NCBI GenBank assembly: GCA_020161265.1
Contig: JAIUOC010000002.1
Location: 310,001-374,000 of the forward strand
From: Chloroflexota bacterium
GTDB lineage: Bacteria; Chloroflexota; Chloroflexia; Chloroflexales; Herpetosiphonaceae
DNA: 64,000 nt
Direction of reading: 5' to 3'
Shown here in pieces: positions 1 through 64,000 of this stretch. The notes below the pieces were generated by a model. The model saw nothing but the letters and a program-made list of their open reading frames with translations. It was not told the origin of the DNA and ran no database searches. Positions within the stretch are counted from its first letter, which is position 1; each line of letters starts with the position of its first letter. Position numbers and translations under genes: made by a program.

Positions 1-7
1 CTGATCG

Positions 8-1399
8 CTAACGACCCCAATCAATGCTCCCTTCAGCATCGACATTTTGAATCAAGGGAGTGCTCAGTTTGGTTTTGGGGTCGTAGAGTTGAATCGTGCC
101 ACTCCCACCAGGCGTACAAGCGAACCCATCGTTGGCGCAAACCACGAGTGCTAAAATCTCGCCTGCAGGTGCCCACGTAGCCTGCGAAACATACTCTGTT
201 CCAGGATCAACCAGCGCTGAAACTTCAATTGGAATATCAATATAATTAATAATTTGAGGTTGATTGCCTGTGTGCACAAGATTCAACATTGGGCTACCTT
301 TGGCTCCCAGCGAGATAAATGCGGCTCCATCACCACGCAAACTTGGCCGCACGCTGGCACTTTGCACATCCAAAGCTAAACCAATTGGCTTAGTTCCACC
401 ATTAATTGGATCGATCTGTTCAATCGTGCTGAAATCAATCAAGATTCGGTAGCCAATAAAACCAAAGCTATACAAGGCGCTACCATCACGGTTCCAGAAC
501 GGTGCATAGAAAATACGCCGTGGATCAGGGAAGGCGGCATTTTGTACCGGAGCACTCACCGGAGTCCAGCCATTTTGCCCTTGGCGACCAACCAAACCAA
601 CCGTGTTAAAGCCTTCGTTGATATCGCCAATTGTTGGTGAAACATAGGCTAAGCGTTTGCCATCAGGCGACCATGCTGGCTGGCAGCCTTGGGCAATCGT
701 CGTGCTGGTATCGCTATTCAAATCAACCACAATCAATTGGCTATCGTTGGCACAAGCCAAAGGATAGCGATTATCAGGACTGCCGCTGACCACCGCCAAG
801 GCTGTGCTATCAGGTGCCCAACGTGGCGCTTCATTGACATTTTGGGTCAAGGCTTGGCGATTTTCACCATCGCGATCAGCCACAAACAGCGTGCGATTAT
901 CCAAATAGGCAATCTTAGTGCCATTTGGTGAAACGCGGGCCAACTCGCCCTGCTCAGCAATCAGTTGCTCGCTTTTAGCTTTAACATCATAGCTCCACAA
1001 TGCGCCTGCTCGCTCAAAGAAAATCAAGCCACTACTCGCGCTGGGTGGAGCAGGAGTTGCAGTTGGCTCAGGGGTTGGCGTTTCGGTTGGCAACGGAGTC
1101 TCGGTTGGCGTTGGGCTTTCCAAGGGCGTTGGGCTTGGCAACGGCGTAACCGTAATCGGTCCAAGATTAAGGGTTGGGCTAGCCTGCACATTACTTGCGC
1201 CAGTTGGCGTTGGTGCACCTGGCTCAGCAGTTGCAGTAGCTGTGGCGGTTGGGCGTTGCAGCGCTTGGTTTACTAAAGCAAAAGCCGTTGCAGTTTGTTG
1301 ACGTAAATTCGGTGTAACGGTGATATTAACTGTTGCTGGGGCTGTACTGCATCCTACAAGAATGGCTGACAGCAGCAACCAAGAAACCAATCGACACAT
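8..1399 (-). CDS. beta-propeller (PD40/TolB-like) lipoprotein
   Basis: A 463-aa exported lipoprotein. The N-terminus is a hydrophobic signal ending in a lipobox (LVGC, Cys about residue 17). A long Pro/Thr-rich linker follows (about residues 45-125, repeated TPTE/PTAT), then a region with repeated WD40-like PD40 motifs such as VSPNGTKIAYL, WSPDGKRLAYV and WNRDGSALYSF. Such propellers usually mediate protein or wall contacts; no catalytic motif is visible. It lies 24 bp downstream of two glycosyltransferase genes on the same strand and may be co-transcribed with them. The linker probably lets the propeller stand off the membrane (inference). The fold is fairly sure, the function unknown. Confidence 0.8.
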   Translation of the reverse strand: MCRLVSWLLLSAILVGCSTAPATVNITVTPNLRQQTATAFALVNQALQRPTATATATAEPGAPTPTGASNVQASPTLNLGPITVTPLPSPTPLESPTPTETPLPTETPTPEPTATPAPPSASSGLIFFERAGALWSYDVKAKSEQLIAEQGELARVSPNGTKIAYLDNRTLFVADRDGENRQALTQNVNEAPRWAPDSTALAVVSGSPDNRYPLACANDSQLIVVDLNSDTSTTIAQGCQPAWSPDGKRLAYVSPTIGDINEGFNTVGLVGRQGQNGWTPVSAPVQNAAFPDPRRIFYAPFWNRDGSALYSFGFIGYRILIDFSTIEQIDPINGGTKPIGLALDVQSASVRPSLRGDGAAFISLGAKGSPMLNLVHTGNQPQIINYIDIPIEVSALVDPGTEYVSQATWAPAGEILALVVCANDGFACTPGGSGTIQLYDPKTKLSTPLIQNVDAEGSIDWGR

Positions 1400-1423
1400 A
1401 CGCCTTTTCTCCTACACAGTAAC

Positions 1424-2710
1424 TTAATCATACCCAGTCAGCGCACGCTGTGGTTGTTGAGTAAGTAGTGCCCAATAGAGTTGCTCAACTTGCTCAGCCA
1501 CAATCGTCGTCGCTAAACGGGTTTGGGCCGTTTGATAAGCAGCTCGGCCCAATTGTTCAGCTCGTTGTGGATTATGCAGCAATGCTGCCGCCAAAACTCC
1601 CAATTGCTTCGCTGAGCGGGCCAAATAACCATTCTGGCCATGCTGAATTAAATCGGGGGTGCCGCCTGTAGCCATTGCCACAATTGGCATACCCACAGCA
1701 CAAGCCTCGAGCAAAACCCGACTCAGTGGTTCGCCCCATGTTGATGGAAAGAGCAAGAGCTTGGCCCCCGCCATCAAACGCAAAACCTCGTCATGCTCAA
1801 CCCAATCCAATGCTAAAACCTCAACCCCTTGGGCTTGAATTTCCGCGACAAGCTCTGGATTTTTGCCGCCAGCAATGACAAGGGTTGCAAGCCCACCAGC
1901 CGCCCGAAAACTAGCCATGATTTCGGGTAGCAAATAGGCTCCTTTGTTGCGGGCTAATTTGCCAGTAAACAAGATATATGGTTGATTAATGGTCGTTTTA
2001 GTGGGCGTTGCTAGCACTTTGCTAATCGCCGCTAGATTGACCAGATTAGGAATTGGCCATAATTTTTCGGCTGCAACCACTGTGCTAAGCCGCTGCGTGA
2101 TGTAATTGCTCAATGAAATAACAGCATCACAGGCTTGCAACAATTGTCGTCGCCGTTGCATATGCGCTTGGACGTAGGGCAAAGCCAAGAGCGAAAGCAC
2201 TCCTAGCCATGGTTTGCGCCGTGCAACTAAATCAGTAGCCGCCGCCGCCCAACCAAAATCCTCAAGCGGGAGCTGATCGCCATGCAAATTTGTGCCAAAA
2301 TAATGGTTTGGCCAATGATCACGCACGGTTGCCACAACTGGAATGTTAAGCTGTTGCCCAGCCAAAACTGCCGCGCCAATTCCTTGGACATGCTGTCCAT
2401 GGATGATTACCTTATCACGCTGTTTGCCGATCGTCTGGACAATTGCTTGGGCAAATTGGGGCCAGAACAACTCAAAGCGCGACCAATTGGCGACAAACGG
2501 CAAGCGGGCAGGCTGATAGCCAACCTCAACCACCGGAACACCGGCCTCAACCCGCCGATGCAGCCCACGCATACCAGCTTTGGGAACCAATGCTGTCACC
2601 TGATGGCCGCGTTCGAGCAAAGCCAGCGCCAAGGCATGACTACTCCAGCCTGCGCCACCAGTGCGCGGTGGAAAAACATCGGTTGGCAACAGCACGTGCA
2701 GCGGTTTCAT
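1424..2710 (-). CDS. glycosyltransferase family 4 (GT-B)
   Basis: A 428-aa GT-B glycosyltransferase. The N-terminal acceptor half contains the glycine-rich opening PPRTGGAGW, typical of GT4 enzymes. The C-terminal nucleotide-sugar half holds the E-x7-E motif (EPLSRVLLE) followed by GMPIVAMATGGTPDLI. These enzymes transfer sugars from NDP-sugars onto lipid or polysaccharide acceptors in the cytoplasm. Its start overlaps the stop of the upstream GT4 gene by 4 nt (ATGA), so the two are translationally coupled and probably act on the same glycan. Donor and acceptor cannot be read from sequence. Confidence 0.9.
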   Translation of the reverse strand: MKPLHVLLPTDVFPPRTGGAGWSSHALALALLERGHQVTALVPKAGMRGLHRRVEAGVPVVEVGYQPARLPFVANWSRFELFWPQFAQAIVQTIGKQRDKVIIHGQHVQGIGAAVLAGQQLNIPVVATVRDHWPNHYFGTNLHGDQLPLEDFGWAAAATDLVARRKPWLGVLSLLALPYVQAHMQRRRQLLQACDAVISLSNYITQRLSTVVAAEKLWPIPNLVNLAAISKVLATPTKTTINQPYILFTGKLARNKGAYLLPEIMASFRAAGGLATLVIAGGKNPELVAEIQAQGVEVLALDWVEHDEVLRLMAGAKLLLFPSTWGEPLSRVLLEACAVGMPIVAMATGGTPDLIQHGQNGYLARSAKQLGVLAAALLHNPQRAEQLGRAAYQTAQTRLATTIVAEQVEQLYWALLTQQPQRALTGYD

Positions 2711-3879
2711 GGCCGCTCCTTAATCATGGTTTGCAATAATTGCTGCAAAGCTTGGCAATGTTGCTCCCATGAATAATGTTCAACCACCCGTTGGCGGGCA
2801 TTCAAGCCCCATTGTTGGCGTTGCGGGTCGTTGGCAACTGCTTGCATGACGCGAGCAAGGTCGTTGATATTGCCAGCCTCAAACAATCCGCCTTCTCGCT
2901 GAGGCCGAATAATTGTATCCAGCGGCGGAATATTGGCCGTCACTACTGGTAGACCAGCCGCCATATATTCGTAAATTTTCAGCGGTGACCAAAAGAAGCC
3001 TGCCGCTTGCAAAGCTGGATGCCGCGCTGGATTGAACGGCGCAACTCCAACGCTGGCACGGGCTAATAACCCTGGCACTTCTTCATGAGCTACGGCTCCC
3101 GCCCATTCAAAACGCTCGGCATACGCTGCGGCCAAACGTTGGGCTTCGGCTTGTTCTGGCCCACTGCCAATTAATAAAAATCGCGCTGGACTACCTTGTT
3201 CAATCAACCGAATCGCTGCGCGAATAAAATCGGTCACCCCATGCCAATGGCGAAACGAGCCAAGAAAGACAAACACTGGTTGGGCTGGCGCTTGGGTCTG
3301 CGGGCTAAATGCCTGAACATTTGCGCCCCAAGGCAACTCGACAATCCGGCTGCGTTCAATTTCTGGCGGCACGGTTGTATGCAATGGAGTCACAATCTTG
3401 GTGCTATGGCGACATTGCCAAGCAGCCCAGCGCCGCATCGGGCCATGCTTGCCTGGCAAAAGCCAAGCCAGCCCATCATCAAGTTGGCGCTTACGCACTT
3501 GGGGTGGGTCAACAATCAAGGCATTGACTTCCAAAAGCGTTGGAATCCCTTGGCGAGCCGCTGCCAAAATGCCAGCCCCCGCAAAATTGTAGTAGCGCTC
3601 CATCACTGCATCGGGCCGCAATTCACGTACAAGCCGCGCAATTGCTGAGTAGCCGAGTAAACTCAAGGGCTTGGGTAGATCGGCCTCGTACCACGTAATG
3701 GCCCCGATTTGTCGCTTCGGCAGTTGCCATGGTTTGCGGCGCTGGCCTTGAGCTGGCCGCGTCACGACATGCATTTCAACCCCAAGTTGGGCCAAGCCTT
3801 GGGCAACTTCGGTTGTATGAATTGCGCCACCAAATGCACCAGGCACGCGAATGCCGCTGGCGATATACAAGACTTTCAC
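2707..3879 (-). CDS. glycosyltransferase family 4 (GT-B)
   Basis: A 390-aa GT4-type glycosyltransferase. The N-terminus reads MKVLYIASGIRVPGAFGGAI, with the Gly-rich loop of GT-B enzymes, and the C-terminal half has KIYEYMAAGLPVVTANIPPL, the usual GT4 donor-site region. I chose a GTG start at 3879 because an AGGGA ribosome site lies 6 nt upstream; the in-frame TTG at 3885 would sit directly on that site. It is first in a run with the second GT4 and the propeller lipoprotein. Likely role: assembly of an extracellular or lipid-linked glycan (inference). Confidence 0.88.
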   Translation of the reverse strand: MKVLYIASGIRVPGAFGGAIHTTEVAQGLAQLGVEMHVVTRPAQGQRRKPWQLPKRQIGAITWYEADLPKPLSLLGYSAIARLVRELRPDAVMERYYNFAGAGILAAARQGIPTLLEVNALIVDPPQVRKRQLDDGLAWLLPGKHGPMRRWAAWQCRHSTKIVTPLHTTVPPEIERSRIVELPWGANVQAFSPQTQAPAQPVFVFLGSFRHWHGVTDFIRAAIRLIEQGSPARFLLIGSGPEQAEAQRLAAAYAERFEWAGAVAHEEVPGLLARASVGVAPFNPARHPALQAAGFFWSPLKIYEYMAAGLPVVTANIPPLDTIIRPQREGGLFEAGNINDLARVMQAVANDPQRQQWGLNARQRVVEHYSWEQHCQALQQLLQTMIKERP

Positions 3880-3951
3880 ATGCAATCCCTACAGTTTGTC
3901 GTTCAACGCTTATTATAGCCGCAAACAGCGAAGCTTGAGCAAAGAATCTAG

Positions 3952-4080
3952 GGTAGAGGTCAGGGGCCAGTTATCAGGGGTCGGGGCTTTTAACGCAGAG
4001 ACGCAGAGCATAATCAGGCTATAGACGAAAGACTATTGGCTATCGAAAATTCGTTGGAAAGCTCAATAGCCAATAGCCCA
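3952..4080. repeat. composite intergenic palindromic element
   Basis: Non-coding stretch built from three modules: GGGGTCGGGG/AGGGGCCAG at 3961-3987, TAACGCAGAGACGCAGAGC at 3991-4009, and a hairpin whose arms CTATTGGCTAT (4033-4043) and ATAGCCAATAG (4066-4076) are perfectly complementary. The same modules recur at about ten other intergenic sites in this window. Confidence 0.75.
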
Positions 4081-4113
4081 CTTTAAACCTTCTCCATCGC
4101 TGACTTCTCAATG

Positions 4114-5418
4114 TTACCCTTTGCGAATGGCTTCGGCACGAGTAGCAAACTTGTTGGCATAATCGGCATCATCAGTCCAATTATTGCTCAAGCCAGCCAA
4201 CGTTTTGGCAACTCCACGCAAATTAGCCGGAATTTTGCTATGGCGTGGATTGGCGGCCATCATGGTTTTTTGGGCTTGATTAGCCTCATCATCACGTAGA
4301 GCTAAGGCCAATAATTGGCCAATATGCGCTTGAACTGCTCCATCCCAAGTGCTGAACGAAAGGCCACCCTCTTGGCGCACGCCCAAACCAGCCGGATTGC
4401 GTTTTGGCCGTGCAGCCCAGCCCGAGGTCAAGCCAGCGGTTTCAAAAATACATTGTGATGCAGCCAAAAAGGGATCAAGCCCGACACTAGGAGCATAGAC
4501 CCAGTAATATCCCATAATCGTCTCGACATCGTTCTTATATTCGGAATTATCGGGTAGGCTTTTGCGAATAAAAGCGATCGCCTTTTCGCGGCTGCCTGAG
4601 GGCGTTGCGCTCAACAACGATGTATTAGTAGTGATTGGGCTATCAGCAATTGGGGTGCTTTGAACATTGCTTAAACGATCAAAGGCATTTTGAATCGTGC
4701 TGATGTAATACGATTCGGTGATTGCTGCGCCTGGACATGAAGGTTTATTGTAATCGCGGTGCGATGAAATGCCACCACCAAATTTCTGATAGCGAATCTC
4801 AAAACTGTTTAATTTGCGTTTGAGCACTGCCACCGCATGGCCAACCAAGGCGGCAACTGGAGCCGACCACTGCGTTTTTTCAAAGTAACCACAAACTTCG
4901 ATGCCGATTGAATATTGCAATGTGCCTTTACTATCGCGATAGCCATTACCTTGCGCGGCGTGAATCCCTTGATCATACATTGGAGTGAACAACCAAATCC
5001 ATGTTTCATCGATAAATAAGTGTGGGCCACGATCCCAGCCAGCGCTGGTGCGATAGTATTCGCGCAGGGTTTCGAGCTGTTTGAGGCGTTTGCGGTAAAT
5101 TTGGCCTTCACTCAAACCAGCTTCTTGGTTATCCCAGCGCCAGCCTGATGGGTAGGGTGCGGCGGTGGTGCTTGGTACAGCGGTATGGTGCAATACCACA
5201 AAGTTAGGCGGCACAGCTCCAAAGTCATAAGTATCAACGTAATGGGTAAATTCATCGGCTTTCAGACCCTGACCGACATATAAAAACTGGTCAACAGGCA
5301 CGACCCCGCGCGTGCCTTCCTCGCTGAGCGTATCTTCATGCGGCATCGCATCTTTGGGGTCAGGCAAATCAAATTCGGGTAAGGGTTCGTCGTGCAGCGG
5401 TTGATTGGCATCAGTCAT
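4114..5418 (-). CDS. N-acetylmuramoyl-L-alanine amidase with glucosaminidase-like C-terminal domain
   Basis: A 434-aa two-domain wall hydrolase. The first domain is Amidase_2/PGRP-like: VVLHHTA provides the first zinc histidine, and SSHRDYNKPSCPG provides the second histidine and the cysteine ligand seen in T7-lysozyme-type amidases. The C-terminal part (ETIMGYYWVYAPSVGLDPFLAASQ...) resembles the glucosaminidase/lysozyme-like fold. The start at 5418 follows AAGGAG; an upstream in-frame ATG lacks such a site. No signal peptide is visible, only an acidic N-terminus of about 40 residues, so export must use another route or the enzyme acts on lysis. It lies downstream of a UbiA gene on the same strand. 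Confidence 0.82.
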   Translation of the reverse strand: MTDANQPLHDEPLPEFDLPDPKDAMPHEDTLSEEGTRGVVPVDQFLYVGQGLKADEFTHYVDTYDFGAVPPNFVVLHHTAVPSTTAAPYPSGWRWDNQEAGLSEGQIYRKRLKQLETLREYYRTSAGWDRGPHLFIDETWIWLFTPMYDQGIHAAQGNGYRDSKGTLQYSIGIEVCGYFEKTQWSAPVAALVGHAVAVLKRKLNSFEIRYQKFGGGISSHRDYNKPSCPGAAITESYYISTIQNAFDRLSNVQSTPIADSPITTNTSLLSATPSGSREKAIAFIRKSLPDNSEYKNDVETIMGYYWVYAPSVGLDPFLAASQCIFETAGLTSGWAARPKRNPAGLGVRQEGGLSFSTWDGAVQAHIGQLLALALRDDEANQAQKTMMAANPRHSKIPANLRGVAKTLAGLSNNWTDDADYANKFATRAEAIRKG

Positions 5419-5480
5419 TGATTGATCTCCTTCGCACAAAACACCGAGAACAGCCCAATTATACAATTCAAGCCTAGAGG

Positions 5481-5510
5481 TTGGCTAGGTACGATTATCG
5501 CCCTAGCCAA
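5481..5510 (-). terminator. possible hairpin terminator after the UbiA gene
   Basis: Perfect 9-bp arms TTGGCTAGG (5481-5489) and CCTAGCCAA (5502-5510), just past the stop of the prenyltransferase gene. There is no convincing U-run, so it may instead be an mRNA-stabilising hairpin between the two genes. Confidence 0.4.
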
Positions 5511-5517
5511 TTCAAGC

Positions 5518-6384
5518 CTAGTTGCCAACATACAAACTGGTGAGCGTAAACAGAAAGAGCACGCCAGCAATATAGCTATTCACATTGAAAAAGGCAATAT
5601 CAATTTTAGAAAGGTCGCGGGGGTTGATTAAGCTATGCTCATAGACCAACAAGCCTGCTGCCGCCGCAACCCCAACGTAAAACGGCCAACTTAGGCTTAA
5701 TGAAACTCCCACCGCCAAGAGCAAACCAATCATGGCAATATGGCAAATTTTGGCGACACGCAGTGAGGTGGCAATGCTAAAACGCGCAGGCAACGAGTGT
5801 AAACCTTCCTTGCGATCAAAGTCAACATCTTGGCAGGCGTAGATTAAATCGAAGCCAGCAATCCAAATACCCACTGCTGCCGCTAACAAAATCATCGAAA
5901 GCCGAAAATTGGGATCAACTGCCAGCCAACCGCCAGCAGGTGCAATGGCATCAGTAAAACCTAAACCAAAGTGGCACAACCACGTAAAGCGCTTCATGTA
6001 GGAATAACCTGTCAGCGCAATTAACGCAATCGGCGAAAGCAGCAAACACAATGGATTTAACAAGCCAGCCGAAATCACCAACACCGCCAACGAAACCAAC
6101 CCAACAACTAAGACTGATGTAGCCGAAAGTGTCCCAGCCGGAATTGGCCGAATGCTCGTGCGCGGATTACGGGCATCAAAATGGCGATCGAGATAGCGAT
6201 TAAAGGACATTGCGGCGGTGCGTGCCGCCACCATCGCTAAAGTTACCAAAATCAGTGGTTGCCAACCAGGGAACTGTTTATTGGCTAAAAACAGACCCAA
6301 ATAAGCGAAGGGTAGGGCAAAAACCGTGTGTTCTACCTTGATATTGATCGCGGTTTGGTGCAAGGTTTGGCGTAAACTTGTCAT
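5518..6384 (-). CDS. UbiA-family prenyltransferase, MqnP-like
   Basis: A 288-aa polytopic membrane enzyme with the two aspartate-rich motifs of UbiA prenyltransferases: NRYLDRHFD (then NPRTSIRPIPAG) and DVDFDRKEG. It would attach a polyprenyl chain to an aromatic acid using a Mg-bound prenyl diphosphate. The NPRT...R.IPAG stretch is typical of the UbiA-like group used as MqnP in the futalosine route to menaquinone, rather than of proteobacterial UbiA; that assignment is an inference, since no other mqn gene is in the window. About eight hydrophobic segments are visible. Confidence 0.85.
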   Translation of the reverse strand: MTSLRQTLHQTAINIKVEHTVFALPFAYLGLFLANKQFPGWQPLILVTLAMVAARTAAMSFNRYLDRHFDARNPRTSIRPIPAGTLSATSVLVVGLVSLAVLVISAGLLNPLCLLLSPIALIALTGYSYMKRFTWLCHFGLGFTDAIAPAGGWLAVDPNFRLSMILLAAAVGIWIAGFDLIYACQDVDFDRKEGLHSLPARFSIATSLRVAKICHIAMIGLLLAVGVSLSLSWPFYVGVAAAAGLLVYEHSLINPRDLSKIDIAFFNVNSYIAGVLFLFTLTSLYVGN

Positions 6385-6505
6385 GCTGCGTTTCCTATGG
6401 TCGATAAATCAAGCCTCTCTCTGTATTCATTATATAGCAGCAGCATGCTTGTGGTAATCCTACTTTGTGATCGCTATTTGGGCTAATTTGCCAATTAATC
6501 AAGCT

Positions 6506-6534
6506 TTGACTTTTATGCCAGCATTCCCTACAAT
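6506..6534 (+). promoter_or_regulatory. sigma-70-type promoter for serC
   Basis: TTGACT (6506-6511), 17-bp spacer, TACAAT (6529-6534). Transcription would begin near 6541, leaving a leader of about 108 nt before the serC ATG. Confidence 0.65.
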
Positions 6535-6586
6535 GTGCCTTGTATCACAAACTGCTGGCAATGCTGCCTGAGCTAAACGACCACCT

Positions 6587-6606
6587 CGTGTTCAACGTTG
6601 AATACG
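6587..6606. promoter_or_regulatory. near-perfect palindrome in the serC leader
   Basis: CGTGTTCAACGTTGAATACG; the central 12 bp (6591-6602) are a perfect palindrome, and only one outer pair is a G/T mismatch. It lies between the predicted start point and the ribosome site, so it could be an operator or an RNA hairpin. Confidence 0.45.
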
Positions 6607-6648
6607 TTTGGATAGGGGCTTTTTTTGTTTGCGCCGAGGAGTGTACAA

Positions 6649-7731
6649 ATGACGGTCTACAATTTCAATGCCGGTCCTGCGATTTTGCCACCCAGTGTTT
6701 TGAGCCAAGCCCAAGAAGAACTTCGCGATTTTGCGGGCACTGGTATTTCGGTGATGGAAACCAGCCATCGCGCCAAAGAATTCGAAGCGGTTAATAACGA
6801 AGTCGAAGCGAGGTTTAAGGCTTTACTTGGCATCGAAAGCGGCTATCGGGTCTTGTTGCTACAAGGCGGAGCCAGCACTCAATTTGCCATGATTCCCATG
6901 AATTTCTTGGGAGCCGATCAGGTTGCTGATTACATCATCACGGGCACATGGGCCGAAAAAGCGCGTGATGAAGCCCAAAAAATCGGCAAGGTGCATATTG
7001 CAGCTACCACCGAAGCCGAAAATCACAACCGTATCCCCAGCCAAGCTGAACTGCAATTCAGCGAAAATCCAGTTTATGTGCACTTAACCACCAACAACAC
7101 GATTTATGGCACGCAATGGCAGAGCACCCCAGAAACCAACGGCGTGCCGATTGTGGCCGATATGAGCAGCGATATTTTCTCGCGGCCTTTCGATGCCAGT
7201 AAGTTTGGCTTGGTCTATGCTGGAGCACAAAAAAATCTTGGGCCTTCAGGGGTAACGGTGGTGCTGATTCGCGAAGATTGGCTGGATAAAGGCGCAAAGA
7301 ACGTGCCTACGATGTTGCGCTATAGCACCCACGCCAAAAATAATTCACTCTATAACACCCCACCAACTTTTGGGGTCTATATGCTTAACCTCGTTCTAGC
7401 TTGGATTCAAGAGCAAGGCGGTTTGGCGGGCATGGCAGCATACAACACCCGTAAAGCCAATGTTGTTTATAACGCGATCGATAATTCGGGTGGTTTCTAT
7501 CGCGGCCATGCCGTTGCTGATAGCCGCTCACAAATGAATGTGACCTTCAATCTACCTAACCAAGAGCTTGAAAAGCAGTTCTTAGCCGAGGCTAAAGCCC
7601 AAGGGATGATCGGCTTGCCGGGCCATCGCTCGGTTGGCGGGGTGCGGGCCTCGATCTACAATGCCATGAGCATCGAAGGGGTTGAAGCCCTCGCCAGCTT
7701 TATGGCCCATTTTGCCGCCAAACAAGGCTAA
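6649..7731 (+). CDS. serC: phosphoserine aminotransferase
   Basis: A 360-aa PLP enzyme converting 3-phosphohydroxypyruvate and glutamate to phosphoserine, the second step of serine synthesis (it can also serve pyridoxal phosphate synthesis). The N-terminus YNFNAGPAILP, the block GISVMETSHRAKEF and the PLP-lysine region YAGAQKNLGPSGVTVV are characteristic of SerC, as is the C-terminal GHRSVGGVRASIYNA. The ATG at 6649 is preceded by GAGGAG. It has its own promoter and a downstream terminator, so it is monocistronic; serA and serB are not nearby. Confidence 0.97.
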   Translation: MTVYNFNAGPAILPPSVLSQAQEELRDFAGTGISVMETSHRAKEFEAVNNEVEARFKALLGIESGYRVLLLQGGASTQFAMIPMNFLGADQVADYIITGTWAEKARDEAQKIGKVHIAATTEAENHNRIPSQAELQFSENPVYVHLTTNNTIYGTQWQSTPETNGVPIVADMSSDIFSRPFDASKFGLVYAGAQKNLGPSGVTVVLIREDWLDKGAKNVPTMLRYSTHAKNNSLYNTPPTFGVYMLNLVLAWIQEQGGLAGMAAYNTRKANVVYNAIDNSGGFYRGHAVADSRSQMNVTFNLPNQELEKQFLAEAKAQGMIGLPGHRSVGGVRASIYNAMSIEGVEALASFMAHFAAKQG

Positions 7732-7744
7732 TTAACCTATAACA

Positions 7745-7790
7745 AAGCCCTCAGTGATTGGATGGTGAGCCAGTCGCTGAGGGCTTGTTT
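7745..7790 (+). terminator. intrinsic terminator of serC
   Basis: Perfect 10-bp arms AAGCCCTCAG (7745-7754) and CTGAGGGCTT (7777-7786) followed by GTTT, directly after serC. Confidence 0.7.
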
Positions 7791-7792
7791 GA

Positions 7793-7926
7793 TCCACGAA
7801 GAGCACGAAGGAACACGAAGAGCAGGATCTTGGCTATATTTCATTGAAATACCAACGAATGGCCGATAGCCTACAGCCTTCAGCCAACCTCAAGACTGAA
7901 TCCTAATCCCTAGCCCCTGATCCCTA
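7793..7926. repeat. composite intergenic palindromic element
   Basis: Contains CCACGAAGAGCACGAAGG...ACACGAAGAGCA (7793-7824), a GGCTAT.../GATAGCC module (about 7831-7871) and a reversed CCCTAGCCCCTGATCCCT module (7908-7925). The same modules appear, in other combinations, near 4.0, 28.9, 54.8 and 61.6 kb. Confidence 0.7.
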
Positions 7927-7928
7927 AA

Positions 7929-8501
7929 CTAGGCTTTGACCTCGTTTTGCATGGGGGTAAAGCTAGGCTGGCAGGTGGTTTGGCGATTGTAGGGCAACTT
8001 GCTAAGCAGCATACCCATAGCACAACTGTCAGTCAGCGCCGAATAGGTCAAGCCAGCACCCATAAATGCGGCAACCCAACGCAGCGGCGACCAAAACAAG
8101 CTCCCAATCATGCTAAACAGCACAATACTGCCTGCTAAGCCACGTACTTGGCGATCCAAAGCCCAGCGTTGGCGGCCTTGCTTCACTGGCTCGTTAGCAG
8201 CCTGCCACGCTTGAATCCCGCCCTCTAGAATATGTAAATTCGGCAAATTAACATGCTGTAATAAGGCCGCTGCTTGACGTGCCCGATTGCCACTGCGACA
8301 GACTAAAACCACAGGATGTTTGAGACTTTCGCTCAGTTGCTGGCGTTGCTGTTCGATTTGATCAAGAGCAACATTCAAGCTTCCATCGATATGCACACTT
8401 TCAAATTCAGCAGCAGTTCGTACATCAAGCAACACCAAATCATTCCCCGCTTGCAGTTGTTGCTTAACTTGTTGAACATTGACCATCAAGGGTAATTCCA
8501 T
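7929..8501 (-). CDS. rhodanese-domain membrane protein (DUF2892)
   Basis: A 190-aa protein with an N-terminal rhodanese domain (VLLDVRTAAEF, active-site loop CRSGNR with the catalytic Cys, then LEGGIQAW) and a C-terminal two-helix DUF2892 membrane segment (about residues 115-165). The layout matches YgaP-type inner-membrane sulfurtransferases, which bind persulfide sulfur at the membrane. The ATG at 8501 has GGAG 8 nt upstream and is preferred over an in-frame TTG at 8507. A CAM dipeptide near the second helix mirrors the DUF2892 family. Single-gene unit. Confidence 0.88.
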   Translation of the reverse strand: MELPLMVNVQQVKQQLQAGNDLVLLDVRTAAEFESVHIDGSLNVALDQIEQQRQQLSESLKHPVVLVCRSGNRARQAAALLQHVNLPNLHILEGGIQAWQAANEPVKQGRQRWALDRQVRGLAGSIVLFSMIGSLFWSPLRWVAAFMGAGLTYSALTDSCAMGMLLSKLPYNRQTTCQPSFTPMQNEVKA

Positions 8502-8707
8502 GAACAAGACTCCATAATCACTAAACTAAGGTCGTTGGACACTCTCATCGCAAGGTTGCGCTTCCGTAGTTTAGAGATGCAGGTTGCTTGTCAAAGGTTA
8601 CATGGCTTATAGTTTTACAGGTTTATGTGTGGGATTGGCGTAAAGTATAGCATGGGAGTGAAAGGATTTATATGTCAACGACATTTAAATGCTGAGGATG
8701 ATCAATA

Positions 8708-8737
8708 AACGGCCAAGGAACAAGATCCTTGGCCGTT
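8708..8737 (-). terminator. intrinsic terminator of the homogentisate dioxygenase gene
   Basis: Perfect 12-bp arms AACGGCCAAGGA (8708-8719) and TCCTTGGCCGTT (8726-8737) with a 6-nt loop; TTTATT follows on the minus strand. Confidence 0.75.
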
Positions 8738-8744
8738 GCCTATT

Positions 8745-9902
8745 TTAGTGGTTGACCCATGAATAGGTGTAATTTGGCTCTTCGAGGTTTAAGGCTTCTT
8801 TGGTGAGATACAGCGGCTTGAAGGTATCGACCATCACGGCCAATTCTTCGGTCGCAGCCTTGCCAATTGACCCCTCAACCGTACCTGGATGCGGCCCATG
8901 CGGCATGCCCGATGGGTGCAAGGTGATCGAACCAAGATCCACCCCACGCCGCGACATAAAGTTACCTTCGACATAATACAGCACTTCATCGCTCTCAACG
9001 TTGGAGTGATTGTACGGTGCTGGAATTGCCTCAGGATGATAATCGAACAGGCGTGGCACAAACGAGCATACCACAAAATTTGGCCCACTGAAGGTTTGGT
9101 GGACTGGTGGTGGTTGGTGCACGCGCCCAGTAATTGGCTCGAAATCTTCAATATTAAAGGCAAATGGATAGAGATAGCCATCCCAGCCAACTACATCAAA
9201 AGGATGGTGATCGAGCACATGCTTGGTCATGCGGCCATGTGCCCGCACATGCACGGCAAATTCGCCTTTCTCGTCGTGCGGCGTAAGTTCCAGCGGCACA
9301 CGAATATCACGTTCGCAAAACGGTGCATGCTCCAGCAATTGGCCATGTTCGTTGCGATAGCGATTGGGCGTGGTAATTTCGCCCATCGTTTCGAGTACCA
9401 GCATCTTGGTTGGCGTGCCATTGGTGTTCACCCGATAGGTTGTACCAATTGGAATCACCAAGTAATCGCCACGGCGATAGGGAATATTACCAAAAATCGT
9501 TTCGAGCACGCCCTCACCCTCGTGGATGAACAACATTTCATCGCCTTCGCCATTGCGATAGAAATAGTTTTGTGGCTCGGTTGGGTGCACAATCCCCATG
9601 CGCACATCATTGTTGACCAACAACATCCGTCGCCCGCCGATGGGGTCGCCACCAGGCTTGTGGGCAAAGGTTTTGAGGTGACGATGGCGTAATGCCCCAT
9701 CTTCCTCAAGCGTGATCGCGGTTGAACCGAGATCTTCGACTTTGAGAATTGCAGTTGGTGGATAATGGTGATAGAGCAGAGCCTCGACCCCACTAAATCC
9801 CTTTGTACCCATCAACTGTTCCGAATACAGCGAACCGTCGGGCTTGCGAAATTGAGTATGGCGCTTGTGTGGAATGTTGCCAAGTTTGTGATAGAAGGGC
9901 AT
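8745..9902 (-). CDS. hmgA: homogentisate 1,2-dioxygenase
   Basis: A 385-aa cupin-type iron dioxygenase of the homogentisate dioxygenase family, which opens homogentisate to maleylacetoacetate in tyrosine breakdown. Recognisable blocks are the N-terminus HKLGNIPHKRHTQFRKPDG, a glycine-rich cupin segment with FIHEGEGVLETIFG, and the C-terminal metal region (VHQTFSGPNFVVC, PHGPHPG) with His and Glu candidates for iron binding. The start at 9902 follows AGGAGGT. Length fits the short bacterial form. No fumarylacetoacetase or maleylacetoacetate isomerase gene is adjacent, so the gene is isolated from its pathway; a related ring-cleaving substrate cannot be excluded. Confidence 0.85.
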   Translation of the reverse strand: MPFYHKLGNIPHKRHTQFRKPDGSLYSEQLMGTKGFSGVEALLYHHYPPTAILKVEDLGSTAITLEEDGALRHRHLKTFAHKPGGDPIGGRRMLLVNNDVRMGIVHPTEPQNYFYRNGEGDEMLFIHEGEGVLETIFGNIPYRRGDYLVIPIGTTYRVNTNGTPTKMLVLETMGEITTPNRYRNEHGQLLEHAPFCERDIRVPLELTPHDEKGEFAVHVRAHGRMTKHVLDHHPFDVVGWDGYLYPFAFNIEDFEPITGRVHQPPPVHQTFSGPNFVVCSFVPRLFDYHPEAIPAPYNHSNVESDEVLYYVEGNFMSRRGVDLGSITLHPSGMPHGPHPGTVEGSIGKAATEELAVMVDTFKPLYLTKEALNLEEPNYTYSWVNH

Positions 9903-10173
9903 CTTTGACCTCCTGCAAAAGTGAAAACGACAAGACCAATTCAGCCCTACTTCTGTATTGGCCAACAGCCTGATTATAATGCCAAATTGTAAAATTGGGG
10001 AGACTTAGGCTGAAACAGTCGCGGTCAATTAATTATTTCAAGCGATCAATCGTTCTCTAGACCCATGTTGCTAGCGCACAGTTGAGCTATGCTAATCACC
10101 AGATGATCAATTGTTGATAACGAATACTCATTACACTGCCGCGAGGCGGTGTTTACTTTCTGTGCGAGGAACT

Positions 10174-11163
10174 ATGCAGCCTGAATATGCCATTCGAACC
10201 GTCAATTTGCAACGAACCTATAAAACCAAAGAACGGGTCTTGAAGGCGCTTGATGGGGTTGATTTAGCAGTGCGGCCAGGCGAATTATTTGGTTTTCTCG
10301 GGCCAAACGGCGCTGGCAAAACCACCACAATCAAAATTTTAACCACCCTATTATTGCCAACTGGCGGCACTGCCGAAGTTTGGGGCTTCGATGTGCTGCA
10401 TGAAGCCGATGCAGTCCGCCGCCATATCAATATGGTTTCGGGCGGCGAATCGTCGGGCTATGGGTTGTTGACCGTGCGCGAAAATTTGTGGATGTTTACC
10501 CAGTTTCATGGCATGGATAGCAAACTCGCCAATAAGCGCATTGACGAATTACTCGAAGTCATGGGCTTGGCTGATCGGGCTAAAACTCGCGTGAGTTTTC
10601 TTTCGACAGGCTTGCGCCAAAAAATGAACTATATTCGTGGTTTATTGACCGATCCTGATGTGTTGTTTCTTGATGAGCCAACGCTTGGGTTGGATGTTGA
10701 GGCGGCTCGCACGCTGCGCAACTACACCCGCCATTGGCTCGATACTAATCCAGGCAAAACCGTGGTGCTAACCACCCACTATATGCAAGAAGCCGACGAA
10801 TTATGTGATCGGGTAGCAATTATCAGCGGCGGCACGATTCTCTCGTGCGATACACCAACCAGCCTCAAACATTCGCTTCAAGAAGATGTGGTGTTTCGCT
10901 TATTCACCACACCCGTAAATCCGGCCTTTTTGCAAGCAGTTGAGCAAATTGCGGGCGTGCAAAGCATCAGCCAACGCAGCGGCGATCAACGCGATGAATT
11001 AAGCCTGATTCTGCGTGATGATGCGATTTTGCCCCAAGTGTTGAGCCAACTGGCCGCGCATAATGCCGGTTTGTTATCGCTCGAAAAACGCCAACCAACC
11101 CTTGAAGATGTGTTTGTCAACCTCGTTGGCCACTCATTATCAGAAAGTGAGGCCAGTGCATGA
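10174..11163 (+). CDS. ABC transporter ATP-binding protein (DrrA-like)
   Basis: A 329-aa ATPase of an ABC-2 exporter. Walker A GPNGAGKTT is at about residues 43-51; then come the signature region LSTGLRQKM (a divergent LSGGQ), Walker B VLFLDEPTLGLD and the H-loop TTHYMQEAD. The roughly 100-residue C-terminal extension resembles that of DrrA/NodI-type export ATPases. The ATG at 10174 is preceded by GAGGA. Its stop overlaps the start of the first permease (ATGA), so the pair is translationally coupled. The substrate cannot be inferred; drug, lipid or polysaccharide export are the usual roles. Confidence 0.93.
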   Translation: MQPEYAIRTVNLQRTYKTKERVLKALDGVDLAVRPGELFGFLGPNGAGKTTTIKILTTLLLPTGGTAEVWGFDVLHEADAVRRHINMVSGGESSGYGLLTVRENLWMFTQFHGMDSKLANKRIDELLEVMGLADRAKTRVSFLSTGLRQKMNYIRGLLTDPDVLFLDEPTLGLDVEAARTLRNYTRHWLDTNPGKTVVLTTHYMQEADELCDRVAIISGGTILSCDTPTSLKHSLQEDVVFRLFTTPVNPAFLQAVEQIAGVQSISQRSGDQRDELSLILRDDAILPQVLSQLAAHNAGLLSLEKRQPTLEDVFVNLVGHSLSESEASA

Positions 11164-12044
11164 GCGTGATTCTCGATAAACATACAGCGGTTGAACGTCA
11201 ACCAAACCCACGCCGTGGCAAAGGGCCAAGCGCTTTTACAATCTTTTGGCGCTCAGTCATTGGGCGAGCTTATCCACGGATCATCGGCACGCAACGCGAA
11301 CTAAGTTGGTTGTTTTTCGATATCTTTTTGCCGTTTATGGCCACCATGTCGTATGTGTTGGTTTACGAGGCGATTGGTGCGCCTGCATCCTACAAGGGCT
11401 TGGTATTGGTCGGCGGAGCCATGACTGCCTTTTGGCTGAATGTGCTTTGGTCGATGGCCATGCAGTTGTATTGGGATAAAGAGCAGGGCAATTTGCAACT
11501 GTATATGCTGGCCCCAACCTCGCGCATGGCAATTTTAACGGGCATGGCCTTGGGTGGCTTGTTTGCAACAACGATTCGCGCCGCAATTATTTTGATTGGC
11601 GGCTCGTTGATCTTTGGCATTCGCTATCAAGCCACCAATTGGTTTGCCTTGGTCGGCATTTTCTTCTTGTCGCTGATTGCCTTGTATGGTTTGGGCATGC
11701 TGCTCAGCTCTATTTTCTTGGTTTATGGGCGCGGCGCTTGGCAAATGACTGCCGCCTTGCAAGAGCCAGTTTTCTTTGTTTCCGGCTTTCACTTTCCCGT
11801 CAAAGCGCTGGGCACGGTCGTCGCAACTGGAGCTTCGGTTGTGCCGTTGACCTTGGGTCTTGATGCAATGCGCCAATTGCTGTTCCCTGAAATGATGCAG
11901 CAATTTCAATTTTTGAGTGTTGGCACAGAAGCCGCGATTTTGGCTGGCCTAGCCTTGGGCTTTGGCCTTGTGGCACGCTGGGCTTTGCTGCGCATGGAGC
12001 GCAAATCACGCCAAGATGGCCGCCTAACCGAGCGAGGCAATTAA
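11160..12044 (+). CDS. ABC-2 type permease
   Basis: A 294-aa integral membrane protein with about six hydrophobic segments, matching the ABC-2 permease fold. The segment FFVSGFHFPVKALGTVVA before the last helices is typical of this family. It overlaps the ATPase gene by 4 nt. Together with the second permease downstream it should form a heterodimeric channel driven by the ATPase. Confidence 0.9.
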   Translation: MSVILDKHTAVERQPNPRRGKGPSAFTIFWRSVIGRAYPRIIGTQRELSWLFFDIFLPFMATMSYVLVYEAIGAPASYKGLVLVGGAMTAFWLNVLWSMAMQLYWDKEQGNLQLYMLAPTSRMAILTGMALGGLFATTIRAAIILIGGSLIFGIRYQATNWFALVGIFFLSLIALYGLGMLLSSIFLVYGRGAWQMTAALQEPVFFVSGFHFPVKALGTVVATGASVVPLTLGLDAMRQLLFPEMMQQFQFLSVGTEAAILAGLALGFGLVARWALLRMERKSRQDGRLTERGN

Positions 12045-12047
12045 TAA

Positions 12048-12127
12048 AAGGATGAATTATGAGAGATGAGGGATGAAGCCACTATCAAAACTCTACTTTC
12101 ATCCTTCATCCTTCATAATTCATCCTT
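12048..12127. repeat. 30-bp inverted repeat of the GGATGAA family between the two permeases
   Basis: Left arm 12048-12077 and right arm 12098-12127 match at 27 of 30 positions when folded. The outer 15 bp, AAGGATGAATTATGA, are identical. The 20-nt spacer would be the loop. It interrupts an otherwise tight operon and may act as an intra-operon RNA hairpin; related single copies lie near 18.2, 28.99 and 53.5 kb. Confidence 0.8.
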
Positions 12128-12142
12128 CTAAAAGGGGTTTCT

Positions 12143-13003
12143 ATGCAGCGATTTTTGCAGGCGTTTCGGGTGGGCTTTTGGTTGGGCTGGAAAACCGAAA
12201 GTAACTGGACGAATCCGCTTTTTTATATTTTGTGGTCATTGTTAGTGCCAATGTCGAATGGTTTGATTATGACCATGATGCTGCGGGTGTTGCAGCGCAC
12301 TGGCAATGTGAATGGGGCCGATCTGTTGCCCTACGTGTTTATTGGCACTGTGGTGTATTCGATTGTGGCTTTGTTGCTCGATAGCATGGCATGGGCGGTA
12401 CTCGAAGATCGCGAACGAATGGGCATGCTCAAATATATTGCGATCACGCCATCGTCGATGTATGGCTATTTGTGGGGCCGTGGCTTTGCCAAAGTTTCAG
12501 TCAATTTCTTGGCAGTGCCGCTCACCTTGACCTTTGGCGCATTAGTGCTCGATATTCCAATTCAGCTAAGCACGATCGATTGGCCGTTGCTGCTAGCAGT
12601 TGTCGTACTTGGTTTATTGATTGTCACCTTTGCCGCCCAGATTTTGGCTGGCGTGACGTTGATGATCGCCCGCCATGCAGGTTTTGTCGGTCAAGCAGTT
12701 TCCGGGGCGCTATACCTTTTTACCGGAGCCTTATTTCCAATCACGGTGCTACCGATTTGGATGCAAACGATTGCTCGCGCTGTGCCGTTAACCTATTGGC
12801 TTGAGGGCATGCGCCGTGCTTTATGGGTCGATGCACGCAATCCAGCCTATAAAACCGGGCTTGAGCAATTGAGCACCAGCAATCTACTATTAATTTTGGT
12901 TGGCGCAGCCGTGGCAATGGCGGTAATTTCGATTCCATTGCAGCGCCGCGCCGAGCATCGAGCCAAAGAAAAAGGCTTATTGGATATGAACACGGCCTAC
13001 TAA
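12143..13003 (+). CDS. ABC-2 type permease
   Basis: A 286-aa second ABC-2 permease with about six membrane segments and the family region SGALYLFTGALFPITVLPIW. The ATG follows AAGGGG. It is the third gene of the exporter unit. Its stop codon overlaps by 4 nt with the stop of the convergent MDR oxidoreductase gene, so no terminator fits between them and the two transcripts must run into each other. Confidence 0.9.
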   Translation: MQRFLQAFRVGFWLGWKTESNWTNPLFYILWSLLVPMSNGLIMTMMLRVLQRTGNVNGADLLPYVFIGTVVYSIVALLLDSMAWAVLEDRERMGMLKYIAITPSSMYGYLWGRGFAKVSVNFLAVPLTLTFGALVLDIPIQLSTIDWPLLLAVVVLGLLIVTFAAQILAGVTLMIARHAGFVGQAVSGALYLFTGALFPITVLPIWMQTIARAVPLTYWLEGMRRALWVDARNPAYKTGLEQLSTSNLLLILVGAAVAMAVISIPLQRRAEHRAKEKGLLDMNTAY

Positions 13004-14028
13004 GGCGTGAACAACACTTTGCCACCAGTCATATTCTTTTGATACAGTTCAAGGGCGTTTTGGGCTTCAGAAAGCTTGAAGCGCCCTTGAATCGTTGAAG
13101 CCAGCTCATCAATCAACAATTTTTGGATATTTTTGGTAATCCGCGCAAAATTCAAAGGGTTGATCTGGCTAATCCAATCGGTCAGCCAAAAGCCCGTCAC
13201 ATGTTTATTTTCAAAGATCAAGCTTCGTGGATCGATTTGGCATGCACCATCAGCCAATGCGCCATACACCATCAGCGTGCTCCCCTTGGGCATCGCTTTG
13301 AGCACTTGCCCAACTAATTCCCCGCCGACTGCATCAAAGGCCAAATTGGCTTGCTGGGCTGCGCATAGGCTGGCAAGTTCCTCAGCAAAATCAGAGCTAT
13401 TGGAATTAAGCACATACTCGGCCCCTAAAACCCGCAATAATTCAACCTGCTCTGGCCGTCGCACAATGTTGATCAGGGTTATTTTTTCGCGTTGCGCTAA
13501 GCGTACCAACATCCGGCCTAATTGGCTGGCAGCGGCGGTTTGCACTAAGGCTTTGGCATTGCGCTGACGGGCAATTTCGAGCAAAGCCCAAGCACTCACT
13601 GGATTGACAATCGCTGAGGCGGCTTGCTCAAAACTCAGGCTATCAGCCAAGGGCAGACATTGACGCGCCGCCACAATCACATAATCAGCCCACGCGCCAT
13701 CATCATCGGGCGATTGGGTGGCAAACGAAACCCGCTTGCCCAGCAGCACTTTGCTATATAATTGATCACCAGTGCTCACAATTGTGCCACTACCTTCGAA
13801 GCCAGGCACGGCAGGCAGCGGCTTTGTGATACCATAAACACCATTGATAAACATCATATCTGAGGGATTGATCGGGGTGGCAGCGACTTTGACTAAGACT
13901 TCATGCGGCTTGAGTGGGCGTAAACTGCGCTCGACAAGCTCAAGTTTGGCCAAATCGCCGCTATAATCGCTAATAATCAAGGCTTTGCTACGAATAATCG
14001 TCGGATCAAACGCTGGTTGTTCGCTCAT
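13000..14028 (-). CDS. MDR-family oxidoreductase, enoyl-thioester-reductase-like
   Basis: A 342-aa medium-chain dehydrogenase/reductase. The N-terminal GroES-like domain includes INPSDMMFINGVYG and PAVPGFEGSGTIV; the latter pattern is typical of 2-enoyl thioester reductase-like and quinone-oxidoreductase members that lack catalytic zinc. A Rossmann domain with QTAAASQLGRMLVRLA binds NAD(P)H. It would reduce an alpha,beta-unsaturated carbonyl or a quinone. It is divergent from a MarR gene whose operator lies in the shared control region (14029-14210), so control by that MarR is likely (inference). Confidence 0.87.
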   Translation of the reverse strand: MSEQPAFDPTIIRSKALIISDYSGDLAKLELVERSLRPLKPHEVLVKVAATPINPSDMMFINGVYGITKPLPAVPGFEGSGTIVSTGDQLYSKVLLGKRVSFATQSPDDDGAWADYVIVAARQCLPLADSLSFEQAASAIVNPVSAWALLEIARQRNAKALVQTAAASQLGRMLVRLAQREKITLINIVRRPEQVELLRVLGAEYVLNSNSSDFAEELASLCAAQQANLAFDAVGGELVGQVLKAMPKGSTLMVYGALADGACQIDPRSLIFENKHVTGFWLTDWISQINPLNFARITKNIQKLLIDELASTIQGRFKLSEAQNALELYQKNMTGGKVLFTP

Positions 14029-14116
14029 AAAATCCAGATCCTTCTCTAGGAACGGTGCGCTGCTATCATACCGCGTTTTGGTCGGAATGATCGCCTTATT
14101 TTTAACAATCTGCTAC

Positions 14117-14144
14117 TTGACGCTGCCTTATTTTGCAGTATGAT
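14117..14144 (+). promoter_or_regulatory. promoter of the MarR gene
   Basis: TTGACG (14117-14122), 16-bp spacer, TATGAT (14139-14144). The predicted start point, near 14151, falls at the edge of the palindromic operator. Confidence 0.65.
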
Positions 14145-14152
14145 CAAGATAG

Positions 14153-14169
14153 TTAGTTAACTTAACTAA
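14153..14169. promoter_or_regulatory. 17-bp perfect palindrome, likely MarR operator
   Basis: TTAGTTAA-C-TTAACTAA, a perfect 8-1-8 palindrome of the size and AT-rich character typical of MarR-family sites. It covers the predicted start of the MarR transcript, which suits autorepression, and also lies upstream of the divergent MDR gene. Confidence 0.75.
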
Positions 14170-14210
14170 ATTGTAAGCGGCAATGCAGCCGTTAGATATA
14201 GTGACCTATT

Positions 14211-14669
14211 ATGACAACAAGCCGTGAATATGCCCAACAATTCATTCAATTGATCGATCGTACCAAGCGCATGCCCTTGGATGGAGCCTATGCCAAAATC
14301 CATGAGCTAGGGTTATCGCATTCGCATCTGCGGGCGATGTTTATTTTGGAGCACCAACCAGGCCTGCCGATGAAGGATTTGGCCGAAGCGTTGGCGATGA
14401 CCCCACCTTCAGTCACGGTGCTCACCCGCAAGCTTGAGGCCAGTGGTCTACTCGAACGCCTGCCCGATCAGGTTGATAGTCGGCGGGTGTTGTTACAGCT
14501 GAGCGCTGATGGTTCGCGGATGCTCGCCGAGATGCACAATGCCCATCTTGATCGCTTTACCCAGCTACTGAGTGGGCTTTCGCCCAGCGATCAAGCCCAA
14601 TTTTTGGAGCTGATGAATCGCGCGGTCGAGGCGTTAGAGCGGATGTATCGCGAGGAATCTGAGGTTTAA
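14211..14669 (+). CDS. MarR-family transcriptional regulator
   Basis: A 152-aa winged-helix regulator. The core HTH is MKDLAEALAMTPPSVTVLTRKLEASGLLERLPDQVDSRRVLLQL, with the conserved D-x-R wing (DQVDSRRV) of MarR proteins. Flanking helices would form the dimer interface. Such proteins release DNA on binding phenolic or lipophilic ligands, or on oxidation. No cysteine is evident in the DNA-binding core. It is divergent from an MDR reductase, the classic arrangement for control of a detoxification enzyme. Confidence 0.93.
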   Translation: MTTSREYAQQFIQLIDRTKRMPLDGAYAKIHELGLSHSHLRAMFILEHQPGLPMKDLAEALAMTPPSVTVLTRKLEASGLLERLPDQVDSRRVLLQLSADGSRMLAEMHNAHLDRFTQLLSGLSPSDQAQFLELMNRAVEALERMYREESEV

Positions 14670-14677
14670 TCAATATA

Positions 14678-14708
14678 AGAGCGCTACCTTGAACCAAAGC
14701 AGCGCTCT
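14678..14708. terminator. bidirectional terminator
   Basis: Arms AGAGCGCT (14678-14685) and AGCGCTCT (14701-14708), followed by ATATTTT on the plus strand. It sits between the convergent MarR and isoaspartyl peptidase genes. Confidence 0.65.
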
Positions 14709-14713
14709 ATATT

Positions 14714-15616
14714 TTAGGCGATAATCTGTTCTTGGTCGTCGAGGTTGCTCCAGTAGGCGTGGGTCATGCGCTGCGAGTTGAAGGCTGCACCAATTTGGCC
14801 ATTGCTAGCAACCAAAATCAAACCACCTTCACCACCTTCGATCCGCTGGCCGAGCACGGCGACAGCAGCTTCAGCAGCAGCTTGCACATCCATGCCGCGT
14901 TCAAGGTTTTCGATCGACCGCCGAGCCAGCAATACGCGGGCAATAGTTTCGCCCCAGCCTGTGGTCGAACAACCACCAGCATGGCTATCGGCATAAAACC
15001 CACCGCCAGGAATTGGCGAATCGCCGATGCGGCCTAGGGGCTTACCGCTCATGCCACCAGTTGAGGTTGCCGCTGCAATATTGCCCAAACCATCAAGTGC
15101 TACAGCCCCGACAGTATCGGCAATTGTTTCGCTATCAGTGCTGCCCGAATCAACTTTGAAATCGCGATCGCCACTAGCCCATTGGGCATGCCGTCGAGGC
15201 GTGATCAGACTGGCATTATCGACAAATTCAACGCCTGCTGCCCGCGCAACTGCCTCGGCATCGGCTTTGGCAAACAAAATATGCGGGGTTTTAAGCACCG
15301 CTTGCGCGGCCAAAATGGGATTTTTGATGCCTTCGACGGCGGCAACTGCACCTACATCAAGGCTCGTGCCATCCATCAAGCCAGCATCCATTTGCACAAA
15401 ACCTTCGCGATTGAGCACACTGCCATAGCCAGCATTGAAGGCGGGCAAATCTTCCAAGACAATTACTGCGGCGGTAGCGGCTTCAAGTGCCGTGCCACCA
15501 GCTTGCAACACCGCCTTGCCTGCTTGCAATGCAGCTTGAATTCCAGCAGCGTGGTCTGGGCGTAATGCATCGGGAATATCGCCAGCGCCACCGTGAACGG
15601 CAATTGCTAAGGGCAT
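14714..15616 (-). CDS. isoaspartyl peptidase / plant-type L-asparaginase
   Basis: A 300-aa N-terminal-nucleophile hydrolase of the plant-type asparaginase family. It begins PLAIAVHGGAGDIP. The autocleavage site is inside SETIADTVGAVALD, where the Thr of DTVG becomes the N-terminal nucleophile of the beta subunit. Downstream GGMSGKPLGRIGDSPIPGGG and the GCSTTGWGE block are family hallmarks. It would cleave beta-aspartyl dipeptides and asparagine. All key residues appear present. Probably a single-gene unit bounded by hairpins on both sides. Confidence 0.93.
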   Translation of the reverse strand: MPLAIAVHGGAGDIPDALRPDHAAGIQAALQAGKAVLQAGGTALEAATAAVIVLEDLPAFNAGYGSVLNREGFVQMDAGLMDGTSLDVGAVAAVEGIKNPILAAQAVLKTPHILFAKADAEAVARAAGVEFVDNASLITPRRHAQWASGDRDFKVDSGSTDSETIADTVGAVALDGLGNIAAATSTGGMSGKPLGRIGDSPIPGGGFYADSHAGGCSTTGWGETIARVLLARRSIENLERGMDVQAAAEAAVAVLGQRIEGGEGGLILVASNGQIGAAFNSQRMTHAYWSNLDDQEQIIA

Positions 15617-15645
15617 AGATACCTCATATCGAATTAAATAAAAAA

Positions 15646-15685
15646 ACTACGCCCAGCAATTATACGCTAGACGTAGTAATTTTTT
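15646..15685. terminator. terminator after the epimerase gene
   Basis: Arms ACTACG (15646-15651) and CGTAGT (15672-15677) with A-runs to the left and T-runs to the right; on the minus strand the hairpin ends in a U-run, right after the epimerase stop. Confidence 0.6.
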
Positions 15686-16730
15686 AGAAGGCTTTTTTGA
15701 GCAAACCAATCGCGCCTTGTTTCCATGGCACGCGGTGGGTCACCCCTGAAGCATTGGCAAACGAGTTACGATTGTCAATATACCACTTGAAGTTGCGAAT
15801 CAAGGCATCTTGGTTGGAGAATTTGGGCTTCCAGCCAAGTTGAGTTTCGGCTTTCTCGATTGAGACAAATGAGTCTTTCGAGGCGGTTTCATAAACCCAC
15901 TTGTAGAGCGGTGAAACCCGCAAAAATTCCAAGGCTCGCAGCGTCCAGATGGCGGGAGTTGCTGGTGAACCGATGATCTTTTTGCCATGGCCAGCGTAAT
16001 CGAGCACTGCTTGATAATCTTCCTTCATGGTGGCGAATTCTTTTGCGCCAACATTGAAGGTATCGTTGGCAACCTCAGCAGGCAAGGTCATCGACAGATA
16101 AATCGCATCGCAGAGATCTTCTACATCAAGCAATTGATAGCGATTTTTGCCATTGCCAATCATTGGAAAGTTGTGGCCGTCGATCGCCCAATCGTAGAGC
16201 AAAGCGAAAACACCGAGCCGTTCTGGCCCGATAAACGATTTTGGACGAATAATCGGCACTTCCATGCCTTTAGCGCGATATTCCAAGGCCACATATTCGG
16301 CCATAACTTTGGCTTTGCCATATGGCCCAACGCCATCCAAGCGGTCGTTTTCAACCAATGGATGATGGTCGGGAATGCCATAGACAGCGGTTGACGAGAT
16401 ATGTACCACCCGTTTTACGCCATGTTTTTTGGCAACTTCCAGCACATTGCGCGTGCCATCAATATCGGTCGAAAAAATATCTTCAGCTGGATACAGTGGC
16501 AAGGCCGCAGCAGTATGCACAACGAAATCAACGCCTTGCATGGCCCGATCAAGCCCAGCGACGTTGCGAATGTCGTCTTTAACAATCGTGATATGATCTT
16601 TGAGATCGGTATAGGTCCAATCGGCAAAATCATAGGAAACTAAGTCGTAGCCTTTAGCATCAAGGTAGCGCAAAAGGTTAATTCCAAGGAAGCCTGCGCC
16701 GCCTGTTACGAGCACTTTTTGACGAGTCAT
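15684..16730 (-). CDS. NAD-dependent epimerase/dehydratase (extended SDR)
   Basis: A 348-aa extended short-chain dehydrogenase. The start at 16730 gives MTRQKVLVTGGAGFLGINLLRYL with the NAD-binding GxxGxxG. Catalytic Ser/Thr and Tyr-x3-Lys are in HISSTAVYG and VGPYGKAK. The family includes sugar-nucleotide epimerases, 3-beta-hydroxysteroid dehydrogenase-like enzymes and dihydroflavonol reductases; a C-terminal hydrophobic segment near TPAIWTLRALEFL resembles the latter groups more than GalE. The substrate is unresolved. A GAGG ribosome site lies about 9 nt upstream. Confidence 0.88.
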   Translation of the reverse strand: MTRQKVLVTGGAGFLGINLLRYLDAKGYDLVSYDFADWTYTDLKDHITIVKDDIRNVAGLDRAMQGVDFVVHTAAALPLYPAEDIFSTDIDGTRNVLEVAKKHGVKRVVHISSTAVYGIPDHHPLVENDRLDGVGPYGKAKVMAEYVALEYRAKGMEVPIIRPKSFIGPERLGVFALLYDWAIDGHNFPMIGNGKNRYQLLDVEDLCDAIYLSMTLPAEVANDTFNVGAKEFATMKEDYQAVLDYAGHGKKIIGSPATPAIWTLRALEFLRVSPLYKWVYETASKDSFVSIEKAETQLGWKPKFSNQDALIRNFKWYIDNRNSFANASGVTHRVPWKQGAIGLLKKAF

Positions 16731-16835
16731 GATTGTATCAATCCTCAAACAATTCAATTTTAGATTATTTGCACATAATATCACAATTTGTTGGGGCTAT
16801 GCTACACTAGGTGAAAGAGGTGGGGATCGGTGCTT

Positions 16836-16965
16836 GGGGATCGGGGATCGGGATTGGTTCGCGACGCTTGGTTTGTTGATTTGATAGCTCGTGTTCGGCA
16901 TACAATTAATCGTATTGGATGTTGGTTGTTGAATTCCAACCCCCAACAACCGATCCCCGATCCCC
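16836..16965. repeat. inverted GGGGATCGGGGATCGG repeat upstream of the Crp gene
   Basis: Left arm GGGGATCGGGGATCGG at 16836-16851 and its exact complement at 16950-16965, with an extra GGGGATCGG at 16822-16830 and GTTGGTTGTTG/CCAAC segments inside. It fills most of the gap between the divergent epimerase and Crp genes. The same module pair brackets the gap at 47.9-48.05 kb. Confidence 0.8.
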
Positions 16966-17002
16966 TAATAGTAACAATTTCGCGCATGAGGCGCTGTTTG
17001 AT

Positions 17003-17659
17003 ATGAGTGTTGACGTTGAAGTTCTGCGGCAATTTACCCGTTTTGCTGCGCTCGATCCATTAGCTTTGCGCGATCTTGCTCGGGCGATGGAAGTTCGTTC
17101 GTTTCGGCCAGGCCAATATTTGGTGCTGGAAGATGATCCGCGGTTTGGCTTATTTGGCATTCTCGAGGGGCGGGTGCGGCTTTCACGTACCGCCAGCGAT
17201 GGCCGTGAACAGGTGCTCTCAATTGCTGAAACTGGCGAGTTGTTTAATATCGAACCGTTTGTTGATGCTGGGCCAGCTCCGGCAACCGCCCGCGCCATGG
17301 CTCCAACCCGCTGTGTGCATTTGCCAACCGCCGCCTTGCCCGATGTGTTACGCAGCCATCCTGAATTCACCTTGATTTTGCTGCGCGATCTGGCGGCCCA
17401 AGCGCGTGATTTGGCGGTGCTGCTGGAAGATTTGGCGTTTCGCACAGTACGGGCACGTTTGGCACGAATTTTATTGCACGAGGCCGCTGATGGAACCGCT
17501 GCCTTAACCCATCAAGAATTGGCAGCTCGTGCAGGCACGGTGCGCGAGATTATTGGCCGAACCTTGCGCCAAATGTCCGATGAGGGCTTGGTGGAATTGG
17601 CTCGCGGCCATGTGTTGGTCTTAGATATGCCAGGTTTGGCAGCGCTGATCGAAAATTAA
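17003..17659 (+). CDS. Crp/Fnr-family transcriptional regulator
   Basis: A 218-aa regulator with an N-terminal cyclic-nucleotide-type beta-roll (FRPGQYLVLEDDPRFGLFGILEGRVRL) and a C-terminal winged helix (LTHQELAARAGTVREIIGRTLRQMSDEGLVEL). The start MSVDVEVLRQF at 17003 gives normal family length. No Cys cluster for an Fe-S centre is seen, so it is not a classical Fnr; the effector may be cAMP, another nucleotide or a redox cue. Its stop overlaps the convergent Uma2 gene by 4 nt. Confidence 0.9.
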   Translation: MSVDVEVLRQFTRFAALDPLALRDLARAMEVRSFRPGQYLVLEDDPRFGLFGILEGRVRLSRTASDGREQVLSIAETGELFNIEPFVDAGPAPATARAMAPTRCVHLPTAALPDVLRSHPEFTLILLRDLAAQARDLAVLLEDLAFRTVRARLARILLHEAADGTAALTHQELAARAGTVREIIGRTLRQMSDEGLVELARGHVLVLDMPGLAALIEN

Positions 17660-18204
17660 GCTAATTCAATATATTCATACACATCATTCAGCTTGAGTTG
17701 CGCATTAATCGCCTCAAGCTGAATTGTTTGTTCGAGCGACCAAAACTCGATCAATAACCAACGATGATCAGTTTGGCGCAGATACAACTCACAATGGCAG
17801 CGATCTTGCGCAATCACAAGATAAATTTGCAAGCTGCTGATGGTTCGATAGTGTTCAAATTTCATGCCACGATCATAATTTTCGGTACTTGGCGATAGCA
17901 CTTCAATTAAACATGTTGGATTAAGCAAGGTATCAGGGCGTTCACTGCCAAATTCCAAGGTTCCACAGGCAACTGAAATATCAGGATAGGTATACAAACC
18001 TGTTTGACTAATTTGTAAGCGGAGATCGCTAGGGAAAACTCGACAAGGGCTTTGGCGTAATTGCTGATGTAGACTAGCAATAATGTTGCTAACAATTAAA
18101 TTATGCCGAGCACTAGCCCCAGTCATTGCATAGACTTGGCCTTGATAGTATTCGTACTTGACTCCAGTTTCTTTTTCGATTGCTAGATACTCAGCGAAAT
18201 TCAT
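17656..18204 (-). CDS. Uma2-family endonuclease-like protein (DUF820)
   Basis: A 182-aa protein of the Uma2 family, a PD-(D/E)XK-like fold expanded in Chloroflexi and cyanobacteria. The hallmark pair is PDISVACG with the metal-binding Asp and LIEVLSPSTENYDRGMKFE with the Glu and downstream Lys. Whether these proteins cut DNA in vivo is unknown. It begins 3 nt after the phosphoesterase stop, so it is probably co-expressed with it. A GGATGAA-type sequence covers that junction, and the nearest ribosome-like AAGG abuts the ATG. Confidence 0.85.
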   Translation of the reverse strand: MNFAEYLAIEKETGVKYEYYQGQVYAMTGASARHNLIVSNIIASLHQQLRQSPCRVFPSDLRLQISQTGLYTYPDISVACGTLEFGSERPDTLLNPTCLIEVLSPSTENYDRGMKFEHYRTISSLQIYLVIAQDRCHCELYLRQTDHRWLLIEFWSLEQTIQLEAINAQLKLNDVYEYIELA

Positions 18205-18207
18205 CCT

Positions 18208-19014
18208 TCATAATTCCAAAAAGCGCTTGATCGCTTGCTCGGAGCTAAGTTGTGGGTCGGCTTTGAGCCATTGTTGGTGCAGCCGCAAAAATGGCACAAC
18301 ATGATGCGTACCAAGTTGGACTTCGCGCAAATAGAGGCGGCTCATGGGGTAGGCCGCTTCGTAATAGCCTGAGCTATGAAAACGCTTGACTGTGGTTTCA
18401 ATATCGTAGATCACCACTCGATGTTTGACCCGCCAACCCTGTGGCTTGCGCTCGGCAATTGCATATTTGGCCCACGGATTGCCATCAAGCGGCTGGCCTA
18501 CTGCTCCGGTGGTAACAATCATGCGCCCATCCCAAGGCCGAAATTGGGGAATATGGTTGTGCGAACGAATGATTGTTTGGGGGGTATCAACAAACATCGC
18601 GGCTAATTCGCGTTGCGGGGTAATTGCAAACACTGAATCTTGATCGTGGCGCGGCGAGGCATGCACCACCAATAGATCATCGGTATGATAGGTTGTGGCA
18701 AGATTATGTAATGCAGCCCGTTCAGCTTGGCTAAATTGATTGACCGTCCACAGCGAGGGTTTCCACAGATCGCTAGCCCATTCCGGGGGCCGAACTGGCA
18801 AATCATAATCGCGAATATAACGCTCATGATTGCCCGCCAGCAAGGTGTAGCCAGTGGCACGAGCCAAATCAAGGCATTCACGCGGATCTGGCCCGCCGTT
18901 GATCACATCGCCATTAATGACGACGTGATCAAGCGCTTGGCTTTGAAGATCGGCCAGTACAGCCTCGAAAGCAGCTAAATTGCTATGAATATCGCTGAGG
19001 ATGGCAATTCGCAT
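18208..19014 (-). CDS. YfcE-like metallophosphoesterase
   Basis: A 268-aa calcineurin-fold phosphoesterase with all metal-binding motifs: LSDIHSNLAAFEAVL, NGDVINGGPDP, GNHERYI, VVHASPRHD and RSHNHIPQ. The TTGAVGQPLDGNPWAKYA block is typical of the diadenosine-tetraphosphatase/YfcE-like group. It would hydrolyse a phosphodiester; the substrate is unknown. Its ATG overlaps the preceding phosphoribosyltransferase stop (TAATG), linking the two translationally. Confidence 0.88.
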   Translation of the reverse strand: MRIAILSDIHSNLAAFEAVLADLQSQALDHVVINGDVINGGPDPRECLDLARATGYTLLAGNHERYIRDYDLPVRPPEWASDLWKPSLWTVNQFSQAERAALHNLATTYHTDDLLVVHASPRHDQDSVFAITPQRELAAMFVDTPQTIIRSHNHIPQFRPWDGRMIVTTGAVGQPLDGNPWAKYAIAERKPQGWRVKHRVVIYDIETTVKRFHSSGYYEAAYPMSRLYLREVQLGTHHVVPFLRLHQQWLKADPQLSSEQAIKRFLEL

Positions 19015-19484
19015 TATTCTGCATCTGGATCTGTGGGTGGTTCCCACGGATACACAATCCACTGATCAGTTTCAGCGGCAAAGAAATCGGGCTTGCCTTC
19101 GACCTTCGATGAACCTGGTTTGAAGTGCAGCACCGCAACCTCATAGTTGGCTCCCGCAGTATCGAGCCGTTGTTTCACAGCAGCGATCGTGCGGCCACTA
19201 TCCCAAATATCATCAATTACCAATAACTTCTTGCCCACAATCAGCGGATCACTGGGGAATTGCAAGAAAGTAGGGATTTCACGGGTTGTGCCAATTCCAG
19301 TGTAAAATTGCACCGCTGCAACCAGAATATTGCGCCAGTTGCGACGTTGGCTAATCAAGCAGGCTGGAATCATCCCGCCACGGGTAACAACGAGCAAGGC
19401 ATCATAATCATTATGCAATTGTTCGTTAATAATTTCAACTAATGATTGAATTTCATCCCATGAAAGGACATGTTTGATGGTCAT
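19014..19484 (-). CDS. purine phosphoribosyltransferase (Gpt/Hpt-like)
   Basis: A 156-aa PRTase. The PRPP loop LLVIDDIWDSGRTI is clear, VVTRGGMIPACLIS is the early loop, and length and C-terminus (IVYPWEP) resemble xanthine-guanine phosphoribosyltransferases. It would salvage a purine base with PRPP. An in-frame ATG at 19520 also has a good site (GGAGG, inside a GGGG-aggt-CCCC hairpin), so the start is uncertain; the family-like start is 19484. Divergent from pyrE, another PRPP user, across about 120 bp. Confidence 0.82.
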   Translation of the reverse strand: MTIKHVLSWDEIQSLVEIINEQLHNDYDALLVVTRGGMIPACLISQRRNWRNILVAAVQFYTGIGTTREIPTFLQFPSDPLIVGKKLLVIDDIWDSGRTIAAVKQRLDTAGANYEVAVLHFKPGSSKVEGKPDFFAAETDQWIVYPWEPPTDPDAE

Positions 19485-19601
19485 ACGTTCTGCCTCGTTG
19501 AATCGCATTAGGCCTCTCATCGTGGGGGACCTCCCCAAACTAGGCGGTAATGAGCGCCGTCAATTAAGCTATTCGCGCTATTGTACCAGATAGGAGCTAA
19601 T

Positions 19602-20255
19602 ATGAAACATTCTTCAACCGCAATCGCCCAACTGTTGCTCGAGGCCGGAGCGGTGGTGCTTTCGCCCGATCGACCGTTTCGCTTTGCATCGGGCATTCTT
19701 TCGCCAATTTATTGCGATAATCGTTTGTTGTTGGCCCAAGTAACCGCCCGCCGCACCATCACCGAAGCTATGTGCCAGCAAATTAGCGACGAATTGTTGA
19801 ACAGCGAAGTGATTGCCGGAACCGCCACTGCTGGCGTGCCATGGGCGGCTTGGGTTGCTCATGAATTAAGTTTGCCCATGGCCTATGTTCGTTCAGGAGC
19901 CAAAAAATATGGCCGTGGTCAACAGGTTGAAGGCGGGGTGCAAGCCAATCAGCGGGTCGTCGTAATCGAAGATTTGATCAGCACGGGCGGTAGCTCGCTT
20001 GATGCCGTCGCCGGGTTGCGTCAGATTAACGCACTTGTGGCCGATTGTTGTGCGATCTTTACCTATGAGATGGAAGAATCCAAACAGCGCTTTAATGCGG
20101 CTGGCGTGCGCTTGATGACCTTGACCAATCTTTCAACCTTACTGGATGTAGCGGCCCAACAAAATTATATTCGGGCCGAACATCGCAGCTTAATCAGCGA
20201 TTGGGCCAGTGATCCGGCTGGTTGGGCCGATCGGGCTGGAATTAGCGCTGAGTAA
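19602..20255 (+). CDS. pyrE: orotate phosphoribosyltransferase
   Basis: A 217-aa PRTase converting orotate and PRPP to OMP in pyrimidine synthesis. The motif VVVIEDLISTGGSSLDAVAGLR is the orotate-type PRPP loop, RSGAKKYGRGQQVEGG matches the flexible catalytic loop, and FASGILSPIYCDNR is the N-terminal OPRT signature. The ATG at 19602 has AGGAG in place. A strong terminator follows, so it is transcribed alone. Confidence 0.95.
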   Translation: MKHSSTAIAQLLLEAGAVVLSPDRPFRFASGILSPIYCDNRLLLAQVTARRTITEAMCQQISDELLNSEVIAGTATAGVPWAAWVAHELSLPMAYVRSGAKKYGRGQQVEGGVQANQRVVVIEDLISTGGSSLDAVAGLRQINALVADCCAIFTYEMEESKQRFNAAGVRLMTLTNLSTLLDVAAQQNYIRAEHRSLISDWASDPAGWADRAGISAE

Positions 20256-20280
20256 TTATCGTCACTTACAGATAAACTTC

Positions 20281-20310
20281 AGAGCACGAAGCTTAGTTCG
20301 TGCTCTTTTT
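20281..20310 (+). terminator. intrinsic terminator of pyrE
   Basis: AGAGCACGAA (20281-20290), 6-nt loop, TTCGTGCTCT (20297-20306), then TTTT. A textbook hairpin between convergent pyrE and tetR. Confidence 0.9.
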
Positions 20311-20312
20311 AA

Positions 20313-20963
20313 TTAACTGGTTGTCCAAGGCATTAACGTCGCAATCACCCGCTCGATATGCTGTTCAAGCTCGGCCTCAGCCAGAATATTGATTTGCGCC
20401 AAGGCGTTACTGAACGAAGCCAGTGCCAAGGGTAAAATCCCCAACGAAATCACGGCGAGCAAAAACGTAGGATGGCTAAATTGTTGAAATTTACCTTCAG
20501 CCCGCAATGCCTCGAAAAATGGCTGCATCATAGCGCTGAGCGGGCGTAATTGCTGCATAAAATAATTCAGCCGTTCGCCGCCAGTAATACTTTCGTGCAC
20601 CATCAAACATGGCACTTCGCAAAAGCTGGCCGAGAGCCGAATAATTGTAGCGAGCGAGCGTTTGATCACGGCGCTTGGTTCGTGCTGCTCAGCAATTGCG
20701 CTATTGACCAATGGCAATAAAGCCGCGAGATATTCAGCCAGCGCTGCATCGACCACCGCCTGCCAAACCGCCTCTTTCGAGCCAAAATGATGCCGTAACA
20801 GGCCATGGGTTACCTCGGCATGGCTGGCAATGTCGCGCAAACTAATCCCTTCAAAGCCCTGCATTGCGAAGAGCGTGCGAGCGCTGACCAAAATCCGTTG
20901 GCGGGTTTGTTGGGCGGTGCTGTCGGGCTGGCGACCGCTGAGTTTTTCGTTAGGTTGGTTCAT
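20313..20963 (-). CDS. TetR-family transcriptional regulator
   Basis: A 216-aa regulator. The N-terminal HTH spans about residues 20-66: RQRILVSARTLFAMQGFEGISLRDIASHAEVTHGLLRHHFGSKEAVW, a standard TetR domain. The C-terminal ligand domain is variable and gives no clue to the inducer. It is divergent from a cytochrome P450, and the 110-bp gap holds two TetR-like boxes overlapping both promoters. It most likely represses itself and the P450, relieved by the P450 substrate or a related compound (inference). Confidence 0.92.
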   Translation of the reverse strand: MNQPNEKLSGRQPDSTAQQTRQRILVSARTLFAMQGFEGISLRDIASHAEVTHGLLRHHFGSKEAVWQAVVDAALAEYLAALLPLVNSAIAEQHEPSAVIKRSLATIIRLSASFCEVPCLMVHESITGGERLNYFMQQLRPLSAMMQPFFEALRAEGKFQQFSHPTFLLAVISLGILPLALASFSNALAQINILAEAELEQHIERVIATLMPWTTS

Positions 20964-20995
20964 TGTTAATTCATTTCTTGCCTAAAAAATCGCTC

Positions 20996-21025
20996 TTGAC
21001 AAATTATGCTATCCGACTGTATAGT
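20996..21025 (+). promoter_or_regulatory. promoter of the P450 gene
   Basis: TTGACA (20996-21001), 18-bp spacer, TATAGT (21020-21025). The first operator box (21009-21024) lies over the spacer and -10. A TTGACA on the minus strand at 21028-21033, followed 17 bp later by TAGCAT, may drive tetR. Confidence 0.7.
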
Positions 21026-21058
21026 CATTGTCAAATACTACACGAACGGATAGCATAA
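21004..21058. promoter_or_regulatory. two-box TetR operator
   Basis: Outer arms TTATGCTATCCG (21004-21015) and CGGATAGCATAA (21047-21058) are exact complements. Inside lie two 16-bp TetR-like half-palindromic boxes, CTATCCGACTGTATAG (21009-21024) and CTACACGAACGGATAG (21038-21053), in opposite orientation, 29 bp apart. Confidence 0.75.
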
Positions 21059-21075
21059 AAATAATTGAGGAATTG

Positions 21076-22449
21076 ATGATGACTGAAACCGCCTTGACAA
21101 GCCCAGCCTTGATTGCCCCAGGCCCACGTGGCCGCCTGTTGATTGGCAATTTGCACGATTTTATTGATGATTTTCTGGTAACGATGCAGCGTGATTTTAT
21201 TAACCATGGCGATATTGTGCGCTACCAAATTGGTTCGCGGATTGTACATGTGGTCTCAAATCCCGATTATGCCCAGCATGTGTTGGTTGAGCATCAGCGG
21301 GATTTCCCCAAGGTTGGCGGCAACGGCGGTTTACAAATTATCGCTGGCAATGGCTTGATTTCTAATCCCAGCCCTGAATCGTGGCTCATTCAGCGGCGTA
21401 TGATGCAGCCAATGTTTCACCGCAAACGCCTCGCAGCCATGGGCGAAAAAATCGATGGCGCAGGTACACGGATGATCCAGCGTTGGCAAGCGTTGCCCGA
21501 TGCAGCACCGATCGATATGGATCATGAAATGCTGCAAGTGACGCTTGATATTATTATGCAAACCATGTTTAGCGCCGATATGCTAGGCGAGGTGGGCAAA
21601 TTGGCTCCAGCAGTTACGGCAGCAGTTGATTATGCAAATTATCGCATTTTTAACCCGTTCAGCTTGCCCTTACCAATGCCAACCCGCCGCAATCGCGCCT
21701 ATATGCAAGCTCGCAAAGTATTGGATAGCATGATTTTTGGTTTGATCAAACAACGGCGGGCTGCCACTGAGCCAGTTGGCGATTTGCTGGATATGTTGCT
21801 CGAAGCCCAAGATGCCGAGACTGGCGAGCGCATGAGCGATGAGCAAATTCGCGATGAGGTGCTGACAATTTTTGCTGCTGGCCACGAAACCACTGCCAAT
21901 ACCTTGACCTTTGCCTGGTATTTGCTCAGCGAACACCCTGAAGTTCGCCAAAATCTGCAAGCTGAGCTTGATCAGGTATTGCAAGGACGAGCGCCAAGCG
22001 TCAACGATTTGCCGCAATTGCCCTACACGTTGCAAGTATTTAAAGAGGCCATGCGCTTGTATCCAGCTGCACCAATTACTGGGCCTCGGCGCGTTACCAA
22101 ACCAACCCAACTTGGTGGCTACGACTTGCCACTCAATTCGCAAGTGATCGTCAGCATCACCAATTTGCATTTACATCCGGCTTTTTGGGAAAATCCTTTG
22201 CAATTTGACCCGAGCCGTTTCGCCCCAAATGCCAATCAGCCCCGCCACCATTTGGCATTTATGCCGTTTGGCGCGGGGCCGCGTAAATGCATTGGTAATA
22301 ATTTGGCCGAGATGGAAGGCGCGTTATTACTGGCATGTGTGGCGCAGCATTACGACCCACAATTACAGCCAGGCCACCAAGTTAAGCCTGAAATGGCGAT
22401 TACCATGCGAGCCAAAGCTGGCATGCCGATGTTCTTGAAACGCCGTTAA
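21076..22449 (+). CDS. cytochrome P450
   Basis: A 457-aa soluble P450 monooxygenase. The I-helix oxygen-binding motif is AAGHETTANTL, the K-helix ExxR is in EAMRLYP, and the heme loop is FMPFGAGPRKCIGNN with Cys about residue 405 as the iron ligand. Length and the FGAGPRKCIG loop resemble CYP102-heme-domain or CYP4-like bacterial P450s acting on fatty or terpenoid substrates (inference). No ferredoxin or reductase gene is adjacent. ATG 21076 follows GAGG; the leader is short and carries the TetR operator. Confidence 0.95.
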   Translation: MMTETALTSPALIAPGPRGRLLIGNLHDFIDDFLVTMQRDFINHGDIVRYQIGSRIVHVVSNPDYAQHVLVEHQRDFPKVGGNGGLQIIAGNGLISNPSPESWLIQRRMMQPMFHRKRLAAMGEKIDGAGTRMIQRWQALPDAAPIDMDHEMLQVTLDIIMQTMFSADMLGEVGKLAPAVTAAVDYANYRIFNPFSLPLPMPTRRNRAYMQARKVLDSMIFGLIKQRRAATEPVGDLLDMLLEAQDAETGERMSDEQIRDEVLTIFAAGHETTANTLTFAWYLLSEHPEVRQNLQAELDQVLQGRAPSVNDLPQLPYTLQVFKEAMRLYPAAPITGPRRVTKPTQLGGYDLPLNSQVIVSITNLHLHPAFWENPLQFDPSRFAPNANQPRHHLAFMPFGAGPRKCIGNNLAEMEGALLLACVAQHYDPQLQPGHQVKPEMAITMRAKAGMPMFLKRR

Positions 22450-22457
22450 ATACCCAA

Positions 22458-22487
22458 GCCCCGCGATCAAATCATTGATCACGGGGC
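22458..22487. terminator. GC-rich hairpin between the convergent P450 and LRR genes
   Basis: Arms GCCCCG (22458-22463) and CGGGGC (22482-22487) continue inward as GATCA/TGATC with one mismatch. No U-run, so termination is likely but not certain. Confidence 0.5.
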
Positions 22488-22498
22488 AAATCGTAGGA

Positions 22499-23563
22499 TT
22501 AAGTTTCTTTCAACAGTTTGTAATCATTAGGGTTATCGAAGCCCGCGATCCAAGCGGCAGCCTGATGGCAACTGCGCATAGTTGGCGGCACACGCAAAAC
22601 ATAGCGGCGATCAGTTGAAGGACATTGCACCGCCAAACAAACCAAATCTTCATCGTTGGGCATGGGCATTTGCAACAAGCGCCGCACGCCGCCAGTATCA
22701 CGGTCGCGATCAAGCTCTTTGGCTTCAGCTTGAGCAAAAAACTCTTCGTAGCCTTTGCGTTCAAGCAACACCCGCCGCCGCTCAACATTAACTTCATCGA
22801 TAATTTCGCTAACGCTGATTGTTTCGGGTTGAAAGGCGATCCGCTCATCAATTGGCACGCCGTTCCAACGCAATTGGCTAACTTGGCTATCCGCAGGCAA
22901 ACCGCTAATTTCAGTATTGCCCAAATCCAGCCATGAGTGGACCACCAAGCCTGCAGGCAATTCGGTTAGGCTGCTGCAACCACGCACACTGAGCTGGGCT
23001 AATTCGCCAAGCCAATTGGGCAAATTGGGCATGTTGATACAGTTGCGAGCCACAATCCGCCCAATGCTGATGCGGCCTGTGCTTGGCCAACGCCGAAAGT
23101 TAACACAATCGGTCAAATCAAGAAAATTAACATCAATTCCTTCGGGCAGGCTTTCGAGCGCACTACAACCACGCAGCACCAACGAGCCAACTTTGAGATT
23201 GCGCGGCAAACTCTTGAGATGAATATTGTTGCTCAGATTCAGCCGATTTTGCACATGCACCAAGGGCAAATGCTCAATGCTCGTACCACGGAGATCAAGC
23301 TCAAAGCAGTGCAAACCTTCAGGAATGCTGGTCAAGCCGGTACAACCACTGAAATCCAAGCGACCTGCATGCAAATCTTTGGGCAAATAGCGCAATTTGG
23401 TGCAATTTTTGGCTTCGATGGCGGTTGCTACTAGCCCGCGTGGCAAAAATTCAATATTGTTATCTAAAACCAACGTGCCATTAATTGGGCGACCACCAAA
23501 ATCTTCGACCCCAGCGCGAATTTGGGCTAAGGCAGTGGCGACAGTCAGCATTGCATCATTCAT
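22499..23563 (-). CDS. leucine-rich-repeat-like protein with DUF6745 C-terminus
   Basis: A 354-aa protein. Residues about 25-240 are irregular leucine-rich repeats of about 20 residues built on L-x-L-x-x-C/N/T, e.g. LDFSGCTGLTSIPEGL, LVLRGCSALESLPEGI and LSVRGCSSLTELPAGL. The C-terminal ~110 residues (ERKGYEEFFAQAEAKELDRDRD, GGVRRLL, VQCPSTDRRYVLRVPPTM, AAAWIAGFDNPNDY...LKET) match the DUF6745 family as I know it. Start 23563 follows GAGGAT. No signal peptide, so it is cytoplasmic. The partner gene lies 55 bp upstream. Function unknown. Confidence 0.8.
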   Translation of the reverse strand: MNDAMLTVATALAQIRAGVEDFGGRPINGTLVLDNNIEFLPRGLVATAIEAKNCTKLRYLPKDLHAGRLDFSGCTGLTSIPEGLHCFELDLRGTSIEHLPLVHVQNRLNLSNNIHLKSLPRNLKVGSLVLRGCSALESLPEGIDVNFLDLTDCVNFRRWPSTGRISIGRIVARNCINMPNLPNWLGELAQLSVRGCSSLTELPAGLVVHSWLDLGNTEISGLPADSQVSQLRWNGVPIDERIAFQPETISVSEIIDEVNVERRRVLLERKGYEEFFAQAEAKELDRDRDTGGVRRLLQMPMPNDEDLVCLAVQCPSTDRRYVLRVPPTMRSCHQAAAWIAGFDNPNDYKLLKET

Positions 23564-23618
23564 CGAACTATCCTCAAGGGCTGGTGGTAACGGGAGAGTA
23601 TTACCACCAGCCGCAGCA

Positions 23619-23915
23619 TTAATCAACGACTCGGCGAATTTCTTGGGGTGAATATTCGCGTTGCATCCAAACCCGATACGTACCGCGTGGCAATTCGATC
23701 ATGGCATGTTCTTCATGAATAAGTTGGGCGTTATCGGCAGTTACTTCGACAAACAAAGAATCGCCGCGTTGCCAAAGTGCCACAGTGTCGGCCAGCTTAA
23801 AACGATGGCTATGGCCCGTGACTTCGCCATAGGCTAAAGTCGAGCCATTGCGCGGCGTTGCATCACTGGGAATTTGATCAATTGCTGCGATGAGGACATC
23901 ACCATGTCGCCACAT
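23619..23915 (-). CDS. small conserved protein, partner of the DUF6745 gene
   Basis: A 98-aa acidic soluble protein: WRHGDVLIAAIDQIP, GEVTGHSHRF, LIHEEHAMIELPRGTYRVWMQREYSPQEIRRV. I recognise this as a conserved small family often placed beside DUF6745 or leucine-rich proteins in diverse bacteria, but it has no established function. The GHSH and HEEH histidines, fixed in the family as I recall it, could bind a metal (inference). It is the first gene of the pair; the DUF6745 gene follows after 55 bp. Confidence 0.75.
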   Translation of the reverse strand: MWRHGDVLIAAIDQIPSDATPRNGSTLAYGEVTGHSHRFKLADTVALWQRGDSLFVEVTADNAQLIHEEHAMIELPRGTYRVWMQREYSPQEIRRVVD

Positions 23916-24107
23916 TGAAGCACCCTTTCTGCTCAGTTGAGCACTAATGCCGCTGCGAATGCTGCCGTTCCAGCGACCTTGCTTAAGCTAGTATAGGGCT
24001 TCGACGTGTCAAAGAATGTCACAGTGATTAAGCGTTGGCGCTTTCTCAATGCTAGATAGTTATTTTGTAAAATCTTTAATCTTGGTCGGCCACCATCATC
24101 CTTTTAA

Positions 24108-24764
24108 TCAGCCAAGCTGCTGCTTGATCCACTTGACCACAACCTGCAAACTATCCAAATTAATTTCATGGCCCATAGCAAATTCATGGTATTCCAGTTG
24201 CACAGGCAGGGTTTGCAGAAAATCGCGAATCGCCCGCCCATATTGAATTGGAATAACCTCATCGTATAAGCCATGGACTGCCACAATCGGCTTGTTGGTG
24301 ATGTGTTCGCGGTCGGTTTGCGGGCCAACTTCGGGCATCCAACGGCCACTCATCAAAATTGTGCCAGCAATCAATTCGGGCTTGGTCAGGGTTGCGCCTA
24401 AACTCATAATTGCACCTTGCGAAAAACCGCCCAAGTAAATTTGCTTAGGATCGCAATCGTAGGCGCTGCATGCTTCGCCCAAAAAGCGCTGCACCGTCTC
24501 CCAGCTTTGTTGGGCTTGTTGGGTATCAATATTAAAACCCTTGGCATGCCAATGAATATCGAACCACGAAAAGCCGCCAACTTGGTAGCGATGTGGTGCG
24601 CGGGCCGAAACGACGCATAAACGTGGATCAAGATATTGAGCCAAAGGCAGCAGATCATGCTCATTGGCTCCCACGCCATGCAGCATGACCAACAAGGGAG
24701 CTTTAGCCTCGGCAACGGTTTGGCGTGGTTTAACGACTTCGTGGATTAATGAAAATTGACTCAT
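24108..24764 (-). CDS. phospholipase/carboxylesterase-type alpha/beta hydrolase
   Basis: A 218-aa alpha/beta hydrolase of the acyl-protein-thioesterase/carboxylesterase group. The nucleophile is in GGFSQGAIMSL (GxSxG), the acid is the Asp of GLYDEVIPI and the base is the His of MGHEIN. HGVGANEHDLLPLA forms the oxyanion region. It would cleave short acyl esters or thioesters. Start 24764 uses a GGAG that straddles the stop of the upstream SDR, so the two are coupled. Confidence 0.88.
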   Translation of the reverse strand: MSQFSLIHEVVKPRQTVAEAKAPLLVMLHGVGANEHDLLPLAQYLDPRLCVVSARAPHRYQVGGFSWFDIHWHAKGFNIDTQQAQQSWETVQRFLGEACSAYDCDPKQIYLGGFSQGAIMSLGATLTKPELIAGTILMSGRWMPEVGPQTDREHITNKPIVAVHGLYDEVIPIQYGRAIRDFLQTLPVQLEYHEFAMGHEINLDSLQVVVKWIKQQLG

Positions 24765-24780
24765 GGATTTAGGATGCTCC

Positions 24781-25494
24781 TTAAGCCCAGCGACGACCGC
24801 CATCAACAAAGATGGTTTCGCCAGTAAAATAGGGCGATTCGACGATAAAACGCACAGCTTTGGCGATATCTTCGGGCACGCCTAGCCGTTTCAAGGGAAT
24901 TTTGTTCAATGAGTTGCTATCTTCTTGCCAGCCATCAGGCAAAAGTGCCACCCCAGGCCCAACAGCCCCAACTCGAATATTGGGAGCTAAAGCCAAAGCC
25001 AAACCACGGGTCATCATGATTAATGCAGCTTTGGTCATGCCATAGGGCACAAAACTAGGCCATGGCACTTCACCACCAACATCAGCAATATTCACAATCA
25101 CGCCATGGTCAGGCATGAGTTTGGCGGCAGCCTGAGCACAAAAAAAGGGGGCACGTTGATTGAGCGCAACCAAATCATCCCAGGTTTGCTGGCTCACGCT
25201 GCCAATCGGCGTGCGCGGAAAATCGGCAGCACTATTGACCAAAACTGCCAAGGTGCCACAACGTTCGCCAATTTCCTGAAACATTGTCTCGATTGCAGCC
25301 ACATCGCGCAGATCGGCGCTATAGGCCCATGCTTCACGCCCAAGCGCCTGAATCTCACGACAAGTTTGGTCGGCCTCAGCCTGCGCCGCATTGTAGTGAA
25401 TAATTAAATTGTAGCCAGCATGGGCTAATTCAAACGCAATTGATTTGCCCAAACGCCGAGCTCCACCCGTGACGATGGCCCAGCCATGATTCAT
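24781..25494 (-). CDS. SDR oxidoreductase, pteridine-reductase-like
   Basis: A 237-aa short-chain dehydrogenase. The cofactor loop is TGGARRLG, with an Arg typical of NADPH-using pteridine reductases. The active site has NIADVGG where most SDRs have NISS, so the catalytic Ser is replaced by Asp, followed by the normal Tyr-x3-Lys YGMTK. An Asp-Tyr-Lys centre is the hallmark of PTR1/FolM-type enzymes reducing dihydropterins. The C-terminus ETIFVDGGRRW is standard. Its start overlaps the methyltransferase stop by 4 nt; an esterase follows, so three unrelated activities share one transcript. Confidence 0.85.
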   Translation of the reverse strand: MNHGWAIVTGGARRLGKSIAFELAHAGYNLIIHYNAAQAEADQTCREIQALGREAWAYSADLRDVAAIETMFQEIGERCGTLAVLVNSAADFPRTPIGSVSQQTWDDLVALNQRAPFFCAQAAAKLMPDHGVIVNIADVGGEVPWPSFVPYGMTKAALIMMTRGLALALAPNIRVGAVGPGVALLPDGWQEDSNSLNKIPLKRLGVPEDIAKAVRFIVESPYFTGETIFVDGGRRWA

Positions 25495-26420
25495 AATTCG
25501 CCCTCTGCTTGCTTCTGAAAAATTAACAAAAATTGATGGACCTGATTGGCGACAAAACTATAGGGATAGCCAAATGGATAGAGCATTGCACTTTGATCGT
25601 ACCAGATGCGATAGCCACGATAGCGGAGCTGCGATAATTGATACAACGCTGACACAATATCGGCATGGAGCATGTTATGATGCTCTGAGGTTGGTTGCAG
25701 ATCTTTGACAAACAACACCAAATGGCCGCCAACCCGTAATGGTTGCAAGGTTTGCGCCACAATCGTGGTCAATTCACGCAGAAAGGTTGGATAATCGACA
25801 TTGCCAAGATCGGCGGGATCATCGGTGAAGGGCGTGGCTGCGCCGTTGCCCTGTTTGCGACGCTGACCAGTCCGCGCTCGACTAAGCATTGAACTATAGG
25901 GCGGGTCGGTCAAAACTAAATCAAAGCGTTGTTGTTGAATAGTTGGGCTGTTGAGCACTTCGCGGGCATCGCCTTGCAAGACAGGCAAACGAGCCACATT
26001 CAGCGCATCAGCCGCCTGTCCATACAAATCGATATATTGCGGCGATAATTCGATGCCGATTGCTTGGCGTTGGGTTTGGGCACAAGCCAGCAGCGTGCCA
26101 CCAACCCCAGCAAATGGGTCGAGCACCCAACCGTTGGGCTTGGTAAAAAAACGAATAATTTCGCTGAGCAAGGCTGGTGGTTTAGGCGATGGATGAGCTT
26201 TGCGAATATGATGGGCTGCCGAAGCAGGGCCACGGGTTGGGTAGGCACTAGCTAAAATTGGGGCTGACCAAGCTGCCCATTCTTCGGTCGTCAAATCGTT
26301 GAGCGGCGTTGGTGGCGTGCCAGTTAGCGCAATCGAACGCGTTGCATAGAGCCACTCGCGCCCCGATAAATCGTTTAACTGGTTGCGACGGTGGGGCTGT
26401 TGCGCTTCTGAATCGCTCAT
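25491..26420 (-). CDS. solitary DNA N4/N6 methyltransferase
   Basis: A 309-aa SAM-dependent amino-methyltransferase. The SAM motif VLDPFAGVGGTLLA precedes the catalytic DPPYSS, an order shared with the gamma-like/DNA methylase (N6_N4_Mtase) group. DPPY points to adenine or cytosine amino methylation. ATG 26420 follows AGGAG. No restriction endonuclease or specificity gene is near, so it is an orphan that may regulate rather than restrict, or modify RNA. It overlaps the SDR gene downstream. Confidence 0.82.
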   Translation of the reverse strand: MSDSEAQQPHRRNQLNDLSGREWLYATRSIALTGTPPTPLNDLTTEEWAAWSAPILASAYPTRGPASAAHHIRKAHPSPKPPALLSEIIRFFTKPNGWVLDPFAGVGGTLLACAQTQRQAIGIELSPQYIDLYGQAADALNVARLPVLQGDAREVLNSPTIQQQRFDLVLTDPPYSSMLSRARTGQRRKQGNGAATPFTDDPADLGNVDYPTFLRELTTIVAQTLQPLRVGGHLVLFVKDLQPTSEHHNMLHADIVSALYQLSQLRYRGYRIWYDQSAMLYPFGYPYSFVANQVHQFLLIFQKQAEGEL

Positions 26421-26542
26421 AACGGCTCCTTCTTTCGCGGACACACGGGTTGAGCTATTGTAGCATTGAACCAGCAGACCTCAACATTGCCCAAACCAAA
26501 CTGCCATGAATTTAGAAAAATCATTCTTAAGGAGTACGATAG

Positions 26543-26845
26543 ATGAGCGACCAATCATCACGAGCAGCGTATGCTAATCAAGTACAAATTAGCGGCAGTC
26601 CTTACGATTTTACAATCGATTTTGCTTGTGTCGAAGATGTTCGCAATAATACTGCCAGTGTTCAGCCAGTCGCGCGAATTATGATGAGTCCGCAACATAC
26701 CAAAGTGTTGGCGTTGATGTTACTCAAACATGTGGCGGCCTATGAGCATGCCATTGGCGTAATCGAATTACCAACAGCTTTGCTCAACGATATGAAACTG
26801 GGTAACTTAGAACATTTCATCAGCCAAGTCAATCTCAACGAATAA
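26543..26845 (+). CDS. DUF3467 protein
   Basis: A 100-aa soluble protein matching DUF3467: DFTIDFACVEDVRNNTASVQPVARIMMSPQHTKVLALML. Such proteins occur widely and have no assigned role; the SPQHAK-like core is the family signature. AAGGAG precedes the ATG. A TPR membrane protein follows 25 bp later on the same strand. Confidence 0.85.
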   Translation: MSDQSSRAAYANQVQISGSPYDFTIDFACVEDVRNNTASVQPVARIMMSPQHTKVLALMLLKHVAAYEHAIGVIELPTALLNDMKLGNLEHFISQVNLNE

Positions 26846-26870
26846 TCGGCAGGGACAGAGGAGAAATAGC

Positions 26871-27371
26871 ATGTCAGTCCATTCGAAGTCGTTATCGCCA
26901 CTACCAACAACCCGCCAACGTTGGTATCAGCGCCTGCCTTTGGGCTGGGCGATCGTAATTGGTTTTTTAATTGTGGGTTTATGTTATCCAGTCATCTACT
27001 TTGGGCGCACTGCCGTTCCATTGATCTATATTGATCAAGGCGATCAGGCTATGCTCGATGGCAAATGGGATACCGCGCGTGAAGCCTACAACAAGGCGAT
27101 GGATTGGAGTGTCGATTATGAGGAGCCATTCGATCTGCGCTGGAGTTTAGCTTTACGCGCTGACGCGATCCAAGCAGCAGTTGATGATTTTGGCGCGGTG
27201 ATTGCGGCGCATCCTGGGCGGTATATGGCCTATTGCTATCGCGCCGAAGCCTATCTGGAGTTGGATCAACCAAATGCAGCGTTGGCCGATTATCAAGCCT
27301 GTCTAGCGCATGATCCTAGCCCAATTTGGCAAGCAACCGCGCGTAACATGATCGATTTTTTGCAAAAATAA
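26871..27371 (+). CDS. membrane-anchored TPR protein
   Basis: A 166-aa protein with a cytoplasmic N-terminus (about 25 residues), one transmembrane helix (about residues 26-45, LGWAIVIGFLIVGLCYPVIYFG), and two to three TPR units facing outward: DQGDQAMLDGKWDTAREAYNKAMD and AYCYRAEAYLELDQPNAALADYQACLA. TPRs mediate protein contacts. It has a GAGGAG site and stands in a run with DUF3467, CbiX and endonuclease V. Partner unknown. Confidence 0.8.
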   Translation: MSVHSKSLSPLPTTRQRWYQRLPLGWAIVIGFLIVGLCYPVIYFGRTAVPLIYIDQGDQAMLDGKWDTAREAYNKAMDWSVDYEEPFDLRWSLALRADAIQAAVDDFGAVIAAHPGRYMAYCYRAEAYLELDQPNAALADYQACLAHDPSPIWQATARNMIDFLQK

Positions 27372-27387
27372 CTAATGGAATTCGCTG

Positions 27388-28146
27388 ATGCAAGCACTAT
27401 TGATTATTGGTCATGGGAGTTTATTGGCGGCTTCGGGCGCAACCATGCTACGTTTGGCCGCGCGACTGCGTGAACGGGGTGTTGCCCAATTGGCGGGAGC
27501 AGGCTTTCTCAATTATAGCCAACCCGATCTGGCCCAAGCAACTGCTCGTTTGGTAGCGCAAGGCGCAACTGCAATTAGCGTCTTGCCCTATTTTTTGATC
27601 GATGGCTATTTTGTCCAAGTGAGTTTACGCCAACAAGTTGAGCAGATTGCCGCCAATTATCCTGATGTGGCTTTTGCTATGGCCCCAGCGTTTGGCGAAC
27701 ACCCCGCCTTGGCCCAACTTGTGCAAAAACGGGCTGATCAAGCATGGCCTGAATTAGATTATGCCCAGGCTGGCTTGTTGGTGATGGTGCATGGTAGCCC
27801 ACGCCCAGCCTCGAATGCACCGATTGTGGCAGTTGCTGAACGGGTACGCCAAGCAACACCTTGGGCGGCAGTACAGGTCTGTTTTATGGATTTGAACGAG
27901 CCAAGTATCGCAGATGCACTTGATAGGCTGGTTGCCCAAGGTTTGGAGCAAATTGTAGCCGTGCCCTATTTTATTCAATTTGGCAGCCATGTGCGCGAAG
28001 ATCTGCCCGAAATTATTCAGGCAGGCCGTGAACGCAATGCTCATGCCACAATTGTGTTAGCGCAGCATCTCGATTACGACGAATTATTGATCGATGTACT
28101 AACCGATCGGGCAGCTGAGCGCCGACCTATTATCAATCTTGGATGA
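27388..28146 (+). CDS. CbiX-family chelatase (sirohydrochlorin/cobalt)
   Basis: A 252-aa two-module CbiX protein. Each half carries the chelatase signature: LIIGHGSLLAASG at the N-terminus and LVMVHGSPRPASN in the middle, with VLPYFLIDGYFV and VPYFIQFGSHV after each. The His of HGS is the metal ligand. It inserts Co, Fe or Ni into sirohydrochlorin-type rings for cobalamin or siroheme. No other tetrapyrrole gene is in the window. It follows the TPR gene after 16 bp and precedes endonuclease V by 8 bp. Confidence 0.9.
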   Translation: MQALLIIGHGSLLAASGATMLRLAARLRERGVAQLAGAGFLNYSQPDLAQATARLVAQGATAISVLPYFLIDGYFVQVSLRQQVEQIAANYPDVAFAMAPAFGEHPALAQLVQKRADQAWPELDYAQAGLLVMVHGSPRPASNAPIVAVAERVRQATPWAAVQVCFMDLNEPSIADALDRLVAQGLEQIVAVPYFIQFGSHVREDLPEIIQAGRERNAHATIVLAQHLDYDELLIDVLTDRAAERRPIINLG

Positions 28147-28154
28147 GGCAATAG

Positions 28155-28856
28155 ATGAGTCGTTTTCCAAATAGCCAAGTGCATCGCTGGGATTTAACGC
28201 CTGAGCAAGCGATCGAGCTACAACTGCAACTACGCGATCAAGTGCGTTTAGTCGATGATTTTGCCCAGCCACTTCAAACGGTGGCTGGCGTTGATGCTGC
28301 CTTTGAAGATGATGGCGCAACGACGCGGGCGGCAATCGTGACCTTGGGTTTTCCAACGCTTCAACCAATCGAAAAAACCTTAGTTCGTCGCCCAACCACA
28401 TTTCCTTATATTCCTGGCTTATTATCGTTTCGCGAAATTCCGGCAGTGTTGGCGGCCTTGGAGCAATTACAGCAGTTGCCCGCTGTGTTGTTATGCGATG
28501 GGATGGGCGTTATGCACCCTCGTCGTTTTGGTATTGCTGCTCACTTGGGTGTTTTGACCAACTTACCAACGATTGGCGTTGGCAAAAGTTATTTATGCGG
28601 AACCCACGAACCAGTGCCCGATCAGCAAGGCGCGTGGGTTCCCGTCTATGATGCTGGTGAACAGATTGGGGCGGTTGTACGAACGCGAGTTGGCACAAAG
28701 CCACTCTACATCTCGCCTGGTCATCGCGTGAGCCATGCCACGGCTGTTGATTTAGTGTTGCGTTGTACAACCAAATATCGATTGCCCGAAACCACCCGCC
28801 ACGCCGACCAGCTTTCCAAAGATAAAGCCAACAATGGCGGCCTGCAATTGCCCTAA
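28155..28856 (+). CDS. nfi: endonuclease V (deoxyinosine 3' endonuclease)
   Basis: A 233-aa repair nuclease that nicks DNA near deoxyinosine left by adenine deamination. Family motifs: VAGVDAAF (first Asp), YIPGLLSFREIPAVL, LLCDGMGVMHPRRFGIAAHLGV (second Asp) and GVGKSYLCG. GHRVSHATAVDLVLRC is also typical. A GAGG site is followed by ATG. It ends a plus-strand run started by DUF3467. Confidence 0.95.
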   Translation: MSRFPNSQVHRWDLTPEQAIELQLQLRDQVRLVDDFAQPLQTVAGVDAAFEDDGATTRAAIVTLGFPTLQPIEKTLVRRPTTFPYIPGLLSFREIPAVLAALEQLQQLPAVLLCDGMGVMHPRRFGIAAHLGVLTNLPTIGVGKSYLCGTHEPVPDQQGAWVPVYDAGEQIGAVVRTRVGTKPLYISPGHRVSHATAVDLVLRCTTKYRLPETTRHADQLSKDKANNGGLQLP

Positions 28857-28874
28857 CGATGTAAACATGAGTCA

Positions 28875-29003
28875 AATGGCTATAGGCGTTAGGCTATCGG
28901 AACAGAGATTGCGAATCTTCAATAGCCAATAGCCTTCAGCCCATCGCCATCCTTAGCTCTGCGCCTCTGCGTTAAAATCTTCATCCCTCATCTCATCCTT
29001 TTT
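28875..29003. repeat. composite intergenic palindromic element
   Basis: GGCTATAGGCGTTAGGCTAT (28878-28897) is mirrored by AATAGCCAATAGCC (28921-28934), then come reversed CTCTGCGCCTCTGCGTT (28957-28973) and CTTCATCCCTCATCTCATCC (28979-28998). The modules match those near 4.0, 12.1 and 61.6 kb. Confidence 0.75.
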
Positions 29004-29009
29004 GGAGAT

Positions 29010-30080
29010 CTAGGCTAAATCTACGCCATGGCCTGCGACATCGGCTAATTGCAGGGTTCCGCCAGTTTGGGCAAAGCCACCAACAAACGGGTGTTCAGCA
29101 ATAAATAATGGCGTATCAAGATCGATAAAATCGAAGCCGCCATTACCAGCCGCCAGATTGGCCGAAAAGCTCATGGCCAAAATACTTTCAACCATGCCGC
29201 CAATCATCAAGCCCAAGCCAGCTGCTTGGGCAATTGCAATCATCTTCAAGCCTTCAGCTACACCAGCCTTCATCAATTTAATGTTAATCACCGAGGCTGT
29301 ACCTTCGCGGGCAATCCGTAGCACATCGTAAGCCGAACGTGCCGATTCATCGGCGGCCACCGCAAAGCCTGATTGAGCAGTAACTTGGGCCATGCCTGCC
29401 CAATCCTCACGTGGCAACGGTTGCTCAAACAACACCATCGGAATTGACTCGGCCTTGCAGGCGGCGCAAAAAGCTAGTGCCCGCTCAACATCATAGCCAC
29501 AATTGCCATCAACAATTAATGGTGCGGTGGGCGCTGCTTGATGAATTGCCCGCAGCCGCGCCAAATCATAGGCCACATCAACCCCAGCCGTTTTAACTTT
29601 GATCGATTTGATGCCACGGGCAAGAATCGCCTTGGCTGAGGCCGCCGCATGCACCTCATCACCTGCGGTAATCGTCATGTCAGTTTCAAGTTGCTTGCTC
29701 ACGCCGCCAAAAAATACGTGTAATGGCATGTGATAGTGGCGAGTTAGCGCATCGAGTATGGCCATTTCAAGGCCACAACGAGCGGCGGCAGCCTCATGTT
29801 CAGCATGATCAAGTGTGGCCGCTAGTTTGCGCCATGCACGCACATCGGCTCCCAGCAAATGGCGTTGCAAGCGCTCAATCGCGGCGATTGTGCCAGCCTG
29901 GGTTTCGCCGCTAACCGCTGGAAAAGGAGCCGCCTCGCCTAAACCAAGCGTGCCATCAGCCAACTGAACTTTGACTAAAACATTGGCGGCGACCGCTTGC
30001 GCCCCACTGGCAATTGCAAACGGCTCGGTCAAAGGCAAATTAATCGCTTCGGCACTGATGGCTTGAATCGTCGTCGGCAT
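29010..30080 (-). CDS. dipeptide epimerase (enolase superfamily)
   Basis: A 356-aa enzyme of the muconate-lactonizing subgroup. Catalytic layout: KIKVKTAG-type K-x-K at SIKVKTAG, the three metal ligands in VDGNCGY (Asp), LFEQPL (Glu) and AADESA (Asp), and the second Lys in NIKLMKAG. This K-x-K plus Lys pattern fits L-Ala-D/L-Glu-type dipeptide epimerases, which recycle murein peptides or act on other dipeptides; the exact dipeptide is not readable. AGGAG precedes ATG. Single gene. Confidence 0.88.
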   Translation of the reverse strand: MPTTIQAISAEAINLPLTEPFAIASGAQAVAANVLVKVQLADGTLGLGEAAPFPAVSGETQAGTIAAIERLQRHLLGADVRAWRKLAATLDHAEHEAAAARCGLEMAILDALTRHYHMPLHVFFGGVSKQLETDMTITAGDEVHAAASAKAILARGIKSIKVKTAGVDVAYDLARLRAIHQAAPTAPLIVDGNCGYDVERALAFCAACKAESIPMVLFEQPLPREDWAGMAQVTAQSGFAVAADESARSAYDVLRIAREGTASVINIKLMKAGVAEGLKMIAIAQAAGLGLMIGGMVESILAMSFSANLAAGNGGFDFIDLDTPLFIAEHPFVGGFAQTGGTLQLADVAGHGVDLA

Positions 30081-30118
30081 AGCAAAGCTCCTATCCTACA
30101 AAGCTGTTGATGCTTGTA

Positions 30119-31555
30119 TTATAGCGGCGTTAGCTGGGCGACCCATGCTTGAACTTCGTTGGTGCGGCGATGGCCGATTGCCTGCAATATTGCTAAACTA
30201 GCCTGACCGAATTCTAAGGCTTGCTCAGGCTGCGCTTGGGCCAAATAGGTGCGAGCCAAGCCATAGCCCATCAAGCCTTGCCACTCTTTGAGGCCAATCG
30301 CATTGGCTTGCTCGTAGCCTTGCTGAAACTTTTCCAAAGCTAAGCCATAATCAGCTTGCACCAGCCCAAGCTCAGCAAAATTATGCAAATAAAGACAAAT
30401 AATTAAGGGAATATTCAGGCTGGTTGCAATCGAATAGCCAGCGTTAGCCACATCCAAGGCCTCAGCATACTTAGCTTGCCGCCGAAGCGTTTCGCTCAAA
30501 TGACCTTGCGAGAACGCGATAATTAATTGATTGCCAACCTGACGGGCTAGCGCTAAACTCTGATTAAGCTGCTGAGACGCTTGCTCATATGCACCTTTAT
30601 GGTTGCTGATGCTACCCAAATAGACCAATAAAAAGCTCATCCGCTCTTGTTGGCCTTGGCTACGAGCAATTTCAAAAGCTTCGTTGAGGTAGGCCTCAGC
30701 TTGATCATCAAGCCCTTGGCGCATACAAATCACGCCTAAATTATTCAACAACTCGCTCATCCGCTCAGGAATATTCAACTGGCGGCAGATCGTCAATCCT
30801 TCGGAAAAATAAGCTTTAGCTGCTGAATAATTGCCACGATTGGTTTCAACTGTTCCCAATAAAGCCAAGGCCTTACCTATCACATCAATATAATTTGTTA
30901 ATCGAGCTGCGGCTAGGGCCACTTGCAAGTCGGCAAGCGCAGCATCGTAAGCTCCACGATTGGAATAAGCAGCCCCACGTTTGACCAAAATATCGGCAAT
31001 TAGTTCGTTATCCTGATGCGCTTGGGCTATTTCTAAGGCCTGTTCTAAATAGGCATAGGCTTGATCATAAAAGCCTTGGTTAATCGCACTTGCTCCTAAA
31101 TCATTTAATAGACTAGCTTCGATTAAGCGTGATTGGGCTTGGCGTGCCCGTTGTAAGCCTTGCTCAAAATAATTCATTGCTACCGCATACGATTTAGAAA
31201 ATGTTGCTAAACGGCCAGCGTACAACAATACTGAAGCAGCACTTTGATGATCATTACTGGTTTGGGTGGCTTCAACTGCCCAATTAGATAAATTATGCCG
31301 ACGCTCAATATCGCTACTATATTCAATAAAATAGCTAAATGCCGCAGCACTGGCTAAAAATTGTGAATGATTTTCGTTATAGGCGGTTGCCAAAGCATTA
31401 TAAATATTATCAGCATCCAGCTCAAAAGCAGCGAGATCACGCGGGTTTTCAAGCACAAAATTAAGCCAATAATTCAAAAATCGCTGATGACATTGTTGAT
31501 AATACAATTGCCAATCAAGATTAGGCTGTTGGATGGTTGGTTCAAGAATGCTCAT
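30119..31555 (-). CDS. multi-TPR protein coupled to the STAND ATPase
   Basis: A 478-aa protein made almost wholly of TPR units, about ten, e.g. ASLLNDLGASAINQGFYDQAYAYLEQALEIAQ, LGTVETNRGNYSAAKAYFSEGL and LNNLGVICMRQGLDDQAEAYLNEAFEIA. No catalytic domain, signal or membrane segment is visible. The ATG at 31555 is one base after the TGA of the STAND gene (TGATATG), so the two are coupled. In AfsR/MalT-type regulators such TPR arrays form the C-terminal sensor of the same chain; here it is a separate protein. Confidence 0.85.
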   Translation of the reverse strand: MSILEPTIQQPNLDWQLYYQQCHQRFLNYWLNFVLENPRDLAAFELDADNIYNALATAYNENHSQFLASAAAFSYFIEYSSDIERRHNLSNWAVEATQTSNDHQSAASVLLYAGRLATFSKSYAVAMNYFEQGLQRARQAQSRLIEASLLNDLGASAINQGFYDQAYAYLEQALEIAQAHQDNELIADILVKRGAAYSNRGAYDAALADLQVALAAARLTNYIDVIGKALALLGTVETNRGNYSAAKAYFSEGLTICRQLNIPERMSELLNNLGVICMRQGLDDQAEAYLNEAFEIARSQGQQERMSFLLVYLGSISNHKGAYEQASQQLNQSLALARQVGNQLIIAFSQGHLSETLRRQAKYAEALDVANAGYSIATSLNIPLIICLYLHNFAELGLVQADYGLALEKFQQGYEQANAIGLKEWQGLMGYGLARTYLAQAQPEQALEFGQASLAILQAIGHRRTNEVQAWVAQLTPL

Positions 31556-31556
31556 A

Positions 31557-32900
31557 TCACAACACCTGAGCAATTTCAGAAAGCACAAAATGCTGAGTTA
31601 ATGGGTGCAAATAGTAGCGTAATTGACCAAAACGCTCGCCTTCATTCAATTCTAATAGCGATAATTTCCACAGCATATCAATACTATGGGCTAATTCAGC
31701 CGCAGGTAGGGCGCTAATTTGCTGCATCGCTCGCCAATCGCAGCCATTCGATGGAACAAACCGTGCTAGTGAAACTAATAATTGCTTGGCACTTAGCTCC
31801 AGTAGCGTCCATGAACGTTGAAACAGAAACATATAAAACCGCACATAGGCATCTTCATCGCCAGGGTTGAGTTGAGTCACACTTTGAACATGCTGCAACA
31901 CCAAATCCAATGGCAACGAAGCCAATTGACTGACAACCAATTTCATGGCCAAGGGCGAACCACCAGTTGCCTTGATAATTGGCTGAAGATCGTCGAGACT
32001 GGCCTGTTGCAGCCATTGCACGCCTTTTTCGCTCGCATCTTGGCGAATAAACAGCGCTGCTTGTTCAGCTTCCAAGCCAATCAAGTGCACGCTAAATACT
32101 TCGCCCTTGAAGCGCTGGCGGCTGGTCAAGATAACTTTGCTTGGCTGCAACAGCGGGCGCAATTTTTCTAATAACACTTGCTGTGGTTCGCCTGAAGTTT
32201 CCAAATTATCGAGCACTAACAGGATGGGCTGATGTTTAAGCACCTGTTGCAGCCGTTGAAATTTTTCTTCAACGCTCAACTGAGCTACATCAGCCAAGGC
32301 CAATTGCCGCGCCAAATTGGTGATCACGCTATCAAAGGTGAGGGGCTGATTGGGTAAAATGCCGCCGCCCTGCTGAGGCTCAGCGCTAATCCAAATTGGG
32401 CGATATTCAGGCTGTTGCACCACAAAACGCTGCATTAAATCCATCGCCAGCGCCGTCTTACCAATACCGCCCATGCCATCAATTGCAATTACCCAATAGC
32501 CTTCACGATCACTGAGGTGTTGCAACACTTGGCGCACAAGGCTATCACGGCCAACCAATTGGCGATAGCGTTTGGGCAAATTTGGATCAAGCGCTTTGCT
32601 CGCTGCCACTGGTTGGGTTAGCGTTTGAGCTGGTGGATAACCACCAGCCGTCAAAAAAGCCTCGATCCAGCGTTGATCGTGCAAGCCACGTTGTTGCAGC
32701 GTGCGGGTCAGTTGCTCCAAATCGGCTAATTTGGTAGGGAGATTACCACGCCGCCAATAATCGATCACGCTGCCGCCATTGCGCCCCATGGCATAGCCCA
32801 ATTCATCTTGGATCACTTGGAGCGGTTTGGATTCACGCAGGCGAATCTGATAGAGCGCCTCGGTTAATAATTGGGCAAATTTTTCCCCTGAAGCAGGCAT
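31557..32900 (-). CDS. NB-ARC/STAND ATPase with N-terminal HTH-like region
   Basis: A 447-aa signalling ATPase. Residues 1-90 are helical (IRLRESKPLQVIQDELGYAMG...VIDYWRRGNLP) and resemble an Xre-like HTH. Walker A GMGGIGKT is at about 142-149, Walker B ILLVLDNLE at about 226-234, and the sensor Arg is in VILTSRQR. GGSPLAMKL is the GxP motif of NB-ARC domains, followed by a winged-helix region. It ends before any repeat domain; the repeats are in the next gene. Start 32900 follows GGGAG. Such ATPases oligomerise on sensing a ligand. Confidence 0.85.
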   Translation of the reverse strand: MPASGEKFAQLLTEALYQIRLRESKPLQVIQDELGYAMGRNGGSVIDYWRRGNLPTKLADLEQLTRTLQQRGLHDQRWIEAFLTAGGYPPAQTLTQPVAASKALDPNLPKRYRQLVGRDSLVRQVLQHLSDREGYWVIAIDGMGGIGKTALAMDLMQRFVVQQPEYRPIWISAEPQQGGGILPNQPLTFDSVITNLARQLALADVAQLSVEEKFQRLQQVLKHQPILLVLDNLETSGEPQQVLLEKLRPLLQPSKVILTSRQRFKGEVFSVHLIGLEAEQAALFIRQDASEKGVQWLQQASLDDLQPIIKATGGSPLAMKLVVSQLASLPLDLVLQHVQSVTQLNPGDEDAYVRFYMFLFQRSWTLLELSAKQLLVSLARFVPSNGCDWRAMQQISALPAAELAHSIDMLWKLSLLELNEGERFGQLRYYLHPLTQHFVLSEIAQVL

Positions 32901-33110
32901 AGCAAACTCCCAACAAGCAAGATTGACAACTGGTAGTAGCAGCAACTATAGCATAGCTGGCTAGCTGGCTAGTATGACTTTTTGCACACTGCTCGGATCA
33001 TTCTTGGAGCAAATTCGGAGCACAAAACTAACTCCTCGGAGTCGGCTTGCATTATGCTTTGGCTACAGTAGAAGCACGGCGAAGGGCTGTGTGAGTAGTA
33101 AAAGGATGCA

Positions 33111-33542
33111 ATGATGTCACGAATTTTCGTTGTTGGCTTGTTGGTATTGATGAGTTTGTTTAGCTCGATGGTTGTGCCGTTGGCCGCCGCCAAACCACAG
33201 GCTGCTCCAGCATTTTGTGAGTGTACCCAATATGTCTATGCCAAAAAAGGCTTAAGTGGTAGTTATGGGCATGCGCATACGTGGGATGATAGCAATGGCG
33301 TGCTCCCACGCAACGGCTATCGGCAATATTCAATCCCGCAAGTTGGTGATGTAGTGGTTTTCTCACAAGCAGCTATGGGCAATCAATATGGTCATGTTGC
33401 GATTATTACGGCGGTCGCGCCAAACTATGGACCAATCAATGTGCGTGGAGCTAACCAAGGTGGTAGCGAAACAGAAGGCAATTGCAATAATGTTAATACT
33501 CGTAGCTACAGCCGCAACGGGGCAACCTTCTGGCGTAAATAA
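33111..33542 (+). CDS. secreted CHAP-domain protein
   Basis: A 143-aa exported protein. A signal peptide (about residues 1-27, ending PLAAA) is followed by one CHAP domain: catalytic Cys in CECTQYVYAKKG, His in YGHVAIITAV and an acid-side residue near the C-terminus. CHAP domains are papain-like amidases or endopeptidases cutting peptidoglycan peptides. It is a minimal version without wall-binding repeats. AAAGGA lies 5 nt before the ATG. It is divergent from the STAND operon and ends at a strong hairpin. Confidence 0.88.
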   Translation: MMSRIFVVGLLVLMSLFSSMVVPLAAAKPQAAPAFCECTQYVYAKKGLSGSYGHAHTWDDSNGVLPRNGYRQYSIPQVGDVVVFSQAAMGNQYGHVAIITAVAPNYGPINVRGANQGGSETEGNCNNVNTRSYSRNGATFWRK

Positions 33543-33564
33543 TTAAAAAGCTAGCTAAAACACC

Positions 33565-33595
33565 AAACGCTGGTTGAATAATTCAACCAGCGTTT
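33565..33595. terminator. 15-bp perfect hairpin, bidirectional terminator
   Basis: Arms AAACGCTGGTTGAAT (33565-33579) and ATTCAACCAGCGTTT (33581-33595) with one base between. It separates the convergent CHAP gene and tRNA-Cys. Confidence 0.75.
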
Positions 33596-33602
33596 AAACG
33601 TT

Positions 33603-33677
33603 TGGAGGCGACAATGGGATTCGAACCCATGGATCGCGGTTTTGCAGACCACTGCCTTACCACTTGGCTATGTCGCC
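33603..33677 (-). tRNA. tRNA-Cys (anticodon GCA), CCA encoded
   Basis: On the minus strand the 5' arm GGCGACA pairs with TGTCGCC at the 3' end. The anticodon loop CTGCAAA shows GCA, the T-loop is GGTTCGAATCCC, the discriminator is U (normal for Cys), and CCA follows in the DNA at 33603-33605. All arms fold. The gene is unpaired with other tRNAs. Confidence 0.95.
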
Positions 33678-33743
33678 AACAGGCGGGATTATACCATAGC
33701 ATCGATTTCACTGCAAGAATAAGCAGCATGCGCATTCGGGAAT

Positions 33744-33771
33744 ATGTTCTATGTTCTATGTTCTATGTTCT
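33744..33771. repeat. four tandem copies of the heptamer ATGTTCT
   Basis: Exact 7-bp units at 33744, 33751, 33758 and 33765. The array overlaps the 3' end of the GNAT gene, whose last codons and TAG stop are read from it. Confidence 0.9.
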
Positions 33772-34294
33772 GCTTTGCCATCAGCAACTCATCGTGATAA
33801 ACGCCTTCGTAATAAATCGCCATTGGCTCAACCCCATACACTCGATACCCGCAGCGAGTATACAGCTGAATGGCGCTGGTATTGGCCACATTCACGGCTA
33901 AGCGAATAATCTGCACCGATTGTTGCCAAGCCCAGGCTTCGGCCATGCCCAAAAGCTGACGACTCAGGCCATAGCCGCGCCAAGTAGGGTCAGTATAGAC
34001 CCCTCCCAGATCGGCTTGGTGGCTCGATTTTGGGTCGGTATAGCGCCGAATCATCACCATTGCCACAAACTGCGATTCAGCTACCGCCACCAAGATTTGC
34101 TGTGTGCTGGGATCTAAATTGGCCATACGTTCTTGCCAATAGCGATCAGGCTCAGCGGCATTTTGGGCGTAATCCGAGCCAAAAAAGCTGGGGTGTTGCT
34201 GAAGCGCCATTAAGCGCAAACGCCGATACGCTTGCCATTCATCAGCTTGGGCTGCTCGCAGAGTAAGATCGCCACGTTTAGTTGATAGTTGCAT
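33749..34294 (-). CDS. GNAT-family N-acetyltransferase
   Basis: A 181-aa acetyltransferase. The acetyl-CoA loop is YTDPTWRGYGLSRQLLGMAEAWA (R-x-x-G-x-G/S-type), and ANTSAIQLYTRCGYRVYGVEP is the RimI-like C-terminal signature. The substrate amine is unknown. A GGAG site precedes ATG. The last residues (NIEHRT) and the stop codon come from the heptamer array, so the original C-terminus may have been replaced (inference). Confidence 0.88.
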   Translation of the reverse strand: MQLSTKRGDLTLRAAQADEWQAYRRLRLMALQQHPSFFGSDYAQNAAEPDRYWQERMANLDPSTQQILVAVAESQFVAMVMIRRYTDPKSSHQADLGGVYTDPTWRGYGLSRQLLGMAEAWAWQQSVQIIRLAVNVANTSAIQLYTRCGYRVYGVEPMAIYYEGVYHDELLMAKQNIEHRT

Positions 34295-34373
34295 TACGAT
34301 TGCTCCACACTAGCGAGGAAACCGCACCATGGTACAATAAGCGCGGATTCTTTCTCTACAACTTGAGGTGGAT

Positions 34374-34529
34374 ATGCTGCTTTTGCTGATTAAATTAACC
34401 ATGCTTGCAGTAATGGTTGCAGGTGTTGTGGCAGTGACCCGTCAATTAAGCCAAGCTGCGCGAGGCAAAACCTTGGTTCAAGCCAAACCTACGACGGCAG
34501 CAGCAAGTGAAGGCGAGGAAGCGGCTTAA
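34374..34529 (+). CDS. 51-aa membrane peptide coupled to a phosphoesterase
   Basis: A short gene starting with ATG after a strong GAGGTGG site. The product is MLLLLIKLTMLAVMVAGVVA, a single hydrophobic helix of about 22 residues, then a basic and Ala/Glu-rich tail (RQLSQAARGK...EGEEAA). Its TAA stop shares its last A with the ATG of the phosphoesterase (TAATG), evidence of real translation. It may anchor or regulate the phosphoesterase, which has no membrane segment (inference). Unnamed. Confidence 0.65.
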   Translation: MLLLLIKLTMLAVMVAGVVAVTRQLSQAARGKTLVQAKPTTAAASEGEEAA

Positions 34530-35395
34530 TGGCATCGACCATCCTGCATCTTTCCGATTTGCACGCTGGCCCACCATTCAACCCCGAAAAAGCCCAACAA
34601 ATTCTTGAGGCAGCTTGGCAAATCAAGCCAACCTTAACTGTGTTGTCTGGCGATTTTGTGCAACGAGCCGATATTCGCAGCCAATGGCTGACAATTCGCG
34701 ATTTTGTCGCCCAATTGCCTCAGCCAACAATTGCTGTGATGGGCAATCACGATGTGCCGCTTTACAATGCTCTCTATCGGATGCTGCGGCCAAACTATTA
34801 CTACAAAAAATATATCTCGCCAATTTTAGAGCCAGTGTGGGGCAACAGCGATTTTGTGGCGGTTGGAGTTAACACCACCCGCTCATTCACGGTTGATGGC
34901 GGTAAATTAACCGATCAACAATTGTTGGAGCTTGAACGAACTTTAGCCCGCTATCCTGATAGCTTATGTAAAATTGTGGTCATGCACCATCATCCGGTCA
35001 TGCCACCAGGCGAAACTCGCGATGTGATTCAGAATGCAGCGGCAGCGCTCAGAACTTTCGATCGCAGCAATGTCGAGTTGGTGCTATGTGGACATACCCA
35101 TGCTTCATACATCGGCAACACCTTGGAGTTCGACCCTGATTTACGCCAAGGCACCGTGATTGTGCAGGCTGGCACAGCAACCTCGCGGCGTGGGCGGCGT
35201 TGGTATCGTGGTAAAAATGCTTTCAATGTGTTGGAAATTGAGCATATGCGCAGTGTTATCACCCAATATCTCTATTTGGAAGATGCAGGCCGCTTCTTGC
35301 CAGTTAGCCAACATCAATTCCCACGGCGTTCAGCGGGCACATATGCCTTACCATTAAATGAGGCAGTGCTCGAAATTGTGGAGCCAAGCGAGTAA
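34529..35395 (+). CDS. metallophosphoesterase (Icc/cyclic phosphodiesterase-like)
   Basis: A 288-aa calcineurin-like phosphodiesterase. Metal motifs in order: ILHLSDLHAGPPF, VLSGDFVQ, VMGNHDVPLYN, VMHHHPVMP and LVLCGHTHASYIG. This is the class III cyclic-nucleotide-phosphodiesterase layout, but many members hydrolyse other phosphodiesters. No signal peptide. It is coupled to the preceding 51-aa peptide gene and ends at a perfect terminator. Confidence 0.9.
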   Translation: MASTILHLSDLHAGPPFNPEKAQQILEAAWQIKPTLTVLSGDFVQRADIRSQWLTIRDFVAQLPQPTIAVMGNHDVPLYNALYRMLRPNYYYKKYISPILEPVWGNSDFVAVGVNTTRSFTVDGGKLTDQQLLELERTLARYPDSLCKIVVMHHHPVMPPGETRDVIQNAAAALRTFDRSNVELVLCGHTHASYIGNTLEFDPDLRQGTVIVQAGTATSRRGRRWYRGKNAFNVLEIEHMRSVITQYLYLEDAGRFLPVSQHQFPRRSAGTYALPLNEAVLEIVEPSE

Positions 35396-35399
35396 AACC

Positions 35400-35427
35400 A
35401 ACGAGCGCTGAACATTCAGCGCTCGTT
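35400..35427. terminator. bidirectional terminator
   Basis: Arms AACGAGCGCTGAA (35400-35412) and TTCAGCGCTCGTT (35415-35427), perfect 13 bp, between the convergent phosphoesterase and lipoprotein genes. Confidence 0.75.
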
Positions 35428-35438
35428 CTACGTTAAAT

Positions 35439-35846
35439 CTACGGTTGGGTTGGAATTTCAAAGCCACTATTTGCCACCAACCATGTGCCATCTTGCTCGA
35501 TCAACTCAACTAACTGGTTGGCGGGATATTCAACAGTTTGGCCATCGGTCATTTGCGCCACCAAAATACCATTAACTTGCACATACGCCCGACCATCATC
35601 AATTTTTTCGAGTGTATATTGATCATCTTGATAATCGATTGATTGAATTCGTGGCATCACCTGCCGGAGCTGCCAACCAGCATCACGCCGCATTTCGGGA
35701 ACCATCAAGGCAACCATCCGATCAACATTCCGTTCTTCAGTTGCTGCAACAAATGCCTTGACTTGGTTGACGGGTGCGGTATCATCGCCACCACAGGCTG
35801 TGAGTGTAAGCAAAAGGCAGCCAATAAGCAACTGTTTGAAACGCAT
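35439..35846 (-). CDS. small lipoprotein, NTF2-like
   Basis: A 135-aa lipoprotein. The signal ends in LTLTACGG, lipobox Cys about residue 18. The rest (VKAFVAATEERNVDRMVALMVPEMRR...WLVANSGFEIPTQP) resembles the NTF2/SnoaL-like cone fold of small substrate-binding lipoproteins; no catalytic residues are evident. A GGAGG site precedes the ATG. It is divergent from the subtilase-FHA gene across only 47 bp, so the two probably share regulation. Confidence 0.75.
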   Translation of the reverse strand: MRFKQLLIGCLLLTLTACGGDDTAPVNQVKAFVAATEERNVDRMVALMVPEMRRDAGWQLRQVMPRIQSIDYQDDQYTLEKIDDGRAYVQVNGILVAQMTDGQTVEYPANQLVELIEQDGTWLVANSGFEIPTQP

Positions 35847-35893
35847 GGGGAATCCTCCAGCGTGCTGAGTGTTTGTCAGGAGGCGATTATATC

Positions 35894-37519
35894 ATGAGCC
35901 GTCGCATTGCACTTGTTTTTTGTTTGATCTTGCTGGTCGGCACGCCAGTCTATGCCCAAAATGCCTTAACTGGCCCACCCAACGACCCCGACGCAAATAA
36001 ACAATGGGTCATTCGCCAACTTGGTTTGACTTGTGCGTGGGAGCATCTGACGGGTAACTCCAATGTTACTGTGGCCGTCATCGACTCTGGCGTTGATATG
36101 AACCACCCCGATTTGGTCGATGTCTTGCGCACCGACGGCTTTGATGCTGTCGATGGCGATGATGATCCGTCGGATGAGAATGGCCATGGAACCCATGTTT
36201 CAGGCATTATCGCCGCCACCATCAATAATAGCAAAGGGATTGCTGGAGTTGCCGGTGGGGGCACGCGCATTTTGCCCATTCGGGTGATGGAAGCCGATGG
36301 TTCGGGTACGAATCAAGATATTATTGCAGGCATTCGCTATGCCGTTAGCAAAAATGTGCAGATCATCAATATGAGCCTTGGCTCGATGTTGCCGCTCGAT
36401 AGCGAAGATATTGTCGCAGCGATCAAAGAGGCCGATGCCGCTGGCGTACTGGTGATTATCGCCGCTGGTAATTCGTTTGTGCCCTTGCCAAACTTCGCCT
36501 TTGGGGTTGAAGAATTTGCCATGGTCGTCGCCGCAACTGATCCCGATGACCGCAAGACCGATTTCTCCAACTATGGCAAGTGGATTTCGGTTTCGGCTCC
36601 AGGGGCAGGCATTTACTCAACCATGCCCACCTACGATGTGTATATGACCAGTCAGTTGCCTGCCGAAGAACGCTTCAACAAAAACTACGATCAAATGAGC
36701 GGCACATCGCAAGCTACGCCTGTGGTTGCTGGCTTGGCAGCCTTGCTGTTTGCCCAACACCCCGATTGGAATGCCGACCAAGTACGGGCTGAAATTGAAA
36801 AAACTGCTGATGATATTTCCGATCAAAATCCAATTAAGCGCTATGGCCCAATCACCTATTTCGAGCCAAGCAACCTTGGCAAAGGCCGCGTTAATGCCTG
36901 TAATGCCTTGGGTGGCCCGATTAAAGGCAGTGCTGCGGCAGTTGGCGGCCCTGAAGGAAAATCCAATTTAATCATGTTGCTGGGGTTTAGCGCGGTCATG
37001 TTGGTGGTTTTGGGCGGATTAAGTGTGTTTTTAATTCGCCGCCGCAAGCGCAATGCCCGCCCTGCGGCAATTCCCGCTGGTGGTTTCGCCCCACCTCCAC
37101 CAATTCACTACGATCAAGCAATGGCCCAACAACAACGCAACCTTGCCTCACAACCAATCGTCGGATCAACGCCGCCATTGAACCAGAGTTATGCCCCACC
37201 CAGCGCGGCTCCGGCAGGCGGGCCAGCGTGGGGCAAATTGACGGTTGTCCGGGGAGCCGAATTGAACAAGTTCTATTTGCTGCGCGAAAATCAAATTTTT
37301 ATTGGCCGTGAAGCCTCGCTCGCCGTGGCAATTAGCGGTGATAGCACCGTTTCACGTCGCCATACGATCATCTATCGTGATCCTCGTGGCATTGAAATTG
37401 AAGATGCAGGCAGCAGCCATGGCACCAAAATCAACGGCATTCCGGTTCAAGGCCGCCAACTGGTTCGACCAGGCGATGTGATCGAAGTTGGGCAGACCCA
37501 TTTACGTTTTGAGGGCTAA
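35894..37519 (+). CDS. membrane-spanning subtilisin-like protease with C-terminal FHA domain
   Basis: A 541-aa protein. A signal peptide (1-22, ending VYAQ) precedes an S8 protease domain (about 35-340) with intact triad: Asp64 in AVIDSGVD, His98 in GHGTHVSG and Ser272 in GTSQATP. There is a transmembrane helix at about 358-381 with RRRKR stop-transfer, a Pro-rich linker, then an FHA domain at about 449-540 (GR471, STVSRRH 484-490, SSHGTKING 507-515). Protease outside and phosphothreonine-reader inside is the implied topology. AGGAGG precedes ATG 35894. A DUF456 gene follows at 4 bp. Mycosins share the S8-TM part. Confidence 0.9.
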   Translation: MSRRIALVFCLILLVGTPVYAQNALTGPPNDPDANKQWVIRQLGLTCAWEHLTGNSNVTVAVIDSGVDMNHPDLVDVLRTDGFDAVDGDDDPSDENGHGTHVSGIIAATINNSKGIAGVAGGGTRILPIRVMEADGSGTNQDIIAGIRYAVSKNVQIINMSLGSMLPLDSEDIVAAIKEADAAGVLVIIAAGNSFVPLPNFAFGVEEFAMVVAATDPDDRKTDFSNYGKWISVSAPGAGIYSTMPTYDVYMTSQLPAEERFNKNYDQMSGTSQATPVVAGLAALLFAQHPDWNADQVRAEIEKTADDISDQNPIKRYGPITYFEPSNLGKGRVNACNALGGPIKGSAAAVGGPEGKSNLIMLLGFSAVMLVVLGGLSVFLIRRRKRNARPAAIPAGGFAPPPPIHYDQAMAQQQRNLASQPIVGSTPPLNQSYAPPSAAPAGGPAWGKLTVVRGAELNKFYLLRENQIFIGREASLAVAISGDSTVSRRHTIIYRDPRGIEIEDAGSSHGTKINGIPVQGRQLVRPGDVIEVGQTHLRFEG

Positions 37520-37522
37520 CAT

Positions 37523-38002
37523 TTGGAACTAGCACTTGCATTATTGATTATGTTTCTCGGCTTGGTGAGCGTGGTCATTTTGCCAATCTTGCCAGGAGCA
37601 GCCTTGATTTGGCTTGGGGCATTGTTGTACGCCTCAATGACCGATTTCGTGGTGATTGGCTGGGGCACGTTGGCCGGTTTGGGGGCGATTGCCCTGATCG
37701 CGATGACCAGCGATATTTGGGTTGGTGCGTTGGGCCAGCGCCGTGGAGGAGCCTCGATCTGGGCAACAATCTTTAGCATGATTGGTGGTATCATTGGCCT
37801 ATTCATCCTGAACATTCCAGGCATGCTGATTGGCTCGATCATTGGGGCATTATTGCCAGAATGGCAACGCTGGCGCGATCGAAAATTCGTGCTCGATGTT
37901 TCATGGCGCACCATCAAAAATTGGCTCGTAAGTATTGCAATTCAGGTTTCACTGGGGCTTGTAATGGTTACGATCTTTTTGGTGCGCGTGATTACTGGTT
38001 AA
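37523..38002 (+). CDS. DUF456 membrane protein
   Basis: A 159-aa protein with about four to five membrane helices of the DUF456 family: FLGLVSVVILPILPGAALIWLGALLYA, then a glycine-rich segment GGIIGLFILNIPGMLIGSIIGALLPE. It probably starts with TTG at 37523, since GAGGG lies 7 nt upstream and no ATG fits. It follows the protease stop by 3 nt, so it is coupled to the protease-FHA gene. Function unknown; a membrane partner of the protease is possible. Confidence 0.82.
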   Translation: MELALALLIMFLGLVSVVILPILPGAALIWLGALLYASMTDFVVIGWGTLAGLGAIALIAMTSDIWVGALGQRRGGASIWATIFSMIGGIIGLFILNIPGMLIGSIIGALLPEWQRWRDRKFVLDVSWRTIKNWLVSIAIQVSLGLVMVTIFLVRVITG

Positions 38003-38050
38003 GTAACCCCCGCGATTGCAATAACGTATAGCCTAACGCTGACAGAATAT

Positions 38051-38098
38051 ATGCGCCACACGGTTTGTCGCACTTGGCAAAACCAGTGGCGCATTTTA
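38051..38098 (+). terminator. long hairpin between DUF456 and the first KimA-like gene
   Basis: Outer arms ATGCGCCAC (38051-38059) and GTGGCGCAT (38086-38094), inner GGTTT/AAACC pairing, then TTTTA. Terminator or leader structure. Confidence 0.6.
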
Positions 38099-38153
38099 GA
38101 GCGAATTAACCAAGTGGCGAAGGCTGTCAATCCACTTTGAAAGGACATCAACC

Positions 38154-40115
38154 ATGAATATTAAACAGCTACTCATCGGGAAGCCGTTCCCCAGCAGTAG
38201 TGCCCAGCACGAACGGCTCGACAAAATTCGCGGATTGGCAGTCTTTGCATCCGACCCAATTAGCTCCAACGCCTATGCCACCGAAGCGATTATGCGGGTG
38301 CTGATTTTGATCAGCGCCGCAGCGTTAAGTTATACCTTGCCGATTGCGATCGGGATTGCGGCATTGGTGTTGTTGGTCGTCTTGAGTTACAACCAAACTA
38401 TCCACCACTACCCAATGGGTGGCGGCGCGTATATGGTCAGTAAGGATAACCTCGGTCGCACAGCTTCATGGTTGGCAGGTGCTTCGATTCTTAGTGATTA
38501 TGTGCTGACTGTGGCGGTTTCGGTTTCGGCGGGGGTCAAAGCGATTTCTTCGGCGTTCCCCGAGGTGGCGTTTTTTCATGAGCATCGGGTATTAATCGGG
38601 ATTGGGATTATCCTTTTAATTACCTGGCTCAATTTGCGTGGGGTGCGCGAAAGCGGCACGATCTTTGCCATTCCCACCTATGCCTTTGTGTTTGGGGTGT
38701 TCGTGGTGATCGCGATTGGCCTTGCCCGCTATTTTGGGATTTTCGGCGAGCCATTGCCACCACGCAGCGTCGCAACCGACGAAACCGCTCGTTCAGGCCT
38801 CGATAACTTTGGCTTGATCTGGCTGGTCTTGAGGGCCTTTGCTGGTGGCTGTACTGCCTTGACTGGGATTGAAGCAATTAGCGACGGCGTACAAGCGTTT
38901 CGTAATCCAGCACCAAAAAATGCGATCATCACGATGCGGGCTATGGCAGTAATGGCCATGACCTTGTTTATTGGAATTAGCTTTATTGCTACCCATATTC
39001 CAATTACCCTGCTGCATGAAGGCGGCGAGAGCGTGCTTTCGCAAATGACTCGCACGATTGTCGGTAGCGGATTTCTGTACTACTGGGTTCAATTTACCAC
39101 CATGTTGATTTTGATCCTAGCCGCTAACACTGCCTATGCCGACTTCCCACGAATCGCGGCCTTCTTGTCGAATGACGGTTTCTTGCCGCGTTGGCTCTCG
39201 CGCTTGGGCAGCCGTTTGGTCTATAGCTCAGGTGTGATCGCGCTGGCCTTTTTGGCTTCGGCCTTGCTGGCAGCTTTCGGCGGCGAAGAACATCACCTGT
39301 TGCCATTGTATGCGATTGGGGTGTTCCTCTCGTTTACGCTTTCGCAAGCTGGCATGATTGTGATGTGGCGCAAAGTTGCCAAACTCAAGCCCGGCGAAAG
39401 CCTCGACACTGGCATTACAACCCTGCACTATGAGCCAAACTATAAGCTCAAACGAATTCCCAGTATGATTGGGGTTGGTTTGACGGCTGTGGTTTTGGTG
39501 GTGCTGACAGTTACCAAATTTACTGAAGGCGCGTGGCTAATTATTGTGGCCTTGCCGTTGATCATGCTGTTGTTCCGTGCGATCAAAAAGCACTATGATC
39601 ATGTGGCAACCAATTTGAGCCTAACTGGTTTAAAACCAAGCGACTTGCGTTCGCCCGCTGATGTGGCGATTGTGCCAGTTGGCAGCATTCATCGTGGCTC
39701 GTTGCGGGCAATCAAATATGCCTTGAAACTCACCGACGATGTGCGCGTGGTCCAAGTCGTGGGTAGCGAAGAGGAAGAGATTAAAACTCGCAAACGTTGG
39801 GAACAGTGGGATGAAGTGCTGGGCAAGGCCAAATTGGTCTTCTTGCACACCGACTACCGCGATTATCTCACGCCATTGGTCGATTATGTCGATCAAGTTA
39901 ATAACAAGGAATTTCCAGGCGATTTGATTACCGTGGTTATTCCCGAGTTTGTGCCCGATTCGACCATGGCCAAAGTGCTGCACAACCAAACTGCCGTGAT
40001 GCTGTTGCTGGCATTGCGCAAATATGAAGATGTGGTCGTAATCAGCGTCCCTTATCACTTGCACTATATTCCAACTGGCTCGGAAGATATTGTGGCCCAA
40101 AAACCAGCCGCCTAA
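38154..40115 (+). CDS. KimA/YdaO-like APC permease
   Basis: A 653-aa APC-superfamily transporter: an N-terminal cytoplasmic stretch HERLDKIRGLAVFASDPISSNAYATEAIM, then about twelve membrane helices with HHYPMGGGAYMVSKDNLG and GGCTALTGIEAISDGVQAF. A ~150-residue C-terminal cytoplasmic domain (VAIVPVGSIHRGSLRAIKYALKL) resembles the Usp-like regulatory domain of Bacillus KimA, a K+ importer controlled by c-di-AMP. K+ or amino-acid transport are both plausible. It is the first of two adjacent paralogues. Confidence 0.82.
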   Translation: MNIKQLLIGKPFPSSSAQHERLDKIRGLAVFASDPISSNAYATEAIMRVLILISAAALSYTLPIAIGIAALVLLVVLSYNQTIHHYPMGGGAYMVSKDNLGRTASWLAGASILSDYVLTVAVSVSAGVKAISSAFPEVAFFHEHRVLIGIGIILLITWLNLRGVRESGTIFAIPTYAFVFGVFVVIAIGLARYFGIFGEPLPPRSVATDETARSGLDNFGLIWLVLRAFAGGCTALTGIEAISDGVQAFRNPAPKNAIITMRAMAVMAMTLFIGISFIATHIPITLLHEGGESVLSQMTRTIVGSGFLYYWVQFTTMLILILAANTAYADFPRIAAFLSNDGFLPRWLSRLGSRLVYSSGVIALAFLASALLAAFGGEEHHLLPLYAIGVFLSFTLSQAGMIVMWRKVAKLKPGESLDTGITTLHYEPNYKLKRIPSMIGVGLTAVVLVVLTVTKFTEGAWLIIVALPLIMLLFRAIKKHYDHVATNLSLTGLKPSDLRSPADVAIVPVGSIHRGSLRAIKYALKLTDDVRVVQVVGSEEEEIKTRKRWEQWDEVLGKAKLVFLHTDYRDYLTPLVDYVDQVNNKEFPGDLITVVIPEFVPDSTMAKVLHNQTAVMLLLALRKYEDVVVISVPYHLHYIPTGSEDIVAQKPAA

Positions 40116-40120
40116 TTAAT

Positions 40121-40182
40121 TGCCCCACCCTAAAATGCCCTTCTCCTGCCGCAGTGGGAGAAGGGTTGGGGTGAGGGCAGCC
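40121..40182. repeat. palindromic repeat of the CCCTCACCCC type
   Basis: GCCC...CCCTTCTC (about 40129-40151) pairs with GAGAAGGG...GGGC (40159-40181), giving a strong interrupted hairpin. The half-site is the widespread CCCTCACCCCAACCCTTCTCCC-like sequence known as an intergenic repeat in several phyla. Confidence 0.6.
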
Positions 40183-40208
40183 TAAATTCACATTCGTTAA
40201 CAATCTCA

Positions 40209-40236
40209 TTGACAAAAGTTTAGAGTGGACTATAAT
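40209..40236 (+). promoter_or_regulatory. near-consensus promoter
   Basis: TTGACA (40209-40214), 16-bp spacer, TATAAT (40231-40236). Both hexamers are perfect, and start would be near 40243. The terminator follows within about 10 nt of the start. Confidence 0.75.
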
Positions 40237-40242
40237 CAAAGC

Positions 40243-40284
40243 CTGTGTTCACCGCCGACATATCTGAATAGTGGCGGTTTTTTT
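40243..40284 (+). ncRNA. possible ~42-nt transcript or attenuator
   Basis: Between the promoter start point and a terminator with arms ACCGCC (40251-40256) and GGCGGT (40273-40278) followed by seven T. The RNA would be little more than the hairpin. It could be a tiny RNA or a leader where read-through reaches the second KimA-like gene. Confidence 0.4.
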
Positions 40285-40459
40285 ATGCAAATGGAAACGG
40301 GTATGCGCTTTCAGCTACACCAATCCAACTTAACCAATGTCGCTTTACCGTATTGTTCGCAACAAGCACGGCACTCACCGCATTCTCCACCTCAAGCCTA
40401 ATTTCACTCCAACAATAATGCTCCAATAAATACTGTTTAAGCTGCTCAGTCGAGGTGTC
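40283..40459 (-). pseudogene. 3' relic of an unidentified gene
   Basis: A 58-codon protein-like stretch ending in TAA, with composition typical of a real gene (…EQLKQYLLEHYCWSEIR…VKRHWLSWIGVAESAYPF), but with an in-frame stop just upstream at about 40466 and no ATG. The product is unidentified. Possibly the tail of a gene lost by deletion; its stop lies inside the T-run of the terminator. Confidence 0.35.
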
Positions 40460-40563
40460 ATTAGCTTAAAGGTAATTTATTGCGACCTTAAAATACAGAA
40501 CATTTGTTCAATTAAATATGTGCTATTAATCCTCGTTTTGAGGAAACGCCAAGGAGTTTGTCC

Positions 40564-42447
40564 ATGTTGACCCAATTGAAGCGGGTTTTAGTGGGGAATC
40601 CGTTGGAGACTGCGGCCCAATCGCATGAGCGCTTGGATAAAAAAACCGCGCTCGCAGTCTTCTCATCCGATGCTTTATCATCAGTCGCCTATGCCACCGA
40701 AGAAATGCTTGTCCACCTTGTACCAGCCGGCATCATTGCGTTTAGCACATCGCTGTGGCTGGGCATCGGCATCGCTGTTTTGTTGATGATCGTGACGATC
40801 TCGTATCGCCAAACAATCACGGCCTATCCCAGCGGTGGCGGCTCGTATATTGTGGCCTCGGATAATTTGGGAACGTTGGCGGGTTTGATCGCTGGCGGCG
40901 CATTGTTAATCGACTATATTTTGACCGTGGCGGTGTCGATCTCGTCGGGCGTATCGCAGTTAATCTCGTTGGTCGAGCCGTTGCGTGATTATCGAATTGA
41001 AATTTGTTTGATTGGGATTCTCATTCTGACCTTGGCCAATTTGCGTGGGATTCGTGAATCGGGGGCAATTTTCTCGCTGCCTACCTACTTTTTTATTACA
41101 GTCATTATGTTGACCCTCGGCTATGGCTTTTATAAACAATTTACAGGCGATATTCAGCCGTTAGTGCTTTCGGATAACCTGATGGGGCCACATGAACAAA
41201 GCTTCTCGCCATTTGGAACTGAGGCTATGACCGCCTTTTTGCTGATGGGTGCGTTTGCCTCGGGCTGTTCAGCATTAACTGGGGTTGAGGCAATTTCGAA
41301 TGGCGTGCCAGCCTTTCGCAAGCCAGAGCCACACAATGCTCGCGTCACCATGGTTTGGATGGCGGGTTTGCTCTTGGTGATGTTTGCAGGCATTACCTGG
41401 TTTGCTCATAAATATGGCGCACGCCCGCAATTCAATGAAACTGTGATTTCGCAAATTGGGCGCGGCATTTGGGGCCGCACCACTGGTAGCGAAACGGGTT
41501 TTCCCAAAGTGATGCATGGTATGTTGCAAATCTCGACCGCGGCAATTTTGTTGGTTGCAGCCAACACCAGCTATGCCGACTTCCCGCGATTGATGTCGTT
41601 GCTGGCGCGAGATGGCTTCTTGCCTCGCCAATTCTCATCGTTGGGCGATCGTTTGGTCTTCTCGAATGGGATTATCTTCCTATCAGTCGCCGCAGCGCTG
41701 TTGGTGATTGGCTTTGATGGCTCGGTTACCAACTTGATTCCCTTGTACGCGGTTGGCGTGTTCCTTTCATTTACGCTTTCACAATCTGGGATGGTGTTGC
41801 GCTGGTTGCGGCTCAAAACCAAGGGTTGGCAACTTAATTTAGTGGTGAATGCAGTTGGTGCAATCGCAACTGGCATCGTTTTGATCATCAATGGTACAAC
41901 CAAATTCAAAGAAGGCGCATGGTTGGTGGTTATTTGTATTCCTGTCTTGGTCTTGATCTTTACCGCGATCAATCGTCACTACAAAGGCGTAGCCAAACAA
42001 CTTTCCTTGGAAGGTTTTAGCAAACCCGTGCCATTAGAAAATAATGTGATTGTGCTGGTATCATCGTTGCATCGTGGCACAGTTAAAGCGCTTGAATATG
42101 CCAAATCCATTGCTCCAGGTAAAGTTCGCGCTTTGTATATTGAATTTGAGCATGAACACGAAAAAACTGAACGTCTACAAGAACGTTGGCAACAGTGGGA
42201 GCCAGATGTGCCCTTGGATATTGAAATATCTAAATATCGTTCATTGTTACGCCCAGTTTTACGCTATGTTGATCGGATTGAAGCTGAGCGCAATGATGAT
42301 ATTCTAACCATCATCTTGCCTGAATTTATTCCCGCGCGAATTTGGGAATATGCCTTACATAACCAAACTGCCTTCTTCTTGAAAGGTGCGTTGCTATTCC
42401 GACGCAATAAAATCGTGATTAGCGTGCCATATCATCTTGAACGCTAA
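40564..42447 (+). CDS. KimA/YdaO-like APC permease (second copy)
   Basis: A 627-aa paralogue of the preceding permease with the same architecture: ERLDKKTALAVFSSDALSSVAYATEEML, QTITAYPSGGGSYIVASDNLG, GCSALTGVEAISNGVPAF, and a C-terminal Usp-like domain (VIVLVSSLHRGTVKALEYAKSIAP). The ATG at 40564 is 7 nt after AAGGAG; an in-frame TTG at 40558 is less likely. The pair arose by duplication but is now well diverged, so they may differ in affinity or regulation. A strong terminator follows. Confidence 0.82.
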   Translation: MLTQLKRVLVGNPLETAAQSHERLDKKTALAVFSSDALSSVAYATEEMLVHLVPAGIIAFSTSLWLGIGIAVLLMIVTISYRQTITAYPSGGGSYIVASDNLGTLAGLIAGGALLIDYILTVAVSISSGVSQLISLVEPLRDYRIEICLIGILILTLANLRGIRESGAIFSLPTYFFITVIMLTLGYGFYKQFTGDIQPLVLSDNLMGPHEQSFSPFGTEAMTAFLLMGAFASGCSALTGVEAISNGVPAFRKPEPHNARVTMVWMAGLLLVMFAGITWFAHKYGARPQFNETVISQIGRGIWGRTTGSETGFPKVMHGMLQISTAAILLVAANTSYADFPRLMSLLARDGFLPRQFSSLGDRLVFSNGIIFLSVAAALLVIGFDGSVTNLIPLYAVGVFLSFTLSQSGMVLRWLRLKTKGWQLNLVVNAVGAIATGIVLIINGTTKFKEGAWLVVICIPVLVLIFTAINRHYKGVAKQLSLEGFSKPVPLENNVIVLVSSLHRGTVKALEYAKSIAPGKVRALYIEFEHEHEKTERLQERWQQWEPDVPLDIEISKYRSLLRPVLRYVDRIEAERNDDILTIILPEFIPARIWEYALHNQTAFFLKGALLFRRNKIVISVPYHLER

Positions 42448-42471
42448 AACTTAGCAACTCTTAATCAAAAA

Positions 42472-42507
42472 AACGCCTGAACTGCCTATGCAGTCGGGCG
42501 TTTTTTC
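42472..42507 (+). terminator. intrinsic terminator of the second KimA-like gene
   Basis: AACGCC (42472-42477)...GGCGTT (42497-42502), inner ACTGC/GCAGT pairing, then TTTTTT. Confidence 0.88.
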
Positions 42508-42586
42508 TTGACAGGCAGTGATGGGCAACGTATGATTACCGCCGTCTAAACCGACACCCACCACAATCTTAGGAAGGTCAGAAGTG

Positions 42587-44626
42587 ATGTATTTTGTGAG
42601 TCAAACCAAGCGCCGCCTAACAGCTGGTCTGTTTGGCGCTGTTGCGTTGGTGCTTGCCGCCTGTGGCAGTAGCAATCCGCCACTGACGGGAATTGTAACA
42701 GATAGCTATACCCAAAAGCCCGTTGCTGGAGTAACCATTCAAGTTGGCGAAGCAAGCGCTACAAGTGATGCTGATGGTAAATGGACGATTAATGAATGGG
42801 AAAATACCAATTCACTTTTAGTTCAAGCCAGCGATTATAGCTCAGCCACGCTTAGTTTGGCCGATAAAACTCCTGTCGATGAGCAAACTCCGGTAGAAGT
42901 TAATCTGACGATTCGTCCCAACACGATCAGCGGGGTTGTGCTTGATCAATACTCACAACAGCCGGTGGCTGGTGTGACGGTCAAGGCGGGCACGAGCCAA
43001 GCCACCAGTGGTGCTGATGGTCGCTATAAATTGACCGATATTGGCGAAAAAGCCGAAGTGGTGATTGTGGCAACCGATTACACCAGCGCCACCGCTACCC
43101 TCGAAAAACAAACCAGCTACGATGTTTCGCTGCGCCCAACTAGCTTAACTGGAATTATCAGCGATAAATATAGTCAAAAACCAGTCAGTGGAGCCACGGT
43201 CAGCGTTGGCAGCGCCACGGCCCAAAGCGATGCTGAAGGTCGCTATACAGTCAAGAACATCGACTTGAATGCTCCCGTTGTTTTCAGCGCTACCGATTAC
43301 AGTAGCCAAACCTTAGAATTGCCGCAAGCCGCCTCGTTGGATGTAGTCTTGCGACCTTCGACCGTGCGTGGCTCAGTCGTCGATAGTACAACAGGAAAGC
43401 CATTGACCAAGGGCACGGTTATCGCCATGGTTAAGCCATTTGAAGGGGCTGACGAAACCTACCCCTACACTGGCACTGCCGTCACTATGGCACGGCTGAA
43501 TTCCGATGGTACCTATGAATTAACTGATGTGCCCGAAAATGCCCAAATTCAGGTGCTCTCACCTGGTTATCGCAAGGCTTGGACGGCACTCAGCGAAGGC
43601 AAATTTACCGCCGATCTAGAAGCTGAAGAATTTGTAGCCAAGGCAATTTATATTACCGCAGCAACCGGCTCGTCAAAAGCTTCATTAAGCGAATTGTTTG
43701 ATTTGGTTGATCAAACCGAAGTTAACGCGGTGGTGCTCGATATCAAACTGGATATTGCTGGCGCAGTTGGCCAAGTTGGCTATATTTCCAACCATCCCTT
43801 AGTGATTGAAGCTGATACCGCTGTTGATTATTTGGATATGGAATGGATTGTGGCCGAAGCCCGCAAGCGCGATATCTACTTAATTGGCCGTATGGCAGTG
43901 ATGCGCGATAATAGCTTGGCCGATGCTCACCCTGAATGGGCTGCCCAAAGCCGCGAAACTGGCGGTGTATGGGAAGACGATGGCGGGCTGAAGTGGCTTG
44001 ATCCATTCAACCCCAACGTCACCGAGTATAATGTGGGTGTTGCCAAAGAAATTGCCGCTTATGGCTTTGATGAAGTACAATTCGATTATATTCGCTTCCC
44101 ATCGGATGGCAGCACCAGCAATTTGGTTTTCTCCAAGCCGATTGATCCCAAAAATAATCCGGAAGTGATGTACGAAGCAATTGGCAATGTGCTCAAACGC
44201 GCTCATGGCGATATCAATGGTTCAGGCGCATTTTTCTCAATCGACGTGTTCGGTTATGCCACATGGCGGAATATGTGGGAAATTGGCCAAAGCCTTGAAA
44301 TTATGGCCGATCACACCGATTATGTCTGTGCAATGGTCTATCCTTCACACTACGATCGCAATGAGTTGGGCTTCGATAATGCCGATGCCTACCCCTATGA
44401 GATCGTCAAGGATAGTATCGAAAAAGGCCAAAAGCGCATGGAAGGCAAATATGCAGTCCAACGACCATGGCTGCAAGCCTTCACCGCGACATGGCTTGAT
44501 CCAGTAACACCATATGGTCGCACCGAAGTTCGCGCCCAAATGCAAGCAGTTGCCGAAGTCGAAGGCACGTATGGCTGGATTCTCTGGAATGCTGCCAATT
44601 ATTACGACCCCGACTGGCTCGATTAA
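42587..44626 (+). CDS. lipoprotein with carboxypeptidase-regulatory-like repeats and DUF4015 TIM-barrel
   Basis: A 679-aa lipoprotein. The signal peptide ends in LVLAACGSS. Four tandem CarboxypepD_reg-like modules follow (about 35-330), each starting with a variant of TGIVTDSYTQKPVAGVTIQVG. The C-terminal ~320 residues match the DUF4015 glycosidase-like barrel: VVLDIKLDIAG, FDEVQFDYIRFPSDG, YVCAMVYPSHY and GWILWNAANYYD. The Asp and Glu in these blocks are candidate catalytic acids. It likely cuts an extracellular glycan; substrate unknown. Start ATG 42587 or GTG 42584 after AGGAAGG. Confidence 0.85.
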   Translation: MYFVSQTKRRLTAGLFGAVALVLAACGSSNPPLTGIVTDSYTQKPVAGVTIQVGEASATSDADGKWTINEWENTNSLLVQASDYSSATLSLADKTPVDEQTPVEVNLTIRPNTISGVVLDQYSQQPVAGVTVKAGTSQATSGADGRYKLTDIGEKAEVVIVATDYTSATATLEKQTSYDVSLRPTSLTGIISDKYSQKPVSGATVSVGSATAQSDAEGRYTVKNIDLNAPVVFSATDYSSQTLELPQAASLDVVLRPSTVRGSVVDSTTGKPLTKGTVIAMVKPFEGADETYPYTGTAVTMARLNSDGTYELTDVPENAQIQVLSPGYRKAWTALSEGKFTADLEAEEFVAKAIYITAATGSSKASLSELFDLVDQTEVNAVVLDIKLDIAGAVGQVGYISNHPLVIEADTAVDYLDMEWIVAEARKRDIYLIGRMAVMRDNSLADAHPEWAAQSRETGGVWEDDGGLKWLDPFNPNVTEYNVGVAKEIAAYGFDEVQFDYIRFPSDGSTSNLVFSKPIDPKNNPEVMYEAIGNVLKRAHGDINGSGAFFSIDVFGYATWRNMWEIGQSLEIMADHTDYVCAMVYPSHYDRNELGFDNADAYPYEIVKDSIEKGQKRMEGKYAVQRPWLQAFTATWLDPVTPYGRTEVRAQMQAVAEVEGTYGWILWNAANYYDPDWLD

Positions 44627-44646
44627 TTAACCTTCGCAACTAGCAA

Positions 44647-44709
44647 AAATTAAGGGCTATAGGCCACAGATATCAATTATCTGTGCCTATAGCCTATAGT
44701 CCTTAATTT
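44647..44709. repeat. GGCTATAG-type palindromic element
   Basis: AAATTAAGG (44647-44655) mirrors CCTTAATTT (44701-44709), and inside CTATAGG...CCTATAG arms continue almost unbroken to a small loop. It lies between two secreted-protein genes and may terminate the first. Confidence 0.75.
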
Positions 44710-44734
44710 CGTAGTCGTTATCGACGAGGTACCT

Positions 44735-46972
44735 ATGCGCCGTAAGTTTTTCATGGCAGCAATTGGCTTATCGCTAGCATTCGGTGGCCTAGCTTGGCAA
44801 GCCCAAGCCCAAACCAACACCGCCAGTAAGGTGCAAACTGCCACATTTGCCCAAAGCTCAGTCGCCGATTGGCAAGCTGGCACGCTCGAAGGCTTGTTGG
44901 TGACCAATAATAGCGATGGCGAGTTGCGGCTCGATCAAGCGGCTACCCAAGGTACTTTTACCTCAGTTGCCCACGAAGTACCATTCGTTTGGAATGCGGT
45001 TTCGGCCCATTGGAATTTTGAGTTGCCAGTTGGCACGAGCCTCAGCCTCAAACTACGCACTAGCGCCAATGGCACCGAATGGCGCGAATGGCAAACCCTG
45101 AATGTGGCCCAAATTTTGGCCGAAGGCGAGCAATTGCTTGGGCCAATTGGGGTTGAGGCCGATTCACGCTGGTTGCAATATCAGGTTGATTTTGCCAGCA
45201 GCAATCAGCCAGCCGCTCCGAGTTTGCAAGCGATTGCATGGCGTTTTATTGACACCAGCAATGGCCCCAAGCTAACCGATCAGCTTAATCGTGCCCCTGC
45301 CGCCTTTGGTGGCACAACCTTCACTCGGCCACCGCAAGTGATTAGCCGCAATAGCTGGGGCGCATTGCCTGGTATTCCCAATTTGTTGCCTTCACGCCCA
45401 CGCCGAATCGAGTTAGTCAGTTTGCCCTTGAATAACCAAGCTGATCCGCCGACGATGTTGCGAGCCTTGCAAGCCGCTGCCCAAGCTGAGGGAGCTGCTG
45501 ATCTACCTTATCATTTTGTAATTGATCAGGCTGGCAATGTGTATGCTGGGCGTAATGGCTTTCCGGCCAGCAATGGCACGATTCGCTTGGCGCTGCTTGG
45601 CGATTTAACCGATGCCGCCCGCACAGGCTTGGGCCAAATTATCGCTTGGATTAGCGAAGCCTATCGTTTGCCGCAAACATTAACGGTCTTGGGCAGTTTG
45701 AATGTTGAGCAAGCTGAATCGATTCGGCGTACCGCTGACCAACTGACCGTGCGCAAGCGTTTGACCTTCGTTGAAAGCAACACCCGCGATTACAACGAGC
45801 GGATTATGTTGTTCAATCCAACTAACCAAATTGCCCGCACGATCGTGACTTTCTTGCCTGGGCAAACCAACGCCGTGCGTCGCGAATATGAAATTCAGCC
45901 TGGCCAGCGAGTTAACATCATCGCCAACGAAATTTTCAGCGATACCTTTAATTTACCAATTGAAGTCAGTTCCAATCAAGCGATTGTTGGTGATCGCACG
46001 ATGCTGTTTGCCAACGATGCTTTGGGCGAATCGGGAATTAGTCGTTGGAGCCGTACTTGGTATTTTGCTGAGGGCGATGGCTCGAACGATCGCAGTACCT
46101 TGTTGTGGCTCTATAATCCGCAGCCCAGCGAAGTTGTGGCTAATTTACTGATGATGCCAACCGATGGTATTACAGCTACGCGCCAAGTGCTGCTGCCACC
46201 ATTTACTCGCACCCAAGTCGATTTGAGCAGCAACTATCCTAAGGCGTTTGGTTTACGCATCGCGGCAACTGCTCCGATTGCTGCTGAACGCACAGTCTTG
46301 GTTGGCCCAACTAAGGGCGGTGGATTCCTAACCCAAGGCGCAGTTGCCCCATCGAATACCTGGTATTTTGCCGAAGGCGCAACCCTCGATCCCTTCGTCA
46401 CAACCTTGGCCTTGCTCAACCCAAATCCGGTTTCAGCAGCGATTACCACGACCTTTATGACCGAAGAAGGCTCGACCTTTACGCGGCGTTATCAAGTGCC
46501 AGCCTTGGCGCGGCTCGATGTCGATATGCGTGAGATTGTGCCATCACCCCAAGGTGTTGGGACAATGTTGACCTCAAGTCAGCCGATCGTCGCCGAACGC
46601 ACCAGCTATTTCAATAGCGGCAACAGCGCCACAAACACGCTAGGGGCTGCTGAGCCAGATTATGTTTGGCACTTTGCCGAAGGCCGCACCGCCGATCCAG
46701 CAACGGAATTCTTGCTGGTGCTCAATCCCAATCAACGCCCAGCTCAGGTCAAGGTAACGCTCGGCAAAGACGATGGCACAACCCAAGTTGTCGAGTATAC
46801 AATTCCACGCACTGGCCGAATTTCAGTTTTGCTTGATGCGATTGATCCAAATTTGCAATCGCACACAATCAGCGTTGAAGCCAATTTGCCGGTTGTCGCC
46901 GAACGCACAATTTTGATCGACAATACCAGCGGCGGTGGTGGTCATAGCGCCCTCGGCACGCCCGAACGTTAA
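44735..46972 (+). CDS. secreted PGRP-like protein with WYFAEG repeats, zinc site lost
   Basis: A 745-aa exported protein (signal peptide 1-25, WQAQA). Residues about 200-345 are a peptidoglycan-recognition-like domain (VISRNSWGALPG, LPYHFVIDQAGNVYAGR), but the first zinc histidines of the family (IHHTA) are replaced by LVSLPLN, and the last (GH) by VLGSLN, so it should bind rather than cut. Four repeats of about 95 residues follow, marked WYFAEG/WHFAEG, LLNPNP and AERT. Such repeats are common in Chloroflexi and probably form surface beta domains. Monocistronic. Confidence 0.8.
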   Translation: MRRKFFMAAIGLSLAFGGLAWQAQAQTNTASKVQTATFAQSSVADWQAGTLEGLLVTNNSDGELRLDQAATQGTFTSVAHEVPFVWNAVSAHWNFELPVGTSLSLKLRTSANGTEWREWQTLNVAQILAEGEQLLGPIGVEADSRWLQYQVDFASSNQPAAPSLQAIAWRFIDTSNGPKLTDQLNRAPAAFGGTTFTRPPQVISRNSWGALPGIPNLLPSRPRRIELVSLPLNNQADPPTMLRALQAAAQAEGAADLPYHFVIDQAGNVYAGRNGFPASNGTIRLALLGDLTDAARTGLGQIIAWISEAYRLPQTLTVLGSLNVEQAESIRRTADQLTVRKRLTFVESNTRDYNERIMLFNPTNQIARTIVTFLPGQTNAVRREYEIQPGQRVNIIANEIFSDTFNLPIEVSSNQAIVGDRTMLFANDALGESGISRWSRTWYFAEGDGSNDRSTLLWLYNPQPSEVVANLLMMPTDGITATRQVLLPPFTRTQVDLSSNYPKAFGLRIAATAPIAAERTVLVGPTKGGGFLTQGAVAPSNTWYFAEGATLDPFVTTLALLNPNPVSAAITTTFMTEEGSTFTRRYQVPALARLDVDMREIVPSPQGVGTMLTSSQPIVAERTSYFNSGNSATNTLGAAEPDYVWHFAEGRTADPATEFLLVLNPNQRPAQVKVTLGKDDGTTQVVEYTIPRTGRISVLLDAIDPNLQSHTISVEANLPVVAERTILIDNTSGGGGHSALGTPER

Positions 46973-46979
46973 TCAGCAA

Positions 46980-47009
46980 ACAAGCGGGTTGCAACTGCAA
47001 TCCGCTTGT
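46980..47009 (+). terminator. terminator of the PGRP-like gene
   Basis: ACAAGCGG (46980-46987) and CCGCTTGT (47002-47009) with inner TTGCA/TGCAA pairing; GTATTTT follows. Confidence 0.7.
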
Positions 47010-47030
47010 GTATTTTAGAAAAAAACGCTT

Positions 47031-47852
47031 ATGCCTGAACTACCAGAAGTTGAAACTGTTCGTCGTTCGCTTGAGCAAGAACTCGTTGGGCGGCATTTTG
47101 TAGCATTGCGCAGCCTTGGCTGGCCTAAGATTATCGATACGCATAGCCCTGAATTGTTTGCCGAAGCCATCGCTCAACGCCAAATTCGGCAAGTTCAGCG
47201 GCGAGCCAAATATCTGCTGATCGAGCTTGATAACCACGAAACCTTGATTGTGCATCTGCGCATGACGGGCCAAATGTTGGTTGTGGCTGCCGATGAACCC
47301 GCCGATCGCCATACTCATGTGATCGTAGCGCTGGATAATGGCCGCGAACTGCGCTTTCACGACCCACGCAAATTTGGCCGCTGGAGCCTCGTTGATCGCA
47401 GTGGCGTGGCGGCGCTCAATCAACGTTTAGGGCCAGAACCGCTTGGCGACGATTTTACTTTAGATGATTTTGCTCAGCGCTTGAGCCGCAAAGCCACTAA
47501 AATCAAGCCAACCTTGCTTGATCAAAGTGTCTTGGCTGGGGTTGGCAATATTTATGCTGATGAAGCGTTGTGGTTGGCCAAAATTCACCCCTTGCGACCT
47601 GCCAATAGCCTAAACGCCAATGAAATTGCTGAGCTATTCGAGGCGATTAAAACTGTGCTACGCAACTCAATTGAGCATCGTGGCACAACTTTGGTCAATT
47701 ATCGCGATGCCTATGGCGCAAGCGGCGAAAACCAATATCACCTTGAGGCCTACGGGCGCACGGGCGAGCCATGTCGGCGCTGTGGCACACCAATCGAGCG
47801 CATCGTTGTGGCCCAACGCTCAACCCATATTTGCCCAATATGTCAAGTATAA
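47031..47852 (+). CDS. mutM: formamidopyrimidine-DNA glycosylase
   Basis: A 273-aa base-excision repair glycosylase/lyase removing 8-oxoguanine and ring-opened purines. It begins PELPEVETVRR, with Pro as the nucleophile and Glu as the general acid; the helix-two-turn-helix ILDQSVLAGVGNIYADEAL is represented by LLDQSVLAGVGNIYADEAL, and a C-terminal zinc finger is C-x2-C-x16-C-x2-C (CRRC...CPIC). All catalytic residues are present. No strong ribosome site is visible. The gene end runs into a GGGGATC repeat. Confidence 0.97.
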   Translation: MPELPEVETVRRSLEQELVGRHFVALRSLGWPKIIDTHSPELFAEAIAQRQIRQVQRRAKYLLIELDNHETLIVHLRMTGQMLVVAADEPADRHTHVIVALDNGRELRFHDPRKFGRWSLVDRSGVAALNQRLGPEPLGDDFTLDDFAQRLSRKATKIKPTLLDQSVLAGVGNIYADEALWLAKIHPLRPANSLNANEIAELFEAIKTVLRNSIEHRGTTLVNYRDAYGASGENQYHLEAYGRTGEPCRRCGTPIERIVVAQRSTHICPICQV

Positions 47853-47854
47853 TT

Positions 47855-48048
47855 TGGGGATCAGTTGTTGGTTGTTGGGGATCGGGATTAGGTTCTACTT
47901 TTGAACGCAGAGGCGCAGAGCATTAAAGTATTTTCCTCGATAGCACCTAGGTAGACTCTAGCCATACGTTCCTCTGAACCTCATGTGTTAAAAAATGAAG
48001 ATCGAACTACTACGAGTCCGATCCCCAACAACCAATCGCCGATCCCCA
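47855..48048. repeat. ~195-bp element with 31-bp mirrored GGGGATC ends
   Basis: Left end 47855-47885 and right end 48018-48048 are inverted copies (identical over the 17 bp TGGTTGTTGGGGATCGG and over TGGGGATC). Inside is AACGCAGAGGCGCAGAGCATTA (47897-47918). The ends match the repeat at 16.8 kb and the inner module matches those at 4.0 and 61.5 kb. Confidence 0.8.
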
Positions 48049-48058
48049 GCTTTAGGTG

Positions 48059-48874
48059 CTACTCTTCGCCCAACACAAAATGGCGAATGCCATAGGCTGC
48101 GCCATCGTCGCTGAGCGTAGGCAACACATGATTAGCCGCAGCTAAAGCGAAGCGATCAGCATTGCCCATAGCCATGCCAAAGCCTGCCCAAGCCAGCATC
48201 GAAGCATCATTCTCGCGATCGCCAATTGCCGCAACTTCGGCTTGGGGAATGCCCAAATGTTCGGCAAGCACGGCCAAACCAACGCCTTTGGAGCTACCAA
48301 TCGCCGCCGCCTCGCCAAAATGATCGTGCGAACGAAAAATCTCCAAGCGACCTTTCCAGCGTTCACCCCATTCTTGCATCGTGCGCTCTAATTCAGTTGG
48401 GTCGGTAATCCAAACCAGCTTGGTAACGGGTTTTTGGCGCACAATCTCAACCAAGTTGGGGGCAATATTCACTGGAATATCAACCAGCGAGAAGCCCAAA
48501 TATTCTTCAACCTCGGGGCTGCGCTCAACAATCCACAGCTCATCATCGATATAGGCCTGAATATACAAGCCCTCAGCTAAGGCCAATTCGACCACTTCGG
48601 CAGCCAAGTCGGCGGGCAAGGGATTATCGTAGAGCACCGTACCATCGGCAGTTTGCACATGTGCGCCTTGGTAGGTAATCAGAGGGGTGGTTATCTGCAA
48701 CATATCGGCAAATGGCTGAGCGGTGCGAATCATGCGGCCAGTGGCAATTGTGACATGCACTCCGGCTGCTTGGGCATCAGCAATCGCGGCTCTGGTAGCG
48801 GCGCTTGGCTCTAAGCGTGAATCAAGCAAGGTACCATCAAGATCAAGCGCCAACAAACGATATTTCGGGGTCAT
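48059..48874 (-). CDS. Cof-type HAD-IIB phosphatase
   Basis: A 271-aa HAD hydrolase. Motif I LLALDLDGTLLDS provides the nucleophile Asp, motif II is TIATGR, and motif III/IV is GLAVLAEHLG...AIGDRENDASMLAWAGFG, with the C2b cap between them. Cof-type enzymes dephosphorylate sugar phosphates, FMN, PLP or similar; the substrate here is unknown. Start 48874 follows GAGGAT. Downstream of a hairpin that may end the VWA operon. Confidence 0.92.
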   Translation of the reverse strand: MTPKYRLLALDLDGTLLDSRLEPSAATRAAIADAQAAGVHVTIATGRMIRTAQPFADMLQITTPLITYQGAHVQTADGTVLYDNPLPADLAAEVVELALAEGLYIQAYIDDELWIVERSPEVEEYLGFSLVDIPVNIAPNLVEIVRQKPVTKLVWITDPTELERTMQEWGERWKGRLEIFRSHDHFGEAAAIGSSKGVGLAVLAEHLGIPQAEVAAIGDRENDASMLAWAGFGMAMGNADRFALAAANHVLPTLSDDGAAYGIRHFVLGEE

Positions 48875-48895
48875 GAACCATCCTCTAAAACGCAA

Positions 48896-48930
48896 CAACG
48901 ACGTGCGATTAGTATACCGCAGCGTCGTTG
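48896..48930 (-). terminator. hairpin after the VWA operon
   Basis: CAACGACG (48896-48903) and CGTCGTTG (48923-48930) are exact complements; on the minus strand GCGTTTTA follows. Confidence 0.5.
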
Positions 48931-48966
48931 AGTCGATATCCTGTAATGCTCGTTAGTATAGCACCA

Positions 48967-49587
48967 TCACTTGGTTTCATCCTTGGGTGGCTCGATCACG
49001 ATCATTGGTTGCAGATTTGGATCAATATACACGATTGGCTGGCCTTGAAATAATTGCTCGGTTTCAACCGGCAACGGTGAACCTGCTCGATCCAAGCGCC
49101 CGCGCAATTTGGCATTCAGCATATAAATCGTCAGCGCAATCATAATCAGATAGCCAATGACCAAAAAGGTATTGATCCATGGATGTAATTCAATACTCAA
49201 AAGAAAGCCCAGCCCCAACAAGCATCCCCAACGGAATAAGCCAATCAAGCCTGCTTGCCAAGCAACACTGCGCACCACAGGCTGCTCATCAAACAGCAAC
49301 AGCAATGGCAGCAAGGCCAGCACAACGGAAACTGTGCCAAGCAAGCTATACAGCAAATCATTCGAATTGATCAACTGATAGCTCGCAATACTAATCAGGC
49401 TTTCTTCCCATGCCCATTCTAAGAACACGGGATACAGTGCGATTAGCATAATTACGGTAACAATTGGCTCGATCAGGCTAATGCCCAATAAATGCTGCAT
49501 GCGCCCAATTGAATTTTTGGCGCGGATCGACCACCAAATTGCCCCCGCCAGCGCCAACCAGATTGCAAGATAGATTCCGATAAACAT
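48967..49587 (-). CDS. polytopic membrane protein of the VWA operon
   Basis: A 206-aa protein with about five hydrophobic segments, then a short cytoplasmic tail of about 45 residues (SPLPVETEQLFQGQPIVYIDPNLQPMIVIEPPKD). No known domain was recognised. It is the last gene of a four-gene minus-strand operon with the two solute-binding-like proteins and a coiled-coil membrane protein; the gap to the preceding gene is 22 bp. Probably the membrane partner of that system. Confidence 0.7.
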   Translation of the reverse strand: MFIGIYLAIWLALAGAIWWSIRAKNSIGRMQHLLGISLIEPIVTVIMLIALYPVFLEWAWEESLISIASYQLINSNDLLYSLLGTVSVVLALLPLLLLFDEQPVVRSVAWQAGLIGLFRWGCLLGLGFLLSIELHPWINTFLVIGYLIMIALTIYMLNAKLRGRLDRAGSPLPVETEQLFQGQPIVYIDPNLQPMIVIEPPKDETK

Positions 49588-49609
49588 TCAATTCTCCCTC
49601 GTTATAAAC

Positions 49610-50359
49610 CTAGGCTACGCCACTTTGCGACATAGCGCCTTCTAAAACATGCTGAAACGCATCCATGTCGGCATTCAAATTGCTCAGTCGTTCAGCAACT
49701 TCTTGCGAGGTTTGAGTGGCACTAGCAGCCTCGGATGCTCGCAAACGCACGGTTTCAGCCAAAACATTATCAAGGTTGGCGGCAATATTTTGCAACTGGG
49801 CCGTAATCCGATCATAGTAGGTTGCCAAGGCTTGGGCATTTTGCTGACGATCAATCAAGGCCGCCCGCGTTTCTTTCAATTGATCAACCGTATAGCTATC
49901 CTTAGTCATGGCGATCCGTTGATCAAGGCTGTCGATTTGGGGTTGCAAGCCATGCGGTTGCGAGGTTTGCAAATATTGCTCGATCAACTGGCCTTTATCC
50001 GCTAAACCATGGGCCTGCTCAAATAATTCATTGGCTTGATCAGCAATTGGCTGGAGCAGGCGTTGTAACGGGCCAGCCGTCACATTGGTTGAGCGCACAA
50101 TCTCGCGGCGCGTGCGATCGATCGCTTCCAGATGCGATTGAAAGGTGCGGCTGGTAATTTTGGCCAATTTTGGAGCTTCTTGCTTTTGCACTAAGATATT
50201 TGGATCATTCGCCAACATCCAGACCATCAGGGCATAGGCGATAATCGCAAGCACAATCAACCATGGATAAATTGTTAGCGCCATAACCACCCCGACTGCC
50301 AAAACAATCAAGGGCAGTGGTTTGGTGGCGGCAACTTGTAAAGGGTGGCGTGAGTTCAT
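49610..50359 (-). CDS. two-helix membrane protein with long coiled coil
   Basis: A 249-aa protein. Residues about 15-50 form a transmembrane hairpin (PLIVLAVGVVMALTIYPWLIVLAIIAYALMVWM), and about 75-245 are heptad-rich helices (SHLEAIDRTRREIVRS, QLKETRAALIDRQQNAQALATYYDRI). The build recalls the toxic-anion-resistance TelA group, whose genes also neighbour VWA/solute-binding proteins, but no diagnostic motif was found. Third gene of the operon, 18 bp after the VWA gene. Confidence 0.65.
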   Translation of the reverse strand: MNSRHPLQVAATKPLPLIVLAVGVVMALTIYPWLIVLAIIAYALMVWMLANDPNILVQKQEAPKLAKITSRTFQSHLEAIDRTRREIVRSTNVTAGPLQRLLQPIADQANELFEQAHGLADKGQLIEQYLQTSQPHGLQPQIDSLDQRIAMTKDSYTVDQLKETRAALIDRQQNAQALATYYDRITAQLQNIAANLDNVLAETVRLRASEAASATQTSQEVAERLSNLNADMDAFQHVLEGAMSQSGVA

Positions 50360-50377
50360 AATGCGCGATCCATTTCT

Positions 50378-52066
50378 CTAGAAAAATGTAGCAATTTCAT
50401 GATAAACCTGACGAATTGTCGCCGGATCGCCAGTATACGATTTCGCTCCGGTTATTTCGGCAATTCGTTGCAAAACCTCTTGATTGGCATCAGAGCCATA
50501 GGCAATCGTGAAAATTTTAATCGATGTGCCAGCTTCATCTTGGCGAATTTGCTCATTCAATTGTTCTAAACTTAATGAGCTAGCCGTATCTTCGCCATCA
50601 GTCAACACCACCAAAGCGCGAATCCGCTGCTCTTCGGTTTGTTGCTGAATATCGGCATAGACTTCGCCAATTGTGCTGTACAAACGAGTTTCGCCATCGG
50701 CCACCAAGCCATCGATGCGAGTATGCAAATCGGCCCGTTTGGGGCCAATCGGCGAGAGATCGGAAAGCTCGGTTGCATTGGTGCTGAAAATCGTCACCTG
50801 CACATTATCTTGATCAGCAAAGATATCGATAAAATCGCCAAGCGCAGTTTTGGCTTCGCGCAAACGGTTTTCTTGGCGCATCGAGCCAGAAGTATCAATA
50901 ATCAAGGCTACATCAACTTGCTTTTTGTGCTGCTGCCACAATTGGGTTATGGCCTGCAAAACGTCTGCCGAAGGCGTTGGCAAGGCAACTTGCAATTGGC
51001 TTGGATCAACGCCATGCGCGGTATCAATCGGCGCTGCTAGGCTAATATCAACATTGGCAGGCCGAAAACCATATTGCATGGCCTTGGCTTGTTGGGGTTG
51101 AGCCAGCAAAAACTCTTGAAATACTTGCGCTGCAGCCCGTTTGTCGGCATTCATGCGCTCGGTTTCTAGCACCACCAAAGGATGGTCACTCCAAAATGAG
51201 CCTTCTTTGGGGTAAATCGCCACCATCGGCAACTCAAGGTTGGGATACAAGGCTTGATCATACGACTCGATGATGAGATTTTCATACAAAATCGCCGCCG
51301 ACAAATACGAAGAGCCATGCTCATACATGGTTTTGGCAAAAAAGCCTGTGCTTGAGCCATAGTGAATGACTGATTGCTCAACAGCATTGATCAAACTGGC
51401 AGTTTCGGGCTTATCCAAATCAGCGACAGTCAGATCGCTGGTTTTTTGATTGGCAGCGTAGGCCATCGCCACAATCGTGGCAAGCCCACTATTGGAGAAC
51501 TCAGGGTGCGTGTGGCCAAACTGAAATGCACCCCACTCAGGATGGCCAAAATCGGCCCAAGTTTTGCCACTAGTCGCCAAATCGGCCAAATCCGCCCAGC
51601 CAATTTGCTTATCGGGGTAGCCCAAGGCTTGAGCCATTGGCTTCCACATGCCAATTACAACTGGGCTAAGCACCAACGAAGCGGGAGTTTGGTCGCTAAA
51701 CAGCAATTCGCCTTTAGCCGTCTTCCAACGTTGATTGGCTAATGGCAAGGATAAACTGCTCGCTGGACTCCATAAATCGGCCTGTTGCGAACCATCAAGC
51801 AAGCCGTTGATCGTTTCGAGCGAACCAACGGGCACTGCTTCGACCTGAATGCGTTGGCCGCTAGCGGTTTTAGCTGAGCTGGCGTTAAAATCGCTCACCA
51901 CCGCATCAATCCAGAGTTGCTTTTCGCTGCCATAGAGCAAGCGCAACACCAGATCATTACTGCTCGTTTGATCTGATTGGCTTGGTTGGGTTGGGTTAGC
52001 TGCCTGACCACAGGCGCTCAAAAGTGTGAAGAGCAACAATAAGCGTAGAGCAAATCGAGAACGCAT
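50378..52066 (-). CDS. lipoprotein with solute-binding-like and VWA domains
   Basis: A 562-aa exported lipoprotein (lipobox LLSACGQ). Residues about 45-360 resemble a type-II periplasmic binding protein: LRLLYGSEKQLWIDAVVSDF, SSLSLPLANQRW, YPKEGSFWSDHPLVVL. The C-terminal 180 residues are a von Willebrand factor A domain with intact MIDAS: DTSGSM (391-396), Thr at about 460 (DGETRLYS) and Asp at about 490 (LTDGED). So it could bind both a small ligand and a protein. Start 52066 follows AAGGAG; the upstream gene ends 17 bp away. Confidence 0.88.
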   Translation of the reverse strand: MRSRFALRLLLLFTLLSACGQAANPTQPSQSDQTSSNDLVLRLLYGSEKQLWIDAVVSDFNASSAKTASGQRIQVEAVPVGSLETINGLLDGSQQADLWSPASSLSLPLANQRWKTAKGELLFSDQTPASLVLSPVVIGMWKPMAQALGYPDKQIGWADLADLATSGKTWADFGHPEWGAFQFGHTHPEFSNSGLATIVAMAYAANQKTSDLTVADLDKPETASLINAVEQSVIHYGSSTGFFAKTMYEHGSSYLSAAILYENLIIESYDQALYPNLELPMVAIYPKEGSFWSDHPLVVLETERMNADKRAAAQVFQEFLLAQPQQAKAMQYGFRPANVDISLAAPIDTAHGVDPSQLQVALPTPSADVLQAITQLWQQHKKQVDVALIIDTSGSMRQENRLREAKTALGDFIDIFADQDNVQVTIFSTNATELSDLSPIGPKRADLHTRIDGLVADGETRLYSTIGEVYADIQQQTEEQRIRALVVLTDGEDTASSLSLEQLNEQIRQDEAGTSIKIFTIAYGSDANQEVLQRIAEITGAKSYTGDPATIRQVYHEIATFF

Positions 52067-52082
52067 TGGCAACACTCCTTGA

Positions 52083-53246
52083 TTAGCGTTTAACACTGGT
52101 CGCTAGCGAGTTCCACAAATCCAGCACTGCCTTGATCGTGGCAGCATCTGGCTCAGCCGCCAAATTTGGAATGCTCATTTGCACTCCAGAACTTTGATAT
52201 TTAACAAAAGGCGAATCGGCGGCATCGATTGCAATATCGGGATCGACTGGGCGAAAGCCTTGTTGGACAGCCGTGGTTTGTTGCGGCTTGGCAAGTAGAA
52301 ATTCGCGCAATGACCCAGCAGCTTCACGTTGATCGTCGCTGCTCCACGAGGCATCCAAAATTGCCAAAGGATGGTCGCTATAGAGATTTTGTGGTGGATA
52401 CACCAAGATTAATTTACCAAAACGGCCTTGGGCTTTGGGCAAATATTCAAGCGCAGTGCTTTCATAGACCACGGCTGCACCATAGCTACTTGGCCCAAAT
52501 TGCACCATTTTCTGCATCAATGAGCCAGTGCTTTCAGCAAATTGCTCAACATTTTTGGCGTAGCCTTGGAGCCATTCCACAAATTGAGGATCATTAACAT
52601 CCCCAGCGGTTAAGCCACTAGCTTTATTATGGTAAGCATAGGCCATCAAAATCCAAGCCTGAAAACCGCTATTTGAAGTGGTCGGGCTAGTTTGGGCAAA
52701 TAGAATTTTTTGACTGCGCTGGGGGATTAAAACCCCATCGTGCAATGCTTGCCAAAGCTGAGGATCTTGCGATTTCAATAAGTTGGCGGCGGGCGAACCT
52801 TCGTAGGCAGCTAGCACCAATGGCGAAATCAACAACGGTTCGGCATCAGCAGCCAAATTGGTTTTACCATCGATTTGGGCGGCATTAATTTGGGTAATTT
52901 GTAAGGTACTGGCGGGGCTGATCGCGGTTGGCCGCAAACGTCCATCCTGCAACTGAGCCACAATCTCTTGCGAACCACGCGAAATTAACTCGACTTGAAT
53001 CGGCTTGCCATCGACAGTCGGATTGGTTGCCAGCCAGGCATTGACCGATTGCTTGAGCCAAGCCTCTTTTTCACTGCTATAGACTAATTGCAACTTAATT
53101 GCCTGGCTTGGGTCGGGCGTGCCAGGCACCCGCGTGGGCAAAATTGCCAAGGGCGCTGATGAAGCCAACCAACCTTGGCTCACCGCAACCACGACTAACG
53201 CACAAATCAGAAAAAAGCCAGCTGCAACCACCCATGCCTTACGCAT
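52083..53246 (-). CDS. solute-binding-like membrane-anchored protein
   Basis: A 387-aa protein with an N-terminal membrane anchor/signal (about 5-28, no lipobox Cys), then a periplasmic-binding-protein-like fold: LQLVYSSEKEAWLKQSVNAWL, SPASTLQITQIN, LILVYPPQNLYSDHPLAIL. It is clearly paralogous to the N-terminal part of the next gene (YGSEK/YSSEK, YP-x-SDHPL, FRP-D) but lacks the VWA domain. First gene of the operon; GGAG precedes ATG. No ABC permease or ATPase is adjacent, so classical transport is doubtful. Confidence 0.82.
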   Translation of the reverse strand: MRKAWVVAAGFFLICALVVVAVSQGWLASSAPLAILPTRVPGTPDPSQAIKLQLVYSSEKEAWLKQSVNAWLATNPTVDGKPIQVELISRGSQEIVAQLQDGRLRPTAISPASTLQITQINAAQIDGKTNLAADAEPLLISPLVLAAYEGSPAANLLKSQDPQLWQALHDGVLIPQRSQKILFAQTSPTTSNSGFQAWILMAYAYHNKASGLTAGDVNDPQFVEWLQGYAKNVEQFAESTGSLMQKMVQFGPSSYGAAVVYESTALEYLPKAQGRFGKLILVYPPQNLYSDHPLAILDASWSSDDQREAAGSLREFLLAKPQQTTAVQQGFRPVDPDIAIDAADSPFVKYQSSGVQMSIPNLAAEPDAATIKAVLDLWNSLATSVKR

Positions 53247-53655
53247 AACAACTCCGTTCTATCCAAAAATCCAGAATGCTAAAATGTTATGGTTTTGTTA
53301 AGCAAAAATAGCATTTCAGCCCATTAGAATGAGCAATTTATCTACGTCACCAGTTTGGTTTGGTTACAGCAAGTCTAGTGCAAGTAGGGGCAAAAAGCTA
53401 GCCCGAAAATAGCGTATACCATGCCTAAGTCCCCATAACAATAGCCAAACCTACGCCGAATTCCAGTGATCGTTGATTTACTAACCCATCTCCATAAGTG
53501 CAACGTTGCTTCATCCCTTATTCTTCATCCTTCATCCTTTTGCTGGCCAATTGGACAGGTCTGGGCCTGTCTCGTTGTGCTAGCTTTTGCCCCACCCTTG
53601 GCTGAGTTGAACTCACGGGCCAATCGCTATACTGCTGGGCAGATGGAGGTTGGCT
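53247..53655. other. 409-bp intergenic region
   Basis: Holds the divergent control region of the VWA operon, a reversed GGATGAA-module copy (about 53514-53539), a small GACAGG/CCTGTC hairpin (53554-53571), and a possible promoter TTGAAC-15-TATACT (53607-53633) for the NTF2-like gene. No coding stretch is convincing. Confidence 0.6.
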
Positions 53656-54057
53656 ATGAACAACGATGATTTTCGAGGCTGGTGTAGCAGCCTCGCCACA
53701 GTTTGGAACCAACAGAAACTGGCTGTTTTACCCAAATTATTCAGCCCAGCCATTCGTTATCAAGAACATCCTTTTGAGCCGGCCTTGCATGGTTTGGCGG
53801 CAGTGATTGGCTATTGGCGCACAACCTTGGCCCAGCATGAACAAGTCGAATGTGTGATTACGCCAGTCATCTTTGCCCATGGGCGAGGAGTTGCCGAATG
53901 GCGCACCAAGCTCTATCACCACAATCAACAGCAAGCCCAAACTTTAGTCGGAATTTTTATTGTGAATTTTGATGCCTATGGTCAGGCTACCGAACTCCGT
54001 GAATGGTGGTTGGCGCAGGCAGTTGAGGAGCAACATTTATGCAACGCATTGGATTAA
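53656..54057 (+). CDS. NTF2/SnoaL-like small protein
   Basis: A 133-aa soluble protein of the SnoaL-like/nuclear-transport-factor-2 type: WCSSLATVWNQQKLAVLPKLFSPAIRYQEHPFEP, TPVIFAHGRGVAEWRTK and FDAYGQATELREWW. Such folds bind or isomerise small molecules. GGAGGT lies 5 nt before ATG 53656. Its last 19 nt overlap the SDR gene, so the two are co-translated. Confidence 0.8.
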   Translation: MNNDDFRGWCSSLATVWNQQKLAVLPKLFSPAIRYQEHPFEPALHGLAAVIGYWRTTLAQHEQVECVITPVIFAHGRGVAEWRTKLYHHNQQQAQTLVGIFIVNFDAYGQATELREWWLAQAVEEQHLCNALD

Positions 54058-54710
54058 TTACTGGTGCTTCGCGTGGTTTAGGCTTAGCCTTGGCGCAACA
54101 ATTAGCCTTGGAGGGCTGGCACTTAATTATTACTGGCCGTGGAGCAACTGCGCTTGAGCAGGCCCGCGCCGCCTTGGCAACTCGCACAACAGTTCAAGCA
54201 ATTGCTGGCGATATTGCCGACCCGTCCCATCACCAAGCCTTGGTGGTTGCTGCTCAAGAATGGGGTGGCCTTGATCTCTTGATCAATAATGCGAGCATTT
54301 TGGGGCCAAGCCCCCAGCCAAATCTGCTCGATTACCCGCTTGACGTGCTAGCCCAAGTGTATGCAATTAACGTTTTTGCTCCATTGGCAGCAATTCAAGC
54401 CTTGGCTCCAAGTTTCAAGCCTAGCATTCGAATTATCAACATCAGCAGCGATGCGGCAGTACAAGCCTACGAGGGTTGGGGCGGCTATGGCTCAAGTAAA
54501 GCTGCGCTCGATCAATTAACTGCAATTTTGGCCGCCGAACAACCAACATGGCGAGTGTATACCCTCGATCCGGGCGATATGAATACCCAAATGCATCAAG
54601 AGGCCTTTCCTGGCGAGGATATTAGTGATCGGCCACCGCCAGAAGCAAGTGTTCCTGCAATCTTGCGCCTAATTAACGATGATCTGCCAAGTGGGCGTTA
54701 TCGGAAGTAA
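54039..54710 (+). CDS. SDR-family oxidoreductase
   Basis: A 223-aa short-chain dehydrogenase. The NAD(P) loop TGASRGLGLAL, NNAS, catalytic Ser (INISSDAA) and Tyr-x3-Lys (GYGSSKAALDQ) are present. C-terminal VYTLDPGDMNTQMHQEA is common in small bacterial SDRs beside queA. It is coupled to the NTF2-like gene. Substrate unknown. A composite repeat separates it from queA. Confidence 0.9.
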   Translation: MQRIGLITGASRGLGLALAQQLALEGWHLIITGRGATALEQARAALATRTTVQAIAGDIADPSHHQALVVAAQEWGGLDLLINNASILGPSPQPNLLDYPLDVLAQVYAINVFAPLAAIQALAPSFKPSIRIINISSDAAVQAYEGWGGYGSSKAALDQLTAILAAEQPTWRVYTLDPGDMNTQMHQEAFPGEDISDRPPPEASVPAILRLINDDLPSGRYRK

Positions 54711-54715
54711 CGAAT

Positions 54716-54858
54716 AAGGGGTCAGATGGCAGGGATCAGCAAGCAGGGATAAGGCTAAGCCCTAACGATCTGCCAAGTAGGCAAGATGACAAAAATAAGA
54801 ATTCAGAGGTCAGATCAAGGAAACCTAACCCCTAGCCCCTGACTCCTGCCCCCTAATA
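54716..54858. repeat. GGGGTCAG/CCCCTGAC element with copied gene tail
   Basis: Left module AAGGGGTCAG...AGGGATCAG (54716-54740) is mirrored by CCCCTAGCCCCTGACTCCTG (about 54828-54850). Inside, AACGATCTGCCAAGTAGGC (about 54763-54782) nearly repeats the end of the SDR gene (54676-54697). Confidence 0.65.
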
Positions 54859-54875
54859 ATGAAAGTGACAAATAA

Positions 54876-55925
54876 ATGCTTGCAACGATCGATTTTGAAT
54901 TGCCCGCCGTGCTTGAGGCAGGTGAGCCACCCGAAGCGCGTGGCCTTGAGCGCGATCAAGTGCGCTTGATGGTTTCGCACAGTCGCTCGAATCAAATTGA
55001 GCATTATCGGTTTGACCAACTAGCAACGATTTTACAAGCAGGCGATGTGCTGGCAATTAATACCAGTGGCACACTGAATGCGGCAATTCCGGCGACAAAT
55101 GCTGCTGGCGAACGCTTAATTGTGCATCTTTCAACTCAGTTGTTGGCTGAGCTATGGCTAGTAGAAGTTCGTCAGCCCTATGCTACCAGCAGCCAGCCCT
55201 ATCGTGCACCGCTTGCTGGGAGCAGCCTAAATTTACCGTCTGGTGGGCAGATTGATATTCATCGCGGTTATGCCAACGATGGCCCAACTATCAGCCGCTT
55301 GTGGGTTGCTAGTTTGCGATTACCTCAGCCCTTGCCGCACTATCTGGCTGAACATGCCAAGCCAATTCATTATCAATATGTGGCGAATAATTGGCCTAAC
55401 AGCTATTATCAAACGGTCTATGCGACCGAACTTGGCAGCGCCGAAATGCCCTCGGCTGGGCGAGCATTCTCCGAGCGATTATTAACGCGCTTGGTAGCGC
55501 AGGGTATCCAAATTGCGCCATTGCTGTTGCACACAGGGGTTGCCAGCCTTGAAGATCACGAGCCGCCCTATGCCGAATGGTATAGTTTGCCAGCAACCAG
55601 CGCTGATCTGATCAATCGGGCGCGGGCAGATCGTCGTCGCGTGATCGCCGTCGGCACAACCAGCGTGCGGGCGATCGAAAGCACCGTTGATCAACGGTGC
55701 TTGGTGCATCCCCAAACCGGCTGGACAGAATTGGTAATTACTCCAGAACGTGGGTTGCATGCGGTTGATGGTATTTTAACTGGTTTGCACGAACCTAAAG
55801 CGACCCATTTAGCGATGCTGGCAGCCTTAGCGGGCTATCAACATTTGGATTTATGCTATCGCGAAGCATTAGACCAGCACTATCTCTGGCATGAATTTGG
55901 CGATTTACACTTAATTTTGCCCTAG
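54876..55925 (+). CDS. queA: S-adenosylmethionine:tRNA ribosyltransferase-isomerase
   Basis: A 349-aa enzyme transferring and isomerising the ribose of SAM onto preQ1 in tRNA, forming epoxyqueuosine. It opens with TIDFELPAVLEAGEPPEARG and VLAINTSGTLNAAIP (the latter replacing VxNDTRV in classical QueA). HYQYVANNWPNSYYQTVYATELGSAEMPSAGR, LLHTGVASLEDHEPPYAE and GVTSVRAIE-type GTTSVRAIES are the family blocks. It is the short, divergent queA variant; other queuosine genes are elsewhere. Ribosome site weak. Confidence 0.88.
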   Translation: MLATIDFELPAVLEAGEPPEARGLERDQVRLMVSHSRSNQIEHYRFDQLATILQAGDVLAINTSGTLNAAIPATNAAGERLIVHLSTQLLAELWLVEVRQPYATSSQPYRAPLAGSSLNLPSGGQIDIHRGYANDGPTISRLWVASLRLPQPLPHYLAEHAKPIHYQYVANNWPNSYYQTVYATELGSAEMPSAGRAFSERLLTRLVAQGIQIAPLLLHTGVASLEDHEPPYAEWYSLPATSADLINRARADRRRVIAVGTTSVRAIESTVDQRCLVHPQTGWTELVITPERGLHAVDGILTGLHEPKATHLAMLAALAGYQHLDLCYREALDQHYLWHEFGDLHLILP

Positions 55926-55946
55926 CCAAACTCATTCGTTAGATTG

Positions 55947-55989
55947 ATCAGCATTCAAGCATTGTTTGGCATACTGCTTGAATGCTGAT
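55947..55989 (+). terminator. perfect hairpin after queA
   Basis: ATCAGCATTCAAGCA (55947-55961) and TGCTTGAATGCTGAT (55975-55989), 15 bp, loop 13, then ATTTTA. Confidence 0.75.
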
Positions 55990-56004
55990 ATTTTAAGGAT
56001 GGTG

Positions 56005-56904
56005 ATGCGCTTGATGCACCCAAATGAACAACCAATTGATTATGATTTAGTACAAACTTTATTGACAAGCCAATTCCCTGAATGGGCTGAATTGCCGTTG
56101 CAAAAGGTGGATTCAGCAGGAACCGATAATGCAATCTATCGGCTTGGGTCAGATTTGGCAGTGCGGCTCCCACGAATCGATTGGGCCGTCGATCAAATTG
56201 CTAGCGATTTTCGTTGGTTGCCATGGTTGCAAACCCAATTGCCATTGCAAATTCCTCGGCCCATTGCCCAAGGTCAGCCAACCGCCGATTATCCTTGGCC
56301 GTGGGGCGTTTATGCTTGGCTGGCTGGCGAGAATGCAATTAATGCAAGGCCGAAACATCCAGATCTGGCGTTGAGCCAATTTTTGCATGCGCTCCAACGA
56401 ATTGATTCAAAGATCGGCCCCGCTCCAGCCTCGGCAACTTCACGGGGTGTACCCTTAATTCAGCGTGACAGTGCTACAAGGGTGGCAATTGGCGAAGCAC
56501 AGGCCTTGCTCGATGCTGAACGAGTGCTAGCAGTCTGGGACCATGCCCTACAGCTTGCGCCATGGCCACACGCACCAGTTTGGATTCATGGCGATTTGCA
56601 TGCTGGTAATTTGTTAGTTGTTGATGGCAAGATTAATGCAGTGATTGATTTTGGAGTGTTGGCGGTGGGTGACCCTGCTTGCGATCTACTGCCAACCTGG
56701 AATATGTTTGATCGTCAAACGCGGCTGCATTTTCGCCAAGCCATGGCGGTTGATGCCGCCACATGGCTACGTGGGCGGGGCTGGGCGTTGTCGGTGGCCG
56801 TAATCGCCTTGCCCTATTATCATCAGAGTAACCCTGTATTGGCTCAGATGGCCCGCTATAGCATCGAGCAAATTCTCGCTGATTGGGACTTGGAGCAAAT
56901 ATGA
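56005..56904 (+). CDS. aminoglycoside-phosphotransferase-family kinase
   Basis: A 299-aa APH-fold protein. GTDNAIYRLGSDLAVRLPRI forms the nucleotide lobe, and the catalytic loop WIHGDLHAGNLLVVDGKINAVIDFG carries the Brenner HGDLHxxN and the metal-binding D-F-G. It would phosphorylate a small metabolite or drug; some relatives modify macrolides or choline. Of three nearby ATGs, 56005 has AAGG at good spacing. It overlaps the DUF1330 gene by 4 nt. Confidence 0.85.
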   Translation: MRLMHPNEQPIDYDLVQTLLTSQFPEWAELPLQKVDSAGTDNAIYRLGSDLAVRLPRIDWAVDQIASDFRWLPWLQTQLPLQIPRPIAQGQPTADYPWPWGVYAWLAGENAINARPKHPDLALSQFLHALQRIDSKIGPAPASATSRGVPLIQRDSATRVAIGEAQALLDAERVLAVWDHALQLAPWPHAPVWIHGDLHAGNLLVVDGKINAVIDFGVLAVGDPACDLLPTWNMFDRQTRLHFRQAMAVDAATWLRGRGWALSVAVIALPYYHQSNPVLAQMARYSIEQILADWDLEQI

Positions 56905-57206
56905 GCATCTATTTTACCCAATTAATTTACCTAAACGAAGGCCAAGCAGCAGTATTCGAGCAATTTGAAGCGCAGGTTTTGCCGTTGTTGGCGCAGCATA
57001 ACGGGCGGTTGCTGTTGCGTATTCGTCCAACTGACACAACGATCATCGAGCAAACGCTTGAACCGCCCTACGAAATTCATCTGCTTGAATTTGCTTCGCA
57101 GGCCGATTTCGAGCGCTACCTTGCAGATCCTCAGCGCCAAGCCTATTTACCCTTGAAAGACCAAGCCATTCGTTCAACGTTTGTTATTCAGGGGCACGTG
57201 CTTTAA
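56901..57206 (+). CDS. DUF1330-family protein
   Basis: A 101-aa ferredoxin-like-fold protein: YFTQLIYLNEGQAAVFEQFEAQVLPLLAQHNGRLLLR and EIHLLEFASQADFERYLADPQR match DUF1330. ATG overlaps the kinase stop (ATGA), with TTGGAG upstream. Function unknown; dimeric alpha-beta barrels of this kind often bind aromatic ligands. Confidence 0.82.
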   Translation: MSIYFTQLIYLNEGQAAVFEQFEAQVLPLLAQHNGRLLLRIRPTDTTIIEQTLEPPYEIHLLEFASQADFERYLADPQRQAYLPLKDQAIRSTFVIQGHVL

Positions 57207-57227
57207 ATTAAAAATGAAAACCCTTCA

Positions 57228-57617
57228 CTATTTATGAAAAGTTTCGATAAAAACATCAGTAGCAACCCATTGTCCATTCTCATTATGAGCACTACATAAC
57301 CAATTCCAAGTTTCAGTTTGCACGATTTTGGCATTCATTCGCATCATTACTAAAACGGTTGATCGAATGACACGAACATTTGGCTCAGGTTGGAGAATTG
57401 TGTGATTCGAATCGAGAAAAACCACAGTCCAAATATTGAATTTATCGATCACAGCTTGTTTGCAGGCAGCTAATGCCTGTGCTTCTAGATCGACAATTGG
57501 AACTGTTGGGCTTGGTTCAGTCGTTGCAGTCGGTTGGGTGGTAGGCTGGACAGTTTGGTTGGCACAGCCAGCCAAGAGGCTTAGAGCCACAATTGCAATG
57601 CTCATTAGCTTGTGCAT
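57228..57617 (-). CDS. small lipoprotein of unknown function
   Basis: A 129-aa lipoprotein: signal peptide ending SLLAGCANQ, a Thr/Pro-rich linker (VQPTTQPTATTEPSPTVP), then a ~85-residue domain (CKQAVIDKFNIWTVVFLDSNHT...WLCSAHNENGQWVATDVFIE) with two Cys that may form a disulfide. No family recognised. It is convergent with the DUF1330 gene. Confidence 0.7.
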   Translation of the reverse strand: MHKLMSIAIVALSLLAGCANQTVQPTTQPTATTEPSPTVPIVDLEAQALAACKQAVIDKFNIWTVVFLDSNHTILQPEPNVRVIRSTVLVMMRMNAKIVQTETWNWLCSAHNENGQWVATDVFIETFHK

Positions 57618-57714
57618 ACATTTTCCTCATCTCTCAACAATGCTAATTAATTGCCCGAAGTATACCCGATTAACAAGATTTTACTTATAAATGCACCACC
57701 AAGACCAATAATAA

Positions 57715-57754
57715 TGCCGCAAATAACAATAGATACCTAATGTTGTTTGCGGCA
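57715..57754 (-). terminator. hairpin after the secreted glycosidase-like gene
   Basis: TGCCGCAAA (57715-57723) and TTTGCGGCA (57746-57754) with inner AACA/TGTT pairing; TTATTATT follows on the minus strand. Confidence 0.6.
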
Positions 57755-57779
57755 CTGTTAGTCTAAAGGTTAAGTACGA

Positions 57780-59471
57780 TTAGTTGCAGCCTTCCCACCA
57801 GCAAGGGTTGGCCTCTGCCCAATCAGTCAAGGCTGTCCATTTTGGAGAGCTAGGTTGGGTGACATATTCCAAAGCGCCCCAGTTGCCCCACTTGCTGTAG
57901 GTTCCGGTGAAGTTGAAGGCAACAAATGTATGTCCGCCATTGCTGCGCCAATCATCAAGATGTTGGCGATAGACTGACTCCATACGTGGATCGCGATTGG
58001 CAGCCCCAAATAAGGCGGTAAGCGCATCGTTGTTTTCGGCTCCACCATGGCCAACCAAATGCTGGCCACCTTCATAAGCTACCATTTCAACCCCAAACTC
58101 ATCGGCAACGCTGGCCGAATCGATCATCCATTGGCTTGCCTGTGCCAATGCTCCGCCTGCTGGCCCATTTGCTAAAACACCACCTGTCTGAATTTCGGTG
58201 AAAAGCTGATCGAGTGTCCAGGTTGATACTTTCGTTGCGTTCTTGGGATCGCCTAGATAGCCACCAAAATAGGGCGCTACCGCCAAGGCTTCAATTCCAT
58301 GATCAACACATGGATCACCATCAGTCCAAAGCGGACAGCCTAAGATTTGTTGACTAACCCAGAGATTGCCTGCTTGCGAACCAGCAACACAATGCACTCG
58401 ATTCGCTTGATCGCCCCAAGCAGCCTTCCAGATATCGCACATCTGCGCTGTTCGCATCCCATGCCAGTTCATACCACTTTGGAATGGATCAAGATCAATG
58501 TCATCATCTGGATCATCAAAGAGCGCCAACCCTTGATTTACCGCATACTGGGCTTGAGGAAACATACCGTTCCAGACTTCATTGGAAAACTCAATATAGA
58601 CCTCAATATCGCCATTGAGCAACTGCTTGGCTTTGGCGGCAAAACGCCGCATATAGTCATCGTTGGCGGTATGCGGCAGATTAAACCAAGCATCATTGCC
58701 CAGCCGATTGGTCAGCGCCGCCATAATTTCTAAGGGAACGCCCTTCTTGGTCGTATAGCGAGCGTCGTTGACGACTGGCCGATCAGCCCACGCTACCTGC
58801 GTAGTCTCGTTTGTGCGCATCCAATCCATAAAGCGAATAACCTTGGTTGAACTCAGTCGCTCTAGAAAGCGTGGATCGAAGACTTGGGTTTTATAGCTCG
58901 TTTCGTAGGCAATTGGCACAACATGCATATCACGCAAATAGTTGCCAGTATTGAATGGATCAGTCGCGGTAATTTTGATTTGGACATAGCCATCGTGGCC
59001 AACAGTAATGACATCGCGGCCTGGCGCGGAGCTAACATTGGTTACGCCCAAGGGATATTCGATCGTGCCTTCGCCTTTGTACAACACCACATACTGACCA
59101 CTAAAATCCAGTCGTGGATCACCCAGCATAATCAAAGTTGAGATGCTGGTAAAAATGGGGGCATCGCTGGGTTTGGGCAGTGAACGTACCCAGCCTCGGC
59201 TGTCAAGATCAATCAGCTGATATTCGCCAGTATCCCAACTCTTTTTCTGGGTACAGCCAGCGTCTTGGCCAACCCGACATTGAGGAATCCATTCACGCGA
59301 CGTTTTGAAAAAATCCAACAGCGCCAGATCATCGCTCCAATCCTGCATCGCCTCAAGATTAACTCCTAACGGCGATTGATCGGCGGCTTGGGCAGCGCTG
59401 GGCGGCGGATAAATCACCCCAGTCAGAATAATTAACAATGCCAGATACGCAGCCAACGAATAATAACGCAT
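57780..59471 (-). CDS. secreted glycosidase-like (clan-A type) protein
   Basis: A 563-aa exported protein (signal 1-28, PPPSAAQAA). Central sequence VYIEFSNEVWNGMFPQAQYAVNQG carries a clan-A-like Asn-Glu acid/base, and VEMVAYEGGQHL offers the second Glu nucleophile; FVAFNFTGTYSKWGNWGALEY closes the barrel. Similar proteins are labelled cellulose-binding or GH-like in several phyla. Six or more Cys suggest disulfides. GGAGGA precedes ATG 59471. Single gene. Confidence 0.75.
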   Translation of the reverse strand: MRYYSLAAYLALLIILTGVIYPPPSAAQAADQSPLGVNLEAMQDWSDDLALLDFFKTSREWIPQCRVGQDAGCTQKKSWDTGEYQLIDLDSRGWVRSLPKPSDAPIFTSISTLIMLGDPRLDFSGQYVVLYKGEGTIEYPLGVTNVSSAPGRDVITVGHDGYVQIKITATDPFNTGNYLRDMHVVPIAYETSYKTQVFDPRFLERLSSTKVIRFMDWMRTNETTQVAWADRPVVNDARYTTKKGVPLEIMAALTNRLGNDAWFNLPHTANDDYMRRFAAKAKQLLNGDIEVYIEFSNEVWNGMFPQAQYAVNQGLALFDDPDDDIDLDPFQSGMNWHGMRTAQMCDIWKAAWGDQANRVHCVAGSQAGNLWVSQQILGCPLWTDGDPCVDHGIEALAVAPYFGGYLGDPKNATKVSTWTLDQLFTEIQTGGVLANGPAGGALAQASQWMIDSASVADEFGVEMVAYEGGQHLVGHGGAENNDALTALFGAANRDPRMESVYRQHLDDWRSNGGHTFVAFNFTGTYSKWGNWGALEYVTQPSSPKWTALTDWAEANPCWWEGCN

Positions 59472-59689
59472 CGATTCCTCCAATGGCTAGCCAGCAGTCA
59501 TTGCTGGTAGCAAATAATGTGGGGAGTTTTGGCAACCTCATCCTTCAACAAAGAATTAGATAATTGGATTGCATTGCCGCTACCCCTTAAGATGACATTA
59601 ATAATGACGTTTAAGTTTGGCAATTCTGGACAGGTGACGTTAAAGATTTTTAAAGATTGTTTTAGTAAAAATTGATTGGTGATTAATCC

Positions 59690-59718
59690 TTGACAACTAA
59701 CGATAGTTACGTTATCAT
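59690..59718 (+). promoter_or_regulatory. promoter of the 181-aa protein gene
   Basis: TTGACA (59690-59695), 17-bp spacer, TATCAT (59713-59718). The whole spacer is the first operator copy. Confidence 0.75.
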
Positions 59719-59740
59719 CAACTAACGATAGTTACGTTAT
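59694..59740. promoter_or_regulatory. doubled operator, two identical 22-bp copies
   Basis: Identical copies at 59694-59715 and 59719-59740 (25-bp period, 3-bp gap). Each contains AACTA-ACGA-TAGTT (arms complementary) and TAACG-N7-CGTTA. The first fills the promoter spacer; the second covers the start point. Cooperative binding by a TetR/MarR-like repressor is likely. Confidence 0.75.
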
Positions 59741-59758
59741 ATAGAAAGAACAAAAACT

Positions 59759-60304
59759 ATGGCACTCTTTAATCATCAACTGGCAGAACAAATCACGGCT
59801 TTAGTGTTGCAACGCTATCGCAGTTTGGGTCAAGCTTTGGGGGCAACCAACCTAGCCGAGGAAGCCGCCGCCGAAACTGCCTTTCAACATAACCTTAATC
59901 TGTTGATCGAGGTGGCCAACGGGCGGCATATGCGCAGCGAAATTATGCTGCGCCGGATTGAATTGGCGCTTGAGCAATTACTTGATCTGTTGCTGGGCAA
60001 TGCCTTGCAAAGTAAAGCGGTGTTTCCTGAGGATTTTTGGCAGAGCGATATTGGCATTTTGGTGTCGCGCACACGCTGGTGGATTTCCGCCGAAGATTTG
60101 ATCACGATTAGCAATGCTGCTGCGCTCGCCTTTGGCCAAAATAATCAGGCCAATCGCATGCGAATCGCCCGCGCAATCGACAACGGCTTGTTGGATTGGG
60201 TTCCCGATCCGTCGGTGGCCAATCCACAGCAAAATCGACGGGTTTTACGTTCGCAAGTCGAACGTTTGCGCGATTTGAGTCGTTTGCCTGAACTTGGCGA
60301 TTAA
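59759..60304 (+). CDS. 181-aa protein of unknown function
   Basis: An all-helical soluble 181-aa protein. No family recognised: ALFNHQLAEQITALVLQRYRSLGQAL, IEVANGRHMRSEIMLRRIELALEQLLDLL and TRWWISAEDLITISNAAALAFG. It sits right behind the doubled operator and 10 bp before a serine hydrolase gene. It could be a regulator controlling its own promoter, but it has no clear HTH, so this is open. Ribosome site weak (GAAAG). Confidence 0.6.
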   Translation: MALFNHQLAEQITALVLQRYRSLGQALGATNLAEEAAAETAFQHNLNLLIEVANGRHMRSEIMLRRIELALEQLLDLLLGNALQSKAVFPEDFWQSDIGILVSRTRWWISAEDLITISNAAALAFGQNNQANRMRIARAIDNGLLDWVPDPSVANPQQNRRVLRSQVERLRDLSRLPELGD

Positions 60305-60314
60305 AGGAGCAACG

Positions 60315-61535
60315 ATGAATCAGCCAATTCCCCAAACTGCTAGTGAATTAGGCTTGATGCAGGGTTTTCCACCTAGCTCAAGTGTTGACCACGCCCAACA
60401 ATTACTCAAACCCTATAATCGCTGGAGTTTCCAACATATTCAGTTGCTCAATCCAGTTGCCGATGTCTGGCGTGGCACTGAGCCAAGCAGCCCATTTGAG
60501 TATGATCTACACGATTTAGATTCAATAGCCTATAAAAATTATCTTGGGCAGGAATTGAGCTTTAATCATATGGTTGAGCAAAGCTACAGCGACGGCCTGA
60601 TGGTTCTGCATCGCGGCAAGGTCATTTACGAACGCTATTTGAATGGTATGCAGCCGCACAGCTTGCATGCTTGGGCTTCAGGCAGCAAATCGGTCACTGG
60701 CACGTTGGCAGCGCTGCTGGTTGCTGAGCAAGTGCTTGATCCTCAGGTAACGGTTGCCGATTATTTGCCCGAACTGGCCAACAGTGGGTTTGGCGATGCA
60801 ACCCTCGCTCATGTGCTGGGCATGAGCACGGCGGTAGGTTTTGCCGAGCAAACTGCTAATTTGGTTACCGAAAATTTCAAGTATGGAGTGGCCTTGGGCT
60901 GGAATCCGCGCCCAGCCGATTATCAAGGCCCAAACAATGTCTATGAATTTTTGCCAAGTATGCTGAAAATTGGCGAACATGGCCAACGCTTTACCTACCA
61001 AACTCCCAATACTGATGTGCTGGCATGGATTATCAAGCGCGTACTGAATTGCAGTTTGGCAGAGGCTGTATCACACTTTATCTGGCAAAAACTTGGGGCT
61101 GAGCGTGATGGGTTGTGGGTGGTTGATTCAGCTTGTGCTGAAACCGCTGGATCGGGTTTTTGCTCAACGCTGCGGGATATGGCGCGATTTGGTCAAATGT
61201 TGCTCAAGCGTGGCGCATTCAATGGTCAGCAAATTCTGCCCGAAACAGCAGTCTTGGCGATTGAGGCGGGGGGCGATCAAGCAGCTTTTGGGCGGAGTGC
61301 TATCGCCCATCCCAGCAACGCCAACTATTCCTACAACTATCAATGGTGGCATACCCACAATCAGTATGGCGCTTATATTGCCAATGGCTATGGTGGGCAG
61401 ATGCTCTACATCGCCCCCAAGGCTGATTTGGTATTTGCTAAAATGAGTTCGTATCCCACACCTACGCCCGATGGCTCGGAATTTTATGCGGCGATGGGTG
61501 CAATTCCGAGCTTGATTACCGCCTTACAAGCATAA
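60315..61535 (+). CDS. serine hydrolase of the beta-lactamase (class C) family
   Basis: A 406-aa protein. The S-x-x-K nucleophile is SGSK in WASGSKSVTGTLAALL, the second motif is the Tyr of FTYQTPNTDVLAWIIKR, and NGYGGQMLYIAPK near the C-terminus replaces the KTG-type motif. This pattern resembles 6-aminohexanoate-dimer hydrolase and esterase relatives more than true beta-lactamases. No signal peptide, so it is cytoplasmic. AAAGGAG precedes ATG; it forms a two-gene unit with the 181-aa protein. Confidence 0.85.
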   Translation: MNQPIPQTASELGLMQGFPPSSSVDHAQQLLKPYNRWSFQHIQLLNPVADVWRGTEPSSPFEYDLHDLDSIAYKNYLGQELSFNHMVEQSYSDGLMVLHRGKVIYERYLNGMQPHSLHAWASGSKSVTGTLAALLVAEQVLDPQVTVADYLPELANSGFGDATLAHVLGMSTAVGFAEQTANLVTENFKYGVALGWNPRPADYQGPNNVYEFLPSMLKIGEHGQRFTYQTPNTDVLAWIIKRVLNCSLAEAVSHFIWQKLGAERDGLWVVDSACAETAGSGFCSTLRDMARFGQMLLKRGAFNGQQILPETAVLAIEAGGDQAAFGRSAIAHPSNANYSYNYQWWHTHNQYGAYIANGYGGQMLYIAPKADLVFAKMSSYPTPTPDGSEFYAAMGAIPSLITALQA

Positions 61536-61542
61536 TATCGAA

Positions 61543-61681
61543 TTTTAACCGCAGAGACGCAGAGAACATAAGGCTATAGACTGGTGGCTATTGGATTAGA
61601 TCTTAGGTATACCAATACATTTTCGATAGCCCAGAGCCTATAGCCTTTCTTCGTGAATCTTCGTGCGCTTTGTGGTTAAAA
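61543..61681. repeat. composite element with TTTTAACC/GGTTAAAA ends
   Basis: Ends TTTTAACC (61543-61550) and GGTTAAAA (61674-61681) are mirrored. Left holds CGCAGAGACGCAGAG, right holds reversed CACGAAG units (CTTCGTGAATCTTCGTG), and the middle has AAGGCTATAG (61570-61579) against CTATAGCCTT (61638-61647). It is the most complete member of the family. Confidence 0.8.
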
Positions 61682-61689
61682 CTGACCGC

Positions 61690-62754
61690 TTAAATGAGCT
61701 TGAGGCTTGGCGTGGCATCGAGCGACCAATCTTGCTGCACGCCCGCTTGATAGCGATAATAGGCGGCAGCGCCAATCATGGCGGCATTATCGGTACACAG
61801 CCAAATTGGCGGGTAGGCTACTGGAATAGGCTTGGCGGTTGCGCTCAAGCGTTCGCGTAAGGCAGTATTTGCAGCCACACCACCCGCCAAAATAATCGTT
61901 TTGGCTTTGTATTCGCGGGCCGCAGCCACGGTTTTTTGCACCAACACATCGACTGCCGAATCTTGAAAGGCCGCTGCAAGCTGAGCGGTGAAGGCTGGGT
62001 CAACTTCAGCAAGTTTAACTTTCTCCATGCGTTCACCCAAGCGATCATTGACCACATTCAGCACAGCGGTTTTGAGGCCGCTAAAACTCCAATCGTAGGT
62101 TCCGCGCAACCATGCTCGGGGCAATTTGAGTGCACCTGGATTAACCCCACGCGCCACTTTTTCCATTTGCGGGCCGCCTGGATAGCCCAAGCCCATAATT
62201 CGCGCCACCTTATCGAACGCCTCGCCCACAGCATCATCACGGGTTTGCCCAAGCAAACGATAATCACCATGATCGTTGAGCAACACCAAGGCCGTGTGTC
62301 CACCAGAGACAATCAAGGCTACACACGGAAATTCTGGGGCTTGGTAGGCCAGATCTTTAGCGGTATGCAGCCACGAAGCATAAATATGGCCTTCGAGGTG
62401 ATTAACCCCGATAAACGGCAAATTGCGCGACCAAGCAATCGCTTTGGCGGTGTTAATTCCAGTTAATAAAGCGCCAGCTAAGCCTGGGCCATAGGTTGTG
62501 GCAACCGCATTAATCGCGCTCCAACCGCCGGGCACTTGGGCCAACACCGTATTAATCACGGGCGTAATCGTCAGAATATGTTGGCGCGAAGCCACTTCGG
62601 GCACAACGCCACCATAGCGTTGATGAATATCGATTTGCGAAGCAACGCTATTGGCCACAATCTCGCGACCATCGCGAATAACGGCGGCGGCGGTTTCATC
62701 GCACGATGTTTCAATCGCTAAAATCGTAAAACCTGCGGGCATTTGCTGTGACAT
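61690..62754 (-). CDS. tsaD: tRNA N6-adenosine threonylcarbamoyltransferase
   Basis: A 354-aa ASKHA-fold enzyme that places the threonylcarbamoyl group on A37 of ANN-decoding tRNAs. It opens with TILAIETSCDETAAAVI; the metal site is HLEGH (histidines), and GGHTALVL, GGPQMEKVARG and AGGVAANTALRERL form the nucleotide pocket. Universal housekeeping gene. AGGA precedes the ATG. tsaB, tsaE and tsaC are not adjacent. Confidence 0.97.
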   Translation of the reverse strand: MSQQMPAGFTILAIETSCDETAAAVIRDGREIVANSVASQIDIHQRYGGVVPEVASRQHILTITPVINTVLAQVPGGWSAINAVATTYGPGLAGALLTGINTAKAIAWSRNLPFIGVNHLEGHIYASWLHTAKDLAYQAPEFPCVALIVSGGHTALVLLNDHGDYRLLGQTRDDAVGEAFDKVARIMGLGYPGGPQMEKVARGVNPGALKLPRAWLRGTYDWSFSGLKTAVLNVVNDRLGERMEKVKLAEVDPAFTAQLAAAFQDSAVDVLVQKTVAAAREYKAKTIILAGGVAANTALRERLSATAKPIPVAYPPIWLCTDNAAMIGAAAYYRYQAGVQQDWSLDATPSLKLI

Positions 62755-62839
62755 GAATTCCTACGTTCTATTTCACCTAGCTGTCAGTTGCGCTACATTG
62801 ACGCTGTGCCGTGGCTATGGCATGATATGAGTGGTAAAA

Positions 62840-62871
62840 ACGACAACACCCCGTTTTTGGGGTGCTGTCGT
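62840..62871 (-). terminator. terminator of the His-rich protein gene
   Basis: ACGACA-A-CACCCC (62840-62852) pairs with GGGGTG-C-TGTCGT (62859-62871); TTTTTA follows on the minus strand. Confidence 0.85.
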
Positions 62872-62875
62872 GCGT

Positions 62876-63106
62876 TTAGTGCTGTGAAGTGGTTTCCTCA
62901 GCGTGACTATCAGCAACAACATGCACATCATTTGGATTATGATGTTCAGCGTCGTGATGCTCATGACCATGGTCTGCATCATGATGATCGTGATGGCCAT
63001 GCCCACCAATACTATATTCACGGACTTCACTGGCGGCTTTAACTCGCCGATCATATTCGCCATCGATGGCATCTCGAAATGCCACAAAAAACTCTTTAAT
63101 GCCCAT
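62876..63106 (-). CDS. 76-aa histidine-rich protein
   Basis: A small soluble protein: an N-terminal helical half (MGIKEFFVAFRDAIDGEYDR) and a His/Asp-rich tail with 14 His in the last 43 residues (GHGHHDHHDADHGHEHHDAE). Such tails bind Ni, Zn, Co or Cu. GGAG lies 7 nt from the ATG, and a strong terminator follows, so it has its own transcript. No nickel or zinc enzyme gene is adjacent. Role in metal storage or delivery is an inference. Confidence 0.75.
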   Translation of the reverse strand: MGIKEFFVAFRDAIDGEYDRRVKAASEVREYSIGGHGHHDHHDADHGHEHHDAEHHNPNDVHVVADSHAEETTSQH

Positions 63107-63181
63107 TACGGTTCTCCGTTGAATGATCTGCTGTCGCATTATACCAAAAGTGGCCGCAGGGTGTAAGAAAGATCATAATTC

Positions 63182-63934
63182 ATGTCAACTGTTGGTTGTT
63201 TAATTCTTCACGGCTTTACGTCATGCGCCGATTCAGTCAATCGCGTGCCGAGCCGTTTAGCTCCCCATCATATTCCGTATCGCATGCCCTATTTGCGTGG
63301 TCATGGCACCTTGCCCGAAGATTTGCAGGGCGTAACCTGGCACGATTGGTATGCTGATGCCAATGCAGCCTTGCGCGATTTACGCCACGAGGTCGATAAA
63401 GTTATTTTGATTGGGCTTTCCATGGGTGGCCTCGTGGCCAATCACCTAGCAGCGGCCCATCGCGATGACGTTATTGGGGTAGTTAGCGTGGCCGCTGCCA
63501 TGCGCTTCCATTATAAACATGCCGATCGGGCACGCTATGTTGCGCCAATGCTAGGGATGTGGGGCGACGAAAATCGTGATATGGGCGCAGGTTGGTACGA
63601 TAAAGAGACCGGTCGCCAACATGGCAATTATCGACGCTTTCCGGCTCCGGCCTTTGTTTCGCTTTGGCGCTATGCCAAAGTCGTGGAACAACAATTGCCA
63701 CGAATTACTGCACCAATCTTAATCATTCATTCACATCAAGATCGTACAATTCCAACATCTGCCGCCGAAGCGATCTATCGCCAAGTTGGCTCCAGCGATA
63801 AACAATTACTATGGTTCGATAAAAGTGGCCACGAAATGCTCCGCGATGGCGAATCGCCAGCAGTCTTAGATGCTGTCGAGCAATTCGTGCTGCATCATCG
63901 TGCTCAATATCAATCATCAACAAACAAGGAGTAG
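63182..63934 (+). CDS. Est30-like carboxylesterase (alpha/beta hydrolase)
   Basis: A 250-aa alpha/beta hydrolase: oxyanion loop LILHGFTSCADSVN, nucleophile in LIGLSMGGLVAN, Asp in HSHQDRTIP and His in KSGHEMLRD. The strand order and YLRGHG element match thermophilic carboxylesterase Est30 and monoacylglycerol lipases. It would cleave short-chain esters. Next gene starts 8 bp downstream. Confidence 0.9.
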   Translation: MSTVGCLILHGFTSCADSVNRVPSRLAPHHIPYRMPYLRGHGTLPEDLQGVTWHDWYADANAALRDLRHEVDKVILIGLSMGGLVANHLAAAHRDDVIGVVSVAAAMRFHYKHADRARYVAPMLGMWGDENRDMGAGWYDKETGRQHGNYRRFPAPAFVSLWRYAKVVEQQLPRITAPILIIHSHQDRTIPTSAAEAIYRQVGSSDKQLLWFDKSGHEMLRDGESPAVLDAVEQFVLHHRAQYQSSTNKE

Positions 63935-63942
63935 ATAGCTGC

Positions 63943-64000
63943 ATGCCTGCAAAAACCGATACACCTGAGGAATCGACCAACGGGTCAGCCAATGATCTAT
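63943..64000 (+). CDS. start of a gene cut by the window end
   Basis: ATG at 63943 after AAGGAG (63926-63931) opens a frame coding MPAKTDTPEESTNGSANDL, polar and probably disordered. Too short to identify; it would form a unit with the esterase. Confidence 0.45.
   Translation, partial: MPAKTDTPEESTNGSANDL

Follow-up and report, generated by a model that had tools for sequence, protein, structure and literature searches.

The window (the whole 64,000-nucleotide stretch of Herpetosiphonaceae DNA analyzed here) carries four closely spaced genes on its minus strand, transcribed in the order S, SV, CC, MP. All four ORFs are present at the coordinates below, which also include the S–SV junction and the next gene downstream.

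52083 to 53246, minus strand: S, a solute-binding protein of 387 aa from the sulfate-binding lineage (SBP_bac_11), which has an N-terminal signal anchor but no lipobox.
52067 to 52082, minus strand: the S–SV junction, with an AAGGAG ribosome-binding site serving ATG 52066.
50378 to 52066, minus strand: SV, a 562-aa lipoprotein composed of a type II solute-binding domain (residues ~38–383) and a VWA domain (~384–562) with a complete MIDAS.
49610 to 50359, minus strand: CC, 249 aa, with a two-TM hairpin (~14–50) and a long antiparallel helical coiled-coil domain (71–246).
48967 to 49587, minus strand: MP, a 206-aa polytopic membrane protein.
48059 to 48898, minus strand: a HAD-family hydrolase (Hydrolase_3), 68 bp downstream of MP.

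With ATG 52066 as the start of SV, the successive intergenic gaps are 16, 18, and 22 bp. The SV ORF can be extended upstream to GTG 52096, but the sequence makes ATG 52066 the more likely start because AAGGAG precedes it. SV is 98% identical to its counterpart in Herpetosiphon aurantiacus DSM 785, so the window genome is a close relative of that strain. Relative to H. aurantiacus, dN/dS values of 0.07 (S), 0.07 (SV), 0.04 (CC), and 0.23 (MP) indicate purifying selection on all four genes, least strongly on MP. A scan of the neighboring genes between 42.6 and 59.5 kb of the window found no ABC domain, in agreement with a sequence-only reading of this DNA, which had reported no ABC permease or ATPase nearby. 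The HAD hydrolase gene keeps the same position in other genomes of the genus. It probably lies outside the unit, since its own promoter-like palindrome precedes it: positions 48899–48966 hold a short palindrome (CAACGACG..CGTCGTTG) around TATACTAA, operator- or promoter-like in appearance and directly upstream of the hydrolase gene. At the other end (53247–53650), a SnoaL-like gene on the opposite strand lies beyond S, whereas in H. aurantiacus a same-strand MR_MLE enolase-family gene is upstream of S; gene content upstream of S thus differs between the two genomes.

Both S and SV match Pfam SBP_bac_11 (2e-16 and 1.4e-14, respectively) and SV also matches VWA (8.4e-19), all above the curated cut-offs. 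SV begins with the lipobox LLSAC, and S with a hydrophobic anchor that lacks one. The AlphaFold2 model of SV is full length and confident (pLDDT 91). In fold searches, its residues ~38–383 resemble type II binding proteins whose ligands are thiamin, sulfate, or ferric iron (Z 25–27), the fold employed by ABC uptake systems, and residues 382–562 form a canonical VWA domain (Z ~24–25). Sequence searches placed sulfate-binding proteins nearest to S. The MIDAS residues of SV (D391, S393, S395, T460, and D490 in the 562-aa numbering; DxSxS ... T ... D) are all present and are conserved in 32 of 32 aligned relatives from several phyla. The VWA domain therefore has a complete metal-site motif and is predicted from its sequence to bind a divalent metal. 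These results uphold the initial description of two exported solute-binding-like proteins, one of them fused to a VWA domain with an intact MIDAS. The cleft residues K49, S82, SNSG 191–194, E262, and R335 are kept in 42–43 of 43 S and SV sequences; their retention in both proteins suggests that S and SV bind the same sort of ligand.

The remaining two genes had been described as a coiled-coil membrane protein followed by a polytopic membrane protein, and this too held. In the CC model (pLDDT 85), an N-terminal two-helix hydrophobic hairpin leads into a long antiparallel helical bundle, and MP is polytopic by hydropathy. Neither protein matched a Pfam family. XpaC (PF10112), considered as an identity for CC, was absent among its Pfam matches up to E=1. 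Sequence comparison gave no support for a PspA/ESCRT-III identity of CC either: Pfam returned nothing, and hhalign against PspA reached a probability of 3%. Fold searches with CC returned only generic helical or BAR-like bundles, with Z values that the tool flags as possibly meaningless; PspA and ESCRT-III entries were not among the fold matches listed, which for so uninformative a helical-bundle search does not exclude that identity. MP is confined to the genus and is weakly similar (hhalign 82%) to two tandem membrane genes that follow S-CC in the sister genus. None of the four proteins matched a PADLOC defense model, and we rejected membership of the operon in a defense system on this ground; the AAA+ protein of one relative resembles IetA in PADLOC, a match to AAA only.

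A scan of 84,980 species genomes yielded 297 relatives, and our locus counts rest on 80 of these loci. In 73 of 79 testable loci, S and SV are encoded on one strand within 1 kb of each other, and in 50 of 80 CC shares the strand of SV. Gene order is S-SV-CC in Chloroflexota and SV-S-CC in most loci outside that phylum, and a collinear alignment of the CC proteins from the two groups spans 198 columns (hhalign probability 96%, E 2e-9). An independent CC-profile search found CC in 20 of 201 Chloroflexota genomes; 19 of its 21 matches adjoin S or SV, and the two that do not both belong to one genome (G152). The four-gene unit is a genus-level arrangement, also found in H. aurantiacus. The deeply conserved unit is S-SV-CC, with MP excluded. 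Of the four-gene order expected to recur among relatives, the first three genes are conserved, whereas MP is genus-level with weak counterparts in the sister genus. The sequence-only reading would have been undone had the genes separated in every relative or had homologs always stood beside an ABC transporter; the linkage just described speaks against the former, and an ABC-type ATPase occurred in only 2 of 77 gene runs near relatives (L085 and L110), a count that is a lower bound because one profile was used for detection.

Relatives extend to further phyla. Among Actinomycetota, Miltoncostaea has SV-CC (CC match 7.5e-24) and the case in Streptomyces is weaker; Deinococcota relatives have S-SV-2TM, and Pseudomonadota plasmids also carry relatives. 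With the Variovorax SV as query, 297 genomes of a Proteobacterial relative's phylum gave one strong match (L172). VWA proteins on cyanobacterial plasmids have both SV domains, but neither S nor CC was found to accompany them. In Ktedonobacteria, very long solute-binding ORFs (~800 aa) have a signal anchor near residue 408, so in all likelihood they represent S proteins whose N-terminal extension is spurious.

SV has been lost repeatedly. In three other Herpetosiphon genomes, S adjoins CC and SV is gone, leaving as a scar the last SV codons (..QFF-stop). The sister genus has a different deletion (L068:6548–6667), which has left a 40-codon mini-gene whose lipoprotein signal runs directly into the SV C-terminus (MLLKGLLPIALIVSLLAACAMYQGDPQTILSVHADIATFF). 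All SV-deleted genomes retain a paralogous SV elsewhere. Judged from these sequences, the more stable local pairing is that of S with CC, and SV is the replaceable part, not strictly required at the locus. The window genome itself has a second SV, 38% identical (L014:6596–8248), which is without S or CC. It lies directly downstream of a HAMP-PAS-STAS protein and faces a Ser/Thr protein kinase gene, and in another Herpetosiphon (L066) a HAMP-PAS-STAS-sized gene is likewise upstream of this SV paralog.

The partner genes of the triad vary by lineage. Five loci from Verrucomicrobia, Acidobacteria, and Proteobacteria (L122, L128, L133, L138, and L155) have precisely the arrangement SV-S-PspA-CC-AAA+, with Pfam matches in L128 to PspA_IM30 (7.7e-13) and AAA (2e-22). 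Two more loci (L132 and L139) have PspA with AAA+ undetected, giving seven PspA-bearing relative loci in all. The window operon contains no PspA_IM30 gene, and the two PspA genes of the window genome are located elsewhere. On plasmids of the Burkholderiales Variovorax and Sphaerotilus, S and SV flank TelA, and the gene after SV encodes a 2TM protein. The VWA/TelA neighborhood that had been attributed to actinobacteria is real, but in Burkholderiales plasmids; the actinobacterial relatives seen here lack TelA. Neither the window genome nor 17 genomes with closer relatives contain TelA, so we rejected it as a core partner in the window's branch and regard it as an optional partner of a distant one.

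Chloroflexota relatives show other neighbors. A same-strand, multi-TM histidine kinase is encoded downstream of S-SV-CC in five genomes (L059, L073, L074, L075, and L076). All five genomes belong to one Chloroflexota family, the second best represented in the window's own order, and a single-domain response regulator follows the kinase in L073, L074, and L076. Two Chloroflexota loci have a Peripla_BP_6 lipoprotein after CC-like genes, and one of them has a PspA-like coiled-coil gene before S that scores below the Pfam cut-off. In another (L077), a binding protein with an OmpA-like stretch lies between CC and SV. Most Chloroflexota loci have no PspA, TelA, or kinase alongside.

The constant linkage of S, SV, and CC, the lack of a transporter, and the exchange of membrane-side partners (PspA with AAA+, TelA, or a kinase) lead us to favor, tentatively and with slightly less than even confidence, the interpretation that S-SV-CC is an envelope-anchored module for ligand sensing or envelope stress and not a transporter. 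Signal-anchored S and lipoprotein SV would carry matching binding clefts exposed outside the membrane, where both domains may read one ligand. Depending on the ligand, the MIDAS metal of the SV VWA domain would then hold on to S, CC, MP, or cell-wall material as its partner, and CC, whose long helical domain is probably cytoplasmic, would form a complex with these proteins and relay the state of the outer assembly to effectors at the membrane side. The putative effector would vary among lineages, being PspA together with an AAA+ ATPase in some and TelA or a histidine kinase and response regulator in others. In Herpetosiphon, MP may be the local partner. Weighing against this interpretation are the uninformative fold matches of CC, the many Chloroflexota loci that have none of PspA, TelA, or a kinase beside them, and the disappearance of SV next to S-CC in several genomes. 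Sensing or scaffolding, the two roles first suggested for the operon, does fit better than uptake, whereas that first reading had missed both the partners (PspA, AAA+, and two-component proteins) and the recurrent loss of SV.

The main rival to sensing is a structural role in scaffolding or membrane remodeling, which we consider rather unlikely and which may overlap with a sensing module. In such a role, S and SV would use the MIDAS to tether the membrane to the wall or to surface polymers, and CC would act with PspA and AAA+ to shape or repair the membrane, with ligand sensing secondary. The PspA and AAA+ neighbors in relatives are consistent with this, as is the BAR-like appearance of the CC model, itself not significant. 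Ravi et al. 2024 (PMC11237479) describe operons of PspA and a two-domain AAA+ protein with Snf7-TM, ABC, and PBPB-OmpA genes and propose ATP-dependent membrane remodeling for them; VWA goes unmentioned in the text of that paper. The Verrucomicrobia, Acidobacteria, and Proteobacteria modules resemble these operons in having PspA_IM30, a transmembrane helical protein, and AAA+, and the OmpA-fused binding protein of L077 adds a further likeness that would suit remodeling. The Herpetosiphon operon, however, has no PspA, AAA+, or ABC genes, and its CC has no sequence match to PspA. A pure scaffold would have no need of the cleft residues conserved in S and SV, and the histidine kinase downstream in one Chloroflexota family also argues against it.

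Two further explanations are less likely. S and SV could be orphan binding proteins that scavenge solutes for a transporter encoded elsewhere, which we judge improbable. Their fold and sequence do place them in the sulfate-binding lineage of ABC binding proteins (SubI, 1SBP, CysP/Sbp), with fold matches of Z ~25–27 and weak sequence similarity for both S and the N-terminal half of SV, and the runs of L085 and L110 include an ABC-type ATPase. However, 75 of the 77 runs are without a transporter, and the pairing with VWA and CC is constant, with PspA, TelA, or a kinase as partners; here the permease and ATPase are missing, SV is fused to VWA, and S is no lipoprotein but carries a signal anchor. 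Resistance to toxic oxyanions or cell-envelope agents, as part of a Ter/TelA-type stress system (TelA, PF05816) in which S and SV bind the oxyanion, would suit the sulfate-binding lineage and the S-TelA-SV-2TM operons of the two Burkholderiales, but the missing TelA in the window genome and in the 17 genomes with closer relatives makes it very improbable.

A widespread, transporter-independent extracytoplasmic sensor, in which a solute-binding pair acts through the VWA MIDAS and the two-TM CC on interchangeable effectors (PspA with AAA+, TelA, or a histidine kinase), is conceivable, though on balance doubtful. If it exists, solute-binding proteins would have been co-opted extensively for envelope sensing with no transport involved, and one outer-surface input would be common to PspA, TelA, and two-component systems. 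It would also offer a direct way to ask what the less studied envelope systems of PspA and TelA type sense, be it a ligand or a state, with the S-SV-CC triad as a small, testable gene set.

In the open-licence literature we found no description of the S-SV-CC module, which may have been described elsewhere. SV fits the annotation name 'substrate-binding and VWA domain-containing protein', which its Streptomyces and Variovorax plasmid relatives bear, and no paper on the function or operon of proteins so named was found in that literature. Measured against it, S-SV-CC is an undescribed core within a known kind, the envelope-stress and sensing operons, with the PspA/AAA+ operons of PMC11237479 nearest. 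The candidacy of the locus as an undescribed system thus stands for the triad but not for a conserved four-gene system. The VWA domain also shows sequence similarity to those of calcium-channel alpha2delta and CACHD1, in which a MIDAS domain is likewise joined to an extracellular small-molecule-binding domain (Cache); those proteins are eukaryotic and have a different ligand-binding fold, so the likeness is an analogy only.

Two other genes for envelope or exported proteins were noted in the window. One, at 57780–59483, encodes an exported protein of 567 aa without a Pfam match at E 1e-5. The other, at 42584–44626, encodes a lipoprotein that combines a DUF4015 glycosyl-hydrolase-like domain with three CarboxypepD_reg repeats.
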